The position numbers and the translations under genes were made by a program. Of a stretch of 64,000 nt of DNA, positions 1 to 64,000 are shown piece by piece (position 1 is the first letter of the stretch; the number at the start of each line of letters is the position of its first letter). The DNA is taken from the NCBI RefSeq assembly GCF_025791835.1, contig NZ_JAOXLP010000010.1, positions 1-64,000 of the forward strand. Direction: 5' to 3'. The notes under the pieces were generated by a model, which saw only the letters and a program-made list of their open reading frames with translations, did not search any database and was not told the origin of the DNA. The stretch is from Roseomonas xinghualingensis. Its GTDB lineage: Bacteria > Pseudomonadota > Alphaproteobacteria > Acetobacterales > Acetobacteraceae.

Positions 1-110
1 TCCGCCCGCAACTCATCGGCCAGCTGACGCAACTGCTCGGCCGACAGATTGCGCAGGTCCGAAGGGGCGCGAACCCGGTCGAGCAGCGGAGTGGCAGGCA
101 GGGCAGACAT
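1..110 (-). CDS. dxs: 1-deoxy-D-xylulose-5-phosphate synthase, N-terminal fragment
   Basis: Only the first 36 codons lie in the window; the gene runs off the left edge. The start is an ATG at 110-108, and the peptide begins MSALPATPLLDRVRAP, followed by DLRNLSAEQLRQLADELR, the characteristic opening of Dxs. Dxs is the thiamine-diphosphate enzyme that joins pyruvate and glyceraldehyde 3-phosphate in the first step of the MEP isoprenoid route. It follows ispA on the same strand with a 41-nt gap, as in many proteobacteria where xseB, ispA and dxs are adjacent. The catalytic region is outside the window, so the call rests on the N-terminal match and the context. Confidence 0.88.
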   Translation of the reverse strand, partial: MSALPATPLLDRVRAPSDLRNLSAEQLRQLADELRA

Positions 111-151
111 CAAAACACTTCCTCAGAGCAGGCAGACGGCAAACACAGGTA

Positions 152-1081
152 CTAGTTCTTGCGGCGGATCACATGATCCGCCAGGGCACGCAGCAGATCG
201 GCTCGCTCATCGAAGTTGTCGAGATGCGACTTGGCCTGCGCCACCAGCCGTTCGGCCTGGATGCGCGCCCGCTCGGGGCCGAGCAGGCCCAGCAGCGTCG
301 CCTTTCCTGCGCCGGCGTCCTTACCGGTGGCCTTCCCGGCCTCTTCAGGCGTGGCGGTGAGGTCCAGCAGGTCGTCCGCGATCTGGAAGGCGGCGCCGAT
401 CTCGCGGCCATAGAAGCATAGATTCTGGCGCGGCGGCGTGGCGGCGCGGCCGAGGATGGCCCCCGCCTCGGCGGAGAACTCGATCAGCTTGCCGGTCTTG
501 AGCCGCTGCAGCCGGCCGATCGCTGCAGCGTCGAGCGGCGCAGTGGCCTTCTCGGCCAGCATGTCGAGCATCTGCCCGCCCACCATGCCGCGGGCCCCGG
601 CCGCCTGGGCCAGTGCCAGGCAGAGTTCGACCCGCACGCCCGGATCGGAATGCGTCTCCGGCGCCGCGAGCACGGCAAAGGCCTGGGACTGCAGCGCATC
701 GCCGACCAGGATGGCTGTTGCCTCGTCCCAGGCGCGGTGGACGGTGGGCTTGCCGCGGCGCAGGTCGTCATTGTCCATCGCCGGCAGATCGTCATGCACC
801 AGCGAATAGCCATGCAGCATCTCCACCGCCGCGCCCACGCGCAGCGCCGACTGCCGCGAGACACCGAATTGCCGTGCGCCCTCCAGAACCAGGAAGGCAC
901 GCAGCTTCTTCCCGCCCCCCATGGTCGCATAGCGCATGGCGGCGAAAAGGGCTCTCTCCTCCCCCTCCTCCGCCGGCAGCAGTGCGTCCAGCGCCTGGTC
1001 CACCTCCGAGGCGGCCTCCTTCATGGCGGCGGCGAGCGCCTCCATCGGGGCATCCGTCGTGGCTTGGTCGGCGGCTTCCAT
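152..1081 (-). CDS. ispA: Farnesyl diphosphate synthase (polyprenyl synthetase)
   Basis: A 309-residue trans-prenyltransferase that condenses dimethylallyl or geranyl diphosphate with isopentenyl diphosphate in the cytoplasm. The first aspartate-rich motif DDLPAMD is at residues 97-103 and the second, DDLLD, at 236-240; both bind the magnesium-diphosphate. Residues GGGKKLRA near 55-62 form the isopentenyl-diphosphate pocket. I chose the ATG at 1081 because a GAGGAAG ribosome site sits just before it, 14 nt after the xseB stop. The frame stays open further upstream, but that part lies inside xseB and reads as low-complexity sequence. Lengths near 300 residues are usual for IspA. Its place between xseB and dxs supports the assignment. 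Confidence 0.95.
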   Translation of the reverse strand: MEAADQATTDAPMEALAAAMKEAASEVDQALDALLPAEEGEERALFAAMRYATMGGGKKLRAFLVLEGARQFGVSRQSALRVGAAVEMLHGYSLVHDDLPAMDNDDLRRGKPTVHRAWDEATAILVGDALQSQAFAVLAAPETHSDPGVRVELCLALAQAAGARGMVGGQMLDMLAEKATAPLDAAAIGRLQRLKTGKLIEFSAEAGAILGRAATPPRQNLCFYGREIGAAFQIADDLLDLTATPEEAGKATGKDAGAGKATLLGLLGPERARIQAERLVAQAKSHLDNFDERADLLRALADHVIRRKN

Positions 1082-1095
1082 CAGGGCTTCCTCGC

Positions 1096-1335
1096 TTATT
1101 CGACGTCGCGCAGGGTCGGACCGCCGGGACCGGGTACCAGGGCCTGCACCCGCGCCTCCGCCTCGGCCAGCTTGCGCTCGCAATGGGCGCGCAGGGCTGT
1201 GCCGCGGGCATAGGAATCCATGGCGTCCTCGAGCTTGGCCTGGCCGCCTTCCAGGCGCCTCACGATGGCCTCCAGCTCGGCCATGGCTTCCTCGAAGGAC
1301 AGGCTCTCCACCTCGGGGAGGTCGGTGTCGGACAT
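1096..1335 (-). CDS. xseB: Exodeoxyribonuclease VII small subunit
   Basis: A 79-residue protein with the XseB core: SFEEAMAELEAIVRRLEGG at about residues 13-31 and the downstream helix around LEDAMDSYARGTAL. Several XseB copies bind one XseA large subunit to form the nuclease that degrades single-stranded DNA. XseA is not in the window. The gene lies 16 nt after the deacetylase-family gene and 14 nt before ispA, so it is probably transcribed with both. Length matches the family (about 75-85 residues). Confidence 0.93.
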   Translation of the reverse strand: MSDTDLPEVESLSFEEAMAELEAIVRRLEGGQAKLEDAMDSYARGTALRAHCERKLAEAEARVQALVPGPGGPTLRDVE

Positions 1336-1351
1336 GGGATCGCTCCGGAAT

Positions 1352-2275
1352 TCAGGCGCGCATCAGGGCGCGCATATGCGCGGCCGTGGAGCGTGCGAGG
1401 GCGCCGAGGTCGTAGCCGCCTTCCAGCGTCGAGACCACCCGTCCATCGCAGACACGGTTGGCGACCTGGCAGATTGCCTCGGTGACCCAGGCGAAGTCCT
1501 CCTCCACCAGCCGCAACCCGGCCAGCGGGTCGAGCCGGTGGGCGTCGAAGCCGGCGGAAATGACGATCAGCCCAGGAGCGAAGGATTCGACGGCGGGCAG
1601 GATCTGATGCTCCCACGCCCGGCGGAAGCCGGCGCCATCCGTGCCGGCCGGAAGCGGCACGTTGATGATGTTGCCCACGCCCGTCTCCAAGGCGTCCCCC
1701 GTGCCAGGATAGAGCAGCGCCTGGTGGGAGGAGGCGAGCATCAGGCTCGGCTCGTTCCAGAAGGCCGCCTGTGTGCCATTGCCATGGTGCACGTCGAAAT
1801 CCAGCACCGCCACGCGCTCCACCCCATGCTCGGCCTGGGCATGGCGCGCGGCGATGGCGGCGTTGGAGAACAGGCAGAAGCCCATGGGGACGGCGGGCTC
1901 GGCATGATGCCCCGGCGGGCGCACGGCACAGAAGGCGCGGGCGAACTCGCCCCGCATCACGCAATCCACCGCCTCCACCCCGGCGCCGGCGGCACGCAGC
2001 GCGGCCTCCGCCGAATGAGCGTTCATGCCGGTGTCGGCATCGATCTGGACAGCCTGCCCCTCCACCGGTCGGATCCCCAGGATCCGGTCCACATGCGCCG
2101 CCGGATGCACGCGCAGCAATTGCTCGCGCGTCGCCTCCGGCGCCTGGCCACGGACCAGGGTGGAGAATTCCTGCGCCTCCAGCGCCTGCATCACCGCCTG
2201 CAGCCGGTCCGGGCATTCCGGATGGAAGGGCCCGTTCTCGTGCCGGAGGCAGGCGGGATGCGTCAGGAGAAGCAT
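1352..2275 (-). CDS. Histone deacetylase family protein (class II-like, HdaH/acetylpolyamine amidohydrolase type)
   Basis: A 307-residue single-domain arginase/deacetylase-fold enzyme. Visible active-site residues are the tandem histidines in RPPGHHAEP (about 123-124), the zinc ligands D161 and H163 in DFDVHHGNGTQ, the zinc-binding D244 in SAGFDAH, and the final GGYD motif near 287. All catalytic residues are present, so it should be an active zinc deacetylase. Bacterial members act on acetylated small molecules or proteins; the sequence does not reveal the substrate. Its ATG overlaps the TGA of the upstream TusA-like gene by one base, so the two are translationally coupled and upstream of xseB-ispA-dxs. 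Confidence 0.9.
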   Translation of the reverse strand: MLLLTHPACLRHENGPFHPECPDRLQAVMQALEAQEFSTLVRGQAPEATREQLLRVHPAAHVDRILGIRPVEGQAVQIDADTGMNAHSAEAALRAAGAGVEAVDCVMRGEFARAFCAVRPPGHHAEPAVPMGFCLFSNAAIAARHAQAEHGVERVAVLDFDVHHGNGTQAAFWNEPSLMLASSHQALLYPGTGDALETGVGNIINVPLPAGTDGAGFRRAWEHQILPAVESFAPGLIVISAGFDAHRLDPLAGLRLVEEDFAWVTEAICQVANRVCDGRVVSTLEGGYDLGALARSTAAHMRALMRA

Positions 2276-2571
2276 CAGCGGGGCGCCGGGCCTTTGGCCG
2301 GGGCGGTGTCATCCCGCTTGCGCAGGGTATAGCGATAGACCCCCGCATTCTCACTGAAGGAGACGAGGGCATGGCCCGTCTCCCGGCAGAAGGCCTGGAA
2401 ATCGATAACGCTGGCGGCATCCGTCGCCAGCACGGTCAGCCGGGCCCCAGCGGGCATGCTGCGCAGGGCCTTGTTGGCCTTGAGCACCGGCAAGGGGCAG
2501 GTCAGGCCCTGCACGTCGAGCACCGTCTCCGGCTTCGGGGCGGGCTTGGGGGGGTGTGGTGAGGCGGCCAT
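2275..2571 (-). CDS. TusA-family sulfurtransferase-like protein
   Basis: A 98-residue protein whose core reads VLDVQGLTCPLPVLKANKAL, the TusA/SirA signature with the sulfur-accepting cysteine (about C25) in a CPxP motif. An 18-residue proline- and lysine-rich tail precedes the domain. I set the start at the ATG at 2571; the open frame runs further upstream but has no family similarity there. TusA-like proteins relay persulfide sulfur in tRNA thiolation or cofactor synthesis, and stand-alone members often have other sulfur-trafficking roles. It heads the minus-strand run and overlaps the deacetylase-family gene by one base. It is divergent from the ROK kinase, so both promoters lie in 2572-2686. 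Confidence 0.82.
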   Translation of the reverse strand: MAASPHPPKPAPKPETVLDVQGLTCPLPVLKANKALRSMPAGARLTVLATDAASVIDFQAFCRETGHALVSFSENAGVYRYTLRKRDDTAPAKGPAPR

Positions 2572-2686
2572 GGGAACGTTCAATCCACCACCTGGAACGG
2601 CGCAAGTCCAGCGTGCCGCGCGGCTTCGACGTTCCTGTGACCGTCCCCGGCTGGACGGCACGGCGGGGCCCCGGCATTCATCCCGG

Positions 2687-3580
2687 ATGACCATCAGGCT
2701 CGGCGTCGATCTCGGCGGAACCAAGACGGAAATCGCGGCGCTGGACGCATCGGGCGCGGTCCTGCTCCGGCGACGCAGGCCGACCGGCCAGGGCTACGAG
2801 GCCACCATCGAGACCATCGCCGCCCTGGTGCGGGAGGCGGAGGCGGAACTGGGACGCCACGGCACTGTCGGCGTCGGCATTCCCGGCAGCATCAACCCGC
2901 AGACCGGGCTGGTCCGAAACGCCAACAGCCAGGCGCTGAACGGCCGACCGCTGGACCGGGACTTGGCCGCCGCCCTGGGGCGGGAGGTGCGGGTCACGAA
3001 TGACGCGAACTGCCTGGCGATGAGCGAGGCGGCGGATGGCGCGGGGGCCGGTTATCCGGTGGTCTTCGCCGCCATCCTCGGCACTGGGGTTGGCGGCGGC
3101 TGGGTTATGCATGGCCGACCGCTGGACGGGTTGAACCGCGTCTCGGGCGAATGGGGCCATACCCCCCTGCCCTGGCCCAAGGCGGAGGAACTTCCCGGGC
3201 CGAAGTGCTGGTGCGGCCATCATGGCTGCCTGGAGGCCCATCTTTCCGGCCCCTCCCTGGCACAGGATGCGGATGGCCCTGGCCATCGCGACGCCGGCCA
3301 ACTGGAATCCCGTGCCCTGGCTGGCGACCCGGTGGCGCAGGCCGCCCTGGCCCGCCATGCGGACAGGCTGGCCCGCGCCCTGGCCATGATCGTGAACATC
3401 ATCGATCCGGACGTGATCGTGCTCGGCGGCGGGGTCTCGAACTTCCGGCACCTCTATCGCGACGTGCCGGGCCTCATGGCGCCCTGGATCTTCGGGGATG
3501 CGAAAAGGGTGAACCTTGTCCCGGCGAAACATGGGGACAGTTCCGGCGTCTTCGGCGCGGCGCGCCTCTGGGATCACTGA
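2687..3580 (+). CDS. ROK-family sugar kinase (fructokinase/Mak-like)
   Basis: A 297-residue cytoplasmic ATP-dependent hexokinase of the ROK family. The phosphate loop LGVDLGGTKTE is at residues 5-15, the catalytic aspartate is D106 in TNDAN, and the ROK zinc site is formed by H158 (GEWGH) and the cysteines of CWCGHHGC at 174-181. The adenosine motif VLGGGVSN is in the C-terminal third. The overall pattern resembles bacterial fructokinase Mak, though specificity for fructose, glucose or N-acetyl sugars cannot be fixed. Start is the ATG at 2687, which places the phosphate loop at its usual distance from the N terminus; the ribosome site is weak. Confidence 0.88.
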   Translation: MTIRLGVDLGGTKTEIAALDASGAVLLRRRRPTGQGYEATIETIAALVREAEAELGRHGTVGVGIPGSINPQTGLVRNANSQALNGRPLDRDLAAALGREVRVTNDANCLAMSEAADGAGAGYPVVFAAILGTGVGGGWVMHGRPLDGLNRVSGEWGHTPLPWPKAEELPGPKCWCGHHGCLEAHLSGPSLAQDADGPGHRDAGQLESRALAGDPVAQAALARHADRLARALAMIVNIIDPDVIVLGGGVSNFRHLYRDVPGLMAPWIFGDAKRVNLVPAKHGDSSGVFGAARLWDH

Positions 3581-3589
3581 TGCCCGGCT

Positions 3590-3922
3590 TCACCCACCGC
3601 CCAGATCGCCCGAGGAAGCGGTGATCCGCAGCACCTGCACGCTCTTCGGCAGCTCGATCAGGAATTCCGGGTCGCGCTCCAGATGGTGGATGCGCGTCGG
3701 GTCGCCACCGGTGAAGGCGGACATGGAGGCCACGTCCCGCCAGTAGGAGATGGTGACGAACTCGCTCTCCTCCTCCCGGTCCTCCCTCAGCAACTGGACG
3801 CCAAGCGCCTTCTCCTCCAGCGGCCTGATCCCGGCTTCATAGAGGTAAGCGGCATATTCATCGGCACGCGCGGCGGGAACCCGGCCCCGCCAGATCCGCG
3901 CAATCCCCGGCCGTTCCAACAT
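3590..3922 (-). CDS. ABM (antibiotic biosynthesis monooxygenase)-like dimeric alpha-beta barrel protein
   Basis: A 110-residue protein with the pattern of the ABM/YgiN fold: an N-terminal strand IARIWRGRVPA, a helix ARADEYAAYLYEAGI, a strand pair ending EFVTISYWRDVASMSAF, and a C-terminal HHLERDPEFLIE segment. Such proteins are small cytoplasmic dimers; some oxidise quinols or haem, many have no known role. Nothing here identifies a substrate. The ATG at 3922 is preceded by GGGGGCG. It converges on the ROK kinase (9 nt between stops) and diverges from dinB, so it is likely monocistronic. Confidence 0.65.
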   Translation of the reverse strand: MLERPGIARIWRGRVPAARADEYAAYLYEAGIRPLEEKALGVQLLREDREEESEFVTISYWRDVASMSAFTGGDPTRIHHLERDPEFLIELPKSVQVLRITASSGDLGGG

Positions 3923-3983
3923 GGGCGCCCCCCTGGTTGTGACGGGACTCGGGACGTGTTCCCGTTCCGTGCTAGGATAGCGC

Positions 3984-5261
3984 ATGCCCTCGCTTTGCCG
4001 GGACTGTTTCTCGTGCGCCGACCAGCCCTTCCGCCGCTGCGCGGCCTGCGGCTCCGCGCGCGTGGCCACCCATCCGGAACTCTTCTCCCTCGCCATCGCC
4101 CATGTCGATTGCGACGCCTTCTTCGCCAGCGTGGAGAAGCGGGATCGCCCAGAACTGGCCAGCCGCCCGGTGATCGTCGGCGGCGGGCAGCGCGGGGTCG
4201 TCTCCGCCGCCTGCTATGTTGCGCGGACGCGGGGCGTGCGCTCGGCCATGCCGATGTTCAAGGCCCTGGCGGCCTGCCCGGATGCGGTGGTGATCAAGCC
4301 CGACTTCCAGAAATACACCACCGCCTCCCGCCAGATCCGCGCCCTGATGGAATCGCTGACGCCTCTGGTGCAGGCCATGTCGATCGATGAGGCTGTGCTG
4401 GACCTATCGGGTACTGAGGCGCTGCATGGTGCCCCGGCCGCCGCCGCCCTCGCGCGCTTCGCGCGGCAGGTGGAACGGGAGGTGGGCGTGACCGTCTCCA
4501 TCGGCCTCGCCCCGAACCGGCTCCTGGCGAAGATCGCGGTGGAGCGGGACAAGCCGCGCGGCATGGCCTGCATCGGCGCCGATGAGGCCGCCACCCTCCT
4601 CGCGCCGGAGCCGGTGACGATCCTGCCCGGCGTCGGTCCCACCTTCGCGGCGAAGCTGGCCGGGATGGGCTTCACCACCCTTGGCCAGTTGCAGTCGCTG
4701 GATGCGCGGGAAGCGATGCGTCGCCTCGGGGAGGATGGCCCGCTGCTGGTGGCCCGTGCGCGGGGCGAGGATTCCCGTCCCGTCCGCCCGGAACGCGAAA
4801 CCAAATCCATTTCCGCCGAGACCACCTTCCCGCAGGACCTCAGCCGGGCCTCCGACATGGAACCCATCCTCTGGCGGCTTTGCGAGAAGCTGGCGCGGCG
4901 CCTGCGGGATCAGGGCTTCGCCGCCGGAGGCGTGGTGCTGAAGCTTAAGACCAGCCGCTTCGCCCTTCGCACCCGCCATGCGCGGCTGGCCGGGCCGAGC
5001 GTGGTACCGGAGACGATCTATGCCGCCGCCCGCCCGCTGCTGGCGCGGGAGGTGGACGGCACTCCCTTCCGCCTCATCGGCATCGGTGCGCAGCCGCTGG
5101 TGGAAGGATCGGGCGCTGATCGCGGCGACCTGGCCGATCCGGACGCCCCCCGCCGCGCCGCCCGGTGGGAAGCGATGGAGGCGCTGCGGGCCCGTTTCGG
5201 CGAAGGCACGGTGCGTTCCGGGCGTGGGCTGGCCTTACCCGGCCGACCCGTCAGGCCTTGA
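3984..5261 (+). CDS. dinB: DNA polymerase IV with N-terminal zinc ribbon
   Basis: A 425-residue Y-family translesion polymerase. Catalytic carboxylates are D42 and D44 in HVDCDAFFASVEKR and the D135-E136 pair in MSIDEAVLD; the helix-hairpin-helix region PGVGPTFAAKLAGMG and the little-finger domain follow. Before the catalytic domain are about 30 residues with cysteines at 5, 8, 11, 19 and 22 (CRDCFSC and CAAC), consistent with a small zinc ribbon, an extension I associate with alphaproteobacterial DinB. It copies past damaged or slipped templates and makes -1 frameshifts. I see no clear LexA box upstream, where only about 60 nt separate it from the divergent ABM-like gene. Confidence 0.95.
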   Translation: MPSLCRDCFSCADQPFRRCAACGSARVATHPELFSLAIAHVDCDAFFASVEKRDRPELASRPVIVGGGQRGVVSAACYVARTRGVRSAMPMFKALAACPDAVVIKPDFQKYTTASRQIRALMESLTPLVQAMSIDEAVLDLSGTEALHGAPAAAALARFARQVEREVGVTVSIGLAPNRLLAKIAVERDKPRGMACIGADEAATLLAPEPVTILPGVGPTFAAKLAGMGFTTLGQLQSLDAREAMRRLGEDGPLLVARARGEDSRPVRPERETKSISAETTFPQDLSRASDMEPILWRLCEKLARRLRDQGFAAGGVVLKLKTSRFALRTRHARLAGPSVVPETIYAAARPLLAREVDGTPFRLIGIGAQPLVEGSGADRGDLADPDAPRRAARWEAMEALRARFGEGTVRSGRGLALPGRPVRP

Positions 5262-5341
5262 TGCGCTCGACGCCGTTGGCCGGATGGCCGGGTCGCGGCG
5301 GCAGAAGACGCCCGGCTCGGTGACGGTGGGACGCGACCTGC

Positions 5342-6328
5342 TCATTCTTTCTCGATCCCCGCCATGCGAACGACGTCGCTCCAGCGCTTGCGCTCGGCGT
5401 CCAGCATGCGGTCCATCTCCTCCGGCGTGCCGCCCACCGGCTCCGCGCCCCAGCTCAGGAGTCGGTCTCGGATGGCGGGCTGACGGAGAAGCTTGTCGAT
5501 CTCGGAGGCGATCAGGCGCCGGACCTCCATCGGCGTGCCTGCCGGCGCGACATAGCCGAGCCAGGCATTCGCCTCGTATCCGGCAATGCCGGCCTCCTGC
5601 AGCGTCGGCACATCCGGCAGCAGCGGGAAGCGCTTCGTGCCGCCCACGGCAACAGGTATCAGCCGGCCATCACGGAAATCATCGAGGTAGGAAGGCGCCT
5701 GCTCAATCACCATCTGGATGCGGCCGGCAAGCAGGTCTGTCCGGGCGGGCGCGCCGCCGCGATACTGCACCATCTCCAGCTGCAGCCCGCCCGCGAGCGC
5801 GCGGAACATCTCAACCGTCAGACGCGATGCCATGCCGGAGGTCGCGAAATTCATCTCGCCGGGCCGACGCCTGGCGAGAGCGATGAAATCCTGCACGGTG
5901 CGCACGCCGAGCGACGGCGGCACGACCATCACATAGGGAATGTTCGCCACCATCGAGACACCCGCGAGGTCACGTGCCGGGTCATAGGGCAGCGTCTTGT
6001 AGACAAACGGGTTCACCGCCACCGGGCCGGGGCTGCCGGCCAGCAGCGTGTATCCATCCGCGGGAGCCTTCGCGACGGCATCGGCACCGATCACGCCGAA
6101 GGCGCCGGCGCGGTTCTCGACGACCACCTGCTGCCCGAGAGGCCCGGCCAGGTTGTCGGCGATCAGGCGCGCGATGAGATCCGTCGCGCCGCCCGGGGCG
6201 AAAGGCACCACGACGCGGATCGGGCGGGACGGCCAGCCTGCCTGTGCCCGGACGCCGGACGGAAGGGCGGCTGCTGTCGCGGAGGCGGCAAGCGCACCGA
6301 GAACGGCACGCCGATGGGTCTTCTTCAT
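5342..6328 (-). CDS. Bug/TctC-family periplasmic solute-binding protein
   Basis: A 328-residue exported binding protein of the tripartite tricarboxylate transporter superfamily. A twin-arginine-like or Sec signal (KKTHRRAVLGALAASA) ends near AQA at about residue 29. The mature start WPSRPIRVVVPFAPGGATD is the family signature, and PADGYTLL near residue 89 is the second conserved loop. No TctA or TctB membrane subunit is in the window, so it is an orphan binding protein, as is common for Bug proteins in Acetobacteraceae and Burkholderiales. The ATG at 6328 follows GCAGG closely. Expression is probably controlled by the divergent GntR gene through the palindrome at 6533-6549. Confidence 0.9.
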   Translation of the reverse strand: MKKTHRRAVLGALAASATAAALPSGVRAQAGWPSRPIRVVVPFAPGGATDLIARLIADNLAGPLGQQVVVENRAGAFGVIGADAVAKAPADGYTLLAGSPGPVAVNPFVYKTLPYDPARDLAGVSMVANIPYVMVVPPSLGVRTVQDFIALARRRPGEMNFATSGMASRLTVEMFRALAGGLQLEMVQYRGGAPARTDLLAGRIQMVIEQAPSYLDDFRDGRLIPVAVGGTKRFPLLPDVPTLQEAGIAGYEANAWLGYVAPAGTPMEVRRLIASEIDKLLRQPAIRDRLLSWGAEPVGGTPEEMDRMLDAERKRWSDVVRMAGIEKE

Positions 6329-6477
6329 CCTGCTGTCACCTGCTTCCAGTAAGTGTCCTTGCCGACGGACGGCCCCATCGGCCGATTGCCGATTACGTCC
6401 CGGCTGGTGACGGCGTCCGAAATATTCCTCAGCGGAGCCTGGCTGACCGCTTTGGCCCCAGGGCTTGCCTCTGCCAT
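6325..6477 (-). CDS. Possible 50-residue leader peptide or gene remnant before the TctC gene
   Basis: An ATG at 6477 opens a 50-codon frame ending in a TGA that overlaps the TctC start (ATGA, 4 nt), the geometry of translational coupling. It ends IGNRPMGPSVGKDTYWKQV. I do not recognise it. Only about two thirds of third positions are G or C, clearly lower than the surrounding genes, so it may be the residue of a lost gene, a leader peptide, or chance. No strong ribosome site precedes the ATG. Confidence 0.25.
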   Translation of the reverse strand: MAEASPGAKAVSQAPLRNISDAVTSRDVIGNRPMGPSVGKDTYWKQVTAG

Positions 6478-6532
6478 CCGTCGCCCCCTCGGCTGGCTCA
6501 ACCAGCTCCGACTCGTTAAACAGAAGATTGAA

Positions 6533-6549
6533 TACAATTCTGAGTTGTA
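6533..6549. promoter_or_regulatory. Palindromic operator between TctC and GntR genes
   Basis: TACAA at 6533-6537 and TTGTA at 6545-6549 form a perfect inverted repeat with a 7-nt centre, in a locally A+T-rich stretch. The TTGTA/TACAA half-sites resemble FadR-type GntR operators, and the site lies between the divergent GntR and TctC genes. I infer that the GntR protein binds here and controls both genes. Confidence 0.5.
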
Positions 6550-6606
6550 ACCAGCATGACGGCAAGTTCGCCCCGCGCAGCGGTGCTGCACCTCCCCGGA
6601 GCCGGT

Positions 6607-7257
6607 ATGACTCCGCCGCCCTCCAGCCTGCCCGATTACGTCGCCACCCAACTACGGACCGCTATCCTGGGCGGCCAGATCGCCGCCGGCACCCCTCTGC
6701 GGCAGGAGGACATCGCGCAGCAGCTTGGCGTCAGCCGCCCGCCGGTGCGGGAGGCGCTTCGCCTGCTGGAAGGAGAAGGGCTGGCGGTGCTACGGCCCCG
6801 CCGCGGCTATGTCGTGGCCTCGCTCGATGCCGCCGATGTAGTGGAAATCTTCGGCATCCGGGAAAGGCTTGAAGAGCACGCTGCCGAACTCGCCGCCATG
6901 CACCGCACCGCCGAGGATATCGCGGATCTGGCCAGACTCCTGGAAGAGATGGAGGCGATTGAGGATCGCGACCTGGCAGGCTTCGCCGCCGCCAACCACG
7001 CTTTCCATGCCCGCATCTTCCAGGTGGCTGGGCGACCCCGGCTGCTCCGGATGATGCTCTCCCTGCGGGAGACGGTGGAGCGCTATGTCCGCGTCGGCGG
7101 AGCACTCTCAGGCGACATGACGGTGGTGCGGGCCGAGCACCGCGCCATCTTCGCCGCCTTCGAGGCAGGGGACCCCGCGCGGCTCGGCAGCGTCAGCCGC
7201 GCGCATGTGGCATCCACCGGGCGGCGTCTCCTCGCCGCGCTGGCGCAACACGACTGA
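6607..7257 (+). CDS. GntR-family (FadR subfamily) transcriptional regulator
   Basis: A 216-residue regulator. The N-terminal winged helix-turn-helix is at about residues 8-72 (YVATQLRTAILGGQIAAG, RQEDIAQQLGVSRPPVREAL, LRPRRGYVV). The C-terminal all-helical FCD ligand domain follows, with the metal/ligand histidines seen in FAAANHAFHARIF and near AEHRAIFAAFEAGD. I prefer the ATG at 6607, which has GGAG 6 nt upstream; an in-frame ATG at 6556 would add 17 residues with no recognisable role and sits almost on the palindrome. It is divergent from the TctC gene and probably senses the carboxylate that protein binds. Confidence 0.88.
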   Translation: MTPPPSSLPDYVATQLRTAILGGQIAAGTPLRQEDIAQQLGVSRPPVREALRLLEGEGLAVLRPRRGYVVASLDAADVVEIFGIRERLEEHAAELAAMHRTAEDIADLARLLEEMEAIEDRDLAGFAAANHAFHARIFQVAGRPRLLRMMLSLRETVERYVRVGGALSGDMTVVRAEHRAIFAAFEAGDPARLGSVSRAHVASTGRRLLAALAQHD

Positions 7258-7264
7258 GCCGGCA

Positions 7265-7849
7265 TCAGCCGGCCAGGCGCTGCACCACCGATGCGATGAA
7301 CAGGCCAAGTGCCATATCGAGCAGGACGAAAAGCCCGGCATGGATGCCGCTGATCCGCAGCGCGGCCTTCACGACGAACCATTCCAGCCAGATCGCATAG
7401 CCGAAGGCGGCCAGGATGAGCGGCGCGCTCAGCCCCGGCGGCAGGAATGCCCCAAATAGGCTCGCGGCCAGCAGCGCCGCGTATTGCGCGAGGTTGGCCC
7501 AGTTCCAGGCTGCGACCATTAGTGGCCAGAGCGGGCCGCGCCCGGAGGCATCCACCAGCGCGACGGAGGCCAGGGGGAAAATCACCCAGCCCAGCACATA
7601 GCCGATCAGCTCTGCGGGCAGGCCGACATGCACCAGTACCTCGCTGCTCTGCGCCCTGATCAGCAGGAAGGGGACCAGGCAGAACAGGCCGGCCCAGAAG
7701 GACCGGACCGCGCCCCTCATGGAGAGATGGGCGAAGCGCAGCCCCTCCTCCTTGCCCTGTCCCAGCAGAAGGGCAGCCCGGAGCCCGCCGAGGATCTGGG
7801 CCTCGAGGCTCACCTGGGGGCTGACTGGAGGCGCGCTCAGCAGAGGCAC
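7265..7849 (-). CDS. Integral membrane protein of unknown function
   Basis: A 194-residue protein with an N-terminal cytoplasmic stretch of about 45 residues and four or five hydrophobic segments (around AGLFCLVPFLLI, YVLGWVIFPLASVALV, AQYAALLAASLFGAF, LILAAFGYAIWLEWFVV and GLFVLLDMALGLFIASVV). I recognise no named family. Its ATG lies inside the 3' end of dapE (13-nt overlap), so it is probably translated from the dapD-dapE message. It converges on the GntR gene with 7 nt between the stops. Nothing in it suggests a link to lysine synthesis beyond position. Confidence 0.65.
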   Translation of the reverse strand: MPLLSAPPVSPQVSLEAQILGGLRAALLLGQGKEEGLRFAHLSMRGAVRSFWAGLFCLVPFLLIRAQSSEVLVHVGLPAELIGYVLGWVIFPLASVALVDASGRGPLWPLMVAAWNWANLAQYAALLAASLFGAFLPPGLSAPLILAAFGYAIWLEWFVVKAALRISGIHAGLFVLLDMALGLFIASVVQRLAG

Positions 7850-8963
7850 TCCCGGATCACCGCGCCGTACAACGTCGAAAGGCGGCGCAACTCCTCAACC
7901 GGCGTGCGCTCATCCACCTTGTGCATGGTGGTGCCGACGGCGCCGAGTTCCGCCACGGGGCAGAGCCGCGTGATGAAGCGCGCATCGGATGTGCCGCCTC
8001 CCGTGTCTGGCGTGCCCTCCTCGCCTGTCACCGCCCGCACGGCGCGGCGCAGCGCATCCACGAAGGGACCGGGCTTCGTCAGGAAGGCCTCTCCGGAACA
8101 GGAGAATGTGGCCTCGTGGTGCGGCGCCTCCTCCAAAAGGATGCCGCGAATCCAGGCTTCCAGGCTCGCCGCCGTATGGGTGTCGTTGAAGCGGATGTTC
8201 AGCCGGGCGACGGCCTTGCCCGGCACGATGTTGCCGGTCGGGTTGCCGACATCCACGGTGGTGACCTGCAACGTGCTTGGCTGGAACCACTCGGTGCCCG
8301 CATCAAGCGGCTCGGCGGTCAGCCGGCATAGCACCCGGGCCAGCCGGTGGATCGGGTTATCCGCGCGATCCGGATAGGCGACATGGCCCTGGACGCCATG
8401 CACCGTGATCGTGGCGGACAGGCTGCCGCGCCGGCCGATCTTGATGGTATCGCCCAGGCGTTCCTTGCTCGTCGGCTCGCCCACCAGGCACATGTCGGGG
8501 ACGAGGTGGTTCTCTTCCATCCAGTCCAGCACGCGGGTGGTGCCATCGACGGCATCCCCCTCCTCGTCGCCGGTGATGAGGAAGGAGAGCGTGCCGCGAT
8601 CGGCGGTGCCATCGGCCACCGCATCGGTGGCGGCGGCGACGAAGGCAGCCACGCCGCCCTTCATGTCCACGGCGCCGCGGCCATAAAGCGTGCCTTCCGC
8701 CACCTCGGCGGCGAAGGGCGGGTGGGTCCAGCCCTCGCCGGGCGGAACCACATCGGTATGGCCCGCGAAGCAGAGATGCGGGCCATTGCCACCCGAGCGG
8801 CGGATGGCGAAGATATTCTCCACCTCGCCGAAGCGGAGCCGCGTGCAGGCGAAGCCCAATGGCTCCAGCGCCCGCTCCAGCACCGCGATGGCGCCCTCAT
8901 CCGCGGGCGTCACGGAGGCGCAGCGGATGAGATCCTGCGCGATGGGGAGCGGGTCGGTGGCCA

Positions 8964-8964
<1 letters not shown>
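7837..8964 (-). CDS. dapE: Succinyl-diaminopimelate desuccinylase
   Basis: A 375-residue M20-family zinc hydrolase that removes succinate from N-succinyl-LL-diaminopimelate in lysine and peptidoglycan synthesis. Motifs are FAGHTDVVPPG (first zinc histidine, about residue 67), YGRGAVDMKGG (bridging aspartate), TGDEEGDA (catalytic glutamate pair) and the terminal MHKVDERTPVEEL. Length matches the family. Its ATG overlaps the dapD TGA by one base (TGATG), so the two are coupled; succinylation upstream (DapD) and desuccinylation here are consecutive parts of one route. Confidence 0.95.
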
Positions 8965-9800
<836 letters not shown>

Positions 9801-9994
9801 GGGGGTCGTCCTGTCTCTGGGTCGGCCCCCATCGCGCGGCGGCGGCGGACTGTCAACGCATCGGGAGGCGGAGCGTGACGAGGCCTTCGGGATTCAGCGA
9901 TCCTTCACCATCGGGGTGCAGCCTGCAGCCGAACCCGCTTCCGCGCCGTCCGCCTCCGGAGGGTGCGCAGCCTGTAACCATCATGGAGGCGACG

Positions 9995-11149
9995 ATGCAT
10001 GCCACAACGGCCGCCTCACCCCGCCGCATGGACGAAGCCACGCGGGCTCAGCTGGCGGAGCGGCCCGATACGCCGCCCGAAATGCTGTTCTTCCTGGCCA
10101 ATGACACCGCCATCACCGTGCGCGCCGCCGTTGCGGCCAATGCCGCCACGCCACCACTGGCCGACAGAGTGCTGGCACGGGACACCGAGCCCGGCGTCCG
10201 GCGCATGCTGGCGCGGAAGCTGGCCTGCCTTGCCCCCTTGCTCGATCCCGGAACCAGCGACCGGCAGCGGCGGATCGCCTGGGAGACCCTTTGCCTGCTG
10301 GCCGAGGACGATGCCATTGCCGTCCGCGCCGCCGTCACCGAGCAGGTCGCCGAGCAGCCCGATATCCCGCGCCCTCTTATCCTTCGCCTGGCACAGGATG
10401 TGGCGATGGCGGTGGCCGAGCCTGTCCTGCGCGGCTCCCCCCTGCTGGAGGAGGCGGACCTTCTCTGGCTGATCGCCAACCCACCCTCGCTGGAAACGCT
10501 CGGCGCCATCGCGCGCCGCCCGAACCTACCGGAAGCCCCTTCGGACGCCATCGCGGAACGGGCAGACGGCCCTTCGGTCGCGGCCCTGCTCGCCAATGCC
10601 ACCGCTCGCATCCGGGATGCCACGCTCCTTGCCATCGCTTCCGGCTGCGGCGGCAATGCGGCCTGGCAGGCGGCCATCGTCCGCCGCCCGAAGCTGACGG
10701 AAGCGGTGCTGCAAGGCCTGGCGGGCCTGCTGGCGGAAGAGGCGCTGAATGTCCTCCTCACCCGGACCGACCTCGATACGGCGGTGCTTGCCACGCTCCA
10801 CCGCGGCAGGCCGCAGCGCCAGCCCGTGGCGGCGCAGCCCCGGGGGCTGGACGAAAAGGGCTTCATCGCCGCCACGCGGCTGGCGCAGCTGCCGGAATGC
10901 GCGCGCATCCTGGCCGCTCTCAGCGGCCTTCCGGCGGGTGTGGTCGCGCGGGCCCTGGCGCTGCGGGAGGCGCCGGTTCTGGTCGCCTTGTGCTGGAAAG
11001 CCAGGCTTTCCGGCCGGGCCGCCGCATTCGCTCAGTTGCGCCTTGCCGGCAGCCCGCCCGAGGAATTGCTTGTCCTGCCCGGCGGCATCTGGGCGATGGA
11101 GGCGGAGAAGATGCAGGCGCTGGTCGATGGCCTGCTCGTCACCGCGTGA
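9995..11149 (+). CDS. DUF2336 domain protein
   Basis: A 384-residue, almost wholly alpha-helical protein with HEAT-like repeats: the motif AERPDTPPEMLFFLANDTAI, then VRAAVAAN, recurs in weaker form along the chain (AVRAAVTEQVAEQPDIP and LGAIARRPNLPE). This pattern fits DUF2336, an alphaproteobacterial family of unknown function. I chose the ATG at 9995 because GGAGG lies 5 nt upstream. A GTG at 9875 in the same frame also has a GGAGGCGGAG site and would add 40 low-complexity residues, so the longer form is possible. No signal peptide or membrane segment is visible. It stands alone between divergent dapD and convergent argB. Confidence 0.75.
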   Translation: MHATTAASPRRMDEATRAQLAERPDTPPEMLFFLANDTAITVRAAVAANAATPPLADRVLARDTEPGVRRMLARKLACLAPLLDPGTSDRQRRIAWETLCLLAEDDAIAVRAAVTEQVAEQPDIPRPLILRLAQDVAMAVAEPVLRGSPLLEEADLLWLIANPPSLETLGAIARRPNLPEAPSDAIAERADGPSVAALLANATARIRDATLLAIASGCGGNAAWQAAIVRRPKLTEAVLQGLAGLLAEEALNVLLTRTDLDTAVLATLHRGRPQRQPVAAQPRGLDEKGFIAATRLAQLPECARILAALSGLPAGVVARALALREAPVLVALCWKARLSGRAAAFAQLRLAGSPPEELLVLPGGIWAMEAEKMQALVDGLLVTA

Positions 11150-11216
11150 GGCGTGACCACCCGGCCATGCAAGCCATCCCGGAGGCGATGCTCCAGGACG
11201 GCTCAGCCCTTGTAGT

Positions 11217-12101
11217 TCAGGGCTTGATGAGCGTGCCCGGGCCTGCCTCGGTGAAGAGTTCGGCCAGCACGGAATGCGGCACGCGGCCATCCAGGATCAC
11301 CGCACCCTGCACGCCTTTCTCGATGGCATAGATGCAGGTCTCGACCTTCGGGATCATGCCCCCCGAGATCCATCCCGCCTCGATGCCCGCGCGCACCTCG
11401 GCGACCGTCATCTCCGGGATATGGGCACCATCGGGGCCGCGCACGCCAGGCACATCCGTCAGCATCAGCAGCCGCGCGGCGCGCAGGGCGCCGGCGATGG
11501 CACCGGCCGCGGTGTCGGCATTGATGTTGTAGGTCTGGCCATCAGCGCCCACGCCGACCGGGGAGACCACGGGCACGATATCGGCGCCGATCAGCAGTTC
11601 AAGAACCTTGGTGTCCACCTTCTCGGGCTCGCCAACAAAGCCCAGGTCGATCGCGCGCTCCTCGTTGCTGTCGGGGTCACGCATCGTGCGTTCGGCCTTG
11701 CGGGCGCGGATCAGATGGCCGTCCTTGCCCGAGATGCCCACGGCGATGACGCCAGCGCGGGTGATCGCCTCAGCCACCTGCTTGTTGACGGTACCGGCGA
11801 GGACCATCTCGACAACGTCCACCATCTGGGCGTCGGTCACGCGCAGCCCGTTGATGAAGGTGGACTGCACATCCAGCCGCTTGAGCATGGCGTTGATCTG
11901 CGGCCCGCCGCCATGCACCACGACGGGGTTCACCCCCACCTGCTCCAGCAGCGCGATGTCGCGGCCGAATCGGAGGGCCGTCTCCTCCTCGCCCATGGCG
12001 TGGCCGCCATACTTCACCACGACGATCTGATCGTCATAGCGCTTCAGATAAGGCAGCGCGCCGGCGAGGATCGCCATCTGGTCATGCGCGTCTGTGGTCA
12101 T
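11217..12101 (-). CDS. argB: Acetylglutamate kinase
   Basis: A 294-residue amino-acid kinase that phosphorylates N-acetylglutamate in arginine synthesis. Family marks are the N-terminal [10 protein letters not shown] (about residues 28-37), the substrate loop [13 protein letters not shown], and the C-terminal [11 protein letters not shown] and SGGMIPKVE segments. The ATG at 12101 has GAAGAAG before it; the frame extends upstream without family similarity. It is last on the minus-strand rpmH-rnpA-yidD-yidC-engB run, separated from engB by about 100 nt that contain a GC-rich hairpin. Confidence 0.94.
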
Positions 12102-12172
12102 GGCTTCTTCCCAAGGGGGGCGTGATCCGTGGGGATCGGCGGCGGTGGCAGGGGCCGCCACATGCGCGTTCA

Positions 12173-12196
12173 GGCCGGCCCGGGTCAAGGCCGGCC
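12173..12196. repeat. GC-rich hairpin between engB and argB
   Basis: Two copies of GGCCGGCC, at 12173-12180 and 12189-12196, can pair across an 8-nt loop, because the octamer is its own complement. They lie inside a longer 16-nt-spaced direct repeat (CCCGGGCCGGCCT on the minus strand). There is no T-run, so this may be an mRNA-processing or partial-stop structure rather than an intrinsic terminator. Confidence 0.4.
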
Positions 12197-12201
12197 CGGG
12201 C

Positions 12202-12888
12202 TCAACCCGCCGCAGCGATCTCCGCCAGCGTGGCGCGAAGCTCCGGAATGCCGGTGCCCTTGGCCGATGAGGTGGTGATGACCACCGGATGGGCCGCCAC
12301 GCGCTTGCGCACGATCTCGGCCATCTCCTCCTGGCGCTTCAGCAGGCGCGAAGCGGGCTTGGTGTCATCGGCCTTCGTGAGCACAATCTGGAAGGGCACC
12401 GCGGCCTCGCCCAGCAGATCCATGGCGGCACGGTCGCCATCCTTGGTCTCGATCCGGGCATCCATCAGCAGGATCACGCGCCGCAGGGTCGGGCGGCCGC
12501 GCAGATAGTCAAACATCAGCCCCTGCCAGTCGGCCTTCACCGCCTTGCTGGCGGCGGCGAAGCCATAGCCGGGCATGTCCACCAGCGTCAGCCGCGGCCC
12601 GCTCTCCTCGCCAGCGGCAAAGAAGTTCAGCTGCCGCGTGCGCCCCGGCGTGTGGGAGACGCGGGCAAGGCCGTGATGCCCCGCCAGCGCGTTGATGAGA
12701 GAGGACTTCCCCACATTGGAACGGCCACAGAAGGCCACTTCCGGCGCATCGGCTGGAGGCAGGCCCTCCAGCTTCTGCGCCGCGAAGAAGAACTGCACCG
12801 GCCGCGCGAAGAGAAGGCGCCCGGCCTCAATCCGGGCTGCCTCCTCGGGCGTCATCTCGCCCGGTGCCGGGGTCTGAGAAGCGCTCAC
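12202..12888 (-). CDS. engB: Ribosome biogenesis GTP-binding protein YihA/YsxC/EngB
   Basis: A 228-residue GTPase required for large-subunit assembly. G1 is [11 protein letters not shown] at about residues 49-59, G3 is [11 protein letters not shown]4 is LTKAD near 168, and the G5-like [10 protein letters not shown] is close to the C terminus. The start codon is GTG at 12888; its GTGA overlaps the yidC stop by 4 nt, so translation is coupled to yidC. The first 25 residues are a variable tail. The yidC-engB order is widespread in Alphaproteobacteria. Confidence 0.94.
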
Positions 12889-14645
12889 GTCCGCGCCGCT
12901 GCCTTCTCGGCCCGCTGCTCCGCCCGGTCATGCCGCATGATGTAATACTGCTGCGCGACCGAAAGCAGGTTGTTCCAGGACCAGTAGATCACCAGGCCGG
13001 CGGGGAAGCTGGCCAGCATGAAGGTGAAGATGATCGGCATGAAGCCGAACAGCTTCGCCTGGATCGGGTCCGGCGGCGTCGGGTTCAGCTTGAACTGAAC
13101 CCACATGGTGATGCCCATGATGATCGCCCAGGCCGGCATGTGCAGGAAGGACGGCGCATCCCAGGGGATCAGCCCGAACAGGGTGAACAGGTTCGTCGGG
13201 TCGGGTGCCGAGAGGTCGTGGATCCAGCCGAAGAACGGCGCGTGCCGCATCTCGATGGTGACGAACAGCACCTTGTAGAGCGCGAAGAACACCGGGATCT
13301 GCAGCAGGATCGGAAGGCAACCCGCGGCCGGATTGATCTTCTCGGCCTTGTAGAGCGCCATCATCTCCTGCTGGAGCTTCGCCGGATCGTCCTTATGGCG
13401 CTCCTTCAGCTCCTGCATCTTCGGCCCCAGCACCTTCATGCGGGACATCGACTTGTAGGACTTGTTCGCTAGCGGAAAGAACAGGATCTTCAGGAACACC
13501 GTGAAGACCAGGATGGCCACGCCGAAGTTGCCGAACAGCTTGTACAGCCAGTCCAGCGCATAGAAGAACGGCTTGGTGATGTAATAGAACCAGCCGAAGT
13601 CGATCGCCTTGTCGAAGCCGGTGATGCCCAGGCGCGACTCATAGTCGTCGAGCAGGTTCACTTCCTTCGCGCCAGCGAAAAGGCGGGTGGCGAAGCCCGC
13701 AGTGGCGCCGGGCGCGGCCGAGACCGGCGCGGGCGGCGCGAAATCCACCTGCCAGCGGTCCTGCCCACCTTCCTGCGTCGCGCGGAAGGCGGCGCGGTCG
13801 CGTGCGGACTGATCCACGGGCGCGAGGGCCGCCAGCCAGTACTTATCGGTAAAGCCGGCCCAGCCGCCGGTGCTCTCCATCTCGAAGGCCGTGCCGCTGT
13901 TGCGGCGCTGGGCCTCGGTCTTGGCGTCGGAATACTTCTCCTCGCGCAGGGTGCCGTCGAGCACGCCGACGAAGCCCTCATGGAGGATGTAGAAGTTTTC
14001 CGTCTTCGGCGTGTACTCGCGGCGCACGCGGGCCCAGGGCAGCACCTGCACCGCCTCACTGCCCGTGTTCACCACCCGCTGCTCGGCGGTCACCATGTAG
14101 TTCTCATCGAGCGACAGCGCGATCTCGAAGCGCTGGCCAGCGCCGTTGTCCCAGCGGAGCGTCACCGGGGTGGTCGGCGTCAGGGCGCCGCCCTCGGCGG
14201 TCCACTCGGTGTTCGGCCCCGGCACGACGGTGCGGCCGTCGGCGGCTGTCCAGCCCCACTGAGCGAAGTAGCCGGCGTTGTCCTCGCGTGGAACGAGGAT
14301 GCGGACGTGCGGGCTGTTGTGCTGAACCGTCTCGCGATAGTCGCGCAGGATCAGGTCGTCGAGGAGGGCGCCGCGCAGGTTCACGCTGCCCTGCACGCGC
14401 GGGCTCTCGATCCGCAGGCGCGGTGCCGGGGTGGTCGGCGCGCGGTCACCCTGGCTGGTGCTGGCGACGCCTGCCGGGTTCATCGCGGTATTGCCCTGGG
14501 GCAGCGGCACCCCGCTGCCCTGAATCTGCTCCGTCTGCTGCACGGACTGGCGCACGGCCTCCCGCGCCGGGCGGTTCCACACATCGAAGATCAGCAGGAT
14601 GCCGATCGAGATCGCGATCGCGGCAAGGAGTCGCTTGTTGTCCAT
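12885..14645 (-). CDS. yidC: Membrane protein insertase YidC
   Basis: A 586-residue Oxa1/Alb3/YidC insertase of the Gram-negative form. An N-terminal membrane anchor (RLLAAIAISIGILLIFDVW, residues 5-23) leads into a large periplasmic beta-sandwich (about 60-340). Then come the conserved membrane helices with the hydrophilic groove (YYITKPFFYALDWLYKLFG, then CLPILLQIPVFFALYKVLFV), ending VIYWSWNNLLSVAQQYYIM. The coiled cytoplasmic loop MKVLGPKMQELKERHKDD is intact. It inserts inner-membrane proteins with or without SecYEG. Start ATG is 12 nt after yidD. Confidence 0.96.
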   Translation of the reverse strand: MDNKRLLAAIAISIGILLIFDVWNRPAREAVRQSVQQTEQIQGSGVPLPQGNTAMNPAGVASTSQGDRAPTTPAPRLRIESPRVQGSVNLRGALLDDLILRDYRETVQHNSPHVRILVPREDNAGYFAQWGWTAADGRTVVPGPNTEWTAEGGALTPTTPVTLRWDNGAGQRFEIALSLDENYMVTAEQRVVNTGSEAVQVLPWARVRREYTPKTENFYILHEGFVGVLDGTLREEKYSDAKTEAQRRNSGTAFEMESTGGWAGFTDKYWLAALAPVDQSARDRAAFRATQEGGQDRWQVDFAPPAPVSAAPGATAGFATRLFAGAKEVNLLDDYESRLGITGFDKAIDFGWFYYITKPFFYALDWLYKLFGNFGVAILVFTVFLKILFFPLANKSYKSMSRMKVLGPKMQELKERHKDDPAKLQQEMMALYKAEKINPAAGCLPILLQIPVFFALYKVLFVTIEMRHAPFFGWIHDLSAPDPTNLFTLFGLIPWDAPSFLHMPAWAIIMGITMWVQFKLNPTPPDPIQAKLFGFMPIIFTFMLASFPAGLVIYWSWNNLLSVAQQYYIMRHDRAEQRAEKAAART

Positions 14646-14657
14646 CAGTTCCGGCGT

Positions 14658-14891
14658 TCAGGTGTTCTTGGCAGCGGGCACGGGGTCGTATCCGCCGGGG
14701 TTCCAGGGATTGCAGCGCAGGATGCGGCGGGCGGTCAGCGCGCTGCCCCGCAGCGCCCCATGCTCGCTCAGCGCCTCGATCGCATAGGCGCTGCAATGGG
14801 GATGGAATCGGCAATGCGCCCCGATGAAGGGACGCAGCGTGTACTGGTAGGTTCGCACCCCGAGCTTCAGGGCATGGGCGGCCGGACTCAT
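14658..14891 (-). CDS. yidD: Membrane protein insertion efficiency factor YidD
   Basis: A 77-residue protein with the YidD signature: YQYTLRPFIGAHCRFHPHCS (about residues 15-34), YAIEALSEHG and the closing RILRCNPWNPGGYDPVP. Three conserved cysteines and the CNPW motif are present. It is thought to help YidC-dependent insertion at the inner membrane. Its ATG overlaps the rnpA TGA by 4 nt and yidC follows 12 nt later, the standard rpmH-rnpA-yidD-yidC order. Confidence 0.94.
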   Translation of the reverse strand: MSPAAHALKLGVRTYQYTLRPFIGAHCRFHPHCSAYAIEALSEHGALRGSALTARRILRCNPWNPGGYDPVPAAKNT

Positions 14892-15247
14892 GACGACCCG
14901 CCTGAACCGCCGGGGGTGGTGACGCCCGTCTGTTTCAGCGCCCCGCGAAGGTCGCCCTGCAACTGGGTAAAGGGGCGGCTGCGCGTATCGTCGCGACCGA
15001 TCAGCACGATGTCCCAGCCAGCGGGCGGCGAATCGCCCAGGACCAGGCGCGCAGCCTCGCGCAGGCGCCGCTTGGTGCGGTTGCGCACCACGGCATTGCC
15101 CACCTTCTTCGTAACGGTGAAGCCCAGGCGCATGGGGCCATCCGTCCCCGGCAGGGCCTGGATCACCAGCCCCGGCCGGGCGGCCCGTTTGCCGCGCTGT
15201 GCGGCGCGCAGGAAATCGCGCCGCTTCTTCATCCGGGGCAGCTTCAT
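14888..15247 (-). CDS. rnpA: Ribonuclease P protein component
   Basis: A 119-residue basic protein that assists the RNase P RNA in trimming tRNA 5' leaders. The family core includes RMKKRRDFLRAAQRGKRAAR near the start, LGFTVTKKVGNAVVRNRTKR at about 41-60 with the RNR motif, and WDIVLIGRDDTRSRPF. The start is the ATG at 15247; an internal ATG five codons later is an alternative. It follows rpmH by 49 nt, with a 7-bp hairpin in between, and overlaps yidD by 4 nt. The C-terminal tail is glycine- and serine-rich. Confidence 0.94.
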   Translation of the reverse strand: MKLPRMKKRRDFLRAAQRGKRAARPGLVIQALPGTDGPMRLGFTVTKKVGNAVVRNRTKRRLREAARLVLGDSPPAGWDIVLIGRDDTRSRPFTQLQGDLRGALKQTGVTTPGGSGGSS

Positions 15248-15263
15248 GGCGTGGATCGCCGGC

Positions 15264-15284
15264 GGGGCACCAAAGCCGTGCCCC
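15264..15284 (-). repeat. RNA hairpin between rpmH and rnpA
   Basis: GGGGCAC at 15264-15270 and GTGCCCC at 15278-15284 are perfect complements with a 7-nt loop. In the minus-strand transcript this hairpin falls just after the rpmH stop and 16 nt before the rnpA start. It has no T-run. A stable 3' hairpin here could favour the abundant rpmH message over rnpA. Confidence 0.5.
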
Positions 15285-15296
15285 GTATAGCGTGCC

Positions 15297-15431
15297 TCAG
15301 GCCGAGAGCTTCTTACGGCCCTTGGAGCGACGGTTGGCGAGGACCTTGCGGCCGCCCACCGTCTCCATGCGGGTGCGGAACCCGTGCCGGCGCTTCCGGA
15401 CGAGCTTGGAGGGCTGGTAGGTACGCTTCAC
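15297..15431 (-). CDS. rpmH: 50S ribosomal protein L34
   Basis: A 44-residue, highly basic protein reading [20 protein letters not shown], then [20 protein letters not shown], then LSA: a complete L34. The start codon is GTG at 15431-15429. It is the first gene of the rpmH-rnpA-yidD-yidC-engB run, behind a sigma-70-like promoter at 15612-15641, leaving a leader of about 170 nt. Confidence 0.96.
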
Positions 15432-15611
15432 GGCAAGGCGCTCCGTAACGATGCAAGCCGGCCCGGACCGAAATGGGGCGGCAAGGTTGGGTGATCCGTC
15501 CCAGGCGGCGACGCAGCCTGGTCTTGCCTGGCATCCCGGTCACTCGCTCCTCGCCAAAAGCAGGCAGGCAGACGCGAGCGACCGCGGCGGGATGCCCGGC
15601 GCGGGTAGCGC

Positions 15612-15641
15612 TGTATAGAAAGGCGGTCCCATCCGCGTCAA
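15612..15641 (-). promoter_or_regulatory. Sigma-70-type promoter for rpmH operon
   Basis: On the minus strand, TTGACG (15641-15636) and TATACA (15617-15612) are separated by 18 nt, close to the consensus. It points at rpmH and would start transcription near 15605. It lies in the 280-nt space between rpmH and the divergent flavoprotein gene. Confidence 0.6.
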
Positions 15642-15711
15642 CCGAAGCATGTCCCCCTACCCTTCCTGGCAGGCGGCGTTATCCAGAGCGCGCATCAGCC
15701 GGAGGGGAAGC

Positions 15712-17082
15712 ATGCCTGAGACCGACATCGCCGTGATCGGCGCCGGCGAAGCGGGCCGGGGCCTCGCCGCGCTTGCCACCGCGCTGGGCCTGCGCGTTAC
15801 CCTGTTCGAGCGTGGCCCCATGGGCGGGGAGGCGCCGGATCCGGAAATTGCCCAGGCCGCGCTGCGTGCCTGCGCCGCGCGCGCGGCCGCGATGCGCGAC
15901 GGGGGGCGGTTGGGGATCGGCCATGGGGAAGCGCCAGTGGACTGGCTGGCGCTGCGCACCCATCTGGCCGCCGCCGATGCCGAGGCTGCGCCCGAATCCA
16001 CCCAGGCGCGTTTCGAGGCGATGGGGGTGGAGGTGGTCCGCGCCGCAGCCCGCTTCTCCGCGCCCGATGCCATCGGCGCCGCCGGCCGCGAATGGCGCTT
16101 CCGCCGCGCTGTAATCGCCACCGGCGCCGCGCCGCTGGTGCCTTCGCTGGAGGGGCTGGAGAGCATCCCCTATTTCACCTCAGAGACCATCCATGAGCTG
16201 GAATCCAGCCCGGAGCATCTCGTCGTCCTGGGCGGCGGCGGATTCGGGCTGGAGATGGCGCAGGCCCATGCCCGGCTGGGCGCCCGCGTCACCGTCATCG
16301 CGGCGAGCCGGATCGCGGAAGGCGCCGATCCCGAGCTGGTCGAAGGCCTTGCCCACAGCCTTCGCCGCGACGGGGTGGCACTGATGGAGGGCCATGGCGT
16401 CTCGCGCGTGGAGCGCCGGGCGGAGGGCTTCTCCCTGTTGCTGGAAGACGGCAGCCGCGTGGAGGGTTCGCATCTTCTGCTCGCCCTGGGCCGCGTGCCG
16501 CGGCTGACGGGGCTGGATCTGCCGGCCGCCGGCCTGCCGTCCCCGGATGGCTCCCTTGCGGTGGACGGCAAGTTGCGGCTGGAGGGCAGCCGCCGGATCT
16601 GGGCGGCCGGCGGCGTGATCGGCCGGCCCGGTGCCGGGGATGTGGCGGTGCTGACCCGCAGCATGCTCTTCCGCGCGCCCGGCACACCCGACGCACCGCC
16701 CCCCATGCTGACGATCCGGACCGAGCCGGCCCTGGTGCAGATCGGCGCCACGGACCGGACCGAGGGTGCCGAAACCCTGCGCTGGCCCCTGGCGGACACG
16801 GCCCGCGCTGCGGCGGAAGGCATTCTGGAAGGGTTGGTGAAGCTCTCCGTGGACCGCCGCGGCCGCCTGGCGGGCGCGGGGCTGCTCGCACCAGGCGGGT
16901 TGGAGATGGCGGGCATGATCACCCTCGCCCTGGGCCGCCCCGTCACGGAACTGGCCGCAGCCCCCCTGCCCCACCCCACGCTGTCCGCCGCCATCGCCCG
17001 CGCGGCGTTGGACTATCGTGCGCCGATGGTAACCAATCCCTCGATCCGTTGGCTGGCAGGGATTGCGAAGCGCCTCCCCTAG
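15712..17082 (+). CDS. FAD/NAD(P)-dependent pyridine nucleotide oxidoreductase without the redox cysteine pair
   Basis: A 456-residue protein with the architecture of dihydrolipoamide or mercuric reductases: FAD loop IAVIGAGEAGRGLAAL at about 6-21, VIATGAAPLVP, NAD loop VVLGGGGFGLEMAQAHARLG, second FAD motif RIWAAGGVIG, and a C-terminal dimer domain ending LPHPTLSAAIARA. Where the family carries GGTCLNxGCIPSK, it reads GGEAPDPEIAQAALRACAA, with a single cysteine. The thiol-disulfide chemistry of the family is therefore unlikely. It may reduce quinones, oxygen or another acceptor. A strong GGAGGGGAAG ribosome site fixes the ATG at 15712. bdhA follows 38 nt later. Confidence 0.82.
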   Translation: MPETDIAVIGAGEAGRGLAALATALGLRVTLFERGPMGGEAPDPEIAQAALRACAARAAAMRDGGRLGIGHGEAPVDWLALRTHLAAADAEAAPESTQARFEAMGVEVVRAAARFSAPDAIGAAGREWRFRRAVIATGAAPLVPSLEGLESIPYFTSETIHELESSPEHLVVLGGGGFGLEMAQAHARLGARVTVIAASRIAEGADPELVEGLAHSLRRDGVALMEGHGVSRVERRAEGFSLLLEDGSRVEGSHLLLALGRVPRLTGLDLPAAGLPSPDGSLAVDGKLRLEGSRRIWAAGGVIGRPGAGDVAVLTRSMLFRAPGTPDAPPPMLTIRTEPALVQIGATDRTEGAETLRWPLADTARAAAEGILEGLVKLSVDRRGRLAGAGLLAPGGLEMAGMITLALGRPVTELAAAPLPHPTLSAAIARAALDYRAPMVTNPSIRWLAGIAKRLP

Positions 17083-17120
17083 GTTTCTCCTGTGGGAAAG
17101 CACACCAGAAAGATCGAGGA

Positions 17121-17912
17121 ATGAACCATTCCCTGCAGGGCCGCACGGCCCTTGTCACCGGCTCCACCAGTGGCATCGGCCATGCCATCGCCCTCGCCTT
17201 CGCACGGGAGGGCGCGCGGGTGATGCTGAACGGCTTCGGCCCGCCCGGGCAGATCGCCGCCGCCCGGGCCGAGATCGCGGCCATCCAGGGTGGGGAGACG
17301 CCCTATTCGGATGCCGACCTGTCGAAGCCCGAGGCGGTGCGGAAGATGTGCGCCGATGCCACCGCCGCCCTGGGCCAGGTAGACATCCTGGTGAACAATG
17401 CCGGCATCCAGTTCACCAGCCCGGTGGAGGAATTCCCCGAGGAGAAGTGGGACGCCATCCTGGCGATCAACCTCTCCTCCAACTTCCACGCCATCAAGGC
17501 GCTGCTGCCGGGGATGAAGGCGCGGAACTGGGGGCGGATCGTTAACATCGCCTCGGCCCATGGCCTCGTCGCCTCGCCCTTCAAGGCGGCCTATGTCACC
17601 GCCAAGCACGGGGTGGTGGGGCTGACCAAAACCGTAGCCATCGAGGTTGCCCGCACCGGCATCACCTGCAACGCCATCTGTCCCGGCTTCGTCCGCACCC
17701 CGCTCGCCGAGGCGCAGGTGCCGCCGCTCGCCAGGACGCATGGCGTCTCCGAGGAGGTGGCGCTGACCGACTACCTGCTGGCGAAGCAGCCCAGCAAGCG
17801 CTGGGTGGAGGTGGAGGAGGTCGCCGGAATGGCAGTCTATCTCTGCGGTCCGAACAGCGGGGCCGTGAATGGCTCCGCCCTGTCCATCGACGGTGGCTGG
17901 ACGGCAGCTTGA
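17121..17912 (+). CDS. bdhA: 3-hydroxybutyrate dehydrogenase (SDR family)
   Basis: A 263-residue classical short-chain dehydrogenase. The nucleotide loop TGSTSGIGHA is at residues 13-22, NNAG near 92, catalytic S145, and Y158/K162 in YVTAK. The segments GIQFTSPVEEFPEEKWD and LAKQPSKRWVEVEEVAG match bacterial D-3-hydroxybutyrate dehydrogenases, which oxidise the monomer released from polyhydroxybutyrate to acetoacetate. The start ATG at 17121 follows GAGGA. Its TGA overlaps the TTG start of the patatin gene by 4 nt, suggesting a coupled polyhydroxybutyrate-use pair. Confidence 0.88.
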   Translation: MNHSLQGRTALVTGSTSGIGHAIALAFAREGARVMLNGFGPPGQIAAARAEIAAIQGGETPYSDADLSKPEAVRKMCADATAALGQVDILVNNAGIQFTSPVEEFPEEKWDAILAINLSSNFHAIKALLPGMKARNWGRIVNIASAHGLVASPFKAAYVTAKHGVVGLTKTVAIEVARTGITCNAICPGFVRTPLAEAQVPPLARTHGVSEEVALTDYLLAKQPSKRWVEVEEVAGMAVYLCGPNSGAVNGSALSIDGGWTAA

Positions 17913-19024
17913 ACGGCCGCCCCCCCGGCGATCCCAAGCCCGGCACGGAGCGGCTTCCGCCCATCGAAGGCACGCCGGCCGCGCCCGCTGTGGCGCGGCC
18001 GTCCGAGCCGCTCCGGATCAGCCTCGCGCTGCAGGGCGGCGGCACCCATGGAGCCTTCACCTGGGGCGTGCTGCTGCGGCTGCTGGAGGAGGAGTCGATC
18101 GAGGTCGCCTCCATCTCCGGCACCTCGGCCGGCGCCATCAACGGCGCGGCCCTTGCACAAGGTTTGGCGCAGGGCGGGCGGGCCGGGGCGGCGGCCATGC
18201 TGGACCGGCTATGGGGCGTGATCGGCAGGGGCTATGCCTTCAGCCCGCTCCGCAACACGCCCTTCGAGGAGTTCATCTGGGGGCCGGATCTCAGCCGTAG
18301 CTTCGCCTGGCAGGCCTTCGACACGCTGACGCGCTTCTTCTCGCCCTACCAGCTCAATCCCTTTCCCATTGAGATGAACCCGCTGCGCGGGGTGCTGGAG
18401 GAGGTGCTGGATCTCGGCGCCCTCTGCACCCATCCCGATGCGCCGCGGCTCTTCGTTACCGCCACCAATGTCCGCAGTGGCAAGCCACGCGTCTTCGCCC
18501 GCCATGAGGTGACGCTGGAGGCGCTGCTCGCCTCCGCCTGCCTGCCCAATGTCTTCCGCGCCGTGGAGATCGATGGCGAGGCCTATTGGGACGGCGGGTT
18601 CCTCGGTAACCCCGCCCTCTGGCCGCTCTTTGACGGCAAGGGGCCACCCGACCTCGTGCTGGTCGGGATCAACCCGATCTCCCGCCCGGACATCCCGCAG
18701 ACGGCGCAGGACATCAACACGCGGGTGAACGAGATCGGCTTCAACGCGTCCCTGATGTACGAGATGAGGGCCATTGAGTTCGTGCAGCGCCTGGTGGACC
18801 AGGGTCTGCTGAAGCCACCCCGCTACCAGCGCCTCTTCATCCATCTTATCGAGGATGAGGAGCGAATGCGCCGCCTGGGAATATCCACCAAATACAATGG
18901 TGACCAGGACTTCCTTAACACCCTTCGCGAAGATGGGCGGGCGGCTGCGGATCGCTGGCTGGCGGAAAACCGGGAAGCGCTGGGGAAGCGCGACAGCGTC
19001 GATATCCGCGCGCGCTTCCTCTGA
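17909..19024 (+). CDS. Patatin-like phospholipase/esterase
   Basis: A 371-residue patatin-fold hydrolase. The oxyanion loop GGGTHGAFTWG is at about residues 43-53, the nucleophile S73 is in GTSAG, and the catalytic aspartate is in WDGGFLGNP near residue 220. It has no signal peptide, so it should act inside the cell, perhaps at granule or membrane surfaces. It has a TTG start at 17909 overlapping the bdhA stop (TTGA). With bdhA directly upstream, a role in hydrolysing hydroxybutyrate oligomers is a reasonable guess, but many patatins are lipases and the sequence does not decide. Confidence 0.85.
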   Translation: MNGRPPGDPKPGTERLPPIEGTPAAPAVARPSEPLRISLALQGGGTHGAFTWGVLLRLLEEESIEVASISGTSAGAINGAALAQGLAQGGRAGAAAMLDRLWGVIGRGYAFSPLRNTPFEEFIWGPDLSRSFAWQAFDTLTRFFSPYQLNPFPIEMNPLRGVLEEVLDLGALCTHPDAPRLFVTATNVRSGKPRVFARHEVTLEALLASACLPNVFRAVEIDGEAYWDGGFLGNPALWPLFDGKGPPDLVLVGINPISRPDIPQTAQDINTRVNEIGFNASLMYEMRAIEFVQRLVDQGLLKPPRYQRLFIHLIEDEERMRRLGISTKYNGDQDFLNTLREDGRAAADRWLAENREALGKRDSVDIRARFL

Positions 19025-19036
19025 CCCGTCCCTAGC

Positions 19037-20221
19037 TCAGAAAAGCTGCATGGTCAGTGCCTTGAGGTAGGCACTTTCCGGCAGCATGGGGTGGATTGGG
19101 TGGTCCGGCCCCGCCCCCGTGATCGCCAGGATCCGCGCATCCCGCCGCGCCCGCTGAAGGCCCGCGATCACCGTGTCGGCGAACTCGCCGGGCGCGACAT
19201 GATGGCTGCAGGAGGCGATGAACAGGATGCCGCCCGGCACCACCAGCCCCGCGGCGATCCGGGCGAGCCTGGAATAAGCGCGGATGGCCGCCGGGATGTC
19301 CTTCCGCCCCTTGGCGAAGGCTGGCGGGTCCACCACCACCACGCCGAAGCGGGCACCCTCATGGGCCATGCGCTCCAGCGTCTCCATCGCCTCACCGCGC
19401 ACCGCCTCCACGCGTCCGTCCAGCCCATTGCGGCGGGCGGTTTCCATCGCAGTGCCCAGGGCGTGCTCGGAGCGGTCCAGCAGCGTCACCCTGGCGGCAC
19501 CGGCAGCAGCGGCCTGAAGCCCGAAGCCCCCGGTGTGGCAAAAGGCGTCCAGCACCGTCTCGCCACGGGCCAGGTTAGCGACCCGGGCGCGGTTCTCGCG
19601 CTGGTCGAAGAACCAGCCGGTCTTCTGCCCGCCCAGTGGATCGACGGCGAAGGAAACGCCGCCTTCCTCCACCGTGCCGGTCGCCTCGGCGCCGCGCAGC
19701 AGGATGGTGGCCTCAGGCAAACCCTCCAGCCCTCGCACGCTGGCCTCGTTCCGCGCCACCACGGCGCGCGGGGCGATCAGGGCATCGAGGGCGCGCAGGA
19801 TGGCGGGGGTGGCCATTTCCATCCCGGCGGTGTTGGCCTGCAGCGCCACCAGATCGCCGTAGCGGTCCAGGATCAGCCCGGGCAGGCCATCGGCCTCGGC
19901 ATGGACCAGGCGGTAATGCGGGGTGGGGAAGAGCCGGTCGCGCAGGGCCAGGGCGCTGGCGATGCGATCCCGCCAGAAGGCGTCATCGATCGGCACCTCG
20001 GGATCGCGGGTCAGGCGCCGCCCGGCGATCAGAGAATGCGGATTGAAGTGGTGGATGCCATGACGGACGCCATCATCGCCCTCCACGCGCACGGGGGTGC
20101 CCGGCGGAATGGCACGGGCGGCCGGGATCATCGCGACTTCGTTGGAGAAGATCCAGGGATGACCCGCCTTGGCGCGCCGGTCGCGGCCGGGAAGGAGGCG
20201 GATGAGGGGCATGTCAGACAT
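19037..20221 (-). CDS. Class I SAM-dependent rRNA (cytosine-C5) methyltransferase, RlmI-like
   Basis: A 394-residue protein with an N-terminal PUA-like RNA-binding domain (LLPGRDRRAKAGHPWIFSNE), a linker with the EEHL-type strand (LVHAEADGLPGLILDRYGD), and a Rossmann methyltransferase domain from about 215. The latter shows motif I VLDAFCHTGGFGLQAAAAGA, DRSEHAL and the catalytic VVVDPPAFAKGRKD. This is the arrangement of RlmI, which methylates C1962 of 23S rRNA. Catalytic cysteine SCSHH is present near 345. It converges on the patatin gene with 12 nt between the stops. Confidence 0.88.
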   Translation of the reverse strand: MSDMPLIRLLPGRDRRAKAGHPWIFSNEVAMIPAARAIPPGTPVRVEGDDGVRHGIHHFNPHSLIAGRRLTRDPEVPIDDAFWRDRIASALALRDRLFPTPHYRLVHAEADGLPGLILDRYGDLVALQANTAGMEMATPAILRALDALIAPRAVVARNEASVRGLEGLPEATILLRGAEATGTVEEGGVSFAVDPLGGQKTGWFFDQRENRARVANLARGETVLDAFCHTGGFGLQAAAAGAARVTLLDRSEHALGTAMETARRNGLDGRVEAVRGEAMETLERMAHEGARFGVVVVDPPAFAKGRKDIPAAIRAYSRLARIAAGLVVPGGILFIASCSHHVAPGEFADTVIAGLQRARRDARILAITGAGPDHPIHPMLPESAYLKALTMQLF

Positions 20222-20264
20222 GGGGCCGGGAGATAAGCCGGAATGCCGCCCCGCGCATCCCGCC

Positions 20265-21158
20265 TCAGCGTGCCGGCGCCCTTACCGCCAGGAGGATGCC
20301 GCCCAGGGTGAGCGCCAGCGCCGCCGCCTGCCGCCAGCCGAGCGGTTCACCCAGTAGCATGGAGCCGGAGAGAACACCCACCAGCGGCGTCCCCAGCGTG
20401 CCGATCGCCGCCACCCCTGCCGGCAGCACGGAGAGTGCCGCGAACCAGCTCAGATAGCAGAGGCAGAGCGGAATAGCCGCCATGTAGAGGAAGGCGGCCC
20501 ACCCCCAGGGGCTGATCGCGCCAGGGTCGAAGCTCTCGAAGAAAGGAGAGGTGATGGCCAGCGGAAGGCAGCCCAGCCCGACCTGCCATGCCACGGAGAC
20601 GAGGGGGTTCAGCCCCAGCGGGTGCCGCTTGAACCAGACCGTGCCGAAGGCGAAGAGGACCGCCGCCGAAAGAAGCAGCATCACACCAGGCATCTTCGCC
20701 CAGTCCAGCGCGAAGCCCTGGGCGGTCACCAGCAACGCCACGCCCGAAAGCCCCATGGCCAGGGCGAGAACCCGCGAGAAGGTCGGCCGCTCCCCCAGCA
20801 CCGGCCAGGCGACGAGAGCGGCCCAGGCGGGCATGGTGTAGCATATCATCGCCCCTTCCCCCGCCCCCACATAGCGCAGGCCGAGAGTCGCCATCCCCAT
20901 CCAGGCCGTGACGTTGAGCAGCGCCGCGGCCAGCAACGGTCCGCGCTTCCCCGTGGGGACGGAGAGGGAAATGCCGCGCATAGCCGCGAAGCCGGCCAGG
21001 GCCAGCCCTGCCAGCAGGCCGGCAAGGCCACGGGCGGCCAGCGGCGGCATCTCCGTGAGCAGGAACTTCAGCACGGGCCAGTTCATGCCCCAGCCGAGGG
21101 TCGTCACCAGGATGCAGAGCAGCCCGAAGCGCCAGGCACGTGGATCCCCTGGGGACAT
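20265..21158 (-). CDS. EamA-type (DMT superfamily) transporter
   Basis: A 297-residue, ten-helix drug/metabolite transporter with two EamA repeats: the first from LLCILVTTLGWGMNWPVLKF to about residue 140, the second from LLLSAAVLFAFGTVWFKRH to the end. Conserved features include LGERPTFSRVLALAMGLSGV and the mirrored LGEPLGWRQAAALALTLGGI. Substrates of this family are diverse (amino acids, nucleotides, metabolites) and cannot be read from sequence. Its ATG lies one base after the stop of the upstream aldolase gene, so the two form a coupled pair. Confidence 0.85.
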   Translation of the reverse strand: MSPGDPRAWRFGLLCILVTTLGWGMNWPVLKFLLTEMPPLAARGLAGLLAGLALAGFAAMRGISLSVPTGKRGPLLAAALLNVTAWMGMATLGLRYVGAGEGAMICYTMPAWAALVAWPVLGERPTFSRVLALAMGLSGVALLVTAQGFALDWAKMPGVMLLLSAAVLFAFGTVWFKRHPLGLNPLVSVAWQVGLGCLPLAITSPFFESFDPGAISPWGWAAFLYMAAIPLCLCYLSWFAALSVLPAGVAAIGTLGTPLVGVLSGSMLLGEPLGWRQAAALALTLGGILLAVRAPAR

Positions 21159-21159
21159 G

Positions 21160-21942
21160 TCAGTCGAGGAAGTCAGGCTCCTCGCGTGACAGGATTCGCT
21201 TGACGCTCTCCAGATGCAGCCGGGCGCTTTCGTCCCCACCCTCCCGCATCTGGGCATAGGTCCGCTCGGCAACGTCCTGAGGCACGGCCTTCAGCGGCCG
21301 CCCGGTGGCGAAGGCGAGGCGCTGCACCTCGGCGGCGCGCTCAAGGTAATAAAGATCGTCCCAGGCTTCCGCGATGGAGGGGCCGACGATCATCACGCCA
21401 TGGTTCTTCAGGAAGCCGATATCAGCCTTTTCCATCACCGCCGCGATGCGGTCTCCCTCGGCGGAATCGAGGGCGAGGCCGTTGTAGTTCTCGTCCACGG
21501 CGGTGCGGCCGTAGAACTTCAGCGCCGTCTGCCCGGCCCAGACCAGGGGTGGCCCCTCCAGCATCGAGAGCGCGGTCGCATTCGGCATATGCGTGTGGAA
21601 AGCGGCCACCGCGCGCGGATGGCGCAGATGCAGCCGGGCATGGATGTGGAAGGCGGTGGATTCCGGCACGCCATCGCCGGCCAGGACATGGCCCTCGAAG
21701 TCGCAGATCAGCAGCCGGGAGGCGGTGATCTCGCTGAAGGCCCAGCCATAGGGGTTCACCAGCATCAGATCCGGCCGCCCCGGAACCAGCACCGAGAAGT
21801 GGTTGCAGATCCCTTCCTGAAGATTCAGGCGTGCCGCCATGCGGAAGCAGGCGGCGAGATCAACCCGAGCCTGCCTGATCTCCGGCGTGTCGAGGTCGCT
21901 GTTGCGGAGCAGATGCGGGGCGGAGGGATGCGCTTGCGCCAT
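21160..21942 (-). CDS. Class II aldolase/adducin family protein
   Basis: A 260-residue protein of the fuculose-phosphate aldolase fold. Zinc ligands are visible in HIHARLHLRHP and FHTHMPNA, and in the later LKNHGVMIVG. The active-site glycine-rich NHFSVLVPG near residue 46 is present. Members cleave sugar phosphates or decarboxylate related substrates; many in this group are unassigned. The ATG at 21942 was chosen because the domain begins soon after; the frame extends upstream without similarity. It is divergent from an M20 amidohydrolase and coupled to a DMT exporter. Confidence 0.85.
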   Translation of the reverse strand: MAQAHPSAPHLLRNSDLDTPEIRQARVDLAACFRMAARLNLQEGICNHFSVLVPGRPDLMLVNPYGWAFSEITASRLLICDFEGHVLAGDGVPESTAFHIHARLHLRHPRAVAAFHTHMPNATALSMLEGPPLVWAGQTALKFYGRTAVDENYNGLALDSAEGDRIAAVMEKADIGFLKNHGVMIVGPSIAEAWDDLYYLERAAEVQRLAFATGRPLKAVPQDVAERTYAQMREGGDESARLHLESVKRILSREEPDFLD

Positions 21943-22118
21943 GGCGGGTTCCGTTTCTCGGGCGGAGCAAGGTCCTCCCGGGCGCGACAAATCGCAAGGC
22001 ACCACGAGAGGCACTAATGTTTTGTGCTGCCGCCGCATCACGCAGGTCACCCGGCACCTCTTGCCCGGCCGGACGGCAGGCCGCATTCATCCCAGTGCAG
22101 CACGACGGAGCGACGCCC

Positions 22119-23363
22119 ATGTCCGGCACCAACCAGCGCATCAACGGCCCCCGCCTATGGGACAGCCTGATGGCCATGGCGGAGATCGGTGCGACGCCCA
22201 AGGGCGGCGTGAAGCGCCTGACGCTGACGGAAGTGGACCGCGCCGGCCGCGACCAGTTCGCCCAATGGTGCCGCGAGGCCGGGCTGACCGTGCGGGTGGA
22301 CGAGATGGGCAACATGTTCGCCCGCCGCCCCGGCCGCGACCCGAAGCGCAAGCCCGTGCTCTTCGGCAGCCACCTCGACAGCCAGCCCACCGGCGGCAAA
22401 TTCGATGGCGCCCTGGGCGTAATCGCCGGCCTGGAGGTGATGCGGACACTTCAGGACCTGAATATCGAAACCGAGGCACCGCTCGAGCTGATCAACTGGA
22501 CCGATGAGGAAGGCAGCCGTTTCGGCCACTCCCTCATGGGCAGCGGCGTCTGGGCCGGCATCTACGACCAGGCCGAGACCTATGCCCTGCGCGACCTGGA
22601 GGGCGTCTCGGTGATCGAGGCGCTGGAAGGCATCGGCTACAAGGGCGACCATCCGGCGAAGCCCTCCGAGGCGGATTCCTATTTCGAGCTGCATATCGAG
22701 CAGGGACCGATCCTGGAGCGCGAGGGCAAGCGCATCGGCATCGTCACCGGCGGCCAGGCGCAGGTCTGGTACGACGCGGCACTGACCGGCCAGGATTCCC
22801 ATGCCGGCACCACCCCGCCTTCCGCACGGCGGGACGCGCTGCTCGGCGCGGCGCGGATCGTGAACCTGGTGGATGCGCTGATGCGCGCACGCGGCGAGGA
22901 CGGGCGCGGCACGGTAGGCCGCCTTCAGGTCTTCCCCAATTCCTGCAACGTGGTTCCCGGTGAGGTGCGCTTCTCCGTGGAGTTCCGCCATCCCTCCGGC
23001 GATGAGATCGAGACGCTTGCCACCGACTTCCCGGCCCAGGCCCAGGCGATCGCGCGGGAACTCGGGCTGGCGTTGGAGCTGCGCGAGCTGTTCCGCATCC
23101 CTGCCCAGCCCTTCGATCCGGACTGCGTCGGATTGGTGCGGGATGCCGCCACGCGCCTTGGCCTGCCGGCGCGGGAGATCATCTCGGGCGCCGGACATGA
23201 CGCCATCTATGTCGCGCGCCGCGTGCCCACCGCGATGATCTTCACCCCCTGCAAGGACGGCCTCTCCCATAACGAGGCGGAGAGCATCCTGCCGGAGGAG
23301 GCCGCCGACGGGTGCCAGGTGCTGTTTGAAGCCGTGGTGGCCCGCGCCAACCGCCCGGCCTGA
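22119..23363 (+). CDS. M20 family amidohydrolase (N-carbamoyl-L-amino acid hydrolase/allantoate amidohydrolase type)
   Basis: A 414-residue zinc amidohydrolase. Motifs are GSHLDSQPTGGKFDGALGV (about 86-104), the catalytic WTDEEGSRFGHSLMGSGVWAG, HIEQGPILE (around 192-200), the dimerisation-domain GQDSHAGTTPPSARRDA, and the terminal ISGAGHDA. Family members release ammonia and CO2 from ureido acids such as carbamoyl-amino acids, ureidopropionate or allantoate. A GGAG site lies before the ATG at 22119. It is transcribed alone and ends at a strong hairpin. A second ureide-type system lies at 60703-64000, but specificity overlap is unproven. Confidence 0.87.
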   Translation: MSGTNQRINGPRLWDSLMAMAEIGATPKGGVKRLTLTEVDRAGRDQFAQWCREAGLTVRVDEMGNMFARRPGRDPKRKPVLFGSHLDSQPTGGKFDGALGVIAGLEVMRTLQDLNIETEAPLELINWTDEEGSRFGHSLMGSGVWAGIYDQAETYALRDLEGVSVIEALEGIGYKGDHPAKPSEADSYFELHIEQGPILEREGKRIGIVTGGQAQVWYDAALTGQDSHAGTTPPSARRDALLGAARIVNLVDALMRARGEDGRGTVGRLQVFPNSCNVVPGEVRFSVEFRHPSGDEIETLATDFPAQAQAIARELGLALELRELFRIPAQPFDPDCVGLVRDAATRLGLPAREIISGAGHDAIYVARRVPTAMIFTPCKDGLSHNEAESILPEEAADGCQVLFEAVVARANRPA

Positions 23364-23371
23364 GCATCGGC

Positions 23372-23409
23372 GCCGGAGCGGCTCGCGACGAAGGGCGCCC
23401 CGCTCCGGC
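23372..23409. terminator. Palindromic hairpin between convergent genes
   Basis: GCCGGAGCGG (23372-23381) pairs perfectly with CCGCTCCGGC (23400-23409), a 10-bp GC-rich stem with an 18-nt loop. It sits between the amidohydrolase stop and the end of the oppositely oriented GGDEF-EAL gene, so it could stop transcription from both sides. There is no T-run. A related arm occurs at 32232-32265. Confidence 0.5.
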
Positions 23410-23420
23410 CATGGCGCGCT

Positions 23421-25595
23421 TCAGTGTGAAACCAGTTCGCTTGCCGGCACGCCGCGGCCGAACAGCCAGCCCTGCATGACGGCGCAGCCTTCCTCCAGAA
23501 GCGCGTCGCGCTGAACCTCCGTCTCCACCCCCTCGGCAAGGAGCGGGATTTCCATCCCCCTTGCGAGGGTGGCGACGGCGCGGAGAATGGCCCGTTCCCG
23601 CGCCCCGCCCGGCAAGCCGGCCACGATGGAACGGTCGAGCTTCACCTGGTCCACCGGAAGGCGCAGCAGATGGGCCAGCGCCGAGCGGCCGCCACCGAAA
23701 TCATCCAGGGACAGGCGCACGCCATCGGCGGTGAGCTCATGCAGCACGGGCGCCATGGCATCCAGGTCGCAGGCGGCCACATCCTCAGGGATCTCGACCT
23801 CCAGCGCTTCCGGCGCCACGCCATGGCGCGCGAGCGTGGCCGCCACCCGGGCCGGAAAGCCCGGATCGCGCAGGCTCGTCGCGGAGATGTTCACGCCGAT
23901 GACCTCCGGCCCGTTCCCGGCGGCTTCCCAGGCGGCCTTCTGGCGCAACGCCTCCTCCAGCACCCAGGCATCGATCACGGGCATCAACCCGGCGGCATCG
24001 GCCTCAGGCAGGAAATCCGCCGGGGATACCGCGCTGCCACCTGGCCCGCCCGGCCAGCGCAGCAGCGCCTCCGCCCCGCGCAGCGAGCCGCTGCGCCCAT
24101 CCACCTGCACCTGCCAGACAAGCTGGAACTCGCCACCCACGACGGCGCGTGAAAGCCTCTCCCTCAGGGTCAGCCTGCGGGCAACACGCTCCCCCAGTGC
24201 GGCGTCATAGGCGATCACTGCGCCATTCCCTTGCCGCTTCGCCTCGGCCAGGGCCAGAGCGGCGGCCCGGTGCAGGGCATCCGCCTCCCGCCCGTCATGG
24301 GGCGCACGTGCATGGCCGATATTGGCCCGGATCGGGCCGGCACCGGTGCCGAGATCGAGCGGCGCGGCCAGGGCGCGCTGGATACGGGCCGCCATGGTCT
24401 CGGCCTCCGGCTGTGTGCGCAGGCCGGTGGCGATCACCGCGAACTCATCCCCGCCCAGGCGGAAAACCTGGTCTGCGGGACCGACCTCGTCGCGCAGGCG
24501 GCGCCCAGCCTCCTGCAGCATCGAATCTCCCGCCACTTGGCCAAGCGCGTCATTCACCGACCGCAACCCGGCCAGGTCGAGCAGGAGCAGCGAACCGCCA
24601 TCCGCATTCGATGCGAGTTGCACCAACGCCCCTGGGAACTGGAGGCGGTTCGGCAGGCCCGTGAGCGGGTCATGGCAGGCGAATTGCAGAGCCTCAGCCT
24701 GGGCCGCGTGCAGCCGCGTGACGTCGAGCAGCATGAGTACAGCCTGGGCCGGATAATTCCCCTCGCCAGGAAGCCAGGAAGAGGTGACGAGGATCACCCG
24801 GCGCTCCGGCATTCCCTGCTTTGCGGGCAGCACGCCTTCCACCTCCTGTCCCGGCGGCAGGCCAAAGGGGCCGGTGCCCGCCTCCCCAAGCTGCCGCAAC
24901 CCTGCTTCCATCAGCGTGGCCGGAACCATGCCACCGAAGAGATCGCTCAACCGCTGGTTGCCGGCGAGGGTCCGGCCATCGGGATCCAGGTGCCAGATGG
25001 CGGCAGGGACACTCTCATGGATGGCGCGGGCGCGAAGGTCGCGCGCGCGGGCTCCCGTTACGTCCACCCCGAAGCGGGCCACCTCCCCGCCCGAGAGCCG
25101 GCGCTTGCTGATTTGCAGGACGCGGCCATCTGGCAGGATGTGGTCGTATTCGGCCCTGGCGGCGTCTTCATGCGCGGGGATCTCCCGGGCAACCGCGACC
25201 CGCGCATTCTCCCCACGTCCATGGATGGCGGCGATCAGGTCATCCAACTTCACGCCGGGCGGAACCATCCGTGGCTCGGTCCCCAGCATGTCAAAGGCGT
25301 GGCTGCGGTCCAACAGGGTACGGTCCGGCGCGAAGACGGCGTAGCGCAGGGCGGACCGGTCCACTGCCTCCCGCAGCAGGGCGGCGCGGCGCAGGAGCGG
25401 CCAGGCGGCCAAGGCCGCAAGCAGGAGCCCGGCGATCATTGCGACAAGCAGCGCCGTCACGGCCGGCAGAGCCAGCGCCGGGGGCAACAGGAGGTTCAAC
25501 GCCACTGCGGCACCCGCGCAGCAGAGAAGGAGCCCACTCCCCAGAGCGACCGCATGCCAAAGGCGCTGCGGTGGAGCCTCTTTGGGCGGCGTCAC
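23421..25595 (-). CDS. Membrane GGDEF-EAL protein with PAS-like sensor region
   Basis: A 724-residue cyclic-di-GMP protein. Two N-terminal membrane helices (about 14-38 and 42-68) are followed by PAS-like regions (about 80-180 and 190-295). The GGDEF domain starts at HDPLTGLPNR (309-317) with RLGGDEFAV intact at 379-387, but the RxxD inhibitory site is absent (GPAD). The EAL domain from about 475 has EALLR (509-513), NIS, DDFG and KLD; the usual ITE is PED, which may weaken the phosphodiesterase. It could therefore be mainly a cyclase, or bifunctional. The start ATG at 25595 is followed by the anchor helices. No partner gene is adjacent. Confidence 0.9.
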   Translation of the reverse strand: MTPPKEAPPQRLWHAVALGSGLLLCCAGAAVALNLLLPPALALPAVTALLVAMIAGLLLAALAAWPLLRRAALLREAVDRSALRYAVFAPDRTLLDRSHAFDMLGTEPRMVPPGVKLDDLIAAIHGRGENARVAVAREIPAHEDAARAEYDHILPDGRVLQISKRRLSGGEVARFGVDVTGARARDLRARAIHESVPAAIWHLDPDGRTLAGNQRLSDLFGGMVPATLMEAGLRQLGEAGTGPFGLPPGQEVEGVLPAKQGMPERRVILVTSSWLPGEGNYPAQAVLMLLDVTRLHAAQAEALQFACHDPLTGLPNRLQFPGALVQLASNADGGSLLLLDLAGLRSVNDALGQVAGDSMLQEAGRRLRDEVGPADQVFRLGGDEFAVIATGLRTQPEAETMAARIQRALAAPLDLGTGAGPIRANIGHARAPHDGREADALHRAAALALAEAKRQGNGAVIAYDAALGERVARRLTLRERLSRAVVGGEFQLVWQVQVDGRSGSLRGAEALLRWPGGPGGSAVSPADFLPEADAAGLMPVIDAWVLEEALRQKAAWEAAGNGPEVIGVNISATSLRDPGFPARVAATLARHGVAPEALEVEIPEDVAACDLDAMAPVLHELTADGVRLSLDDFGGGRSALAHLLRLPVDQVKLDRSIVAGLPGGARERAILRAVATLARGMEIPLLAEGVETEVQRDALLEEGCAVMQGWLFGRGVPASELVSH

Positions 25596-25755
25596 GATTG
25601 TTTCCTGTTCTTCAGGTCCGGCGACACAAGCCTGCCTTGCCGGGGGCGGGGCGAATCTCGTGATCGTTATTGAGACTATATGACAGGTTTTGTCCTGACC
25701 GGAACGCCTATTCGTGACCCAAACGCATCCTTAACATACCGTTCTGCCCGCAGGG

Positions 25756-25784
25756 TTGGCATCGGAGCGGCCCGCCTCTATAGC
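25756..25784 (+). promoter_or_regulatory. Sigma-70-type promoter for tkt
   Basis: TTGGCA (25756-25761) and TATAGC (25779-25784) are 17 nt apart, giving a start near 25791. This makes the in-frame TTG at 25756 impossible as a translation start and supports one of the later codons. It lies in the roughly 270-nt space between the GGDEF-EAL gene and tkt; I see nothing else there. Confidence 0.5.
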
Positions 25785-25863
25785 GGCCAGCGCGCGATTG
25801 GAATGCATGCGATCGGCTGCCGACGCCCTGCGCCCGCAGCGACGCCGCGGAGAACCTCCTTCC

Positions 25864-27915
25864 TTGGCCACCACCGAACCAGACCAGCAGCCCTCCACGC
25901 CTGAGCGCAGCCCGGCGCTGATCGCGCAGGACGCGATCCTGGCGCGGCCCGCAACGCCGGCCCGTCGCATGGCCGATGCCATCCGGGCCCTGGCGATCGA
26001 CGCCGTGGAAGCCGCCAAATCCGGCCATCCGGGCATGCCGATGGGCATGGCGGATGCCGCGACCGTGCTCTTCACCCGCTTCCTGAAACACGACGTCGCT
26101 GATCCGCGCTGGCCGGACCGCGACCGCTTCGTGCTCAGCGCCGGTCACGGCTCGATGCTGCTCTATGCCTGGCTGCATCTGAGCGGCCATGCGGGCATGG
26201 GGGTGGAGGAGCTGCGCCGCTTCCGCCAGCTCCACTCCCCCGCCGCCGGCCATCCCGAATTCGGCGAGCACCCGGCGATCGAGACCACCACCGGGCCGCT
26301 CGGCCAGGGCATCTCCACCGCAGTTGGCATGGCCATGGCGGAGCGGCACCTCGCCGCGCGCTTCGGCAAGAGCCTGGTGGACCACCGCACCTGGGTGATC
26401 GCCTCGGATGGCGACCTGCAGGAAGGCATTTCCCATGAGGCGGCCTCGCTTGCCGGCCATTTCGGCCTGGGCAAGCTGACTGTCCTCTGGGACGACAACC
26501 ACATCTCCATCGATGGCGACACGGCGCTCTCTGTCTCCGAGGACACGCTCGCGCGCTTCAAGGCCTATGGCTGGGCCGTGCGCCGCGTGGACGGGCATGA
26601 CCATGAGGCCGTGGCGGCGGCACTGAACGCGGCGACCAAGTCCCGCAAGCCGACGCTGATCGCCTGCCGCACCATTATCGGCTTCACCGCGCCGAAGAAG
26701 GCCGGCACGGCGGGCAGCCATGGCGCGCCGCTCGGCCCCGATGAGGCCGCGGCCGCGAAGGCGGCGATGGGCTGGGATTCCGCTCCCTTCGAGGTGCCCG
26801 CGGATCTTCGCGAGGCCTGGGAAACGGCGGGCAAGCGCGGCGGCGGCACGCGCCGCTCCTGGCTGAAGCGCTTGGCGAAGCACCCGCAGCGCGCGGATTT
26901 CGAGCGCGCCATGGCCGGCAAGCTGCCGGAGCGCTGGGACGCGGCCATCGGCGAGTGGAAGGCCAAGGCCGCCGCCGAGAAGCCGAAGATCGCCACCCGC
27001 GTCGCCTCCCAGAAGGCGCTGGAGGCGCTGGTACCGGCCGTGCCGGAGATGATCGGCGGATCGGCCGACCTCACCGGCTCGAACAACACCAATGTGAAGG
27101 GCATCCCTGCCCTTTCGGCCGAGAATTTCGGCGGGCGCTTCGTCCATTGGGGTATCCGCGAGCACGGCATGGCCGCGGCCATGAACGGCATGGCGCTGCA
27201 TGGGGGCGTCATTCCCTATTCCGGCACCTTCCTGGTGTTCAGCGACTACATGCGCCCTTCGATCCGCCTCGCGGCGCTGATGCGGCAGCGGGTGGTCCAT
27301 GTGCTGACGCATGACAGCATCGGCCTGGGCGAGGATGGCCCAACCCACCAGCCGGTGGAGCATCTGGCCGCGCTGCGCGCCATCCCGAACCTTTATGTCT
27401 TCCGCCCGGCCGATGTGATCGAGACGGCGGAGGCCTGGGAGCTGGCGCTTAAGCGGACGGACGGGCCGAGCGTGCTGGCCCTCTCCCGCCAGAACCTGCC
27501 GACGGTCCGCACCGATATCGGCGAGAACCGCACGGCGCGCGGCGCCTATGTGCTGGCCGACGCCTCGGCCGAGCGGCGTGCGACCCTGATCGCCACCGGC
27601 TCGGAAGTGGAACTCGCACTCGCCGCCCGCGAGGCACTGGAGGAGGCCGGCATTCCCACGGCCGTCGTCTCCATGCCCTGCTGGAAGGTCTTTGAACTGC
27701 AGGACCCGTCCTACCAGGAGCAGGTGCTCGGCTCGGCCTTGCGGGTCGGCATCGAGGCCGCACTGGAGTTCGGCTGGTCCCGCTGGCTGGGTTCTAACGG
27801 GATCTTTATCGGCATGGCGGGCTTCGGTGCGAGCGCGCCCGCCGGCGATCTTTACAAGCACTTCGGCATCACTGCTGATGCGGTCGTGGCGGCAGTCAAG
27901 CGCCGCATTGGCTGA
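25864..27915 (+). CDS. tkt: Transketolase
   Basis: A protein of about 683 residues, the usual transketolase length. The N-terminal pyrophosphate domain shows [13 protein letters not shown] near residue 45, [22 protein letters not shown] and the thiamine motif [16 protein letters not shown]. The middle domain contains [13 protein letters not shown] and [14 protein letters not shown]. It transfers two-carbon units in the pentose phosphate route (or Calvin cycle). The TTG at 25864, with GGAG upstream, is my preferred start; an ATG at 25807 would add 19 residues. gap and pgk follow on the same strand, an arrangement common in Alphaproteobacteria. Confidence 0.93.
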
Positions 27916-27934
27916 TTAGACGGAAGGGACGGAT

Positions 27935-28954
27935 ATGGCGGTCAAGGTTGCGATCAACGGTTTCGGGCGCATCGGGCGCCTGGTGCTGCGCGCCGCCTGC
28001 GAGAGCGGGCGTGACGATGTCGAGTTCGTGGCGATCAACGACCTCGGCTCGGTCGAGGCGAATGCTCACCTCTTCCGCTACGACAGCGTGCATGGCCGTT
28101 TCCCTGGCGAGGTGATCGTCGAGGGCGACAGCATCACCATCAAGGCCCATGGCAAGACCTGGGGCCCGATCAAGGTGTCGGCCGAGCGTGATCCCACCAA
28201 GCTGAAGTGGGACGGCGTGGACGTGGCGGCCGAGTGCACCGGCATCTTCACGGCGCGCGAGAAGGCGCAGGTCCTGCTCGGCACCGGTGCGCGCAAGGTG
28301 CTGATCTCCGCCCCTGGCGAGGGCGCCGACAAGACCATCGTCTACGGCGTGAACCACAAGACGCTGACGGCTGAGGACAAGATCGTCTCCAACGCCTCCT
28401 GCACCACCAACTGCCTCGCGCCCGTGGCGAAGGTGCTGCATGAGAAGTTCGGCATCCTGCGCGGCTACATGGTCACCATCCACGCCTATACCGGCGACCA
28501 GAACACCGTGGACACGCTGCACAAGGACCTGCACCGCGCCCGCGCCGCCGCCGTCTCGGCCATCCCGACCTCGACGGGTGCCGCGAAGGCCGTGGGCCTG
28601 GTGATGCCGGAACTGAAGGGCAAGCTGGACGGCACCGCCATCCGCATCCCGACGCCGAACGTCTCCCTCGTCAGCCTCGACTTCGTGCCGGAGAAGACCG
28701 AGGGCCTGACCAAGGAGGCGATCAACGCGGCGATGAAGGCGGCCGCGGAGGGCGAGCTGAAGGGCATCCTCGGCTACAACACCCAGCCGCTGGTCTCCGT
28801 CGACTTCAACCACGACCCCCACTCCTCCACTTTCGATGCTACGCAGACGCAGGTGGTCGATGGCGGGCTGGTGCGCGTGATGTCCTGGTACGACAACGAG
28901 TGGGGCTTCTCGAACCGCATGAGCGACACCGCGGCGCTCCTCGGCAAGCTCTGA
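27935..28954 (+). CDS. gap: Glyceraldehyde-3-phosphate dehydrogenase
   Basis: A 339-residue type I GAPDH. The NAD loop [13 protein letters not shown] is at residues 7-19, the catalytic cysteine is in [14 protein letters not shown] (about residue 154), and the substrate loops TGAAKAVG and [11 protein letters not shown] are present. It oxidises glyceraldehyde 3-phosphate to 1,3-bisphosphoglycerate. A GGAAGGGACG ribosome site precedes the ATG, 19 nt after tkt. An intrinsic terminator follows directly, before pgk. Confidence 0.97.
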
Positions 28955-28963
28955 GACTGTTCA

Positions 28964-28987
28964 GGGGGCGCTCCGGCGCCCCCTTTT
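28964..28987 (+). terminator. Intrinsic terminator between gap and pgk
   Basis: GGGGGCGC (28964-28971), loop TCCG, GCGCCCCC (28976-28983), then TTTT: an 8-bp stem with a U-tail, 10 nt after the gap stop and 37 nt before the pgk start. It should end or attenuate tkt-gap transcription, so pgk gets reduced read-through or its own start. Confidence 0.8.
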
Positions 28988-29020
28988 CGTTTCCGCCCCA
29001 ATGTTCCAGGAAGAATACGA

Positions 29021-30217
29021 ATGGCGTCCTTCCGCACGCTCGACCAGCTCGAAGCCAAGAGCAAGCGCGTTCTGCTGCGCGCCGACCTGAACGTCCCGGT
29101 GCGGGACGGGGCCATCACCGACCGCACCCGTATCGAGCGGCTCTGCCCCACCATCCGCGAGCTGTCCGACAAGGGCGCGAAGGTGGTGATCCTTTCCCAT
29201 TTCGATCGCCCAAAGGGTAAGCGCGTCCCTGAGATGTCGCTGAAGCCGCTGGCTGAGGCACTCTCCTCCGCGCTCGACAAGCCGGTTGCCTTCGCCGATG
29301 ACTGCATCGGCCCCGAAGCCGAGGCGGCCGTCGCCAAGCTGCAGGATGGCGATGTCCTGCTGCTGGAGAACACCCGCTTCCACGCGGGCGAGGAGAAGAA
29401 CGACCCAGCGCTCTCCGCCGCCCTCGCCAAGCTCGGTGATGCCTATGTGAACGACGCCTTCTCCGCCGCCCATCGTGCCCATTCCTCCACCGAGGGCGTG
29501 GCAAAGTTGCTGCCCTCCTATGCCGGCCGGCTGATGCAGGCGGAGCTGGAGGCGCTGGAGGCGGCGCTGGGCAGTCCGGCGCGCCCCGTGGTCGCCATCG
29601 TCGGCGGCGCAAAGGTCTCGACCAAGCTCGACCTGCTCGGGAACCTTTCGCGGAAGGTGGACGTGCTGGTCATCGGCGGCGCGATGGCCAACACCTTCCT
29701 GGCCGCCCAGGGCTACGGCATGGGCCGTTCGCTCCAGGAGGCGGAGATGCACCAGACGGCGCTCCAGATCCTGGACGAGGCGAAGGCCGCGAATTGCGAG
29801 ATCCTGCTGCCGCGTGACCTGGTGGTGGCCGCCGAGTTCAAGGCGAACGCCGCAACCCGCACCGTGCCGGTGGACTCCGTACCTTCGGACATGATGGCGC
29901 TGGATGTCGGCCCGGAGACGGTGGCGGTGATCGAGGACCGGCTGCGCAAGGCCTCCACCCTGGTGTGGAACGGCCCGCTTGGTGCCTTCGAGATCCCGCC
30001 CTTCGATGCGGCGACGGTGGCTGTGGCCGAGAGCGTGGCGGGCCTCACCCAGTCCGCCGGGCTGAAGTCCATCGGCGGCGGCGGCGACACGGTGGCGGCC
30101 CTGCGCCATGCCGGTGTGGCGGAGCGGATGACCTATGTCTCCTCCGCCGGCGGCGCCTTCCTGGAATGGCTGGAGGGCAAGACCCTGCCGGGCGTCGCGG
30201 CGCTCCAGCAGGACTGA
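29021..30217 (+). CDS. pgk: Phosphoglycerate kinase
   Basis: A 398-residue monomeric kinase that transfers phosphate from 1,3-bisphosphoglycerate to ADP. Features include [15 protein letters not shown] (about 15-29), the basic patch [40 protein letters not shown] and the C-terminal nucleotide loop [12 protein letters not shown]. All are intact. The ATG at 29021 lies after the gap terminator; the sequence GGAAGAATACG before it serves as ribosome site. It converges on the MBL gene with 13 nt between the stops. Confidence 0.96.
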
Positions 30218-30230
30218 TCCCCTCCCCGCC

Positions 30231-31058
30231 TCAGGCGGAAACCCGTCGCTCCGCCCCAGGCGGCAGCGACGGGTCATGGGTGCAGAGGATCGTCACCTCC
30301 TCCCCATGTTCACGCGCCAGGGCGCGCAGCACGCGGCGGCTTTCCAGCCGGGCGGCGCGATCAACCTGCATGAAATTGGCATAGGCGGCGGCAAGCGGCG
30401 GCATCGCCAGCGGCTCCCGCAGCTCCGAATGCATGAAGATGGCGTCTCCGGCGTGGAGCACCCAGCCATCATCCGTACCCAGCGCCACGCCGCAATGCCC
30501 CTCCGTATGCCCGGGCAAGGGGACGAAGAAAATGGAAGGCGGCAGCCCCTCCAGCCCCCTCACCGCGGGCAGGTCGAACCAGGGCTCGCCCGGAGCCTCA
30601 TACTCCTTCATCGGATGAGACAGCTGTGGCGGGCGGTATCGGCCGCGCTCCACCGGGGTGGCACGGCGGCGCGAGGCAGCGGCCTCCCGCGCATGGACAT
30701 GGACCGCCGCCCAGGGGAAGTCGGTGAGCCCGCCGGCATGGTCGAAGTCCAGATGGGTCATGACGATGTGGCGGACATCGTGCGGATCGAAGCCCAGCCG
30801 GCGGAGGCGGGCGATGGCGGTCTCATCCGCCTCCAGATGCGGCCGGTCGGCATGGTAGAAGGCACGGCTGAGCCTCGGCACGGGATGGTTCACATCATCC
30901 AGCCCAAAGCCAGTATCGACCAGCACCAGCCCGGCATCCGTCTCCGCCAGCAGGCACCGGCAGGAGAGATGGGCAGGGCCCAGCCCGGGCGTCCTCCCAT
31001 CCCAGAGCCGTCCGCCGAAGGGACGCATGGAGCCGCATTCGATGGCATGGATCCGCAT
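30231..31058 (-). CDS. MBL-fold metallo-hydrolase (lactonase-like)
   Basis: A 275-residue metallo-beta-lactamase-fold enzyme. The metal motif THLDFDHAGGLTD (HxxDH, about residues 86-98), a later histidine in PLPGHTEGHCGV, the bridging aspartate in HAGDAIFMH and a final histidine in CTHDPSLP complete the dinuclear site. Spacing resembles quorum-quenching and related lactonases, but many MBL hydrolases share it. No signal peptide, so cytoplasmic. The ATG at 31058 follows GCAGGA; the much longer open frame upstream runs antisense to the next gene and is not real. Confidence 0.83.
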   Translation of the reverse strand: MRIHAIECGSMRPFGGRLWDGRTPGLGPAHLSCRCLLAETDAGLVLVDTGFGLDDVNHPVPRLSRAFYHADRPHLEADETAIARLRRLGFDPHDVRHIVMTHLDFDHAGGLTDFPWAAVHVHAREAAASRRRATPVERGRYRPPQLSHPMKEYEAPGEPWFDLPAVRGLEGLPPSIFFVPLPGHTEGHCGVALGTDDGWVLHAGDAIFMHSELREPLAMPPLAAAYANFMQVDRAARLESRRVLRALAREHGEEVTILCTHDPSLPPGAERRVSA

Positions 31059-31115
31059 TCCTGCAGAACGTTCCGCCGGGCGCGGTGGTTTGACTGAGCC
31101 AGCCATCCTTATAGA

Positions 31116-31130
31116 TGCGAACAATTGGCA
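31116..31130. promoter_or_regulatory. Possible Fur-like site before the iron-type binding protein
   Basis: TGCGAACAATTGGCA shows the symmetric pattern TG-AA-TT-CA of a 7-1-7 Fur palindrome, and GCGAA/TTCGC half-sites lie slightly offset at 31117-31121 and 31131-31135. It is about 60 nt upstream of a gene related to ferric-ion binding proteins. Evidence is pattern only. Confidence 0.3.
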
Positions 31131-31187
31131 TTCGCCCGAAACATGATCCGCGCTATGCCTCCGGCTCCGATTCTCCAGGAGACCTCC

Positions 31188-32222
31188 ATGCCACCCGTCG
31201 CGCGCCGACTGCTTCTGGCTGCAAGCGTTCTCGCCCCGCTGACCGCTGGCCCGGCCCTGGCCCAGGGCGAGCTGAACATCATCGCGCAACGTCCCGGCTC
31301 GGCGGATCAGGATCCCTACGCCCGCTTCACGAAGGAGACCGGCATCCGGGTCAACTTCGTGCCGAACCAGCGCAACGCGGCCATCACGGCGCTCTCCGCC
31401 AATCCCCGCGGCGCCGGCGACATCATGCTCGGCACCGATGCGGTGGCTCTCGCCCAGCTGGAGGAGGCGGGCATCTTTGAGGCCTATTCCTCCCCGGCTA
31501 CCCAGCGCGTACCCGCGCATCTGCGCCATCCCGGCAATCTCTGGACCGGCATCTCGGCCCGCTCCCGCGGGATGGTCGTGCGGGATGATGCCGCCAATCC
31601 ACCCACAAGCTTCGCCGACCTCGCGAATGAGCGCTTCCGCGGGCAGGTCTGCCCCACCGCGCCGACCACCTACAACCTCTCGGTCACCGGCCGCATGATC
31701 GCGCATCTGGGCGAGGCAGGCGCGGCCAACTGGGCCAAGGGCGTGAAGGCCAATTTCGCGGCCGATGTGCCGCTGGCCTCCGACTACGCGCAGATCCAGG
31801 CTGTTGCGGCGGGCCGCTGCGCCGTGGCGATCTCCAACCACTACTACCTGCTGCGCCTCGCGCGTTCGGAAAAGCCGGAGGAGCGCGAGGCGGCCAAGCG
31901 GCTGCGCGTGGTCTTCCCGGATCAGGCCCAGGGCCAGCCGGGGGCGATGATCAACGTCACCGCCGTGGGCCTGCTGCGCAATGCGCCGAACCGCGCGAAT
32001 GCCATCCACTTCATCGAGTTCCTGATGACGGAGAAGGCGCAGGACGAGTTCGGCGGCGGGATCTTCTACCCGACCCTGCCGGGCGCGCCGGTTCCCGATG
32101 CGGCCCGTGCCCTGGGCAGCCCGCGCTGGGATACGACGCCGGTGGCGCAGTTCGGCGCCAACCGCGAGGCGGCGGCCCGGATCCTGAAGGAAGCCGGCTG
32201 GCCGGTGCCTGAGCGGCGCTGA
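31188..32222 (+). CDS. Periplasmic iron-type extracellular solute-binding protein (FbpA/FutA-like)
   Basis: A 344-residue exported binding protein. A signal peptide (PVARRLLLAASVLAPLTAG) ends near ALAQG at about residue 25. The mature part begins ELNIIAQRPGSADQDPYARF and contains AISNHYYLLRLARS, where paired tyrosines match the iron ligands of FbpA-type proteins. The later PGAMINVTAVGLL and EFLMTEKAQ are also typical. No permease or ATPase gene is adjacent, so the rest of the ABC transporter must lie elsewhere. An AGGAG site fixes the ATG at 31188. Iron is the likely ligand, though related proteins bind other small ions or phosphonates. Confidence 0.82.
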   Translation: MPPVARRLLLAASVLAPLTAGPALAQGELNIIAQRPGSADQDPYARFTKETGIRVNFVPNQRNAAITALSANPRGAGDIMLGTDAVALAQLEEAGIFEAYSSPATQRVPAHLRHPGNLWTGISARSRGMVVRDDAANPPTSFADLANERFRGQVCPTAPTTYNLSVTGRMIAHLGEAGAANWAKGVKANFAADVPLASDYAQIQAVAAGRCAVAISNHYYLLRLARSEKPEEREAAKRLRVVFPDQAQGQPGAMINVTAVGLLRNAPNRANAIHFIEFLMTEKAQDEFGGGIFYPTLPGAPVPDAARALGSPRWDTTPVAQFGANREAAARILKEAGWPVPERR

Positions 32223-32231
32223 GTTCTCCAA

Positions 32232-32265
32232 CGCTCCGGCCGGGCAGCCTTGCCGGGCCGGAGCG
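32232..32265. terminator. Hairpin between convergent genes
   Basis: CGCTCCGGCC (32232-32241) pairs with GGCCGGAGCG (32256-32265), a 10-bp stem, and the loop holds a nested GGCA/TGCC pair. It follows the binding-protein stop by 9 nt. No T-run is present. The remaining 116 nt before the dehydrogenase gene show nothing else. Confidence 0.5.
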
Positions 32266-32381
32266 GCATGGTTTCCTGACAGGCCCCTGCGCCAGGGCCG
32301 CAATCCTCGCAGATGCCGCCGCACCGCGACCGTGAGCGGCACTGCCTTACCCCGCCTTCCAAGGTCCGGAGGAAGCGCGGC

Positions 32382-33374
32382 TCAGTAGCCGCGCGCGGGA
32401 TCGATCCGGTTCGGCAGGGGGCGTCCTTCGCGCAGGGCGCGAATATTCGCGAACAGAATATCCAGCGTGTGGTCGTTGTAGCGCGCCAGATCGTCGGCCG
32501 AGACATGCGGCGTCACCACCATGCCCGGCGTGCGCCAGAGGCGATGGTCCGCCGGCAGCGGCTCCGGTACGGCCACATCGGTGACGCACCCTTCCAGATG
32601 GCCGGATTCCAGCGCGTCGCAAATCGCGTCCTGGTCCCAGACGGCGCCCCGCGCCACATTCACCAGCCGCGCCCCCTTGGGAAGCCGCGCGATGCGCTCG
32701 CGCGAGAGCAGGTTGCGGGTCTGCTCCGTCAGCGGGCAGGCAAGGACGAGGAAGCTTGCCTTCGGCAGCACCGAATCCAGGGCGGAGGTCGGGTGGGTTT
32801 CGTCGCAATCGGGATGCGGCTCGGCGCTGTTGCGCACGCCGATGACATGCATTCCGAACTGCTTCGCCCGCCGCGCGATGCCGCCGCCGAGCGAGCCCAT
32901 GCCCACGATCACCACGCGCTCCCCCTTCAGCGTGGAGGAATGCAGTGGCTTCCATTCGCCGCGCCGCTGCATATCGGCGAAGGCGGGCATGCGGGTTTGC
33001 AGCATCAGGATCGCCATGATGCCGAACTCCCCCGCCTTGTCGGCATGGGTACCGCGGTTGTTCAGCAGGGAGACGGAATCCGGCAGCCAGTCGAAGGGCA
33101 TCGCGCTTTCCACCCCGGCGGAGGTGCAGGCGATCACCTTCAGCTTCGGTGCCGCCACCGGCAGGGCGCCGACGGGAAAGCGCTGGCGCAGCGAGCGCAC
33201 CCAGGTCAGCAGCACCTCCGTCTCCGGCAACGCTCGTGCGAAACCGGCGTCATCCCTGGCGAAGGACACCTCCAGCCCCGTCATGTCCGGGTTGCGGGCA
33301 AGGGCAGCCCGCCACTGCTCCTCGGTGACGGAGAAATAGGGGTCCTCGGGCGGGTTCTGGATGTGGATGCGCAT
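32382..33374 (-). CDS. D-2-hydroxyacid dehydrogenase family protein
   Basis: A 330-residue NAD(P)-dependent dehydrogenase of the formate/glycerate type. The nucleotide loop VVIVGMGSLGGGIARRAKQF is at about 155-174. Catalytic arginine is in NVARGAVWDQ, the acidic partner in VAVPEPLPADHRLW and the histidine in VVTPHVSADD. The N-terminal substrate domain has the LLNNRGTHADKAGEFGIMAIL hinge. It interconverts 2-hydroxy and 2-keto acids; the exact substrate is unknown. I use the ATG at 33374; no strong ribosome site is visible. The open frame continues upstream without similarity. Confidence 0.86.
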   Translation of the reverse strand: MRIHIQNPPEDPYFSVTEEQWRAALARNPDMTGLEVSFARDDAGFARALPETEVLLTWVRSLRQRFPVGALPVAAPKLKVIACTSAGVESAMPFDWLPDSVSLLNNRGTHADKAGEFGIMAILMLQTRMPAFADMQRRGEWKPLHSSTLKGERVVIVGMGSLGGGIARRAKQFGMHVIGVRNSAEPHPDCDETHPTSALDSVLPKASFLVLACPLTEQTRNLLSRERIARLPKGARLVNVARGAVWDQDAICDALESGHLEGCVTDVAVPEPLPADHRLWRTPGMVVTPHVSADDLARYNDHTLDILFANIRALREGRPLPNRIDPARGY

Positions 33375-33450
33375 CAATGCGCTTTCGCATGGAGGGAATG
33401 GCGCGTGAAGGGGCTGGGAAACGTGGCCGCTTCCGTGGCGTTGCGCCCGC

Positions 33451-33954
33451 ATGGCCAGCCCAGACCTGAAGGAGGCCTCCCGCCAAGTAGGGGAGGACAT
33501 CCATTTCCAGCGCCGTGTCTGGCGCTTCCAGCGCTTCGGCTGGGGCGCGATGGCGGTGCTGGTGCTGCTCGCCACGCTCGGCGTCTTCGGAGGTGGACCA
33601 CTGGCCAAGGCCAAGTCCAGCAGCGCCGATGGAACAATCGAGGTGGAGTGGGAGCGCATCGAACGCATCGGCCGCGACAGCAGGCTCCGCATCCGTACGG
33701 TCGGACCACCGACGGCTCCGCTGACCCTGCGGCTGGAGGGCGGGCTGGCGGAGGTGACGCTCTCTGCCATTGAACCCCAGCCAAGAGGCGAATCGCGCGC
33801 ACCCGGCCGCGTCTGGCTACGCTTCGACCCGCCCGCCGAGGGCCATGCCGCCGAGATCGTGCTGAACCTCCGTTCCGCGAAGCCCGGCATCGTGCAGGGG
33901 CAGTTGGCGCTGGGAGATGCCGTCCTGCCGCTGCGCCTTTTCGTCCTGCCCTGA
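33451..33954 (+). CDS. Single-span membrane protein of unknown function, beside DUF421
   Basis: A 167-residue protein with a cytoplasmic N-terminus (about 30 residues, DLKEASRQVGEDIHFQRRVW), one membrane helix near 31-48 (WGAMAVLVLLATLGVFGG), and an exported beta-rich domain of about 110 residues (for example TAPLTLRLEGGLAEVTL). I do not recognise a named family. It lies 9 nt upstream of the DUF421 gene on the same strand. DUF421 proteins are also membrane-bound, so the pair may work together at the envelope. Confidence 0.65.
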   Translation: MASPDLKEASRQVGEDIHFQRRVWRFQRFGWGAMAVLVLLATLGVFGGGPLAKAKSSSADGTIEVEWERIERIGRDSRLRIRTVGPPTAPLTLRLEGGLAEVTLSAIEPQPRGESRAPGRVWLRFDPPAEGHAAEIVLNLRSAKPGIVQGQLALGDAVLPLRLFVLP

Positions 33955-33963
33955 GGCGGCCGC

Positions 33964-34413
33964 ATGGAGAGCGTGATCCGTGCCGTCGCGATTTATGTCG
34001 CGCTGACCATCCTGTTCCGCATCACCGGGCGGCGCAGCATGAGCCACATCACCACATTCGACTTCGTGCTGCTGCTGGTGGTGGGCGAAGCGACCCAGCA
34101 GGCACTGCTGGGCGAGGACTTCTCCATGACCAATGGCATCCTCGTCATCACCACCCTGCTCGGGCTCGACGTGACCTTGCGTTGGGTGAAGGCGCGCCAT
34201 CACCAGACGGACCGCATGATGGAGGGCCTGCCCACCATCCTGGTGGTGAATGGCCAACCGCTGCACGACCGGATGCGTGAAGCCCGGATCAGCGAGAGTG
34301 AAATCCTGCAGAGTGCCCGCGAGATTCACGGCGTGATGCGGCTGGAGGACATCCATCTGGCCGTGCTTGAGGTGAGCGGCACGATTTCCATCATGCCGCA
34401 CCGCAACGCCTGA
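33964..34413 (+). CDS. DUF421 (YetF-like) membrane protein
   Basis: A 149-residue protein with two or three N-terminal membrane segments (AVAIYVALTILFRITG, TTFDFVLLLVVGEATQQALL and GILVITTLLGLDVTLRW) and a soluble C-terminal domain with the family motif ILVVNGQPLHDRMREARISE. DUF421/YetF proteins occur widely; related Bacillus proteins have been linked to spore membrane lipids, but the bacterial role in this group is unknown. The C-terminal domain is shorter than in YetF (which is over 200 residues). Convergent with the HD gene, 6 nt apart. Confidence 0.82.
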   Translation: MESVIRAVAIYVALTILFRITGRRSMSHITTFDFVLLLVVGEATQQALLGEDFSMTNGILVITTLLGLDVTLRWVKARHHQTDRMMEGLPTILVVNGQPLHDRMREARISESEILQSAREIHGVMRLEDIHLAVLEVSGTISIMPHRNA

Positions 34414-34419
34414 CGCCGG

Positions 34420-35007
34420 TCAGTGCCTGCGCTGGTAGAAGGGCTGCGTGCCCGCGAGCAGCAGCGCGCGGTCGGTGGCGAAGAAGTCCGCATAGTGGAG
34501 GATCCAGGCTTCCGGGTTGGTGCCGTGGAAGGGCTGGGTATGCGCATGAGTCGCCACCGTGTGCACCACACGGTGCGGGAAGCCCATCTCGCGCAGGAGC
34601 ATCGCGCCGGAAATGCCATGCGGCAGCTCGCGCGAGAGCACGGAGTTCCGCACCACCCCATCCTCGCGCACATACATCAGCGGCTTGTCCACATCATGCA
34701 GGATGAGGATGGCGCCGAGGATATCGGGCTCCACGGCCACGCCCCAATCCGCCTCGGCCCGCACCGCGAGGTCGAAGCCGGCGCGGGTGACATGGTTCAC
34801 ATGGTCGATCAGCCGGTGCTCAGGCGCCATCGTCGAATAGGGCATGTCCTCCAGCGCGGCGTAGGGGCTTGAGGTCCAGGCGCTGACCCAGGCGGTCACC
34901 ACCTTCTCGGCCATGGGCGCAGAAAGCCGGTCCAGCCCGGCCAGCCAGTTCCGCACCGCAGCGCGCTGCGCCGCGCTGCCCTCGTTCAGGGTGATGCCGG
35001 TGACCAT
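34420..35007 (-). CDS. HD domain-containing protein
   Basis: A 195-residue protein with a divalent-metal HD phosphohydrolase core: histidines in RLIDHVNHVTRAG (about residues 66-78), the HD pair in ILHDVDK (about 102-108), and later histidines in LPHGISG and ATHAHTQPFHGTNPE. The substrate cannot be assigned; such proteins cleave nucleotides or phosphate esters. A near-perfect AGGAGGT ribosome site 6 nt before the ATG at 35007 fixes the start. It is divergent from the CitE-like operon. Confidence 0.78.
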   Translation of the reverse strand: MVTGITLNEGSAAQRAAVRNWLAGLDRLSAPMAEKVVTAWVSAWTSSPYAALEDMPYSTMAPEHRLIDHVNHVTRAGFDLAVRAEADWGVAVEPDILGAILILHDVDKPLMYVREDGVVRNSVLSRELPHGISGAMLLREMGFPHRVVHTVATHAHTQPFHGTNPEAWILHYADFFATDRALLLAGTQPFYQRRH

Positions 35008-35073
35008 GGGCGGACCTCCTTGTGATGCGCGCAGCCGTTCCATGCCAGCCGCGTCGCGTCTAGCCTTCCTTCC

Positions 35074-35964
35074 ATGGAACGTCCTGTTATCCCGCCCATG
35101 CGGAGCAAGCTTTTCGTCCCCGGTTCACGGGAGGAGCTTTTCGCCAAGGCCGCCGCCTCGGCCGCCGATGCCCTTTCATTCGACCTTGAGGACGCCGTGG
35201 CTCCGAATCGGAAGGAGCCGGCCCGCGAGATGCTGGCGCGCTTCCTGCGCGGCGGGGAGCATGGCGGGAAGGTCATCCTCGTCCGCGTGAACGGGATCGG
35301 CACACCGCATTTCGACGCGGATATCGCGGCGGTGGCGGTGCCGGGGATGCATATGATCAACCTGCCGATGATCCGCGATGCGGCGGAGGTCGTGCGGGCC
35401 GCCGAGGCGCTGGAGAAAGCGGAGCACGAGAATGGCGTGGCTCGGCCGATTGGTATCCTCTGCAACATCGAGACGCCGCGCGCGCTGCGGATCGCGCATG
35501 AGATCGCCGCGGCACATCCACGCGTGACGGGGCTGCAGCTGGGCTATGCCGACCTGCTCGAACCCTATGGCTTCGACCGCATGGATGCGGGCGTGCTCTC
35601 CCATGTGCGGACGGCGGTCCGGCTCGCGGCGGCCGAGTCCAACCTGCCCGCCTATGACGGCGCCTTCGCCGGGGTGAACCGGCCCGAGGCCTATCGCGCC
35701 GAGGCCGAGGCCGCCCGCCGCATGGGCTATGCTGGCAAGAGCTGCATCCACCCCACCCAGATTGCCCTGGCCAACGAGGCCTTCCAGCCGACGCCGGCCG
35801 AGATCGCCCGTGCGAAGCGGATCGTGGAAGTCGGGCGGGAACAGATCGCGGCAGGGGGGGGTGCCTTCATGGTCGATGGCAGCATGGTGGATGCGCCCTT
35901 CGTCGAAGGCGCGGAGCTGGTGCTGGATCTCGCCCAGAAGCTGGGCTTGCCCGGCGCGGACTGA
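35074..35964 (+). CDS. HpcH/HpaI aldolase/citrate lyase beta-subunit (CitE)-like protein
   Basis: A 296-residue CitE-family TIM-barrel lyase. Conserved features include RSKLFVPGSREELFAKA at the start, SFDLEDAVAPNRK (metal-acidic pair near residues 35-42), VRVNGIGT, ILCNIETPRA with the glutamate ligand, and the terminal GKSCIHPTQI. Members cleave or form C-C bonds in CoA thioesters such as malyl-, citramalyl- or citryl-CoA. Its neighbours are a TctC binding protein (22 nt downstream) and a CaiB CoA-transferase overlapping that, suggesting an uptake, CoA-activation and cleavage route for a branched or hydroxy dicarboxylate. Confidence 0.88.
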   Translation: MERPVIPPMRSKLFVPGSREELFAKAAASAADALSFDLEDAVAPNRKEPAREMLARFLRGGEHGGKVILVRVNGIGTPHFDADIAAVAVPGMHMINLPMIRDAAEVVRAAEALEKAEHENGVARPIGILCNIETPRALRIAHEIAAAHPRVTGLQLGYADLLEPYGFDRMDAGVLSHVRTAVRLAAAESNLPAYDGAFAGVNRPEAYRAEAEAARRMGYAGKSCIHPTQIALANEAFQPTPAEIARAKRIVEVGREQIAAGGGAFMVDGSMVDAPFVEGAELVLDLAQKLGLPGAD

Positions 35965-35986
35965 ACGACAGGAACCGGAGGAAACA

Positions 35987-36967
35987 ATGAGCGTCATCAC
36001 AAGGCGAATGCTGGGCGCGGCCGCGCTGGCCATGCCGGCGGTCGCGCGGGCACAGGGCGGCGAAGCGGGTGGCTGGCCCTCGCGCCCGGTGCGGGTGGTC
36101 GTCCCCTTCCCGCCTGGCGGCAGCAATGATGCCGTGGCGCGGCCGCTGGCGGAGCACCTGCAGGCGAAGCTCGGCCAGCCCTTCGTCGTGGAGAACCGGC
36201 CGGGCGCCGGCAGCACCATCGGCTCGGCCGAGGTCGCGCGGGCGCCGGCGGATGGCTACACGCTGATGGTCACCTCCTCCACCTTCGCCACCAGCGCGGG
36301 AGTGCAGCGCACGCCCTATGACGCCTCCGGTGATTTCGAGGCGGTGGCGATCGCAGCTGTCGCGCCGCTCGTCGTTGTCGCCGCGCCCTCCTTCCCGCCC
36401 AACAACCTGGCTGAGCTTGCCGCCTATGTGCGGGCGAATCCGGGCAAGGTGGATTACGGCTCCTCTGGTCCCGGCAGCATCAACCAGATGGGTGCCGAGC
36501 TCTTCGCCCAGAAGGCGGGCGGGTTGCGGATGCAGCATGTGCCCTATCGCGGCATGGGGCCGGCCACGACAGACCTCGCGTCAGGTACGATCCAGGTCAT
36601 CTTCACCACCATTCCCTCGGCGCGCGGCGTGATCAGCTCAGGCCGCGTGAAGGTGCTGGGCTGGACCAGCGAAGACCGGCCCGCCGGCGGTCCGCAGGGC
36701 CCTACCCCGAGCGAGAGCGGCCTGCCCGACTACGAGGCGAGCATCTGGTGGGGCCTTCTCGCCCGCCGTGGCCTGCCGCCCGCGATCCGGGACCGGATCA
36801 ATGCCGTGGCGAATGAGGCGCTCACCGGAGGCCGCCTCTCGACCTATCTCGAGGGCGAGGGCGCGCGCCCCACGCCGCTCTCCGCCGCCGAGGGTGATGT
36901 CTTCCTGCAGCGAGACCTCGCCAAATGGCGGGAAGTCGCCTCCAACGCCAATATCCGCATCGAATGA
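35987..36967 (+). CDS. Bug/TctC-family periplasmic solute-binding protein
   Basis: A 326-residue exported protein. The signal peptide (TRRMLGAAALAMPAVARA) ends near residue 23, and the mature start WPSRPVRVVVPFPPGGSND carries the family signature. APADGYTLMV and GSSGPGSINQMGAELFAQKA follow. A GGAGGAAA site fixes the ATG. It is flanked by CitE-like and CaiB genes, so its ligand is probably the acid they process. No TctA/TctB subunits are in the window. It is the second TctC homologue here and only moderately similar to the one at 5342-6328. Confidence 0.9.
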   Translation: MSVITRRMLGAAALAMPAVARAQGGEAGGWPSRPVRVVVPFPPGGSNDAVARPLAEHLQAKLGQPFVVENRPGAGSTIGSAEVARAPADGYTLMVTSSTFATSAGVQRTPYDASGDFEAVAIAAVAPLVVVAAPSFPPNNLAELAAYVRANPGKVDYGSSGPGSINQMGAELFAQKAGGLRMQHVPYRGMGPATTDLASGTIQVIFTTIPSARGVISSGRVKVLGWTSEDRPAGGPQGPTPSESGLPDYEASIWWGLLARRGLPPAIRDRINAVANEALTGGRLSTYLEGEGARPTPLSAAEGDVFLQRDLAKWREVASNANIRIE

Positions 36968-38202
36968 GCATGACCGAAGACACGCCCCGCCTGCGCCGCC
37001 GCAACTTCGACCCCTCGGCGCGAGGCGCGCTGGACGGGCTGCGCGTGGTCGATCTCTCGCGCCTCGTGGCGGGCAACCTGCTGACCAAGGTTCTGGCCGA
37101 CCATGGCGCCGAGGTGGTGAAGCTGGAGCCACCGGAGGGCGACACGCTGCGGGCCTGGAAGGTGGAGGGCATCTCCACCGCCTGGAAGACCTGGTGCCGC
37201 AACAAGAAGAGCGTCTGCCTCAATCTCAAGTCATCCGAGGGGCAGGTGGTGGTGCGGCGCCTTGCCGCATCGGCCTCCATGCTGGTGGAGAGCTTCCGCC
37301 CCGGGGTGATGGAGGCCATGGGCCTCTCTCCGGAGGCGCTGCTGGAGCTGAACCCCAGGCTGGTGATCGTGCGCGTCTCGGGCTGGGGCCAGACAGGCCC
37401 GTACAAGCACAAGCCGGGCTTCGGCACCTTGGTGGAGGGCTATTCCGGCTTCGCCGCCGTCAATGGCTTTGAGGACCGGGAGCCGGTGCTGCCGCCCATG
37501 TTCATGGGCGATGCCTTCGCGGGCCTCTACGGTGCCTCCGCCGCCATGATCGCGCTGCGGGCGGCCGAGGGTGAATATGGGCGTGGCCAGGTGCTGGACC
37601 TTTCGCTCTTCGATCCGATCTTCGCGGTGATGGAGCCGCAGATCGCCAACTGGCGCCTCACGGGCCGCCGCAAGCCGCGCACGGGCAGCCGCAGCACCAA
37701 CACGGCACCGCGCAATGCCTATCGCACCAAGGATGGCGGCTGGGTCTGCCTCTCCTCCTCCACCCAGGGAATGACGTCCAAGCTGCTGGCCTCTATCGGC
37801 CGGCCCGAACTGCTGCAGGACGAGCGCTACGCCACCAACGCCGCCCGGCTGAAGAACTGGGAGTCGCTGGACGCCATCATCGGCGGCTTCGTGGCCCAGC
37901 GGACGATGGCGGAGAACCTGGCGCATTTCGATGCGGCGGGCGTCACCATCGGCCCCATCATGGACGCGCCCGCGCTGGAGAAGGACCACTATGTCGCCGA
38001 GCATGAAAGCCTGATCGAGGTACCGGACGAGGAAATGGGCTGGCTGCCGATGCATGGAGAGGTTCCGCGCCTCTCGGGCACGCCGGGCATCCTCGCCCGT
38101 CCGGCACCGAAGCTCGGGGAGCATAATGACGAGATCCTCAGCCCCGCCCTGGGCGCGGAGGAGCTGGCGCGGCTTCGCGCGGCGGGCGTTGTGCACGGAT
38201 AA
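36964..38202 (+). CDS. CaiB/BaiF family CoA-transferase (class III)
   Basis: A 412-residue class III CoA-transferase. The N-terminal core GLRVVDLSRLVAGNLLTKVL and ADHGAEVVKLEPPEGD are at about 22-60, the catalytic aspartate is in MGDAFAGLYGASAA near residue 180, and the LKSSEGQVVVRRL and GWGQTGPYKHKPGF segments are typical. It moves CoA between carboxylic acids. The ATG at 36964 overlaps the TctC stop (ATGA). Together with CitE and TctC it forms a three-gene uptake and activation unit. The unusually extended interlocked-dimer loops are intact. Confidence 0.9.
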   Translation: MSMTEDTPRLRRRNFDPSARGALDGLRVVDLSRLVAGNLLTKVLADHGAEVVKLEPPEGDTLRAWKVEGISTAWKTWCRNKKSVCLNLKSSEGQVVVRRLAASASMLVESFRPGVMEAMGLSPEALLELNPRLVIVRVSGWGQTGPYKHKPGFGTLVEGYSGFAAVNGFEDREPVLPPMFMGDAFAGLYGASAAMIALRAAEGEYGRGQVLDLSLFDPIFAVMEPQIANWRLTGRRKPRTGSRSTNTAPRNAYRTKDGGWVCLSSSTQGMTSKLLASIGRPELLQDERYATNAARLKNWESLDAIIGGFVAQRTMAENLAHFDAAGVTIGPIMDAPALEKDHYVAEHESLIEVPDEEMGWLPMHGEVPRLSGTPGILARPAPKLGEHNDEILSPALGAEELARLRAAGVVHG

Positions 38203-38241
38203 GGCGCTCGCGCGTTCTCGCCCTGGAGGAGGAGAGAGGCG

Positions 38242-38847
38242 ATGAACAGGCGCTGCATACTCCTGGCCCTCACGGGCCTTGCCCTGGCGAGGCCGCCCGC
38301 ACTGGCCCAGGCCGCGCCGCGCCGCATCCGCGGCACGATCGAGGGGCTCTCCGGCCGCGACCTCACCATTGCCACGCGCGAGGGTGGGAGGGAGACGGTA
38401 CGGCTGGCGGAGAATCCCGCCGTCTCCGCCCTGCGCCGCCTGGAGCTCTCCGCGATCACGCCGGGCAGCTTCATCGGGACGGCGGCCGAGCCGGGGCCGG
38501 ATGGCGTCTGGCGCGCGCTGGAGGTGCTGGTCTTTCCCGAAGCCTTGCGCGGCGCCGGAGAGGGCCATTACGCCTGGGACCTCACCCCGAGTTCCACCAT
38601 GACCAATGCCACGGTGGATTCCGTGGTGGAGGGCAATGACGGGCGAAGCCTCACCCTCACGGCGCGCGGTCAGCAGGTGCGGGTGATGGTGCCGCCTGAC
38701 GTGCCGGTGGTGACGCCTATCCCCGCCTCGATGGAGGACCTGAAGCCGGGAGCACAGGTCTTCATCATCGCGGCCCAGGCGGCGGACGGCACCCTTTCCG
38801 CAAACCGCGTCACGGTCGCGCGGGATGGTGTGGTACCCCCGATGTGA
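38242..38847 (+). CDS. Periplasmic DUF5666-like protein coupled to msrQ
   Basis: A 201-residue exported protein: a signal peptide (about residues 1-24, ending ALAQA), then two similar beta-rich halves. The first contains IRGTIEGLSGRDLTIATREG, the second VDSVVEGNDGRSLTLTARGQ, and both are followed by a hydrophobic turn. This resembles DUF5666-type small-barrel repeats, but I would not claim more. Its TGA overlaps the GTG start of the msrQ-like gene by 4 nt, implying linked function. A GGAGGAGAG site precedes the ATG at 38242. The usual MsrQ partner MsrP is not here. Confidence 0.65.
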   Translation: MNRRCILLALTGLALARPPALAQAAPRRIRGTIEGLSGRDLTIATREGGRETVRLAENPAVSALRRLELSAITPGSFIGTAAEPGPDGVWRALEVLVFPEALRGAGEGHYAWDLTPSSTMTNATVDSVVEGNDGRSLTLTARGQQVRVMVPPDVPVVTPIPASMEDLKPGAQVFIIAAQAADGTLSANRVTVARDGVVPPM

Positions 38848-39788
38848 GCGATCAGGCCATCCCCTCCCCGGCCGCCACCCACCCGCACAAGGTGAGGCGG
38901 GATGGTCCCCGGAAGCCAAAGCCGGGTCCGTGGCCCTGGCTAGACCAGGGCGGCCGTTTCTCCTGGCTGAAAGCAACAGTCCTTTTCGGCTGCTTCGCGC
39001 CGATGCTCTGGCTGCTCTGGCGCTGGGCCACCGATGCGCTGGGCCCCGAACCGCTGACGGAGGCCACCCACCAGACCGGTAGCTGGTGCATCCGCTTCCT
39101 GCTCATCAGCCTCGCCGTCACCCCGGCCCGCTGGACCCTCGGATGGCCGCGCGTGATGCAGTTGCGGCGGATGCTGGGGCTGGCGGCACTCGGCTATGCC
39201 CTCGCCCATCTCGCGCTCTATGTCGGGAACGAGCATCTGCGGCTCTGGCATGTGCTGCTGGAGATCGTGAAGCGGCCCTATCTCTCGACCGGCTTCACGG
39301 CGCTGATCGGGCTTTCTGTGCTCGGCTGGACCTCGACCGATGGATGGCTGCGGCGGCTCGGGCGCGACTGGAAGCGGCTGCACCGGCTGGTCTATCCGCT
39401 GACGGCGCTCGGCATCCTGCATTTCTACATGCAATCGAAGATCAACATCTCCGAGCCGGCGTTGATGACGGGCTTCTTCCTCTGGCTGATGCTCTGGCGG
39501 CTGGTGCCGGCGCGGTGGCGGGGTAATCCCCTGCCGTTGTTTCCCATCGCCCTGTTGGCGGCACTCGGGGCCGCAGGGCTGGAATACGCATGGTACGCGG
39601 GAACGACCAAACTGCCCGCCGCAGCGATCCTGGCCGCCAATCTCGACCTGGAGTTCGAATTCCGCCCGGCCATCTGGGTGCTGATCGCGGGGCTGGCCGT
39701 GGCAGGACTGGCCGGGGCCTGGTGGGCCATCCGGCAGGTATTCAGGGAGCCTCCGACCCTGCCTGCGCCACGAGGGCTTCGGGAGTAG
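38844..39788 (+). CDS. msrQ: MsrQ/YedZ-like ferric reductase-fold membrane protein
   Basis: A 314-residue protein with about eight membrane helices. The haem-binding region includes RMLGLAALGYALAHLALYVG and RLHRLVYPLTALGILHFYMQ, with the histidines expected in MsrQ. The cytoplasmic N-terminus (about 45 residues) is proline- and lysine-rich. MsrQ passes electrons from quinol or flavin to the periplasmic methionine sulfoxide reductase MsrP. The start is GTG at 38844, overlapping the periplasmic protein gene. With no MsrP in sight, its partner could be that protein, or MsrP may be elsewhere. The 3' end overlaps the opposite-strand gene by 47 nt. Confidence 0.8.
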   Translation: MSDQAIPSPAATHPHKVRRDGPRKPKPGPWPWLDQGGRFSWLKATVLFGCFAPMLWLLWRWATDALGPEPLTEATHQTGSWCIRFLLISLAVTPARWTLGWPRVMQLRRMLGLAALGYALAHLALYVGNEHLRLWHVLLEIVKRPYLSTGFTALIGLSVLGWTSTDGWLRRLGRDWKRLHRLVYPLTALGILHFYMQSKINISEPALMTGFFLWLMLWRLVPARWRGNPLPLFPIALLAALGAAGLEYAWYAGTTKLPAAAILAANLDLEFEFRPAIWVLIAGLAVAGLAGAWWAIRQVFREPPTLPAPRGLRE

Positions 39789-40182
39789 AAGGCTCGCCCG
39801 GAAGGCAGCGCACCACGCCCGGATTGGCCCTGGCTTCGGTGGGAACCGTGCCGGCAGGACAGGCCACCTGCCGCCGGGTCGGCGGCGGCAGGTCCTTGTG
39901 CCAGCCGGCTACCTCGGATGCCCCCCCACCTGCGGGGCCGCGCCCATCGCATCGCCCGGGGCGTCCTCGCATGGGCCGCCCGCCATTCGGACAGAGCCAG
40001 CGACGGATCGCCTCCCGGTCAGTCAGGCCGGGCACCTCCTGGGTGACGATCCGCGGGCCCGGCGTCACATGGAAGATCGGTCTCTGCTGGGCCTGGGCCA
40101 ATGCTTGCGGGCCAAGGAGCCCCGCGATCAGCGCCGCCGCGCCGATCCCCTTCTTCCAGTACGGATGGTTCATGGTCGCCAA
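39742..40182 (-). CDS. Small exported protein of unknown function
   Basis: A 146-residue protein with a hydrophobic signal segment (GIGAAALIAGLLGPQALA, ending near residue 30), then a proline-, glycine- and arginine-rich chain with three cysteines (LCPNGG, GRCDGRG, ACPAGT) and a fourth (VRCLPGE). No family is recognised. A TTG at 40182 with AAGGA 8 nt upstream is the better start; an ATG three codons later is the alternative. It overlaps the end of the MsrQ-like gene by 47 nt and is divergent from the RraA-like gene. Codon use is ordinary for the window. Confidence 0.55.
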   Translation of the reverse strand: MATMNHPYWKKGIGAAALIAGLLGPQALAQAQQRPIFHVTPGPRIVTQEVPGLTDREAIRRWLCPNGGRPMRGRPGRCDGRGPAGGGASEVAGWHKDLPPPTRRQVACPAGTVPTEARANPGVVRCLPGEPSTPEALVAQAGSEAP

Positions 40183-40284
40183 GATGGTGTTCCTTACCCC
40201 CGAGACAAACCCTGGCGGTGCTTGACGTGCCTCCGCCGCCGCGCGAAGCCCCTGGTAACCGCCTGCTTCGCGGAGGAGACCGCC

Positions 40285-40986
40285 TTGGACCTCGATCCCC
40301 AGATCAAAACAGCGTTGGAGGGCGTTTCGACCGCCACGCTGACGACGGTGCTGCTGAAGAAGGGCCTGCGCAACGTCTGGATGCGCGGCACCAAGCCGAT
40401 CCGCGAGGGCCAGCCCCGCCTCGTCGGCCGCGCCTTCACCCTGCGCTTCGTCCCCGCCCGCGAGGATTTGGCCACCCCGGAGAGCTGGTCCTCTCCCATC
40501 TCCACCCGCGCCGCCATCGAGGCGATGCCGGAGGGCTGCATCGCCGTGGTCGATTCCATGGGCGTGCAGGATGCGGGCATCTTCGGCGACATCCTCTGCG
40601 CCCGCATGGCGAAGAAGGGGGTGGCCGCGCTGATCACCGATGGCGTGGTGCGTGATATCGCGGGCGTCCTCGGCACCGGCCTGCCCGTGTGGTGCAACGG
40701 CGCCGCCGCGCCGCCCTCCGTCGCGGGCCTGACTTTCGTCGCCTGGGAGCAGCCGATCGGCTGCGGCGGCGTCGCCGTTTTCCCCGGCGACGTGGTGGTG
40801 GTGGACCAGGACGGCGCCGTGTTGATCCCGCAGGCCCTGCTGGAGGCCGTGACCGAGGCCGCCATCGAGCAGGAGCGCCAGGAGAACTGGATCATGTCCG
40901 AGGTGGAGAAGGGCGCCGCCCTTCCGGGCCTCTATCCCCCCAATGCCGAGAACAAGGCGCGCTACGAAGCGTGGAAGAAGGGCTGA
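40285..40986 (+). CDS. RraA/4-hydroxy-4-methyl-2-oxoglutarate aldolase-like protein
   Basis: A 233-residue protein of the RraA fold. The signature ALITDGVVRDIAGVLGTGLPVW (about residues 115-136) carries the DGxxRD aldolase motif, and GGVAVFPGDVVVVDQDGAV matches the family. Members are divalent-metal class II pyruvate aldolases or regulators of RNase E; those with the intact DGxxRD motif are more likely aldolases. The TTG at 40285 has GGAGGAG 6 nt upstream, which decides the start. A DapA-like gene follows 5 nt later, so both probably act on one keto-acid pathway. Confidence 0.85.
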   Translation: MDLDPQIKTALEGVSTATLTTVLLKKGLRNVWMRGTKPIREGQPRLVGRAFTLRFVPAREDLATPESWSSPISTRAAIEAMPEGCIAVVDSMGVQDAGIFGDILCARMAKKGVAALITDGVVRDIAGVLGTGLPVWCNGAAAPPSVAGLTFVAWEQPIGCGGVAVFPGDVVVVDQDGAVLIPQALLEAVTEAAIEQERQENWIMSEVEKGAALPGLYPPNAENKARYEAWKKG

Positions 40987-40991
40987 ACGCC

Positions 40992-41939
40992 ATGACCGAC
41001 CTGACTACCGCCAAGGGCGTCTATGTCATCGCGCCGACCGCCTTCCATGACGACGGGCGGGTGGACGAGACCTCCAACGACCGGCTGACGGACTTCTTCG
41101 TCGAGGCGGGCGCCACGGGCATCACCGTGCTCGGCCAGATGGGCGAGGCGCCGAAGCTGGACATGGAGGAGGGCATCGCCATCGCCTCCCGCATGATCAA
41201 GCGGACCAGCATCCCGATCATCGTGGGCGTCTCCGCGCCCGGCTTCGCCGCCATGAAGTCCCTGACAGCGGCGGTGATGGATGCCGGCGCGGCGGGCGTA
41301 ATGATCGCGCCGCCGAACACGCTGCGCACCGATGACCAGATCGTGAACTACTACGCCCAGGCGGTGGAGGCGATCGGGCCGGACGTGCCCTTCGTCATCC
41401 AGGACTATCCGCTGACCTTCAGCGTTGTGATGACGCCCTCGGTGATCCGCCGCATCGTCCAGGCCCATAGCTCCTGCGTCATGCTGAAGCATGAGGACTG
41501 GCCCGGCCTGGAGAAGATCTCGACCCTCCGGGGCTTCGAGAAGGACGGATCGATGAAGCGCATCTCCATCCTCTGCGGGAATGGCGGGCTCTTCCTCGAT
41601 TTCGAATGCGAGCGCGGCGCCGATGGCGCCATGACGGGCTATGCCTTCCCAGACATGCTGGCCGATGTCGTCCGCCTGCAGGCCGAGGGCAAGCGCGACG
41701 AGGCGCATGACCTGTTCGATGCCCATCTGCCGCTCGTCCGCTACGAGCAGCAGCAGGGCGTGGGCTTGGCGGTACGGAAGTATGTGCTGAAGCGCCGCGG
41801 CATCCTGGCCAGCGATGCCCAGCGCCGCCCTGGTGCCGGCCTGACCGCCACGGCGCGTGCTGAGGTGGACTACCTCCTTTCCCGCGTGGCGCGCTTCGAC
41901 AAGCGGGCCGATCTGGGCGCGGTCAGCCGCGCAGCCTGA
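40992..41939 (+). CDS. Dihydrodipicolinate synthase/N-acetylneuraminate lyase family protein
   Basis: A 315-residue class I aldolase TIM barrel. The Schiff-base lysine is in CVMLKHEDWPG (about residue 170), the tyrosine in VIQDYPLTFS, and the substrate loop in LGQMGEAPKLDMEE (in place of GTTGE). The departure from GTTGE means it is probably not DapA itself but a keto-acid aldolase or dehydratase of a degradation pathway. It is coupled to the RraA-like gene and ends at a strong terminator. The start ATG lies 5 nt after the upstream stop. Confidence 0.88.
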   Translation: MTDLTTAKGVYVIAPTAFHDDGRVDETSNDRLTDFFVEAGATGITVLGQMGEAPKLDMEEGIAIASRMIKRTSIPIIVGVSAPGFAAMKSLTAAVMDAGAAGVMIAPPNTLRTDDQIVNYYAQAVEAIGPDVPFVIQDYPLTFSVVMTPSVIRRIVQAHSSCVMLKHEDWPGLEKISTLRGFEKDGSMKRISILCGNGGLFLDFECERGADGAMTGYAFPDMLADVVRLQAEGKRDEAHDLFDAHLPLVRYEQQQGVGLAVRKYVLKRRGILASDAQRRPGAGLTATARAEVDYLLSRVARFDKRADLGAVSRAA

Positions 41940-41961
41940 TCCTTCTTCCCGCGCATGCCAG

Positions 41962-42000
41962 GCGCGCCGCCCCGGTTCCGGGGCGGCGCGCTTTTTCTTT
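41962..42000 (+). terminator. Strong intrinsic terminator after the RraA-DapA pair
   Basis: GCGCGCCGCCCCGG (41962-41975) and CCGGGGCGGCGCGC (41978-41991) form a perfect 14-bp stem (in practice 12-13 bp with a 4-nt loop), followed by TTTTTCTTT. It begins 22 nt after the stop codon. Confidence 0.93.
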
Positions 42001-42268
42001 GCCACGTGCCGAAACAGCCCGCCGGGGCGCAAACCTAGCAATGCCGGCGCGTTCAGACGCGGTGGCAACAGCAAGGGTGGCGGCAACAGCAAGCCGGGTG
42101 GGCCAGAGGTGAATACCGTCGGGAATGCCAAGCTGCGGGGCGAAGACCCCTCCCCCGATGACCGCATGGCCGGCCAGACCTCCCGAGCGGATGGGAGTTC
42201 CCCCCGGCCGGAGCTGAGCCGAAGCGCCCGGCATCCCGGCGTGCCACCAAGGAATGGAGGAGCACCGC
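42001..42268. other. Intergenic stretch before the DUF2171 gene
   Basis: This space holds a short direct repeat: GGCAACAGCAAG at 42064-42075 and again at 42082-42093. A frame through it stays open to 42699 and would read RGGNSKGGGNSKPGG, but it has no ribosome site or family match and I treat it as non-coding. A strong GGAGGAG ribosome site for the next gene lies at 42257-42263. Otherwise I see nothing. Confidence 0.5.
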
Positions 42269-42699
42269 ATGGTCAACGCGGTCAGGCTCGCTGCCGGCGA
42301 GATCCAGGACATATGCCCGTGATCGGCAGCGACGGGCAGCCCTTCGGCATGGTCAATCACCTGGAGGGCGAGTTCATCAAGCTGGCGAAGAACGATCCGG
42401 CCTCGGGCGGGGTCCATCGCTACCTGCCACTGACCACCGTGGCGGGGCTGGATGGCGGGGTGGTGCGGCTTTCCATGCCCGCCGAACAGGCGAAGCAGGC
42501 CTGCGTCTCCGAGGAGGAGATGCGGCAGCGCCTCTCCCTGGACCCGGATGCCGGGACGCAGCTCGGCCAGGAGCCGGATGGGCCGCATGGCAGCCGCGCC
42601 AAGGCCCAGGGCGGCAAGGGCGAGCGGGAGCACCGCAGCGCCGGCGCAGCCTCGGACCCGCATCGGCCGACGAACTACGGCATCAAGAATCCGCGCTGA
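42269..42699 (+). pseudogene. DUF2171 family protein gene with an apparent frameshift
   Basis: The ATG at 42269 has a strong GGAGGAG ribosome site and reads MVNAVRLAAGEIQD, the expected start of a DUF2171 protein. The frame then hits a stop (CCG TGA) at once. The rest of the domain, MPVIGSDGQPFGMVNHLEGE and onwards, continues in another frame from 42313 to 42699. The two parts are offset by 44 nt, one short of 15 codons, so a single base is missing near 42309-42312. Translation from the ATG at 42313 would give a 128-residue protein with a truncated N-terminus (AGGA is 5 nt upstream). A true mutation and a sequencing error look the same here. Confidence 0.65.
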
Positions 42700-42711
42700 A
42701 GCCGCTCTTGT

Positions 42712-43059
42712 TCAGGGAAGATCCGGCGGCGGGAAGCGATCGGGGCGGCGGCGATGGATCCGCCGGGGGGCGCGCAGCGCCCGGCGGCGCAGGATGGGCG
42801 AAACCAGAAGCAGCGGGGCGGTTACGATCGGCAGGATGCCAAGCCACGCTGCCACGCCTCGCGGCGTCAGCATGGCCGCCCCGGCAGCCACCCCCATGGA
42901 CGCCGCATTCAGCAGGATGGCCGTAACCCACCAGCGCCGGGCGCGGAGTTCCAGCCGCTCGCCCGCGCCGGACAGGCCGGGATCATAAGTATAGGGCCGG
43001 CCATCGCGGCCTACCTCGTATAGCCGGTCGGGATCAGGCGTGAACCCCGCCGGGCACAC
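42712..43059 (-). CDS. Small membrane protein of unknown function
   Basis: A protein of about 115 residues with an N-terminal DPDRLYEVGRDGRPYTYDPG region, two membrane segments (WWVTAILLNAASMGVAAGAA and WLGILPIVTAPLLLVSPI) and a very arginine-rich tail (RRRALRAPRRIHRRRPDR). I recognise no family. No good ATG fits; a GTG at 43059, eight bases after the upstream stop, is the likely start and implies coupling. The start is uncertain. Confidence 0.5.
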   Translation of the reverse strand: MCPAGFTPDPDRLYEVGRDGRPYTYDPGLSGAGERLELRARRWWVTAILLNAASMGVAAGAAMLTPRGVAAWLGILPIVTAPLLLVSPILRRRALRAPRRIHRRRPDRFPPPDLP

Positions 43060-43067
43060 GGCAGGTC

Positions 43068-43370
43068 TCAGCGGCGCAGCACGACGAAGCCGGTCATGCC
43101 GCTGCGCCGGGCGCGCCGCATGCGCCACCAGAGCGAGACGAAGCCGACCAGCCCCGCGACGATGAGCACCGGGATCAGCAAGCCAAGGATCAGCGCTGCC
43201 AAGGCCGCCAGCACCAGCCCGCCCGCTATGGCCACGGCAAGGGCCGCCGCGCCGCCAAGGCGCAGCAGGGCACGGTCAAGCCAGGAGCCGGCGAGCGGCT
43301 TCTGCGTGTCCCGGAAATCGCCCTCCGGCGTCATATCGAGCACCGGGGGCCTGTGCGGGTCCTGAATCAT
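43068..43370 (-). CDS. Small two-helix membrane protein of unknown function
   Basis: A 100-residue protein with a soluble N-terminus (about 30 residues, RPPVLDMTPEGDFRDTQKPL), two adjacent hydrophobic segments (AAALAVAIAGGLVLAALAAL and GLLIPVLIVAGLVGFVSLWW) and a basic tail. No family is recognised. It is first in a minus-strand pair with the gene at 42712-43059 and divergent from MaoC; the promoter must lie in the 65 nt up to 43436. Confidence 0.6.
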   Translation of the reverse strand: MIQDPHRPPVLDMTPEGDFRDTQKPLAGSWLDRALLRLGGAAALAVAIAGGLVLAALAALILGLLIPVLIVAGLVGFVSLWWRMRRARRSGMTGFVVLRR

Positions 43371-43435
43371 GTGGGAGATGTCGCCCTACGGGGCCGTGGC
43401 TTCAAGGGGCAAGATCACGGCACTATGGGGTGGCC

Positions 43436-43885
43436 ATGACGCTGCCCCGCCTTCAATCGCTCGATGATCTGCACCCTGGCGACCGCTACGAGCTGGGCCG
43501 CCTGACTCTCTCCCTTGAGGAGATACAGGCTTTCGCCAGCCGTTACGATCCACAGCCCTTCCATCTGGATGAAGAGGCCGCGAAGGACTCCATTTTCGGC
43601 ATGGTGGTGGCCGCAGGGCTGCATACCCTCTCGGCCTGCTTTGGGATGCTGATGGCCAGCCCCCTGCTGCGGGACATCAGCCTGGCCGGCTCGGCCATGG
43701 AAGTCCGCTGGCCCGCCGCGCTCCGCCCCGGCGAGGAGGTGGCGGTAACGGTGGAAGTGGTGATGGTGACCCGCTCCCGCGCCAGGAAGGACCGCGGCTC
43801 GGCCCGGCTGCGCTATGTCGCGACCCGAGTGGAGGACGGGGTGGTCGTGCTGGATGCGACGGGGCTGCACCACCTGAGGCGCTGA
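43436..43885 (+). CDS. MaoC-like (hot-dog fold) dehydratase
   Basis: A 149-residue protein of the MaoC/R-hydratase family. The active-site stretch FASRYDPQPFHLDEEAAKDS (about residues 34-53) has the catalytic aspartate and histidine, and GMVVAAGLHTLSACFGML completes the hydratase-2 motif. Members hydrate enoyl-CoA or act on related thioesters. A GTG two codons earlier is an alternative start, but the ATG at 43436 has GGGGTGG upstream. It stands alone between short unknown genes. Confidence 0.85.
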   Translation: MTLPRLQSLDDLHPGDRYELGRLTLSLEEIQAFASRYDPQPFHLDEEAAKDSIFGMVVAAGLHTLSACFGMLMASPLLRDISLAGSAMEVRWPAALRPGEEVAVTVEVVMVTRSRARKDRGSARLRYVATRVEDGVVVLDATGLHHLRR

Positions 43886-43927
43886 GAAGCATGCGGCCCG
43901 CGATCCTGCCCCATGGGGCGATTTGCC

Positions 43928-44242
43928 CTAGCCTGAAGCCAGCGCCTCCTCGGCCCGTCGCACAGCGGTCAGGGCCAGGGGGGCACGGTCCACCACCCGG
44001 TCGTTCACCACAACCAGCCAGCGGTCCCCCGGCAGGGAAGGACACAACTCGACCACGCGTGCCTCGTCATCCAGCGCCACGGCGTGGAACAGACGCCAAT
44101 CGGTGATGAAGGGACCATGAACGCGAACGACGCGGGCGATGGTCTCGCCCGCGTCGTCGTAACCTACCCATTCCCGGGCGCGGAGCCAGCTGGCGCCGCT
44201 GCCCGGTATTTCAGTGCGGCCCCGCATCCAGCGCAGCCGCAT
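43928..44242 (-). CDS. Small protein of unknown function downstream of fusA
   Basis: A 104-residue soluble protein containing WVGYDDAGETIARVVRVHGP, DWRLFHAVALDDEARVVELC and DRVVDRAPLALTAVRRAEEA. I do not recognise it. It begins at an ATG (44242) 6 nt after the fusA stop, or at a TTG two codons earlier, and no ribosome site is obvious, so it may rely on coupling with fusA. Codon use is like that of the neighbours, which favours a real gene. Confidence 0.5.
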   Translation of the reverse strand: MRLRWMRGRTEIPGSGASWLRAREWVGYDDAGETIARVVRVHGPFITDWRLFHAVALDDEARVVELCPSLPGDRWLVVVNDRVVDRAPLALTAVRRAEEALASG

Positions 44243-44248
44243 CGGCAA

Positions 44249-46330
44249 CTAGGCCGAAGCCTTCATGATCTCGTCCGCCACGTTGCGGGGGACGGGATCG
44301 TAGTGGTGGAACTGCATGGAGAAGGAGGCGCGCCCCTTCGTCATGCCGCGCAGGTTCGAGATGTAGCCGAACATCTCCTTCAGCGGGACATGAGCCCGGA
44401 TGATCACCGAGGTACCGGCCATGTCCTGGCTCTGGATGATGCCGCGGCGACGGTTCAGGTCGCCCACCACGTCACCGACATGGTCCTGCGGAGTGGTCAC
44501 CTCCACGTCCATGATCGGCTCCAGGATCACCGGGCCGGCCTTCTTCATGCCCTCGCGGAAGCAGGCCTTGGCGGCGATTTCGAACGCCAGGGCGCTCGAG
44601 TCGACGTCATGGTACTTGCCGTCCACCAGCGAGAACTTGAAGTCCACCGTGGGGAAGCCGGCGAGCACGCCCGTGTCGGCCTGGACCTTGATGCCCTTGT
44701 CGACGGCCGGGATGTACTCCTTCGGCACCGAACCGCCGACCACCGCGTTGACGAACTCGACGCCCTTGTTCCGCTCCAGCGGCTCGAAGGTGATCTTCAC
44801 CTCGGCGTACTGCCCCGAGCCACCCGACTGCTTCTTGTGGGTGTAGGTCTCGGTGTGGGACTTCGTGATCGTCTCGCGATAAGCCACCTGCGGAGCGCCG
44901 ATATTGGCGTCCACGCCATACTCGCGCTTCAGGCGGTCGATGATGATCTCGAGGTGCAGCTCGCCCATGCCGGACAGGATGGTCTGGCCGGTTTCCTGGT
45001 CGGTCTTCAGGCGCAGCGAGGGGTCCTCGCCGGCCAGCTTCTGCAGGCCGAGCGTCATCTTCTCGACGCCGTCCTTGGTCTTCGGCTCGACGGAGATGTC
45101 GATAACCGGGACCGGGAAGGCCATGCGCTCGAGCACGACGGGGTCCGCCGGGTCAGCCAGGGTGTCACCCGTCAGGGTGTCCTTCAGGCCTACGATGGCG
45201 ACGATGTCGCCGGCGAACACTTCCTTCACTTCCTCACGCTTGTCGGCATGCATCTGGAACATGCGGCCGATGCGTTCCTTGTTGCCCTTGGCGGTGTTCA
45301 GGACGGTGTCGCCCTGGCGCACGACGCCGGCATAAACGCGGATGAAGGTCAGGTTGCCGTACTTGTCGTTGATCATCTTGAAGGCGAGCGCGGAGAAGGG
45401 CGCGGTCTCGCTCACCTCGATGATGCGACGCGGGGTCGTCTCATCCTGGCCTTCCTCGGGGGCGACCATGATGCCTTCGACTTCCACCGGGCTCGGCAGG
45501 TAGTCGCAGACGGCGTCCAGCAGCGGCTGCACGCCCTTGTTCTTGAAGGAGGAACCACAGACGACCGGGCGGAAGGTGCCGGCGATCGTGCCCTTCTTGA
45601 TGCACTTCTTCAGGGTCTCAACCGAGACGTCGCCCTTGTCGAAATACTCTTCCATCGCCGCGTCATCGACGGACAGGGCGGTGTCGAGCAGGATCTGGCG
45701 GTACTCGGCCGCCTTCTCCTTCAGGTCGTCGGGGATCGGGGCCTCATGGTACTTGGCGCCCAGCTCATCGCCTTCCCAGATCAGGGCCTTCATCTCGACC
45801 AGGTCGACGATGCCCTTCAGGCTGTCCTCGATGCCGATCGGCAGCTGCAGCGTGACCCAGTTGATGCCGAGCTTCTCGGTCAGGGTCGCGGCGGCGCGGT
45901 AGAAGTCGGCGCCCGTGCGGTCCAGCTTGTTGATATAGATGATGCGCGGGACGTTGTAGCGGTCGGCCAAGCGCCAGTTGGTCTCGGACTGCGGCTGCAC
46001 GCCGGCCACGCCCTCGATCACGAAGACAGCGCCATCGAGCACGCGCAGCGAGCGGTTCACCTCGATGTTGAAGTCGATGTGGCCCGGGGTGTCGATGACG
46101 TTGATCCGATGGCCCTTCCACTCGGCCGTCACGGCCGCGGAGGTGATCGTGATGCCACGCTCACGCTCCTGCTCCATGTAGTCGGTGGTGGTGTTGCCCT
46201 CATGGACCTCACCGATCTTATGGGACTTGCCGGTGTAGTAGAGGATGCGCTCCGTGGTCGTCGTCTTGCCGGCGTCGATATGCGCCGTGATGCCGATGTT
46301 GCGGATACGCTCGAGAGGGGTGCGCGCCAC
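44249..46330 (-). CDS. fusA: Elongation factor G
   Basis: A 693-residue translational GTPase that drives ribosomal translocation. G1 is [15 protein letters not shown] (about residues 16-30), with switch-[11 protein letters not shown]3 DTPGHIDF, and G4 NKLD. Domains II-V follow, ending [20 protein letters not shown]. The start is GTG at 46330 with GGAGG 6 nt upstream; an open frame continues upstream through the repeat region but lacks EF-G sequence. It is not flanked by rpsL, rpsG or tuf as in the classic str operon. The 650-nt space before it holds an unusual repeated leader. Confidence 0.97.
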
Positions 46331-46346
46331 TTGGGCCTCCGTCGGT

Positions 46347-46432
46347 CGCGGCTGGGCCGCGCAGTGATGTCGCGGCTGGGCCGCGCAATGGTGTCGCGGC
46401 TGGGCCGCTTGGTTAGGCCGCGGCTGGGCCGC
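46347..46432. repeat. Four 24-bp-spaced palindromic repeats in the fusA leader
   Basis: CGCGGCTGGGCCGC occurs four times, starting at 46347, 46371, 46395 and 46419, exactly 24 nt apart. Each unit can fold into a 5-bp hairpin GCGGC-TGG-GCCGC (or its complement). The array lies 17-102 nt upstream of the fusA GTG on the transcribed side. Linkers differ slightly in sequence but not length. Looser hairpins such as GCGGC-GGAA-GCCGC continue to about 46456. It could regulate or protect the fusA message, or bind a protein. Confidence 0.8.
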
Positions 46433-46933
46433 GGGGTTGATGCGCGGCGGAAGCCGCCCGGTTGCCTTGCGATGTGCCGCGGACCGGGTCCACGGCTGCA
46501 CCGCAGGGATGCCGCATCTGCGCCGACCCGGCCTTGCGGCCGGTAACGACGGAAGACCCTGAGGCCCGGCCCCCCGGATGCGGCTGCGCGGGCCTTCGCG
46601 GCATTGCCGCTCCGCCCGTGCCCCAATCCGGTCTGCCTGATGCCGCAAGGCGCCGCTGCCGCGTCCGTGCTGCGGGCGGACACATGCTCTGCCGAGCGGT
46701 ATTTTGCAAGCATTCCCGGAGAGTGCGAGGGGCTTTGCGGCATCCAGGCCACGATTTGGCGGTTGTGGCGCCCGGAATCGGCGCTCCCGGCAACCGCGAA
46801 AAGTGGGGAGCCGCTCCGAATCCTCCCGAGTGCGGGACCGGGCTTCAGAGAGGGCCGGCCGCTGGACGGGGGATAGCTAGATTCGTGCCGGCTGCTGGCG
46901 CAATGGCGGCCTGACAGCCTGGGCAGGCAAAGC
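46433..46933. other. Non-coding stretch upstream of fusA
   Basis: About 500 nt with no gene I would support; open frames here are short and lack families. A possible minus-strand promoter has TTGCGC (46903-46898) and TAGCTA (46879-46874) with 18 nt between, which would give fusA a leader longer than 500 nt. A short stem (GCCTTGCGGC region near 46530) is also visible. Nothing else stands out. Confidence 0.35.
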
Positions 46934-46962
46934 AAAACGGGTATGAGGGGCCCGAAGCCCCT
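46934..46962 (-). terminator. Intrinsic-type terminator after dksA
   Basis: On the minus strand AGGGGC and GCCCCT form a 6-bp stem (46962-46957 with 46951-46946) around a UUCG-like loop, followed 8 nt later by GTTTTGC. It begins 17 nt after the dksA stop and separates dksA from the fusA leader. Confidence 0.6.
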
Positions 46963-46978
46963 GCCCGCCTAACCCACC

Positions 46979-47395
46979 TTAGTCGTCGCGGTGAACCCGC
47001 TCCATGCGCTCGTGGCGCTCCTGGGCCTCGATCGACAAGGTCGCGATCGGGCGGGCTTCCAGGCGGCGGAGGCCGATCGGCTCGCCGCTCTCCTCGCAAT
47101 AGCCGTAGGTGCCGTTGTCCACGCGCTCCAGGGCCTGATCGATCTTGCTGATCAGCTTCCGGGCGCGGTCACGGGTGCGGAGCTCCAGGGCCCGGTCCGT
47201 CTCGACGCTGGCGCGGTCGGTGAGATCGGCTTCGATGATCCCGCCCTGCCCCATGGAGCTCAGGGTTTCGCCCGCCTCACGAAGAAGCTCCTGCCGCCAA
47301 CGCAGCAACTTCTGTCGGAAATAGGCAAGCTGCCGGGGGTTCATGAAAGCCTCGTCATCCGAAGGCTTGTAGTCCGGCGGCAAGGTGATGAGCAT
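46979..47395 (-). CDS. dksA: RNA polymerase-binding transcription factor DksA
   Basis: A 138-residue DksA. The coiled-coil runs from about residue 27 to 95, with the catalytic tip around DLTDRASVETDRALE. The C-terminal fold reads YGYCEESGEPIGLRRLEARP, then IATLSIEAQERHERMERV. Only one of the four zinc-finger cysteines is present, the usual condition in many Alphaproteobacteria, so the fold is probably stable without zinc. It works with ppGpp at RNA polymerase to adjust rRNA and other promoters. I chose the ATG at 47395 (MLITLPPDYKPSDDE); one at 47404 is possible. A promoter 60 nt upstream fits. Confidence 0.92.
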   Translation of the reverse strand: MLITLPPDYKPSDDEAFMNPRQLAYFRQKLLRWRQELLREAGETLSSMGQGGIIEADLTDRASVETDRALELRTRDRARKLISKIDQALERVDNGTYGYCEESGEPIGLRRLEARPIATLSIEAQERHERMERVHRDD

Positions 47396-47454
47396 GGCTT
47401 GCATCCCGATGGCCTGGCCGACCCCTCCGGTCCCCCCGGCCTGGTAGGCAGCCG

Positions 47455-47484
47455 CGTATAGCGATGCTGCACAGCGAATAACAA
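47455..47484 (-). promoter_or_regulatory. Sigma-70-type promoter for dksA
   Basis: Minus-strand TTGTTA (47484-47479) and TATACG (47460-47455) are 18 nt apart; transcription would begin near 47448, about 50 nt before the dksA ATG. This rules out the longer open frame that reaches 47548. Confidence 0.5.
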
Positions 47485-47596
47485 GTGCCGATCCTGGGCA
47501 AAGACCCGTAACAAGCGGCATTTCATCCTGACGCAACCGGAATGCCACGGTTTCGGCCTCGTAAACTATGATCTGCCGTCTCCTGGAACCGACAGA

Positions 47597-48010
47597 TCAG
47601 CCACGTCCGGCCCCCAATCCGCGCCGCACCAGTTCGATTCGAGCCCGAAGTGATATTTGCGCCACGGCATCGGCCAGGACAGGGTCGGCGGGCGGCTCCC
47701 CCTCCGCCAGCAAGGCCAGCCGCTCCAGCCGCTCCGGCTCAACCCCACCCGCCAGCATGCCCGCCTGCAGGGCCGACATCTCCTTCAACAGCTCGCGCGC
47801 GCGGGCAGCGCCGCGACGGTCCCGGGCCGCCGCATCCTCTGCCTCCTGAATCGCCACCATTCCCAGAGGCGCCACGGCCAGGGTGGCGCTGCTCTCCGCC
47901 GACTCCTGCGCCGCTCCAGGCAGCCGGAAGCCGCCGCCTCTCGCCGCCGCCCGCGGGCTCGCCGCCGGGGTCGTCCGGCCGATGCCGCCAATGCCGAGCA
48001 TGTCTGCCAT
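47597..48010 (-). CDS. fliX: Flagellar assembly regulator FliX
   Basis: A 137-residue protein starting MADMLGIGGIGRTT, with a conserved C-terminal helical half, MSALQAGMLAGGVEPERLER and then DAVAQISLRARIELVRRG, typical of FliX. In Caulobacter FliX is a trans-acting factor that couples flagellar assembly to the sigma-54 activator FlbD. The ATG at 48010 follows AGGAGAAGG. It is divergent from flgI, the same arrangement known in Caulobacter, and is followed by dksA on the same strand after about 200 nt. Confidence 0.88.
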   Translation of the reverse strand: MADMLGIGGIGRTTPAASPRAAARGGGFRLPGAAQESAESSATLAVAPLGMVAIQEAEDAAARDRRGAARARELLKEMSALQAGMLAGGVEPERLERLALLAEGEPPADPVLADAVAQISLRARIELVRRGLGAGRG

Positions 48011-48032
48011 TGCCTTCTCCTGCCGATTCATC

Positions 48033-48116
48033 CTGCCGGGCAGTGGGAAGAAAAATGTGCCTGCCAGGCAGTTCCTGCCGCTTCCTCCCCACCCCGCCCT
48101 GGCATGGGCATTGCGC
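48033..48116 (+). promoter_or_regulatory. Sigma-54 promoter of flgI with upstream palindromes
   Basis: TGGCAT (48100-48105) and TTGCGC (48111-48116) match the -24/-12 elements, with GG and GC exactly 10 nt apart. Transcription would start near 48125, leaving a short leader with the ribosome site GGAGGT at 48135. Upstream are two 11-bp palindromes, CTGCCGGGCAG (48033-48043) and CTGCCAGGCAG (48061-48071), 28 nt apart, at enhancer distance. They are candidate binding sites for a FlbD-type activator. Confidence 0.7.
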
Positions 48117-48144
48117 TCGGGAAGCCACCTTGGTGGAGGTCATA

Positions 48145-49263
48145 TTGCGCCAGACCGGTTTCCGAAGCGCGAAGGCCGCGCTGATCCTTCTCACCTTCCT
48201 GCTCTGGCCAGGGCTGGCCCTGGCGCAGGTGCGGATCAAGGACATCGCGGATGTCGAGGGCGTGCGCGACAACCAGCTCGTCGGCTACGGGCTGGTTGTG
48301 GGCCTTCCCGGCACGGGGGACCGGCTGCGCTCCGCCATCTTCACGCGCCAGTCGCTGGTCGGGATGCTGGAACGCCTGGGCGTGAACACACGGGACCAGG
48401 AGCGGCAGCTCGACACGCGCAATGTCGCGGCCGTGATGGTCACGGCCAACCTGCCGGCCTTCGCACGGCCGGGCAGCCGCGTGGATGTCGCCGTCTCCTC
48501 GCTGGGGGATGCCACGAATCTCACCGGCGGCATGCTCCTCGTAACGCCGCTGATGGGGGCGGACGGGGAAGTCTATGCGGTGGCGCAGGGGGCGGTCGCC
48601 ACCGGAGCGCTCAGCGCGCGTGGCCAGGCCTCATCCATCCAGCGTGGCGTGCCGACCTCCGCACGCATCTCCTCCGGTGCCGTCGTGGAGAGGGAACTGC
48701 CCTTCGAACTCGCGGGGCGCGACCGCATCCGCCTCTCCCTCCGCAACCCCGACCTCACCACGGCGCAGCGCATGGCGGGGGCGATCAACCACGCGCTGGG
48801 CGCCGGGAACGCGACCGCCACCGATCCACGCACCGTGGTGCTGATGACCGGGAACCGGGACGTCGCGCGCCTCCTGACCGAGATCGAACAGCTCCGCGTC
48901 GAGCCCGATCAGGCGGCCCGCGTGATCATCGAGGAGGCCTCGGGCACCATCGTGATGGGGGCGAATGTCCGCGTCTCCACAGTCGCCATCGCCCAGGGCA
49001 ACCTGACCATCCGCGTCACCGAGACGCCGCAGGTCAGCCAGCCGAACCCCATGGCGCGGGGCGAGACGGTGGTGGTGCCGCGCACCGGAATCGAGGTGGA
49101 CGACCAGCGGGAGCGGCGCCTCGGCATCCTGCGGCGCTCCGTCACGCTGGAGGAGCTGGTGCGCGGGCTGAATTCGCTCGGCGTCGGACCGCGCGACCTG
49201 ATCGCCATCCTGCAATCCATCAAGGCGGCCGGGGCGCTCCAGGCCGAGTTGGAGGTGCGGTGA
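48145..49263 (+). CDS. flgI: Flagellar P-ring protein FlgI
   Basis: A 372-residue exported protein: a signal peptide (ALILLTFLLWPGLALAQ, to about residue 27) followed by VRIKDIADVEGVRDNQLVGY, GLVVGLPGTGD and the later GNLTIRVTETPQVSQPNP, all FlgI hallmarks. It forms the peptidoglycan bushing of the flagellar basal body. The TTG at 48145 has GGAGGT 4 nt upstream, and the length agrees with the family. The frame stays open far upstream, but that region is the fliX gene's other strand. flgJ-like and FlgN-like genes follow. Confidence 0.94.
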   Translation: MRQTGFRSAKAALILLTFLLWPGLALAQVRIKDIADVEGVRDNQLVGYGLVVGLPGTGDRLRSAIFTRQSLVGMLERLGVNTRDQERQLDTRNVAAVMVTANLPAFARPGSRVDVAVSSLGDATNLTGGMLLVTPLMGADGEVYAVAQGAVATGALSARGQASSIQRGVPTSARISSGAVVERELPFELAGRDRIRLSLRNPDLTTAQRMAGAINHALGAGNATATDPRTVVLMTGNRDVARLLTEIEQLRVEPDQAARVIIEEASGTIVMGANVRVSTVAIAQGNLTIRVTETPQVSQPNPMARGETVVVPRTGIEVDDQRERRLGILRRSVTLEELVRGLNSLGVGPRDLIAILQSIKAAGALQAELEVR

Positions 49264-49547
49264 TGCAGGTCGCTCCCTCCGATCATGCCGCCCTCGCCCG
49301 CGTCGCGCGCCGCTTCGAGGCGCAGGCACTGGGCGCCCTGCTCAAGCCGGTCTTCGGAGAGGCACCGAAGGGGCTGCTCTCCGGCGGCGCGGCGGAGGAG
49401 CAGTGGCGGCCGATGCTTATCGAGCATCACGCCCGCGCCTGGTCGGACCGGGGCGGGGTCGGCATCGCCGATGCCGTGTTCCGCGAATTGCTACGCGTTC
49501 AGGGCGACGCGTCGGCACAACCTCTCCAGCAGGGAGCTTCACCATGA
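49263..49547 (+). CDS. flgJ: Rod-binding protein (FlgJ N-terminal domain)
   Basis: A 94-residue stand-alone FlgJ rod-capping domain: ALARVARRFEAQALGALLKP (residues 10-29), then EEQWRPMLIEHHARAWSDRG and GIADAVFRELLRVQG. There is no muramidase domain, as in other alphaproteobacteria where that activity is on another protein. Its ATG overlaps the flgI TGA (TGATG), so it is translationally coupled. It helps assemble the flagellar rod in the periplasm. Confidence 0.85.
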   Translation: MQVAPSDHAALARVARRFEAQALGALLKPVFGEAPKGLLSGGAAEEQWRPMLIEHHARAWSDRGGVGIADAVFRELLRVQGDASAQPLQQGASP

Positions 49548-49960
49548 GTCACGTTTCCATGATCCAGGCGCTGTTGAATGCAGGCCAGCACCTCGCCGAC
49601 GCGCTGCGCGCCGAGAATGAGGCATTGGCGCGGCTGGACCTCTCGCGCGCCGCGGTGCTGGCCAGCGCGAAGCTGCAGGCATCCGACGCCTTCGCCGCCG
49701 CCTATGGCGCCGCGACCAGAACCGGCGACACCGCGCGCGGCGAGCTGCGCGAGGCGGCCGAGCGGCTGGCGGGGCGTCTGCGCGACCTGTCAGAGGAGAA
49801 CCGCCGGTTGCTGGAACGCGCCATCGCGCTGCAATCCCGCGTGATCGAAACCATTGCCGGGGCCGCCATCCCCGCCAGCCGTCCCACAACGTATGGCGGC
49901 ATGGGACAGCGCGTGGCGCCGAGGCAGGCGCCTTCGCTGGCGCTGGCGGCGCGTGCCTGA
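49544..49960 (+). CDS. FlgN/FlbY-like flagellar protein
   Basis: A 138-residue helical protein (residues 1-110 mostly coiled-coil: QHLADALRAENEALARLDLS, then RGELREAAERLAGRLRDLSE and ENRRLLERAIALQSRVIET) with a short disordered tail. It follows flgJ with a 4-nt overlap (ATGA). In Caulobacter a helical protein FlbY occupies this place, and FlgN-type proteins chaperone hook-filament junction proteins; similarity is of that general kind. I infer a flagellar assembly role from position. Confidence 0.65.
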   Translation: MSHVSMIQALLNAGQHLADALRAENEALARLDLSRAAVLASAKLQASDAFAAAYGAATRTGDTARGELREAAERLAGRLRDLSEENRRLLERAIALQSRVIETIAGAAIPASRPTTYGGMGQRVAPRQAPSLALAARA

Positions 49961-50075
49961 GCCGCCGTCACGGCCGCATGCCGCGCTGCAACCACAATGC
50001 TCCGCCCAGCGTGATGCATTTCGCCATCCTTGGCCTGCTGGCGCGCATCCCGCTGCTGGGGCATAGGTCGCGAGG

Positions 50076-50888
50076 ATGGATGCCACGCCCGACGCCGAGG
50101 ATCGTACGACGCAAGAGGCCTGGGCCGCGCTGCTGAAGCGCCGCGCCGGGAAAATGGCGCCATGGCCGCCCCATCCCCTCATCGATCTGTTCGGGCCGGT
50201 GCTCTCGAAGGCCATGGGAAGCGATGGCTGCATGGTGATCGGCCGGCTGGCGCAGACGCTGGATGGACGCATCGCCACGGCCGGCGGATCCAGCCAATGG
50301 ATCGGCGGGCGCGGCGACATCCTGCACACCCATCGCCTGCGCGCCCTGTGCGACGCGGTTCTGGTAGGCGCCGGGACGGTGGTGCAGGACGACCCGCAAC
50401 TGACAACGCGCGAAGTGGCGGGCGACAGCCCGGTGCGCGTGGTGCTGGATCCGTCGCGCCGCCTGCCAACCGATCGGCGCGTCTTCCGCGATACCGGTCC
50501 GCCCAGCATCCTTGCCTGCCTGGAGGATGCGCCGGGCGGAGAGCGCCATGGCAATGCCAGCGTGCTGCGCCTGCCACGCGCCGGGGACGGGATGGATCTC
50601 GCCGCCCTGCTTAGTGCCCTCCATGCACGTGGCCTGTCGCGAATCTTCGTGGAGGGCGGGGGCGTGACCGTCTCGCGCTTTCTGGCGGCGGGGCTGCTGG
50701 ACCGGCTACACCTCACCGTCGCGCCCATCATCCTCGGCTCCGGGCGCGCGGCCTTCATCCTGCCCGAAGTGGCGCGCATCGCGGAAGGGCTGCGTTTCGA
50801 CTGGACCCCTTATCCCCTGGAGGGCGGCGACATCCTTTTCGACATCCCGCTGCGCCGCACGCGGCCGCGCATCTGCGAGGGCGAATGA
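50076..50888 (+). CDS. RibD-type reductase (RibD C-terminal domain)
   Basis: A 270-residue protein with the pyrimidine-reductase domain of RibD (dihydrofolate-reductase-like fold): GRLAQTLDGRIATAGGSSQW (about residues 56-75), LVGAGTVVQDDPQLT, RVVLDPSRRLP, IFVEGGGVTVSRFLAAGLLD and VAPIILGSGR. The deaminase half of RibD is missing. Stand-alone members reduce the ribose of a pyrimidine in riboflavin synthesis or act on related pterins. It opens a six-gene operon (4-nt overlap with the next gene) with no riboflavin genes alongside, so a different substrate is likely. Confidence 0.85.
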   Translation: MDATPDAEDRTTQEAWAALLKRRAGKMAPWPPHPLIDLFGPVLSKAMGSDGCMVIGRLAQTLDGRIATAGGSSQWIGGRGDILHTHRLRALCDAVLVGAGTVVQDDPQLTTREVAGDSPVRVVLDPSRRLPTDRRVFRDTGPPSILACLEDAPGGERHGNASVLRLPRAGDGMDLAALLSALHARGLSRIFVEGGGVTVSRFLAAGLLDRLHLTVAPIILGSGRAAFILPEVARIAEGLRFDWTPYPLEGGDILFDIPLRRTRPRICEGE

Positions 50889-51871
50889 ACACCACCGCCA
50901 CCGCCTTCTGGACCACCGGCCCCGGCCAGGGCGCCATTCATGGCGAAACACTGCGCGCGCCCGGCAAGGACGAGGTGCTGGTCCGCACCCTGGCCAGCGG
51001 CATCAGCCGCGGCACGGAGCGGCTGGTCTTCCATGGCCGCGTGCCGGAGGGCGAATGGGCACGGATGCGCGCCCCGCTGCAATCGGGCGAGTTCCCCTTC
51101 CCCGTCAAATACGGATACGCCGCCGTCGGGGTGGTGGAGGACGGGCCGGAGGAATGGATCGGGCAGCGCGTCTTCTGCCTTCATCCGCACCAGGACAGCT
51201 TCGTCGCCCCACTCTCCCTCTGCGCCCTCGTGCCGGACAATGTGCCTGAATGGCGCGCGGTGCTTGCGGCCAATATGGAGACGGCGCTGAACATCATCTG
51301 GGATGCGCAGCCGCTTCCGGGGGAACGCGCGCTTGTGGTTGGCGCGGGGGTGGTGGGACTGCTCGCAGCCTGGCTGCTCTCGCGTATTCCCGCGATGGAT
51401 CTGGCGGTCGTGGACCCTGATCCGCACCGCGCGCCGGTGGCGCAGCGCCTTGGCCTGCGCTTCGCCGCGCCCGAGGAGGCGCCTGGAGAGCGGGACCTGA
51501 TCATCCATGCCAGCGGTCATCCGGAAGGTCTCCGCACCGCTCTGCGCTGCGCGGGCTTCGAGGCGCGGATCATCGAGGCCTCCTGGTTCGGCGCCGCCGA
51601 ATGCACCCTTCCGCTGGGCGGGAGCTTCCATGCCAACCGCGTCACTATCCGCTCCAGCCAGGTCGGGCAGGTTTCGCCGGCCATGCGCGGGCGGCGCAGC
51701 CATGCGGAGCGGCTGGCGCTGGCGCTTTCCCTGCTGGCAGACCAGGCACTGGACGCACTCTGCGGGCCAGTGATCGCCTTTTCCGAGTTGCCGCGCGCCA
51801 TGCCATCCCTGCTGGGGGACCCGGCGGAAGGCCAGGCAGCGCCTCTCTGTCCCGTCGTGACCTATCAATGA
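50885..51871 (+). CDS. MDR-superfamily dehydrogenase (zinc-less)
   Basis: A 328-residue medium-chain dehydrogenase/reductase. The N-terminal substrate domain begins AFWTTGPGQGAIHGETLRAP, and the Rossmann loop is ALVVGAGVVGLLAAWLLSRI (about 154-173) with VVDPDPHR after the second strand. The cysteine and histidine zinc ligands of alcohol dehydrogenases are not visible, and the lobe after TLASGISRGTERLVF looks like the zinc-free group. It probably oxidises or reduces an intermediate of the cluster. It overlaps both its neighbours' frame or lies 7 nt away, so it is co-translated. Confidence 0.8.
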   Translation: MNTTATAFWTTGPGQGAIHGETLRAPGKDEVLVRTLASGISRGTERLVFHGRVPEGEWARMRAPLQSGEFPFPVKYGYAAVGVVEDGPEEWIGQRVFCLHPHQDSFVAPLSLCALVPDNVPEWRAVLAANMETALNIIWDAQPLPGERALVVGAGVVGLLAAWLLSRIPAMDLAVVDPDPHRAPVAQRLGLRFAAPEEAPGERDLIIHASGHPEGLRTALRCAGFEARIIEASWFGAAECTLPLGGSFHANRVTIRSSQVGQVSPAMRGRRSHAERLALALSLLADQALDALCGPVIAFSELPRAMPSLLGDPAEGQAAPLCPVVTYQ

Positions 51872-51878
51872 GATACGC

Positions 51879-52298
51879 ATGTACAGCCTGACCGTCGCCG
51901 ATCACGTGATGATCGCCCATTCCTTCCGCGGCGAGGGCTTCGGCCCGGCGCAGCGCGTCCATGGCGCTACCTTCGTGGTGGAGGCCGAGTTCCGCGCGCC
52001 CCGGCTGGACGATGCCAACCTGCTGGTGGACATCGCCGCCGCACGGGTGGAACTGCGCCGCATCCTTGACAGCTTCGACTACAACAACCTGGACACGCTG
52101 CCGGCCTTTGCCGGGCAGAACACCACCACCGAGTTCCTGTGCTTCCATATTCATGGCCTGCTTTGCGCCGCGCTGGCGGAGGGCAAGCTCGGCGAGGGCG
52201 GGAAGGCGGTGCGCAGCGTGAAGGTGCTGCTGCGGGAAAGCCCCCTCGCCTGGGCTGCCTATGAGGCCGATGTGCCGGCGGGCACAGCCTCGGCATGA
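51879..52298 (+). CDS. PTPS/QueD-fold protein lacking canonical catalytic residues
   Basis: A 139-residue protein of the 6-pyruvoyl/6-carboxytetrahydropterin synthase fold. The zinc-site region reads MIAHSFRGEGFGPAQRVHGA; the family has histidine-x-histidine with a catalytic cysteine a few residues before, but here HGH is HGA and no cysteine is present. The catalytic histidine of the LDH segment is replaced (FDYNNLDTLP). The substrate-pocket glutamate in TTTEFL remains. So the fold and pterin pocket persist while standard chemistry and full zinc binding are unlikely. It may bind or reshape a pterin. It lies 7 nt after the dehydrogenase and overlaps the glycosyltransferase by 4 nt. Confidence 0.78.
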   Translation: MYSLTVADHVMIAHSFRGEGFGPAQRVHGATFVVEAEFRAPRLDDANLLVDIAAARVELRRILDSFDYNNLDTLPAFAGQNTTTEFLCFHIHGLLCAALAEGKLGEGGKAVRSVKVLLRESPLAWAAYEADVPAGTASA

Positions 52299-53377
52299 AG
52301 ATCGCCTTCGCCGTCCCGGCGCCGCTGGAGGCGATCAGCGGCGGCTATGGCTATGACCGGCGGATCATCGCTGGCTTGCGTGCGCTGGGACATGCGGTGC
52401 GGGTGGAGGAGATGGCGGGCCGCCATCCCCTGCCCGATGCCGAAGCGGAAGCCGCCGCCCGCGGCGTGCTCGCGCGCCTGGCGCCCGGCGAGGTTCTGGT
52501 GGTGGACGGCCTCGGCCTGCCCGCCTTCGCGCCCCTCGCGGAGCTGGAGGCGATGCGCCGCGCCATCGGCCTGATCCACCATCCTACGGCGCTGGAGACC
52601 GGTTTTCCCGAAGCGGATCGCGAGGCGCTGCGCGAGCGCGAGCGCCTTCTCTTCCCACGCCTCGGCCGGCTGGTGACCACCTCGAAGCTCACCGCCGAGC
52701 GGCTGGAACCGGAATTCGGCGCCGATCCCGCGCGGATCGGCACTGTGGAGCCGGGCACGGATGAGGCACCGCGCGCCACGGGCTCCGGACGCGCGGGCTG
52801 CGCCATCCTCTCCGTCGGCGCCATCGTGCCGCGCAAGGGATATGACGTGCTGCTGCGCGCCCTGGGGCGGCTGACGGACATCGAATGGGACCTCACCATC
52901 ATCGGTGCCCCACGCGATCCGGTGCATCTGCAGGGGCTGCAGGGGCTGCAGGGGCTGCAGGGGCTGCAGGGGCTGCAGGCACTGGCCGAGCAACTCGGCA
53001 TCGCGCAACGCGTCACCTTTGCCGGCGAGATGGAGGACGCGGCGCTGGAGGCGCTCTATGCCCGTTCCGATCTCTTCGCCCTGGCAAGCTGGTGGGAAGG
53101 CTATGGCATGGCGGTGGCCGAGGCGCTGGCGCGCGGCCTGCCGCTGGCCATCACCGCTGGCGGCGCGCTGGCCGATCTGGCACCGCGCGACGCGGCCGTG
53201 ATCGCGCAGCCGGGCGACCACAACAGCCTCTCCCGTGCCATGCGCCGCCCCATCTATGACACTGGCCTGCGCAAGGCCATGTCCGACGCCGCCTGGCGTG
53301 CCGGCCAGCGCCTGCCGCGCTGGTCCGACCGCGCCGCAGCCTTCGCCCGCGAGATCGAGACCGCCGCCACCCCATGA
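52295..53377 (+). CDS. GT4-type glycosyltransferase (GT-B fold)
   Basis: A 360-residue glycosyltransferase. The N-terminal lobe has the acceptor glycine loop AISGGYGYDRRIIAGLRALG and HHPTALETG. The C-terminal lobe has AILSVGAIVPRKGYDVLLRA (about 170-189), the nucleotide-sugar region FALASWWEGYGMAVAEALAR and DAAVIAQPGDHNSLSRA. The EX7E-type pattern (EGYGMAVAEAL) marks a retaining GT4 enzyme. Just before ALAEQLGIAQRVTFAGEM lies an LQG tandem repeat from a 9-bp DNA repeat. There is no signal peptide or membrane segment, so it acts in the cytoplasm, perhaps on the small molecule made by its neighbours. Start overlaps the PTPS stop. Confidence 0.85.
   Translation: MKIAFAVPAPLEAISGGYGYDRRIIAGLRALGHAVRVEEMAGRHPLPDAEAEAAARGVLARLAPGEVLVVDGLGLPAFAPLAELEAMRRAIGLIHHPTALETGFPEADREALRERERLLFPRLGRLVTTSKLTAERLEPEFGADPARIGTVEPGTDEAPRATGSGRAGCAILSVGAIVPRKGYDVLLRALGRLTDIEWDLTIIGAPRDPVHLQGLQGLQGLQGLQGLQALAEQLGIAQRVTFAGEMEDAALEALYARSDLFALASWWEGYGMAVAEALARGLPLAITAGGALADLAPRDAAVIAQPGDHNSLSRAMRRPIYDTGLRKAMSDAAWRAGQRLPRWSDRAAAFAREIETAATP
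52928..52979 (+). repeat. In-frame 9-bp tandem repeat inside the glycosyltransferase
   Basis: CTGCAGGGG is repeated five times in perfect tandem (52928-52972) followed by a partial sixth unit (CTGCAGG, 52973-52979). It encodes (Leu-Gln-Gly)5 and then Leu-Gln-Ala. The 9-nt unit keeps the reading frame, so copy changes would lengthen or shorten a loop without breaking the protein. Each unit contains a PstI-like CTGCAG palindrome. Confidence 0.93.
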
Positions 53378-54246
53378 CCGAGAGTTTCGATGCCGATTGG
53401 CTTGAGCTGCGTGAGCCGCCCGATGCCCGTGCCCGCGATCTGCGCCTGGCGCAGGCGCTGTCCGCCGCCCTGCCCGCGCGGCCGCGCCTGCTGGACCTAG
53501 GTGCGGGTACCGGCAGCTTGTTCCGCTGGCTTGCTCCCATCCTGAACCGCCCCCAGGCCTGGACCCTGGTGGATGCGGATGTCACGCTGATCGAATTCGC
53601 CTTCGACACCATCGCCGACCGGGCGGTTGCGGTCGGCTTTGAAGTTTCGGCGCCGAACAAGCACACGCTGCTGGTGCATACCCCGGCCGGCGCATGGCGT
53701 ATCGAGGGGCTGGTGCTGGACCTCGCCGATGCGCCGCATGGCCTGCCGTTGGGGCGTGCCGATGGTGTGGTCTGCACAGCGCTCTGTGACCTCGTTTCCC
53801 GCTCCTGGGTATCACGCATGGCGGAAGCGCTGCGCCTGCCCTTCTATTCGGCGCTGAATGTCCATGGCGATGCACGGTTCCTGCCGGTGCATCCGGCGGA
53901 TGGGACCGTGGCGCGCGGCTTCCGGCGCGATCAGCTGCGTGACAAGGGCTTCGGCGGCCCGGCGCTGGGGGGCGGCGCCACCCGTGCCATGGCTGAAGCC
54001 TTCCGGGCGCAGGGTTTCCAGGTCACCACCGCTCCCTCTCCCTGGCGCATTGGCACGCATGAGACGCGGATGCTCTCGGACCTCGCCCAGGGCCATGCAC
54101 AGGCGGCCATGCGGCAGGCGCCGCGCAACGGCGAGGTGATCACCGGATGGGCGACAGCACGGACGGCGCAGGCGCGGCGCGGACGGCTGCGGGCGGTGGT
54201 CGGGCATTCCGACCTCCTCGCCCTGCCCCCGAGACGAGCCCGGTAG
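53374..54246 (+). CDS. Class I SAM-dependent methyltransferase
   Basis: A 290-residue Rossmann methyltransferase. Motif I is RLLDLGAGTGSLFRWLAPIL (about residues 39-58), followed by TLVDADVTLIEFAFDTI as the acidic ribose-binding loop; the post-I strand LDLADAPHGLPLGRADGVV precedes the catalytic region. No cofactor other than SAM is implied. The start overlaps the glycosyltransferase stop by 4 nt. A basic C-terminal tail (ARTAQARRGRLRAVVGH) is present. It probably methylates a metabolite of this operon rather than nucleic acid, but that is inference. Confidence 0.82.
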   Translation: MTESFDADWLELREPPDARARDLRLAQALSAALPARPRLLDLGAGTGSLFRWLAPILNRPQAWTLVDADVTLIEFAFDTIADRAVAVGFEVSAPNKHTLLVHTPAGAWRIEGLVLDLADAPHGLPLGRADGVVCTALCDLVSRSWVSRMAEALRLPFYSALNVHGDARFLPVHPADGTVARGFRRDQLRDKGFGGPALGGGATRAMAEAFRAQGFQVTTAPSPWRIGTHETRMLSDLAQGHAQAAMRQAPRNGEVITGWATARTAQARRGRLRAVVGHSDLLALPPRRAR

Positions 54247-54251
54247 CAGCC

Positions 54252-55388
54252 ATGGCACAGCTCGGCATCATCGCGGATGATCTGGCGGGCGCGATCGAAT
54301 GCGGAGCCATCCTCATGCGCCAGGGCATGAGCACGGCGGTGGCGATCGGGCTGCCAGAGGATGCACTGCCCGAGGCGGATGCCCTGGCCATCGTGCCAAG
54401 GACCCGCAACGCCCCGGTCACGCAGGCTGTCGCGGAAAGCCTCGCCGCCTGCGAGGCGCTGCTGGCGGCCGGCACGCGGCAGATCCTGCAACTGGTCGAT
54501 CCGGGCTTCGAGGGCGCGGCGATCGCGCCAGTGACCGATGCGCTGCTGCGCCGCTTGCAGGCCAGCTTCGCCGCCATCGCACCCGGTGCTCCCTCCTCCG
54601 GCCGCACCGTCTATCTCGGCCATCTTTTCACCGGCACTGCGCTGGCGGGCGGCGAGCCGAACCTGCCTCGCCGCCTGGCCATGCAGGCCGATGCCCCTGT
54701 CGCGCTGATCCCCTTCCGCATCATGGAAGAAGGTGCCGGCGCGATCCGGCGGGAAATGTCACGCCTTGTGGAAGCGGGGCGGCGCTACGCCATCGCAGAC
54801 TCCCTGACCGATGAGCATCTGCTTGCCCTGGGTGCGGCCGCCGCAGCACAGGCGCTGCTGGTCGGAAGCCCAGGCATCGCCCTCGGCCTGCCGAAGAACT
54901 TCGGTCATCCCTCATTGGGTTCCATACCTGCGGAGGACGTGCCAGATGGTCCGGCCGCGGTGCTGGCCGCCTCGGGCGCGCGCGCGACCATCGCACAACT
55001 TGGCCTGGCACGGCTGTACTGCCCGACGCTCGATCTCGACGGCACGCTCGGCGCCACGGAGGCGCTGGACTGGGCCGCCGCGCAGAAACCGGAGGACGGG
55101 CCGCTGGTGATCGCCGCATCGCCGACTGCTGCGGACGCGCCTGGCACGGGTGAACTGCTCGCGGCACTCGCGGAAGGGCTGGTGGCGCAGGGCGTCACGC
55201 GACTGCTTATAGCAGGAGAGGCTGCCTTCCCCGCCGTGGTGGAGCGGCTGGGTATCCGGCAGCTTCGCATCGGCGCGGAAATCGATTCCGGCCTGCCCTG
55301 GTGCACCGTCGCCGGATCGGGACTGCATATCCTGCTGAAGCCCGGTGCGGCCGGCAGGCGCGACATCCTGCTGCGCGCCTTCAGCTAG
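54252..55388 (+). CDS. Four-carbon acid sugar kinase family protein (DUF1537/OtnK-like)
   Basis: A 378-residue protein. The N-terminal domain begins GIIADDLAGAIECGAILMRQ (DDxxG motif of DUF1537), and the C-terminal nucleotide-binding domain includes RLLIAGEAAFPAVVERLGIR and VAGSGLHILLKPGAAG. OtnK-type enzymes phosphorylate four-carbon acid sugars such as 4-hydroxythreonate or erythronate. Here it closes a six-gene operon, 5 nt after the methyltransferase, suggesting a sugar-acid-like substrate within the pathway. It is followed by a bidirectional terminator. Confidence 0.82.
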   Translation: MAQLGIIADDLAGAIECGAILMRQGMSTAVAIGLPEDALPEADALAIVPRTRNAPVTQAVAESLAACEALLAAGTRQILQLVDPGFEGAAIAPVTDALLRRLQASFAAIAPGAPSSGRTVYLGHLFTGTALAGGEPNLPRRLAMQADAPVALIPFRIMEEGAGAIRREMSRLVEAGRRYAIADSLTDEHLLALGAAAAAQALLVGSPGIALGLPKNFGHPSLGSIPAEDVPDGPAAVLAASGARATIAQLGLARLYCPTLDLDGTLGATEALDWAAAQKPEDGPLVIAASPTAADAPGTGELLAALAEGLVAQGVTRLLIAGEAAFPAVVERLGIRQLRIGAEIDSGLPWCTVAGSGLHILLKPGAAGRRDILLRAFS

Positions 55389-55404
55389 CCTTCCAACAAA
55401 AAAG

Positions 55405-55424
55405 GGGGCGCCAAGGCGCCCCCT
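55405..55424. terminator. Bidirectional intrinsic terminator
   Basis: GGGGGCGCC (55405-55413), loop AA, GGCGCCCCC (55416-55424): a 9-bp stem with A-run before (AAAAAA) and T-run after. It ends the six-gene operon (plus strand) and the histone H1-like gene (minus strand). Confidence 0.93.
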
Positions 55425-55444
55425 TTCTCTGCGCAACGCTGCGA

Positions 55445-56302
55445 TCAGGTCTGATCGCTGCCGTTGTTCATGTTCTCGATCTCCGTCACCACCTCAGTCG
55501 CGGCGGCAGCGGCAGCCTCAGCCTTCCGGCGAGCACGGGTGGCCGCACCCTTCTTCGCAGCCTCGCTACGCGCGGAGGGCGCGGCGCTCTTGCGCGTGGC
55601 AGTGGCGCGCGTCGCAGCGGCGCGGGTTGCCGGCGCCTTGCGGGCGGCGGTGCGGGAGGCCGTCGTGCTGGTGCGCTCGGCGGCCGGCTTGCGCGTGGCG
55701 GCCGCGGTCTTGCGAGCCGGCGCCTTGCGGGCCGTCGTCGCCGTGGCGCGCTTGGCGGCCGGCTTGCGCGTGGCGGCCGCGGTCTTGCGGGCCGGCGCCT
55801 TGCGGGCCGTCGTCGCCGTGGTGCGCTTGGCAGCCGTGCTGGTGCGCTTCGCGGCCGGGCGGCGCGCGGTGGCGGACTTTGCAGCGGTGGCCCGCTTCGC
55901 CGGGGCGCGCTTGGCGGTTGCGGCGGCGGCGGTGCGGCGGCTCGGTGCGGCCTTCTTCGCCGCGGCGGGCTTGCGGGCCGTCGTCGTCTTGCGCGCGGTG
56001 GTCGCCTTGCTGGCGGCGGTCTTGCGAGCCGTCGCCGTCTTGCGCGCGGTGGTGGCCTTGCTGGCGGCGGTCTTGCGAGCCGGCGTGGCCTTCTTCGCGG
56101 AGCGAGCCGTGGCGGTTGCCTTCTTCGCCGTCGTGCTGCCCTTCTTCGGGCCCGGCTTCTTAGCGGCGGCTGTCTTCGTGGCACGCGTCGTCTTGGCGGC
56201 CGGCTTCGCGCGGCCGGCGGTGCTCGCCTTGCGCGTGCCGGCGCTGCGGCGCGTCGTGCTCATGGCCATTGCGGCCGCTCGGGGGGTCTTCTCTTCGCTC
56301 AC
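55445..56302 (-). CDS. Histone H1-like, lysine/alanine-rich repetitive protein
   Basis: A 285-residue protein of almost only Ala, Lys, Thr, Arg, Ser and Pro, like the C-terminal tails of histone H1 and bacterial AlgP/HupA-like proteins. A 25-residue unit (RKPAAKRATATTARKAPARK, TAAAT) is duplicated from a 75-bp DNA repeat (around 55682-55831), and a second unit of 17 residues is repeated near 55989-56090. Only the last 25 residues (EVVTEIENMNNGSDQT end) are of mixed type. It should bind DNA non-specifically. A GTG at 56302 follows AGGAG. Start and repeat copy number may vary between strains. Confidence 0.78.
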   Translation of the reverse strand: MSEEKTPRAAAMAMSTTRRSAGTRKASTAGRAKPAAKTTRATKTAAAKKPGPKKGSTTAKKATATARSAKKATPARKTAASKATTARKTATARKTAASKATTARKTTTARKPAAAKKAAPSRRTAAAATAKRAPAKRATAAKSATARRPAAKRTSTAAKRTTATTARKAPARKTAAATRKPAAKRATATTARKAPARKTAAATRKPAAERTSTTASRTAARKAPATRAAATRATATRKSAAPSARSEAAKKGAATRARRKAEAAAAAATEVVTEIENMNNGSDQT

Positions 56303-56859
56303 GTGCTGGATCTCCTGGGTGCTTTATGTCGAATGGGTCACGTCATGGGCCAAAATCTGACCCGCCGACGCGCCCACCTATCGGGGGGGAGGCGTCACTG
56401 GGTCTGTCTCCGCCGCGCGTTGAGGTGGGGCGTCCATCGCAGGCGCGCATCGGGGGTTCTTCCCTCCGACCACCGCGCCGCGTCCGGCTCGCGATAATGG
56501 GCTATCGTCTCCGAAGCCCGTCTCTCGCATTCGCCCACGGCTCAAAGACCGCCCTTCCGCGCTGCGTTGCGCCGATCACCATCCCCTCCCTTCGCCGCGC
56601 CGCTGCCTGCCGGGTGCATCCAAACTGCACAGGGTGCTTGACAGCATAGCGCGCGAATCGCGTGGAACGGTTCATGCGCGTCTCACGCTATCTGCACGCG
56701 CCCGATGCATGTCAACAAAAAGCCTTCGCGCACGCGCTTATTTTCGCGTGCATCCAACTGGTGTGATCATGCGTTGCGGCGCGTCACGATCCACGATGAT
56801 GCGGAGAGGTTTCGCGAGTTGGCTGCTGCGCGCTGGGCGCAGCAACCATCCCGCCCATG
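56303..56859. other. 557-nt intergenic region
   Basis: No gene is supported here. It must contain the histone-like gene promoter. Visible elements are an inverted repeat GTGCA/TGCAC at 56614-56630 (7-nt loop), a partial second copy of that element (GTGCATCCAA again at 56749-56758), and a hairpin at 56730-56751. A TTGACA at 56639-56644 has no matching -10 element. Local A+T content is higher than in the genes. Confidence 0.5.
56730..56751 (-). terminator. Hairpin downstream of the prpC gene
   Basis: GCACGCG (56730-56736) and CGCGTGC (56745-56751) are perfect complements with an 8-nt A+T loop. On the minus strand it lies about 110 nt after the prpC stop and is followed 7 nt later by CTTTTTGTT, so it may end prpC transcription. 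A protein-binding role is an alternative. Confidence 0.4.
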
Positions 56860-57996
56860 TCAGCGGCGATCGGCCATGGCGGGAACCGCGCGCTGCGTCG
56901 CGCCGGTGTAATGCGAGAGCGGGCGGATAAGGCGGTTGTCGGCCGCCTGTTCGATCACATGCGCCGACCAGCCGGTGATGCGGGCGGCAACGAAGATCGG
57001 GGTGAAGAGAGGGATGTCGAAGCCCATCAGGTGGTAGGCGGGCCCGGCTGGGAAATCGAGATTCGGGTGGATGTTCTTCTTTGCCAGCATCTCGGCCGCC
57101 AGCAGGCGCGACATCTCCATCCAACGGCGGTCGCCCACCACCTCCGCCATCTTCTCGGCATATTGCGTCATGGTCGGAACGCGGCTGTCGCCATGTTTGT
57201 AGACGCGATGGCCGAAGCCCATGACCAGGGCACGATGGTCGAAGCGGGACTGCAGCCATTCCACGGCGCGGGCGGGCTCGCCGATCTCCGAGAGCATGTG
57301 CATCACCGCCTCATTGGCGCCGCCATGCAGGGGGCCCTTCAGCGCGGCGATACCGCCCACCACCGCCCCGTGCAGGTCAGCCCCGGTGGAGGTGATGGTG
57401 CGGGCGGTGAAGGTGGAGGCGTTGAAGCCGTGCTCCGCGTAAAGGGTCAAGGAAACGTCGAAGGCCTTCACCACCTCGGGCTGCGGCACCTTGCCGAAGA
57501 CCAGGTGGAAGAAGTTCTCGGAGAAGGTGAGCGACGGATCCGGCGCGATCGCGTCCTGCCCTTTGGAAGCGCGGTGCGCGGCGGCGATGGCGGTCGGGAT
57601 CTTAGCCAGCAGTCGCATGGCCTTGCGGCGTGTCGCGGGCTCTGAGGTATCGGCGGCCTCCGGATCCTCCATGCCCATGAAGGAGACGGCGGTGCGGATC
57701 GCGTCCATCGGATGCGCGTCGCGCGGGAAAGCTCGGATCACCTCCAGGAGCGCCGGCGTCAGGGCACGCTGAGAGGATTCCTCGCGCCGGAAGCTGGCGA
57801 GCTGGGCCGCGTTGGGCAGTTCCCCGTTCCAGAGGAGATAGGCGACCTCCTCGAAGGAGCACTGCTCGGCCAGGTCCTGCACCGGATAGCCGCGATAGGT
57901 AAGGCTGTTGGTCTCCGGCATCACCTTGGAGACGGCGGAGACATCGGCGACGACGCCGACGAGGCCCTTGCGGATATCGGGCTCGGCTTCGCTCAT
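56860..57996 (-). CDS. prpC: 2-Methylcitrate synthase/citrate synthase
   Basis: A 378-residue citrate-synthase-fold enzyme of the short PrpC type. Key features are KGLVGVVADVSAVSKV at the start, TNSLTYRGYPVQDLAEQCSF, the catalytic histidine in ALKGPLHGGANEAV (about residue 226), the second in GFGHRVYKHGDSRV, and aspartate in NLDFPAGPAYHLMG. PrpC condenses propionyl-CoA with oxaloacetate; such enzymes often use acetyl-CoA as well. A GGAGGAAG site fixes the ATG at 57996. prpD lies 109 nt upstream on the same strand, supporting a methylcitrate cycle. prpB (the lyase) is not in the window. Confidence 0.88.
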   Translation of the reverse strand: MSEAEPDIRKGLVGVVADVSAVSKVMPETNSLTYRGYPVQDLAEQCSFEEVAYLLWNGELPNAAQLASFRREESSQRALTPALLEVIRAFPRDAHPMDAIRTAVSFMGMEDPEAADTSEPATRRKAMRLLAKIPTAIAAAHRASKGQDAIAPDPSLTFSENFFHLVFGKVPQPEVVKAFDVSLTLYAEHGFNASTFTARTITSTGADLHGAVVGGIAALKGPLHGGANEAVMHMLSEIGEPARAVEWLQSRFDHRALVMGFGHRVYKHGDSRVPTMTQYAEKMAEVVGDRRWMEMSRLLAAEMLAKKNIHPNLDFPAGPAYHLMGFDIPLFTPIFVAARITGWSAHVIEQAADNRLIRPLSHYTGATQRAVPAMADRR

Positions 57997-58105
57997 TGGG
58001 TCTTCCTCCATTGTTGCTATCTCTGCTGGGCTGGCCTCGCGGCCCGGCCCTGCCGCCAGCATGGGCGCAAAGGCGCCGCCGGGCGAGCCGGCGGCGCGGA
58101 CACGA

Positions 58106-59641
58106 TCAGAAGATGCCAGGCTTGCCGACGGCAAGATTTCCATCGGGCAGGCGCACGTTCAGCTGGTGCAGCTCCCCGGCCTTCAGCGAGGCAAGGTTCT
58201 CCGCCGCCGCGATGAAGCGGTCTGCTTCGGCGGCATCGATGATGCCTTCGGTCAGGATGCGGAACTTGCGGATGTAGTCGGCACGGCCGAAGGGCCTGGC
58301 ACCCAGCGGATGGGCATTCGCCACCGCCAGCTCATCCGTCAGCACCGTGCCATCCTTCAGGGTGATTTCCACCTTTCCGCCGAAGGCCAGCTCGTTCGGG
58401 TCGCGGGAGTGGTAGCGGCGCGTCCATTCGGGATCTTCGCGCGTCTCCATCTTGTGCCAGAGGCGCACGGTGTCCGGGCGGGCGGCACGCTCGGGCGCGT
58501 AGCTGTCCACATGGTGCCAGCGGCCGTCCTGCAGGGCGACAGTGAAGATGTACATGATCGAATGATCCAGCGTCTCGCGGCTGGCCTTCGGGTCCATTTT
58601 CTGTGGATCGTTCGCCCCGGTACCGATCACATAGTGCGTATGGTGGGAGGTGTGCAGAAGGATCTTCTCGACCTGCTCCAGATCGGCAATGCGCTCCCGC
58701 ATGCGGAAGGCCAGATCGATGAGTGCCTGGGACTGGTACTCGGCCGAGTGCTCCTTGGTGTAGCTGTCCAGGATCGCGCGCTTGCCCTCGCCCGGGCCGG
58801 GTAGCGGCACGTTGTAGTAGACAGGCTCATAGACATCGCCCTGGTAGCGCTGGGTACGGCCGGCGAGCACCCAGGCGATGACGGAATCCTCACCCTCATA
58901 GATCGGGCTCGGCGCGCCCTCCCCGCGCATGGCCCGGTCGACCGCCTCCACCGCCAGCTTGCCCGCATGGGCAGGGGCAAAGGCCTTCCAGGAGCTGATC
59001 TCGCCCTTGCGGCTCTGGCGGAAGGTCACGGAGACATGCAGCGCCTGCTGCACGGCCTGGAAGATCGTCGCCTGGTCCAGCCCCAGCAGAGTGCCGATCC
59101 CGGCCGCGGCGGCGGGGCACAGATGCGCGATGTGATCCACCTTGTGCTCATGCAGGCAGATGGCGCGCACGAGGTCGATATGGATCTCATAGGCCGTGGC
59201 CAGGCCACGCAGCAGCTCGGCACCCGACTTTCCCATGGTCTGCGCGACAGCCAGCACGGGCGGGATGTTGTCGCCCGGATGGGAGTAGTCGGCGGCCAGG
59301 AAGGTGTCGTGCATGTCCAGCTCGCGCACCGCCGTGCCATTCGCCCAGGCGGCCCATTCGGGCGAGAAGCGGCGCGACGGGTCCACGCCGAAGACGGTGG
59401 CGCCGCCATCCCGCGGATGGCCCAGCGCCATCTGCCGTGCGGAGGTGGGAGCGGAACGGTTGATGGCGGCGATGGCAACGGAGGCGTTGTCGATCACCCG
59501 GTTGATGATCATCGCCGTCGTATCCTCCGGCACGGCGACCGGATCGGCCGCGACCCCGGCGATCTTCCAGGCAAGCTGGTCCTCGCGCTTCAGCAGGGCC
59601 TTGGAGGGATGAACTTTCACGGCATGCATCTGCACTGGCAT
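58106..59641 (-). CDS. prpD: MmgE/PrpD family protein (2-methylcitrate dehydratase)
   Basis: A 511-residue PrpD-family dehydratase. The N-terminal all-helical domain contains [35 protein letters not shown] (with HPGDNIPP next) and [20 protein letters not shown]. The C-terminal domain has PRTLPDT-like [18 protein letters not shown]. It dehydrates 2-methylcitrate to methylaconitate. Its ATG at 59641 follows GGGAG. It is slightly longer than enteric PrpD (about 480). The divergent LysR gene begins 97 nt away and is the likely regulator; prpC follows downstream. Confidence 0.88.
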
Positions 59642-59738
59642 GGCTCCCTTGGACTCGTGGGAAACCGGTTCTGCACCCGTGCCGCGTGATCGTCCAATCC
59701 GATTGACGGCGTCCGCTGATAGCGTTTCGGTATCACGC

Positions 59739-60668
59739 ATGGATTTTCGCCTCGTGCGGCGGCTCGGTCATTTCCTCGCGGTTGCGGAGGAAGGGCATTT
59801 CGGGCGTGCCGCTGCCCGCCTCGGCATGTCGCAGCCGCCGCTCACCGCGCAGATCCAGGCGCTGGAGAAGGAACTCGGCGTGCGCCTCCTCGAGCGTGGC
59901 GGGCGCGGCACGCGCCCCACCCGCGCGGGCGAGGCGCTGCTTCCGCTGGCGCGGCGGCTGGCGGAGGATGCCGGTGCGCTGGAGGCGCTGGCGCGCGAGC
60001 TGCGCGCGGGACGGCATGCGCCGGTCGCGATCGCCTGCGTCACCTCCGCCCTGTTCGACGAGCTGCCTCCATTGGTGCGCGCCCTCTCGGCGGCGCGGCC
60101 GGAAGCGGCCGTGTCGGTGCGGGAGATGGACACGGCGGATGCGCTGGAGGCGTTGCGGCGCGGCGAGGTGGATATCGCCCTGCTGCGCGACGACCGCGCC
60201 CGCCCGCCCATCCGCATCCGCCCGCTGGGCGAGGACCATCTTCTCGCGGCCCTTCCGGAAGGCCATGCGCTGCTGGCGGCGCCGGACCCGTTGCCTCTCG
60301 CCCTGCTGGCCGACGAGCCGCTGCTGCTCCTGCCGCGCAGCATCTCGCCCGCCTATGCCGATGCCATGCTCGCCGCCTGCCGGGATGCGGGCTTCGCCCC
60401 GCGCTCCCTGCGCGAAGTCGGTTCCGCCATGGCACAGCTCGGCTTCGTCTCCGCCGGGCTTGGCATCGCGCTCGTCTCCTCGGGCATGGCGCGGCTGCGG
60501 CCGCCGGGCGTCGCCTTCCGTGCCCTGGCGGGGCCGATCCGCGGCGTGGGCGTCGCACTGGCCTGGAACGCCGAACGCGCGAGCGAGGCGACCGCCCTGG
60601 CATTATCGCTGGTGGACGTGCTCTTCCCCATCCCGCGCGGGATACACGGCGCCCAGGAACTCCCCTAA
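59739..60668 (+). CDS. LysR-family transcriptional regulator
   Basis: A 309-residue LTTR. The helix-turn-helix is at residues 2-60 ([20 protein letters not shown] and [20 protein letters not shown]). The effector domain begins near residue 90 ([20 protein letters not shown]). The N-terminus, with the characteristic [20 protein letters not shown], fixes the ATG at 59739. It is divergent from prpD and 34 nt upstream of the hydantoinase gene on its own strand. So it could control either the methylcitrate genes or the hydantoin operon, or both. I found no clear T-N11-A site. Confidence 0.88.
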
Positions 60669-60702
60669 CCTCCCCTTCCCGCAGCAGAGCCGGACCTTGC
60701 GA

Positions 60703-62085
60703 ATGAACCAGCCTTTCGACCGCGTGATCCTCGGTGACCTGGTCCTCCCCGACCGCGTGCTGGAAGGCGGCTATGTCGCCCTGCGCGGGGAGGCCATCGC
60801 AGCGATCGGCCAGGGCGCGCCTCCGCCCGCCGCCGCGACCGAGGACCATTCCGGCCGCCTCATCTTCCCGGGCCTTGTGGACGGCCACATGCACACCGCC
60901 AGCTCCATCGGCTGGCCCGGCATCGAGGGCGCGACCATGTCCGCGGCCGCGGGCGGCGTGACCACCTGCGTGGACATGCCCTACGACATCCCCCTGCCCG
61001 TCACCGATGCGGCCATCCTGCGCGACAAGGTGGAATGGCTGCACAAGCTGGCGCATGTCGATGTCGCGCTCTACGGCACCATCAGGAAGGATGGCGGCGT
61101 GGAGGCCATCGCGGGCCTGGCCGAGGCGGGCGCCTGCTCCTTCAAGTTCTCCACCTATGAATATGACGCGGTGCGCTTTCCCCGCATCGATCCCGGCCTG
61201 ATGCGCGAGGCCTTCGCGGAAATCGCGAAGACCAACCTGATGGTCGCGGTTCATAACGAGGACCAGGAGCTGGTGATGAAGCTGACCGCCGAGGCAAAGG
61301 CGGCCGGGCGCACCGATCCCATCATGCATTGCCGCACCCGCCCGCCCCTGGCCGAGAATCTGGCGAACCACGCCATCTTCGAGATCGGGCTGGAGACGGG
61401 CGCGCATGTGCATATCGCCCATTCCTCCCTCGCCCGCGGCTTCACTGTCGCGGAGGATTTCCGCCGGGCCGGCGCCCGCACCTCCGGCGAGGGCTGCCTG
61501 CATTATTTCTGCATGACCGAGGAGGACATCATCCGTCTCGAGGGCTTCGGGAAGTGCAACCCTCCATTCCGGACGAAGGAAGAGGTGGAGCGCATGTGGG
61601 CGGCGCTGCTGGACGGCAAAGTCGCCTATATCTCCACCGATCACGCGCCCTGGCAGCGCGACCGGAAGATCTACAAAGGCGACATCTTCGCCCTGGGCGC
61701 CGGGCTGACGGGCATGCAGAGCTTCGCCCCGGTGATGTTCACCCTGCTGGAGGAGCGCGGCCTGCCGCTGACGCTGATGGCGAAATACTGCTCCGCCGAG
61801 CCGGCCCGCTACCATGGGCTCGACCCGAAGAAGGGCAGCATCGCCGTGGGAGGCGACGCCGACCTCTGCGTGATCGAGCGCGGGGACTTCACTTTCGACC
61901 AGGCGAAGATCCTCGACCGGCCAGAGTTCCAGCATTCCGCCTATCACGGCCGCGCCCTGCGCGGGCGCGTGGCCGCCACCTATCTGCGCGGCCGCCGCAT
62001 ATGGGACGGCGAGACGGTGCTGGCGAAGCCCGGCGAAGGCCGATTCGTTCCGCGCCAACATGCGCGCGCGATCGATCTGGCATGA
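60703..62085 (+). CDS. Dihydropyrimidinase/D-hydantoinase-type amidohydrolase
   Basis: A 460-residue amidohydrolase. The metal histidines are in FPGLVDGHMHTAS (HxH, about residue 62-64), the carboxylated lysine is in ACSFKFSTYEYD (near 148), and further ligands are in HNEDQ, HIAHSSLARG and STDHAPW. These match cyclic-amidase (hydantoinase/allantoinase) members. The ATG at 60703 gives the usual start; the frame is open far upstream on LysR sequence. A D-carbamoylase follows downstream at 63204, so a D-hydantoinase role is favoured over allantoinase or dihydroorotase. Confidence 0.87.
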   Translation: MNQPFDRVILGDLVLPDRVLEGGYVALRGEAIAAIGQGAPPPAAATEDHSGRLIFPGLVDGHMHTASSIGWPGIEGATMSAAAGGVTTCVDMPYDIPLPVTDAAILRDKVEWLHKLAHVDVALYGTIRKDGGVEAIAGLAEAGACSFKFSTYEYDAVRFPRIDPGLMREAFAEIAKTNLMVAVHNEDQELVMKLTAEAKAAGRTDPIMHCRTRPPLAENLANHAIFEIGLETGAHVHIAHSSLARGFTVAEDFRRAGARTSGEGCLHYFCMTEEDIIRLEGFGKCNPPFRTKEEVERMWAALLDGKVAYISTDHAPWQRDRKIYKGDIFALGAGLTGMQSFAPVMFTLLEERGLPLTLMAKYCSAEPARYHGLDPKKGSIAVGGDADLCVIERGDFTFDQAKILDRPEFQHSAYHGRALRGRVAATYLRGRRIWDGETVLAKPGEGRFVPRQHARAIDLA

Positions 62086-62258
62086 GGCGAGGCCCCTCGC
62101 CCACCGCCGTGGCGATCTTCAGCCTGGTGGGGCTGGCCATGGTTGGCCTCATCGTGCTGGGCCTTGGGCGAGGTGGGGTGGGGGTCGCCCATTATGCGGC
62201 CGGCGCGATCATCGCGCTGGCCGGTGCCCTGCTGGCGGTGACGATGGGAAAACGATGA
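62082..62258 (+). CDS. Tiny two-helix membrane protein
   Basis: A 58-residue protein: basic N-terminus (RRGPSPT), then AVAIFSLVGLAMVGLIVLGL and, after a short glycine loop (GRGGVGVAHY), AAGAIIALAGALLAVTMGK. It is a probable helical hairpin in the inner membrane. No family is recognised. Its ATG overlaps the hydantoinase stop (ATGA), and the next gene overlaps its stop in the same way, so all are co-translated. Confidence 0.6.
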   Translation: MRRGPSPTAVAIFSLVGLAMVGLIVLGLGRGGVGVAHYAAGAIIALAGALLAVTMGKR

Positions 62259-62488
62259 ACCGGCCACTGGTCATCGCCGTGCCTGCGGCGCTGCTGGGCT
62301 TTGGATGCTGGGTATGGCTGACGGGACCGGGAACCTCCGTCCCGAACGCCATCCTCGCACTGGTCTGCGGCATCCTGTGTGGCCGCCTGGGCTGGTGGCT
62401 GGGCATACGGGGAGGTGCCTCCAAGCCACGATCCGCCTCCGTGGCTGCCAAGGCAAAGCCATACCGCGATACCGACAAAATGGAGTAA
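62255..62488 (+). CDS. Small membrane protein of unknown function
   Basis: A 77-residue protein with two hydrophobic segments (PLVIAVPAALLGFGCWVWLT and AILALVCGILCGRLGWWLGI) and a basic 25-residue tail. No family is recognised. It overlaps the preceding tiny protein by 4 nt. Together the pair may form a small membrane complex, or insert near a transporter, but no transporter is adjacent. Confidence 0.6.
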   Translation: MNRPLVIAVPAALLGFGCWVWLTGPGTSVPNAILALVCGILCGRLGWWLGIRGGASKPRSASVAAKAKPYRDTDKME

Positions 62489-62519
62489 GCCAGACATCGT
62501 GAGTGGAAGATCAACCTCC

Positions 62520-63155
62520 ATGCCCGCGCTCGTTCCGCTTCTCGGGGGCGTGCTGCTCGGCGCGCTGCTCAGCTGGGGCTGGTTCACCACCCAGGGCCCC
62601 GACATCCTGCCGCCTGAAGCCGGGCACATCATGCGCCCCGCCGTCTGCTTCACCCCGGGCGAGAAATGCACCGACCGCATCGTGGCTACCATCGGCGCCG
62701 CGCAGCGGGAGGTGCTGGTGCAGGCCTATTCCTTCACCTCGCCACCGATCGCGGAGGCGCTGGAGGCGGCGCATCGTCGCGGCGTGCGCGTTCGAATCCT
62801 GGTGGACGACAGCCAGATATCGGAGCGCTACACCCAGGCCGACGAAATGGCGGCGGCGGGCATCGAGGTCTGGGTCGATGATCCCTCCGGCATCGCCCAC
62901 AACAAGGTCATGGTGATAGACGGGGAGCTGGTAATCACCGGCTCCTTCAATTTCAGCCGCTCCGCCCAGGAACGCAACACCGAGAACCTGCTGCTCATCC
63001 GGGACGCGACCCTGGCCGCGCAATACACGCAGAACTGGGAGCGGCGCCGTGCTGTCAGCACGCCCTACGCCGAGGCCGCGCGTCCTCCGGCTGCCGCCAA
63101 TGACAATGAGAGGGACCGCCGCAAGCGCGACAGCGCCATCTTCGGGCTGTTCTGA
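62520..63155 (+). CDS. Membrane-anchored phospholipase D-fold protein (single HKD motif)
   Basis: A 211-residue PLD-superfamily protein. An N-terminal hydrophobic segment (ALVPLLGGVLLGALLSWGWF, residues 3-22) anchors or exports it; CFTPGEKCTDRIVATIGAAQ begins the domain. It contains one HKD motif, HNKVMVIDGELVITGSFNFS (about residues 126-145), like the endonuclease Nuc and Zucchini group, which act as dimers. It would face the periplasm. The ATG at 62520 has GGAAGA 9 nt upstream; a GTG at 62499 is the alternative. It lies between hydantoin genes. Confidence 0.85.
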   Translation: MPALVPLLGGVLLGALLSWGWFTTQGPDILPPEAGHIMRPAVCFTPGEKCTDRIVATIGAAQREVLVQAYSFTSPPIAEALEAAHRRGVRVRILVDDSQISERYTQADEMAAAGIEVWVDDPSGIAHNKVMVIDGELVITGSFNFSRSAQERNTENLLLIRDATLAAQYTQNWERRRAVSTPYAEAARPPAAANDNERDRRKRDSAIFGLF

Positions 63156-63179
63156 CGCACACACATATATAGTGTGCGT
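63155..63179. repeat. Palindrome before the D-carbamoylase gene
   Basis: ACGCACAC (63155-63162) and GTGTGCGT (63172-63179) are perfect complements around a 9-nt A+T loop (ACATATATA). It starts in the last base of the phospholipase-D stop codon and ends 24 nt before the carbamoylase ATG. No T-run follows. It could be a regulator binding site or an mRNA hairpin separating the two reading units. Confidence 0.6.
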
Positions 63180-63203
63180 GCCGCAACACAGAGGATGAGC
63201 TGC

Positions 63204-64000
63204 ATGTCCCGCCGCCTGACCGTCGCCGCCGCCCAGTTGGGCCCCATCCAGAAGGCAGAAGGCCGCGACGTGGCGGTGGGCCGCATGGTGCGGCTGATGG
63301 AGACGGCGCATCGCCGTGGTGCCGAGGTGGTGGTTTTCCCTGAACTCGCCCTCACCACCTTCTTCCCGCGCTGGTATGAGGAGGACCGCGCGACGGCGGA
63401 CAACTGGTTCGAAGCCGCCATGCCGTCCAACGAAACTGCCCCGCTCTTCGAGGCCGCGCGGAAATACGGCATCGCCTTTCATCTCGGCTATGCCGAGAAG
63501 ACCCCGGAGGGGCGCCACTTCAACACCGCCATCTTCGTTCATCCCTCGGGCGAGATCGTGCTGAAGTACCGTAAGGTGCATCTGCCGGGCCATGCTGAAT
63601 ACGATCCGATCCGTAAGGTTCAGCATCTGGAGAAGCGCTACTTCGAGGTGGGCGATCTCGGCTTCCCCGTGGTGCGCGCCCCTGTGGGCGGCGCGGGGCC
63701 CGTGAATGTCGGCATGCTGATCTGCAATGACCGTCGCTGGCCGGAGGCCTGGCGCGTGCTGGGGCTGCAAAGCGTGGAGCTGGTGATGATCGGCTACAAC
63801 ACGCCCAGCCTGAACATGGACAATCGCGGCTTCGAGGCGCACCACCTGCGCGTCCTGCACTCCCATCTTTCCCTGCAGGCCGGCTGCTACCAGAACGCCA
63901 CCTTCGGAGTCGCCGCCGCCAAGGCCGGAACCGAGGACGGGCATGAGCTGTTCGGCCATTCGATCATCGTGAACCCGCAGGGCGAGATCATGGCCCAGGC
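63204..64000 (+). CDS. hyuC: N-carbamoyl-D-amino acid amidohydrolase (3' truncated by window)
   Basis: The first 265 codons of a nitrilase-superfamily amidase; the stop is beyond the window. The catalytic triad is visible as E47 in VVFPELALTTFFPRW, K124 in KYRKVHLPGH and C174 in GMLICNDRRWPE. The FPELALTTFFPRW and QHLEKRYFEVGDLGFPV segments are close to the Agrobacterium D-carbamoylase. It hydrolyses N-carbamoyl-D-amino acids to the free D-amino acid, CO2 and ammonia. A GAGGATGAG site precedes the ATG. With the upstream hydantoinase it forms a hydantoin-degrading pair. Confidence 0.9.
   Translation, partial: MSRRLTVAAAQLGPIQKAEGRDVAVGRMVRLMETAHRRGAEVVVFPELALTTFFPRWYEEDRATADNWFEAAMPSNETAPLFEAARKYGIAFHLGYAEKTPEGRHFNTAIFVHPSGEIVLKYRKVHLPGHAEYDPIRKVQHLEKRYFEVGDLGFPVVRAPVGGAGPVNVGMLICNDRRWPEAWRVLGLQSVELVMIGYNTPSLNMDNRGFEAHHLRVLHSHLSLQAGCYQNATFGVAAAKAGTEDGHELFGHSIIVNPQGEIMAQ

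Follow-up and report, generated by a model that had tools for sequence, protein, structure and literature searches.

What does the six-gene operon at positions 50076-55388 of a 64,000-nucleotide stretch of DNA from a Roseomonas-like bacterium (hereafter the window) make? The preliminary description proposed a glycosylated and methylated small molecule, perhaps built on a pterin, and its account of the layout is borne out: six in-frame genes lie on the plus strand, separated by three 4-nt overlaps and two short gaps (RibD/MDR -4, MDR/PTPS +7, PTPS/GT4 -4, GT4/MT -4, and MT/DUF1537 +5 nt). The operon encodes a 270-residue RibD_C-type reductase that lacks a deaminase domain (50076..50888; Pfam E-value 1.4e-42, conserved motifs), an MDR-superfamily dehydrogenase/reductase assigned from model matches and alignment (50885..51871), a PTPS-IV protein (51879..52298; 9e-20), a GT4-type glycosyltransferase (52295..53377; 9e-26), a class I SAM methyltransferase (MT) of a conserved but unnamed subfamily (53374..54246; a weak domain match, 2e-5), and a degenerate DUF1537 protein (54252..55388; SBD_N 1e-32, NBD_C 4e-13). 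For the last gene the ATG at 54252 is taken as the start, since in the longer open reading frame the SBD_N match does not start until residue 39. The terminator described after this gene is a strong hairpin (55401..55426, plus strand; -24.8 kcal/mol, z -3.3, matched by 0 of 200 shuffles) followed by UCUCU, and is probably an intrinsic terminator; it is absent from the list of a simple terminator scan. A scan for sigma-70-like sites lists no promoter in 48000-57000.

Conservation of gene order supports a biosynthetic operon and extends well beyond the alphaproteobacteria. Neighbors of PTPS-IV were counted with tblastn, at an E-value of 1e-5 and a distance limit of 6.5 kb, in 141 loci from Pseudomonadota, Actinomycetota, Gemmatimonadota, and Acidobacteriota, and not from the gene maps, whose crude greedy gene caller fuses some genes and misses others. 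The set is partly redundant, since several records seem to duplicate assemblies already in it, and contig ends cut some loci. The set draws on 20 of 42 strong matches from the same order, on 40 of 44 strong matches from the class besides the window (G406, G201, G212, and G393 left out), and on the best 80 of at least 588 contig-search matches, a choice that favors near relatives. MDR lies near PTPS-IV in 136 of the 141 loci (134 on the same strand), GT4 in 133 and MT in 120 (all on the same strand), and RibD_C in 108; the glycosyltransferase and methyltransferase singled out in the preliminary description are thus near-constant partners. Four further families recur, all outside the window's own group: a CDP-alcohol phosphotransferase (40/141), GTP cyclohydrolase II (GCH II; 32/141), a creatininase-family hydrolase (26/141), and a flippase-like, LPG-synthase-type membrane protein (LPG-TM; 21/141). 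None of the four is found near a locus of the window's group, which numbers 66 (the window, 20 loci of its family, and 45 further loci, L120-L164), and any role for them here is therefore extrapolated from other groups. Just 1 of 17 actinobacterial loci has RibD_C nearby, and the 40 other-family loci of the class have no LPG-TM nearby, so the RibD_C and LPG-TM steps would not be universal.

The set looks old. In a tree of joined MDR, PTPS, and GT4 sequences with 44 rows (the window, 8 of the 45 loci L120-L164, and all 35 of L165-L199), Actinomycetota and Gemmatimonadota each fall on one side of a branch. Three loci at 26-28% GC in genomes of 1.4-1.6 Mb (L091, L094, and L095) carry the order creatininase-MDR-PTPS-GT4-MT-RibD-GCH II. 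Judged from sequence comparison, the first five genes of the operon (RibD_C, MDR, PTPS, GT4, and MT) appear to be its core, and would represent the Acetobacterales form of an old and widespread PTPS-IV biosynthetic cluster.

The PTPS protein belongs to PTPS-IV, the subfamily of COG0720 that includes Streptomyces SCO6650 (PDB 3d7j) and for which FGPAQ has been published as a signature (PMC5445326). It matches SCO6650 at 137.6 bits with a single sequence and 206.4 bits with a profile, and among 40 aligned sequences including its own the F, G, P, and A of the signature occur in 40 and the Q in 39. At the positions of the catalytic Cys and the second zinc His, all 40 sequences have Ala, and the catalytic His is Tyr in 33, the window's among them, and Phe in 7. 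For the Asp-His pair, the window and 9 of 40 sequences retain the Asp, and T84, E85, and E120, presumably the ring-binding Thr and Glu positions, are invariant. These features separate the protein from the other PTPS types. The CxxxHGH motif of PTPS-I/QueD reads AQRVHGA in the window, and the QueD model scores 37.7 bits against a cut-off of 89.25; a queuosine function was rejected on the missing motif. Measured against the biopterin type, PTPS-II (CxxxxxHGH with Cys, Asp, and His), the Cys and the second His of HGH are both Ala and the catalytic His is Tyr, with the Asp kept, and the ExxHGH motif of the folate type, PTPS-III, is likewise absent. The automatic name "6-carboxytetrahydropterin synthase" is misleading for this family. 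A protein search finds at least 7989 relatives at E < 0.001, possibly including other PTPS types. A link to photosynthesis was considered and set aside: among 150 genomes of the order, a strong PTPS-IV match occurs in 24 of the 30 that have a reaction-centre gene and in 19 of the 120 that lack one, an association that supports no conclusion because it is confounded by kinship and because the genome of the window itself lacks such a gene.

The remaining core enzymes are less sharply defined. The reductase consists of a RibD_C domain only (residues 54-227 of 270), with no N-terminal deaminase of the kind found in bifunctional RibD. It falls below the cut-offs of both the archaeal ArfC-type model TIGR01508 (109.1 bits, cut-off 186.45) and TIGR00227 (137.5 bits, cut-off 150.15); the case that it might work like the archaeal reductase rests on the motifs D105-D106-P107-x-L109-T110-x-R112 (DDPxLTxR) and E193-G194-G195 (EGG), kept at 90-100% among 50 aligned sequences including the window's. 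The MDR protein has weak dehydrogenase matches, BchC included (51.1 bits, cut-off 291.25), and in an alignment of 59 sequences none of its Cys positions reaches 90% conservation, in line with its earlier description as zinc-less. The GT4 gene, whose product matches GT4 domains only, carries an in-frame tandem repeat of 9 bp x 5.8. For MT, one AlphaFold2 model, a VIA-align comparison of 1000 Foldseek matches, and a profile search against the PDB recover nothing beyond the general class I fold. When five genes were scanned for anti-phage defence, the sole match was a weak one of MT to mads_2 (E 7e-7, residues 22-139), and such a function was rejected.

The reading that we favor, and hold somewhat better than an even bet, is that the five-gene cluster turns GTP into a glycosylated, methylated, pterin-like molecule by way of an early riboflavin precursor. 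Each reaction, like the product, is one that we infer from the observed gene order, conservation, and residue patterns. GCH II, encoded elsewhere and presumably shared with riboflavin synthesis, would open GTP to the diamino-ribosylamino-pyrimidinone phosphate. The deaminase-less RibD_C would then turn the ribosyl group into a ribityl chain by reduction while leaving the 2-amino group in place, so the ring would stay pterin-like rather than lumazine-like. The T-fold of PTPS-IV might hold this ring in its conserved Thr/Glu pocket; side-chain chemistry by zinc and Cys should be impossible, and the protein may instead form, condense, or isomerise a second ring. MDR could reduce or oxidise a side-chain carbonyl or alcohol, after which a sugar would be attached by GT4 and a methyl group by MT. 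The CDP-alcohol phosphotransferase and the LPG-synthase-type membrane protein of other groups suggest coupling to a phospho-alcohol or lipid there and transfer across the membrane. Several observations count against this scheme: no donor of the second-ring carbons was identified, four of the recurrent families are absent near the loci of the window's group, the window RibD_C scores below both reductase cut-offs, and the PTPS Asp is kept in the window.

GCH II is a recurrent neighbor of PTPS-IV and GCH I appears once (1/141 loci, in a count without the FolE2 family PF02649), which suggests a pathway that leaves early riboflavin synthesis as a side branch, not a biopterin-type route. Met120 of GCH II in the Streptomyces clusters replaces the Tyr of E. 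coli RibA, the same change as in SCO6655, an enzyme reported to stop at the formylated product. The GCH II of proteobacterial clusters with a readable motif keeps the Tyr, and a separate deformylase would therefore be unneeded there. In the window's own genome, the matches to PF00925, a second PF01872, PF01227, and a second PTPS all lie on other contigs, in agreement with the earlier remark that the window holds no GTP cyclohydrolase or riboflavin genes. Outside the window the genome encodes GCH II, DHBP synthase, and a true bifunctional RibD with a deaminase domain (339.9 bits, cut-off 156.35). It also has two GCH I genes, one of which adjoins its other PTPS-family gene, a protein that keeps HGH and scores 60.6 bits with the QueD model, below the cut-off of 89.25.

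One rival explanation gives the sixth gene a part in the pathway. A single six-gene pathway, with DUF1537 as the kinase of an intermediate or of the final product, would suit the 5-nt spacing behind MT, the open reading frame, the presence of a DUF1537 gene near 14 of 20 same-family loci and 38 of 45 among L120-L164, and a dN/dS against the more distant L101 (0.48) that is little above the 0.27-0.46 of the other genes; we nevertheless consider it extremely unlikely. The window protein scores 242 bits with the OtnK model (cut-off 350) and has none of the motifs ADDxTGA, CSTFDST, GGETSG, and SGNFG, as is also true of the copies in L100, L120, and L125, whereas all four are present in 16 of 22 DUF1537 sequences examined (the window, 14 other same-family loci, and 7 of the 38 among L120-L164). 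In comparisons with L100 and L120, both near relatives, the gene has a dN/dS of 0.40, whereas the other five genes give 0.08-0.30. The intact copy of L104 scores as a 3-oxo-tetronate kinase (OtnK, 591.7 bits) and adjoins OtnC (289.6 bits, cut-off 250), its partner in tetronate degradation, and an OtnC-type family, of which the L104 member was identified as OtnC, recurs in 10 same-family loci. No DUF1537 gene lies near the 40 other-family loci of the class. The window copy, related to OtnK and followed by a terminator-like hairpin instead of OtnC, is thus probably a decayed OtnK and a degenerate neighbor outside the pathway; the working sixth enzyme of the preliminary description is not supported.

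The product itself might be read in other ways. Pterin reduction lies within the reach of at least one relative of RibD_C, DmrA of methylotrophs, and a classical tetrahydropterin glycoside of the cyanopterin or tepidopterin type could be drawn from GCH I through dihydroneopterin triphosphate, PTPS action on the side chain, a RibD_C dihydropterin reductase, and final glycosylation and methylation. The PTPS fold next to a glycosyltransferase and the two GCH I genes of the genome would fit, but the replaced catalytic residues, the rarity of GCH I beside GCH II, and the pairing of one GCH I gene with the HGH-keeping PTPS-family gene make this rather unlikely; of the scaffold first proposed, a pterin or pyrimidine remains the best reading, given the PTPS-IV Thr-Glu/Glu positions, the RibD_C motifs, and the GCH II neighbor, and the cyanopterin analogy is not supported. 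A non-pteridine product, either a modified pyrimidine nucleoside or a polyol-phosphate conjugate such as a glycolipid head group, in which PTPS-IV would be a subunit for binding or isomerisation, would account for the recurrence of the CDP-alcohol phosphotransferase and LPG-TM, for the lack of an evident second-ring enzyme, and for a PTPS-IV without known catalytic residues. It is unlikely in view of the invariant T84, E85, and E120 and of the absence of both lipid-type genes from the window's group. We regard it as very unlikely that the cluster is a redundant riboflavin route of the archaeal kind or contributes to cofactor F420. GCH II, creatininase, and RibD_C do match the first archaeal riboflavin steps, and a PTPS-IV step toward F420 has been stated in print from unpublished work (PMC5041015), but the genome has its own riboflavin enzymes elsewhere. 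The near-constant GT4, MT, and MDR, to our knowledge, belong to neither pathway.

Part of this neighborhood has been noted before: PTPS-IV was placed beside PF00925 and PF01872 in 2017, and GCH II (as FolE2) and RibD_C are the sole neighbors named in the accessible text of that paper (PMC5445326). MDR, GT4, MT, creatininase, the CDP-alcohol transferase, and LPG-TM were counted here, and the window's group has no nearby GCH II, creatininase, CDP-alcohol transferase, or LPG-TM. Our literature search turned up no account of the wider cluster, its reactions, or its product, and the accessible text of a 2026 review of bacterial pterins mentions neither "PTPS" nor "6-pyruvoyl" (PMC13259868). Some groups resemble the archaeal ArfA/ArfB/ArfC and bacterial BrbF systems in clustering a GTP cyclohydrolase, a creatininase-type hydrolase, and a deaminase-less RibD_C, but the present cluster adds PTPS-IV, MDR, GT4, and MT, and the window has a RibD_C below the archaeal cut-off and no creatininase nearby. 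Tetrahydrobiopterin is a pterin derived from GCH I. It is the substrate of the Chlorobium pteridine glycosyltransferase (PMC5683033); what this enzyme and cyanopterin would share with the present cluster is a pterin-type ring together with a glycosyltransferase. BrbF of Sinorhizobium, a creatininase-family enzyme, deformylates the GCH product AFRPP (PMC9478397).

A bolder proposal, distinctly unlikely as a whole, is that the product is a widespread and previously undescribed redox or signalling cofactor, a methylated and glycosylated 2-amino, pterin-like counterpart of the flavin precursors with a ribityl or polyol chain. It would be phospholipid-linked and flipped across the membrane in many lineages and soluble in the window's group, and PTPS-IV would be a metal-free T-fold ring-former with new chemistry. 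Since the gene set has stayed together in bacteria as different as Streptomyces and those with genomes of 1.4-1.6 Mb, its product is unlikely to be trivial. The set suggests a second class of small molecule drawn from an early riboflavin precursor in bacteria, and it makes the old question of SCO6650 and PTPS-IV function experimentally defined, through deletion and reconstitution.

The six genes at 50076-55388, encoding a RibD_C reductase, a zinc-less MDR dehydrogenase, a PTPS-fold protein, a GT4 glycosyltransferase, a SAM methyltransferase (MT) and a DUF1537 protein, lie on one strand with spacings of -4, +7, -4, -4 and +5 nt, which makes a single transcript likely. The operon is one member of an already known family. 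The preliminary description, which proposed a six-enzyme operon for a decorated, cyanopterin-type pterin, is accurate as to same-strand layout and spacing; its interpretation is broadly right but errs over the kinase and in likening the product to cyanopterin. The literature searched yielded no description of the complete set of genes and of how widely it is distributed.

A hairpin at 55401-55426 (-24.8 kcal/mol, z -3.3 on folding) lies 3' of the last gene and is absent from the output of a consensus terminator scan. It is followed on the minus strand by a Lys/Ala/Arg-rich repeat protein (55445-56302) that spans several tandem repeats, lacks a Pfam match and resembles histone H1/AlgP-type proteins. 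Just upstream of the operon, 46979-49960 holds FlgI and FlgN-like genes in the operon's orientation and, in the reverse orientation, FliX and DksA; 12 of the 21 same-family loci have a FlgI-family gene. Inside the GT4 gene, a perfect 9-bp unit, CTGCAGGGG, is repeated 5.8 times in frame (52928-52979) and encodes Leu-Gln-Gly repeats, a stretch that is likely length-variable.

The PTPS gene is a PTPS-IV. As a single sequence its protein has SCO6650 (3d7j) as its sole PDB match (E 2.3e-39), and its named relatives among the matches listed include Roseomonas sp. WA12 (88%) and Muricoccus vinaceus (90%). Across 40 aligned PTPS-IV sequences H14, FGPA (21-24), H28, G29, A30, T84, E85 and E120 are invariant. 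Alignment with 3i2b and 1b66 places Ala at the catalytic Cys and at the second His of HGH in all 40, and Tyr (33/40) or Phe (7/40) at the catalytic His; the preceding Asp is kept in nine, the window's included, and is another residue in 31. The SCO6650 structure paper reportedly came to a similar conclusion, describing a protein that lacks zinc, the triad and PTPS activity and has a pterin-like pocket. Passages of the literature name FGPAQ as the defining signature of PTPS-IV, counting 561 sequences with PF00925 (GCH II) and PF01872 (RibD_C) in the neighbourhood (PMC5445326), and assign PTPS-IV to F420 on unpublished work (PMC5041015). Elsewhere in the genome (contig C36), a second PTPS-family gene with HGH adjoins a second GTP cyclohydrolase I (GCH I) gene; it scores 60.6 bits, below the 89.25 required by the QueD model, and carries a motif other than CxxxHGH.

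The sixth gene had been taken for a pathway kinase, a reading that its sequence speaks against. All four motifs tested occur in 16 of 22 aligned DUF1537 proteins, are partly lost in L103 and L121, and are entirely missing from the window protein (54252-55388) and those of L100, L120 and L125, with the frame still open. Between the window and L100, dN/dS is 0.40 for DUF1537 and 0.30, 0.17, 0.12, 0.18 and 0.14 for RibD, MDR, PTPS, GT4 and MT; against L120 it is 0.40 and 0.08-0.21 for the other five genes, and three intact pairs of the 3-oxo-tetronate kinase OtnK give 0.13, 0.16 and 0.21. Relative to L101, which is more distant, DUF1537 hardly stands out (0.48, others 0.27-0.46). A DUF1537 gene accompanies the operon at 14 of 20 same-family loci and at 38 of the 45 named ones (L120-L164); ten same-family loci contain a member of an OtnC-type family, and at L104 the pair scores 591.7 of 350 bits (OtnK) and 289.6 of 250 bits (OtnC). 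The window gene is read as a leftover, now decaying, from an adjacent sugar-acid module.

Strong and weak matches to the window PTPS are sharply separated. In the order, 43/150 genomes have a strong match, all at E 1.1e-34 or lower, and two more have a weak one; in the class, 45/385 are strong (the window's own included) and four weak; in the phylum, 27/398 are strong, at E 8e-29 or lower, with 77 more matches at E 3e-12 or higher. Named genomes hold at least 588 confirmed loci, the best 80 of which include Roseomonadaceae, Lamprocystis, Granulosicoccus, Marinobacter, Leptothrix and Zoogloea, as well as Streptomyces, Amycolatopsis, Actinomadura, Gemmatimonadales and one acidobacterial bin. Within the order (n=150), 24/30 genomes with a photosynthetic reaction centre carry PTPS-IV, a higher share than the 19/120 among those that lack one; kinship confounds this comparison.

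A quickly built tree of joined MDR, PTPS and GT4 proteins (44 rows) confines Actinomycetota and Gemmatimonadota each to one side of a branch and splits Pseudomonadota in two; Roseomonas sp. KE2513 is the row closest to the window (82% across the joined sequences), and the window's genome is Roseomonas/Muricoccus-like. PTPS from the betaproteobacterial bins Leptothrix L186 and Zoogloea L199 is 74-75% identical to alphaproteobacterial L080 and 55-56% to the window, so transfer between classes may have occurred.

Neighbours within 6.5 kb were counted for 141 loci (the window, 60 others and the best 80 of at least 588 named), among which some genomes are present twice: MDR accompanies 136, GT4 133, MT 120, RibD_C 108, CDP-alcohol phosphotransferase 40, GCH II 32, creatininase 26 and an LPG-synthase-type membrane protein (LPG-TM) 21. 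In the window's group of 66 loci (the window, 20 same-family and 45 named, L120-L164, mostly Acetobacterales), GCH II, creatininase, CDP-alcohol transferase and LPG-TM are all absent from this span. Forty other-family loci of the class have MDR (39), GT4 (39), MT (36), RibD_C (32), GCH II (16), CDP-alcohol (13), YceI (11), cytochrome b561 (9), MdoH (9) and creatininase (8), and LPG-TM near none. Seventeen actinobacterial loci have CDP-alcohol, MDR and MT (16 each), GT4 and LPG-TM (15 each), GCH II and creatininase (13 each) and RibD_C (1); for the remaining 18 of L165-L199 the counts are MDR and GT4 (18 each), MT (15), RibD_C (14), CDP-alcohol (11), LPG-TM (6), creatininase (5) and GCH II (3). 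The Gemmatimonadales locus L178 (12286-20396) holds, in addition to LPG-TM and creatininase, MdoG, a match to MdoH and a weakly matching protein of the sulfatase type. The Streptomyces locus L195 runs MDR, PTPS, GT4, MT, an LPG-TM-matching frame (12560-13620), creatininase and GCH II, an order consistent with the gene numbers from SCO6650 to SCO6655, provided that SCO6655 is the GCH II paralogue, as we take it to be.

In each of 16 class genomes with a cluster GCH II, PF00925 has one or more additional matches outside the cluster, many of them weaker, so the cluster enzyme may serve riboflavin too. The window's genome has a GCH II, 49% identical to a cluster GCH II, and a complete bifunctional RibD, each on another contig. 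Near that bifunctional RibD it also carries a RibBA fusion (L207, contig C64; DHBP synthase 281.5 bits, GCH II 117.6 bits), whose GCH II half aligns at just 25-30% with cluster GCH II, is missing the region that surrounds the RAY motif and may thus be degenerate.

GCH I lies near one of the 141 loci (L072), against 32 for GCH II, which speaks against the cyanopterin-type analogy and points to the pyrimidine branch. At the Tyr of the E. coli RibA RAY motif, Streptomyces clusters with a GCH II within range have Met (L183, L188, L189, L191, L192, L195-L198; Met120 in L195) and other actinobacteria His (L167, L175, L181, L184); proteobacterial cluster GCH II keeps Tyr where the motif was caught, the search pattern having missed 4 of 32 loci. 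The Tyr to Met change in SCO6655 is said to halt the enzyme at the formylated product, and such a halt would call for a predicted creatininase-family formamidase. Formamidase activity is shown for BrbF, of the creatininase family, in passages of a study in which two more distant homologues failed to replace it (PMC9478397), so the cluster creatininase cannot simply be credited with it. The deaminase-less RibD_C is predicted then to yield ribityl diaminopyrimidinone phosphate, which would retain the 2-amino group.
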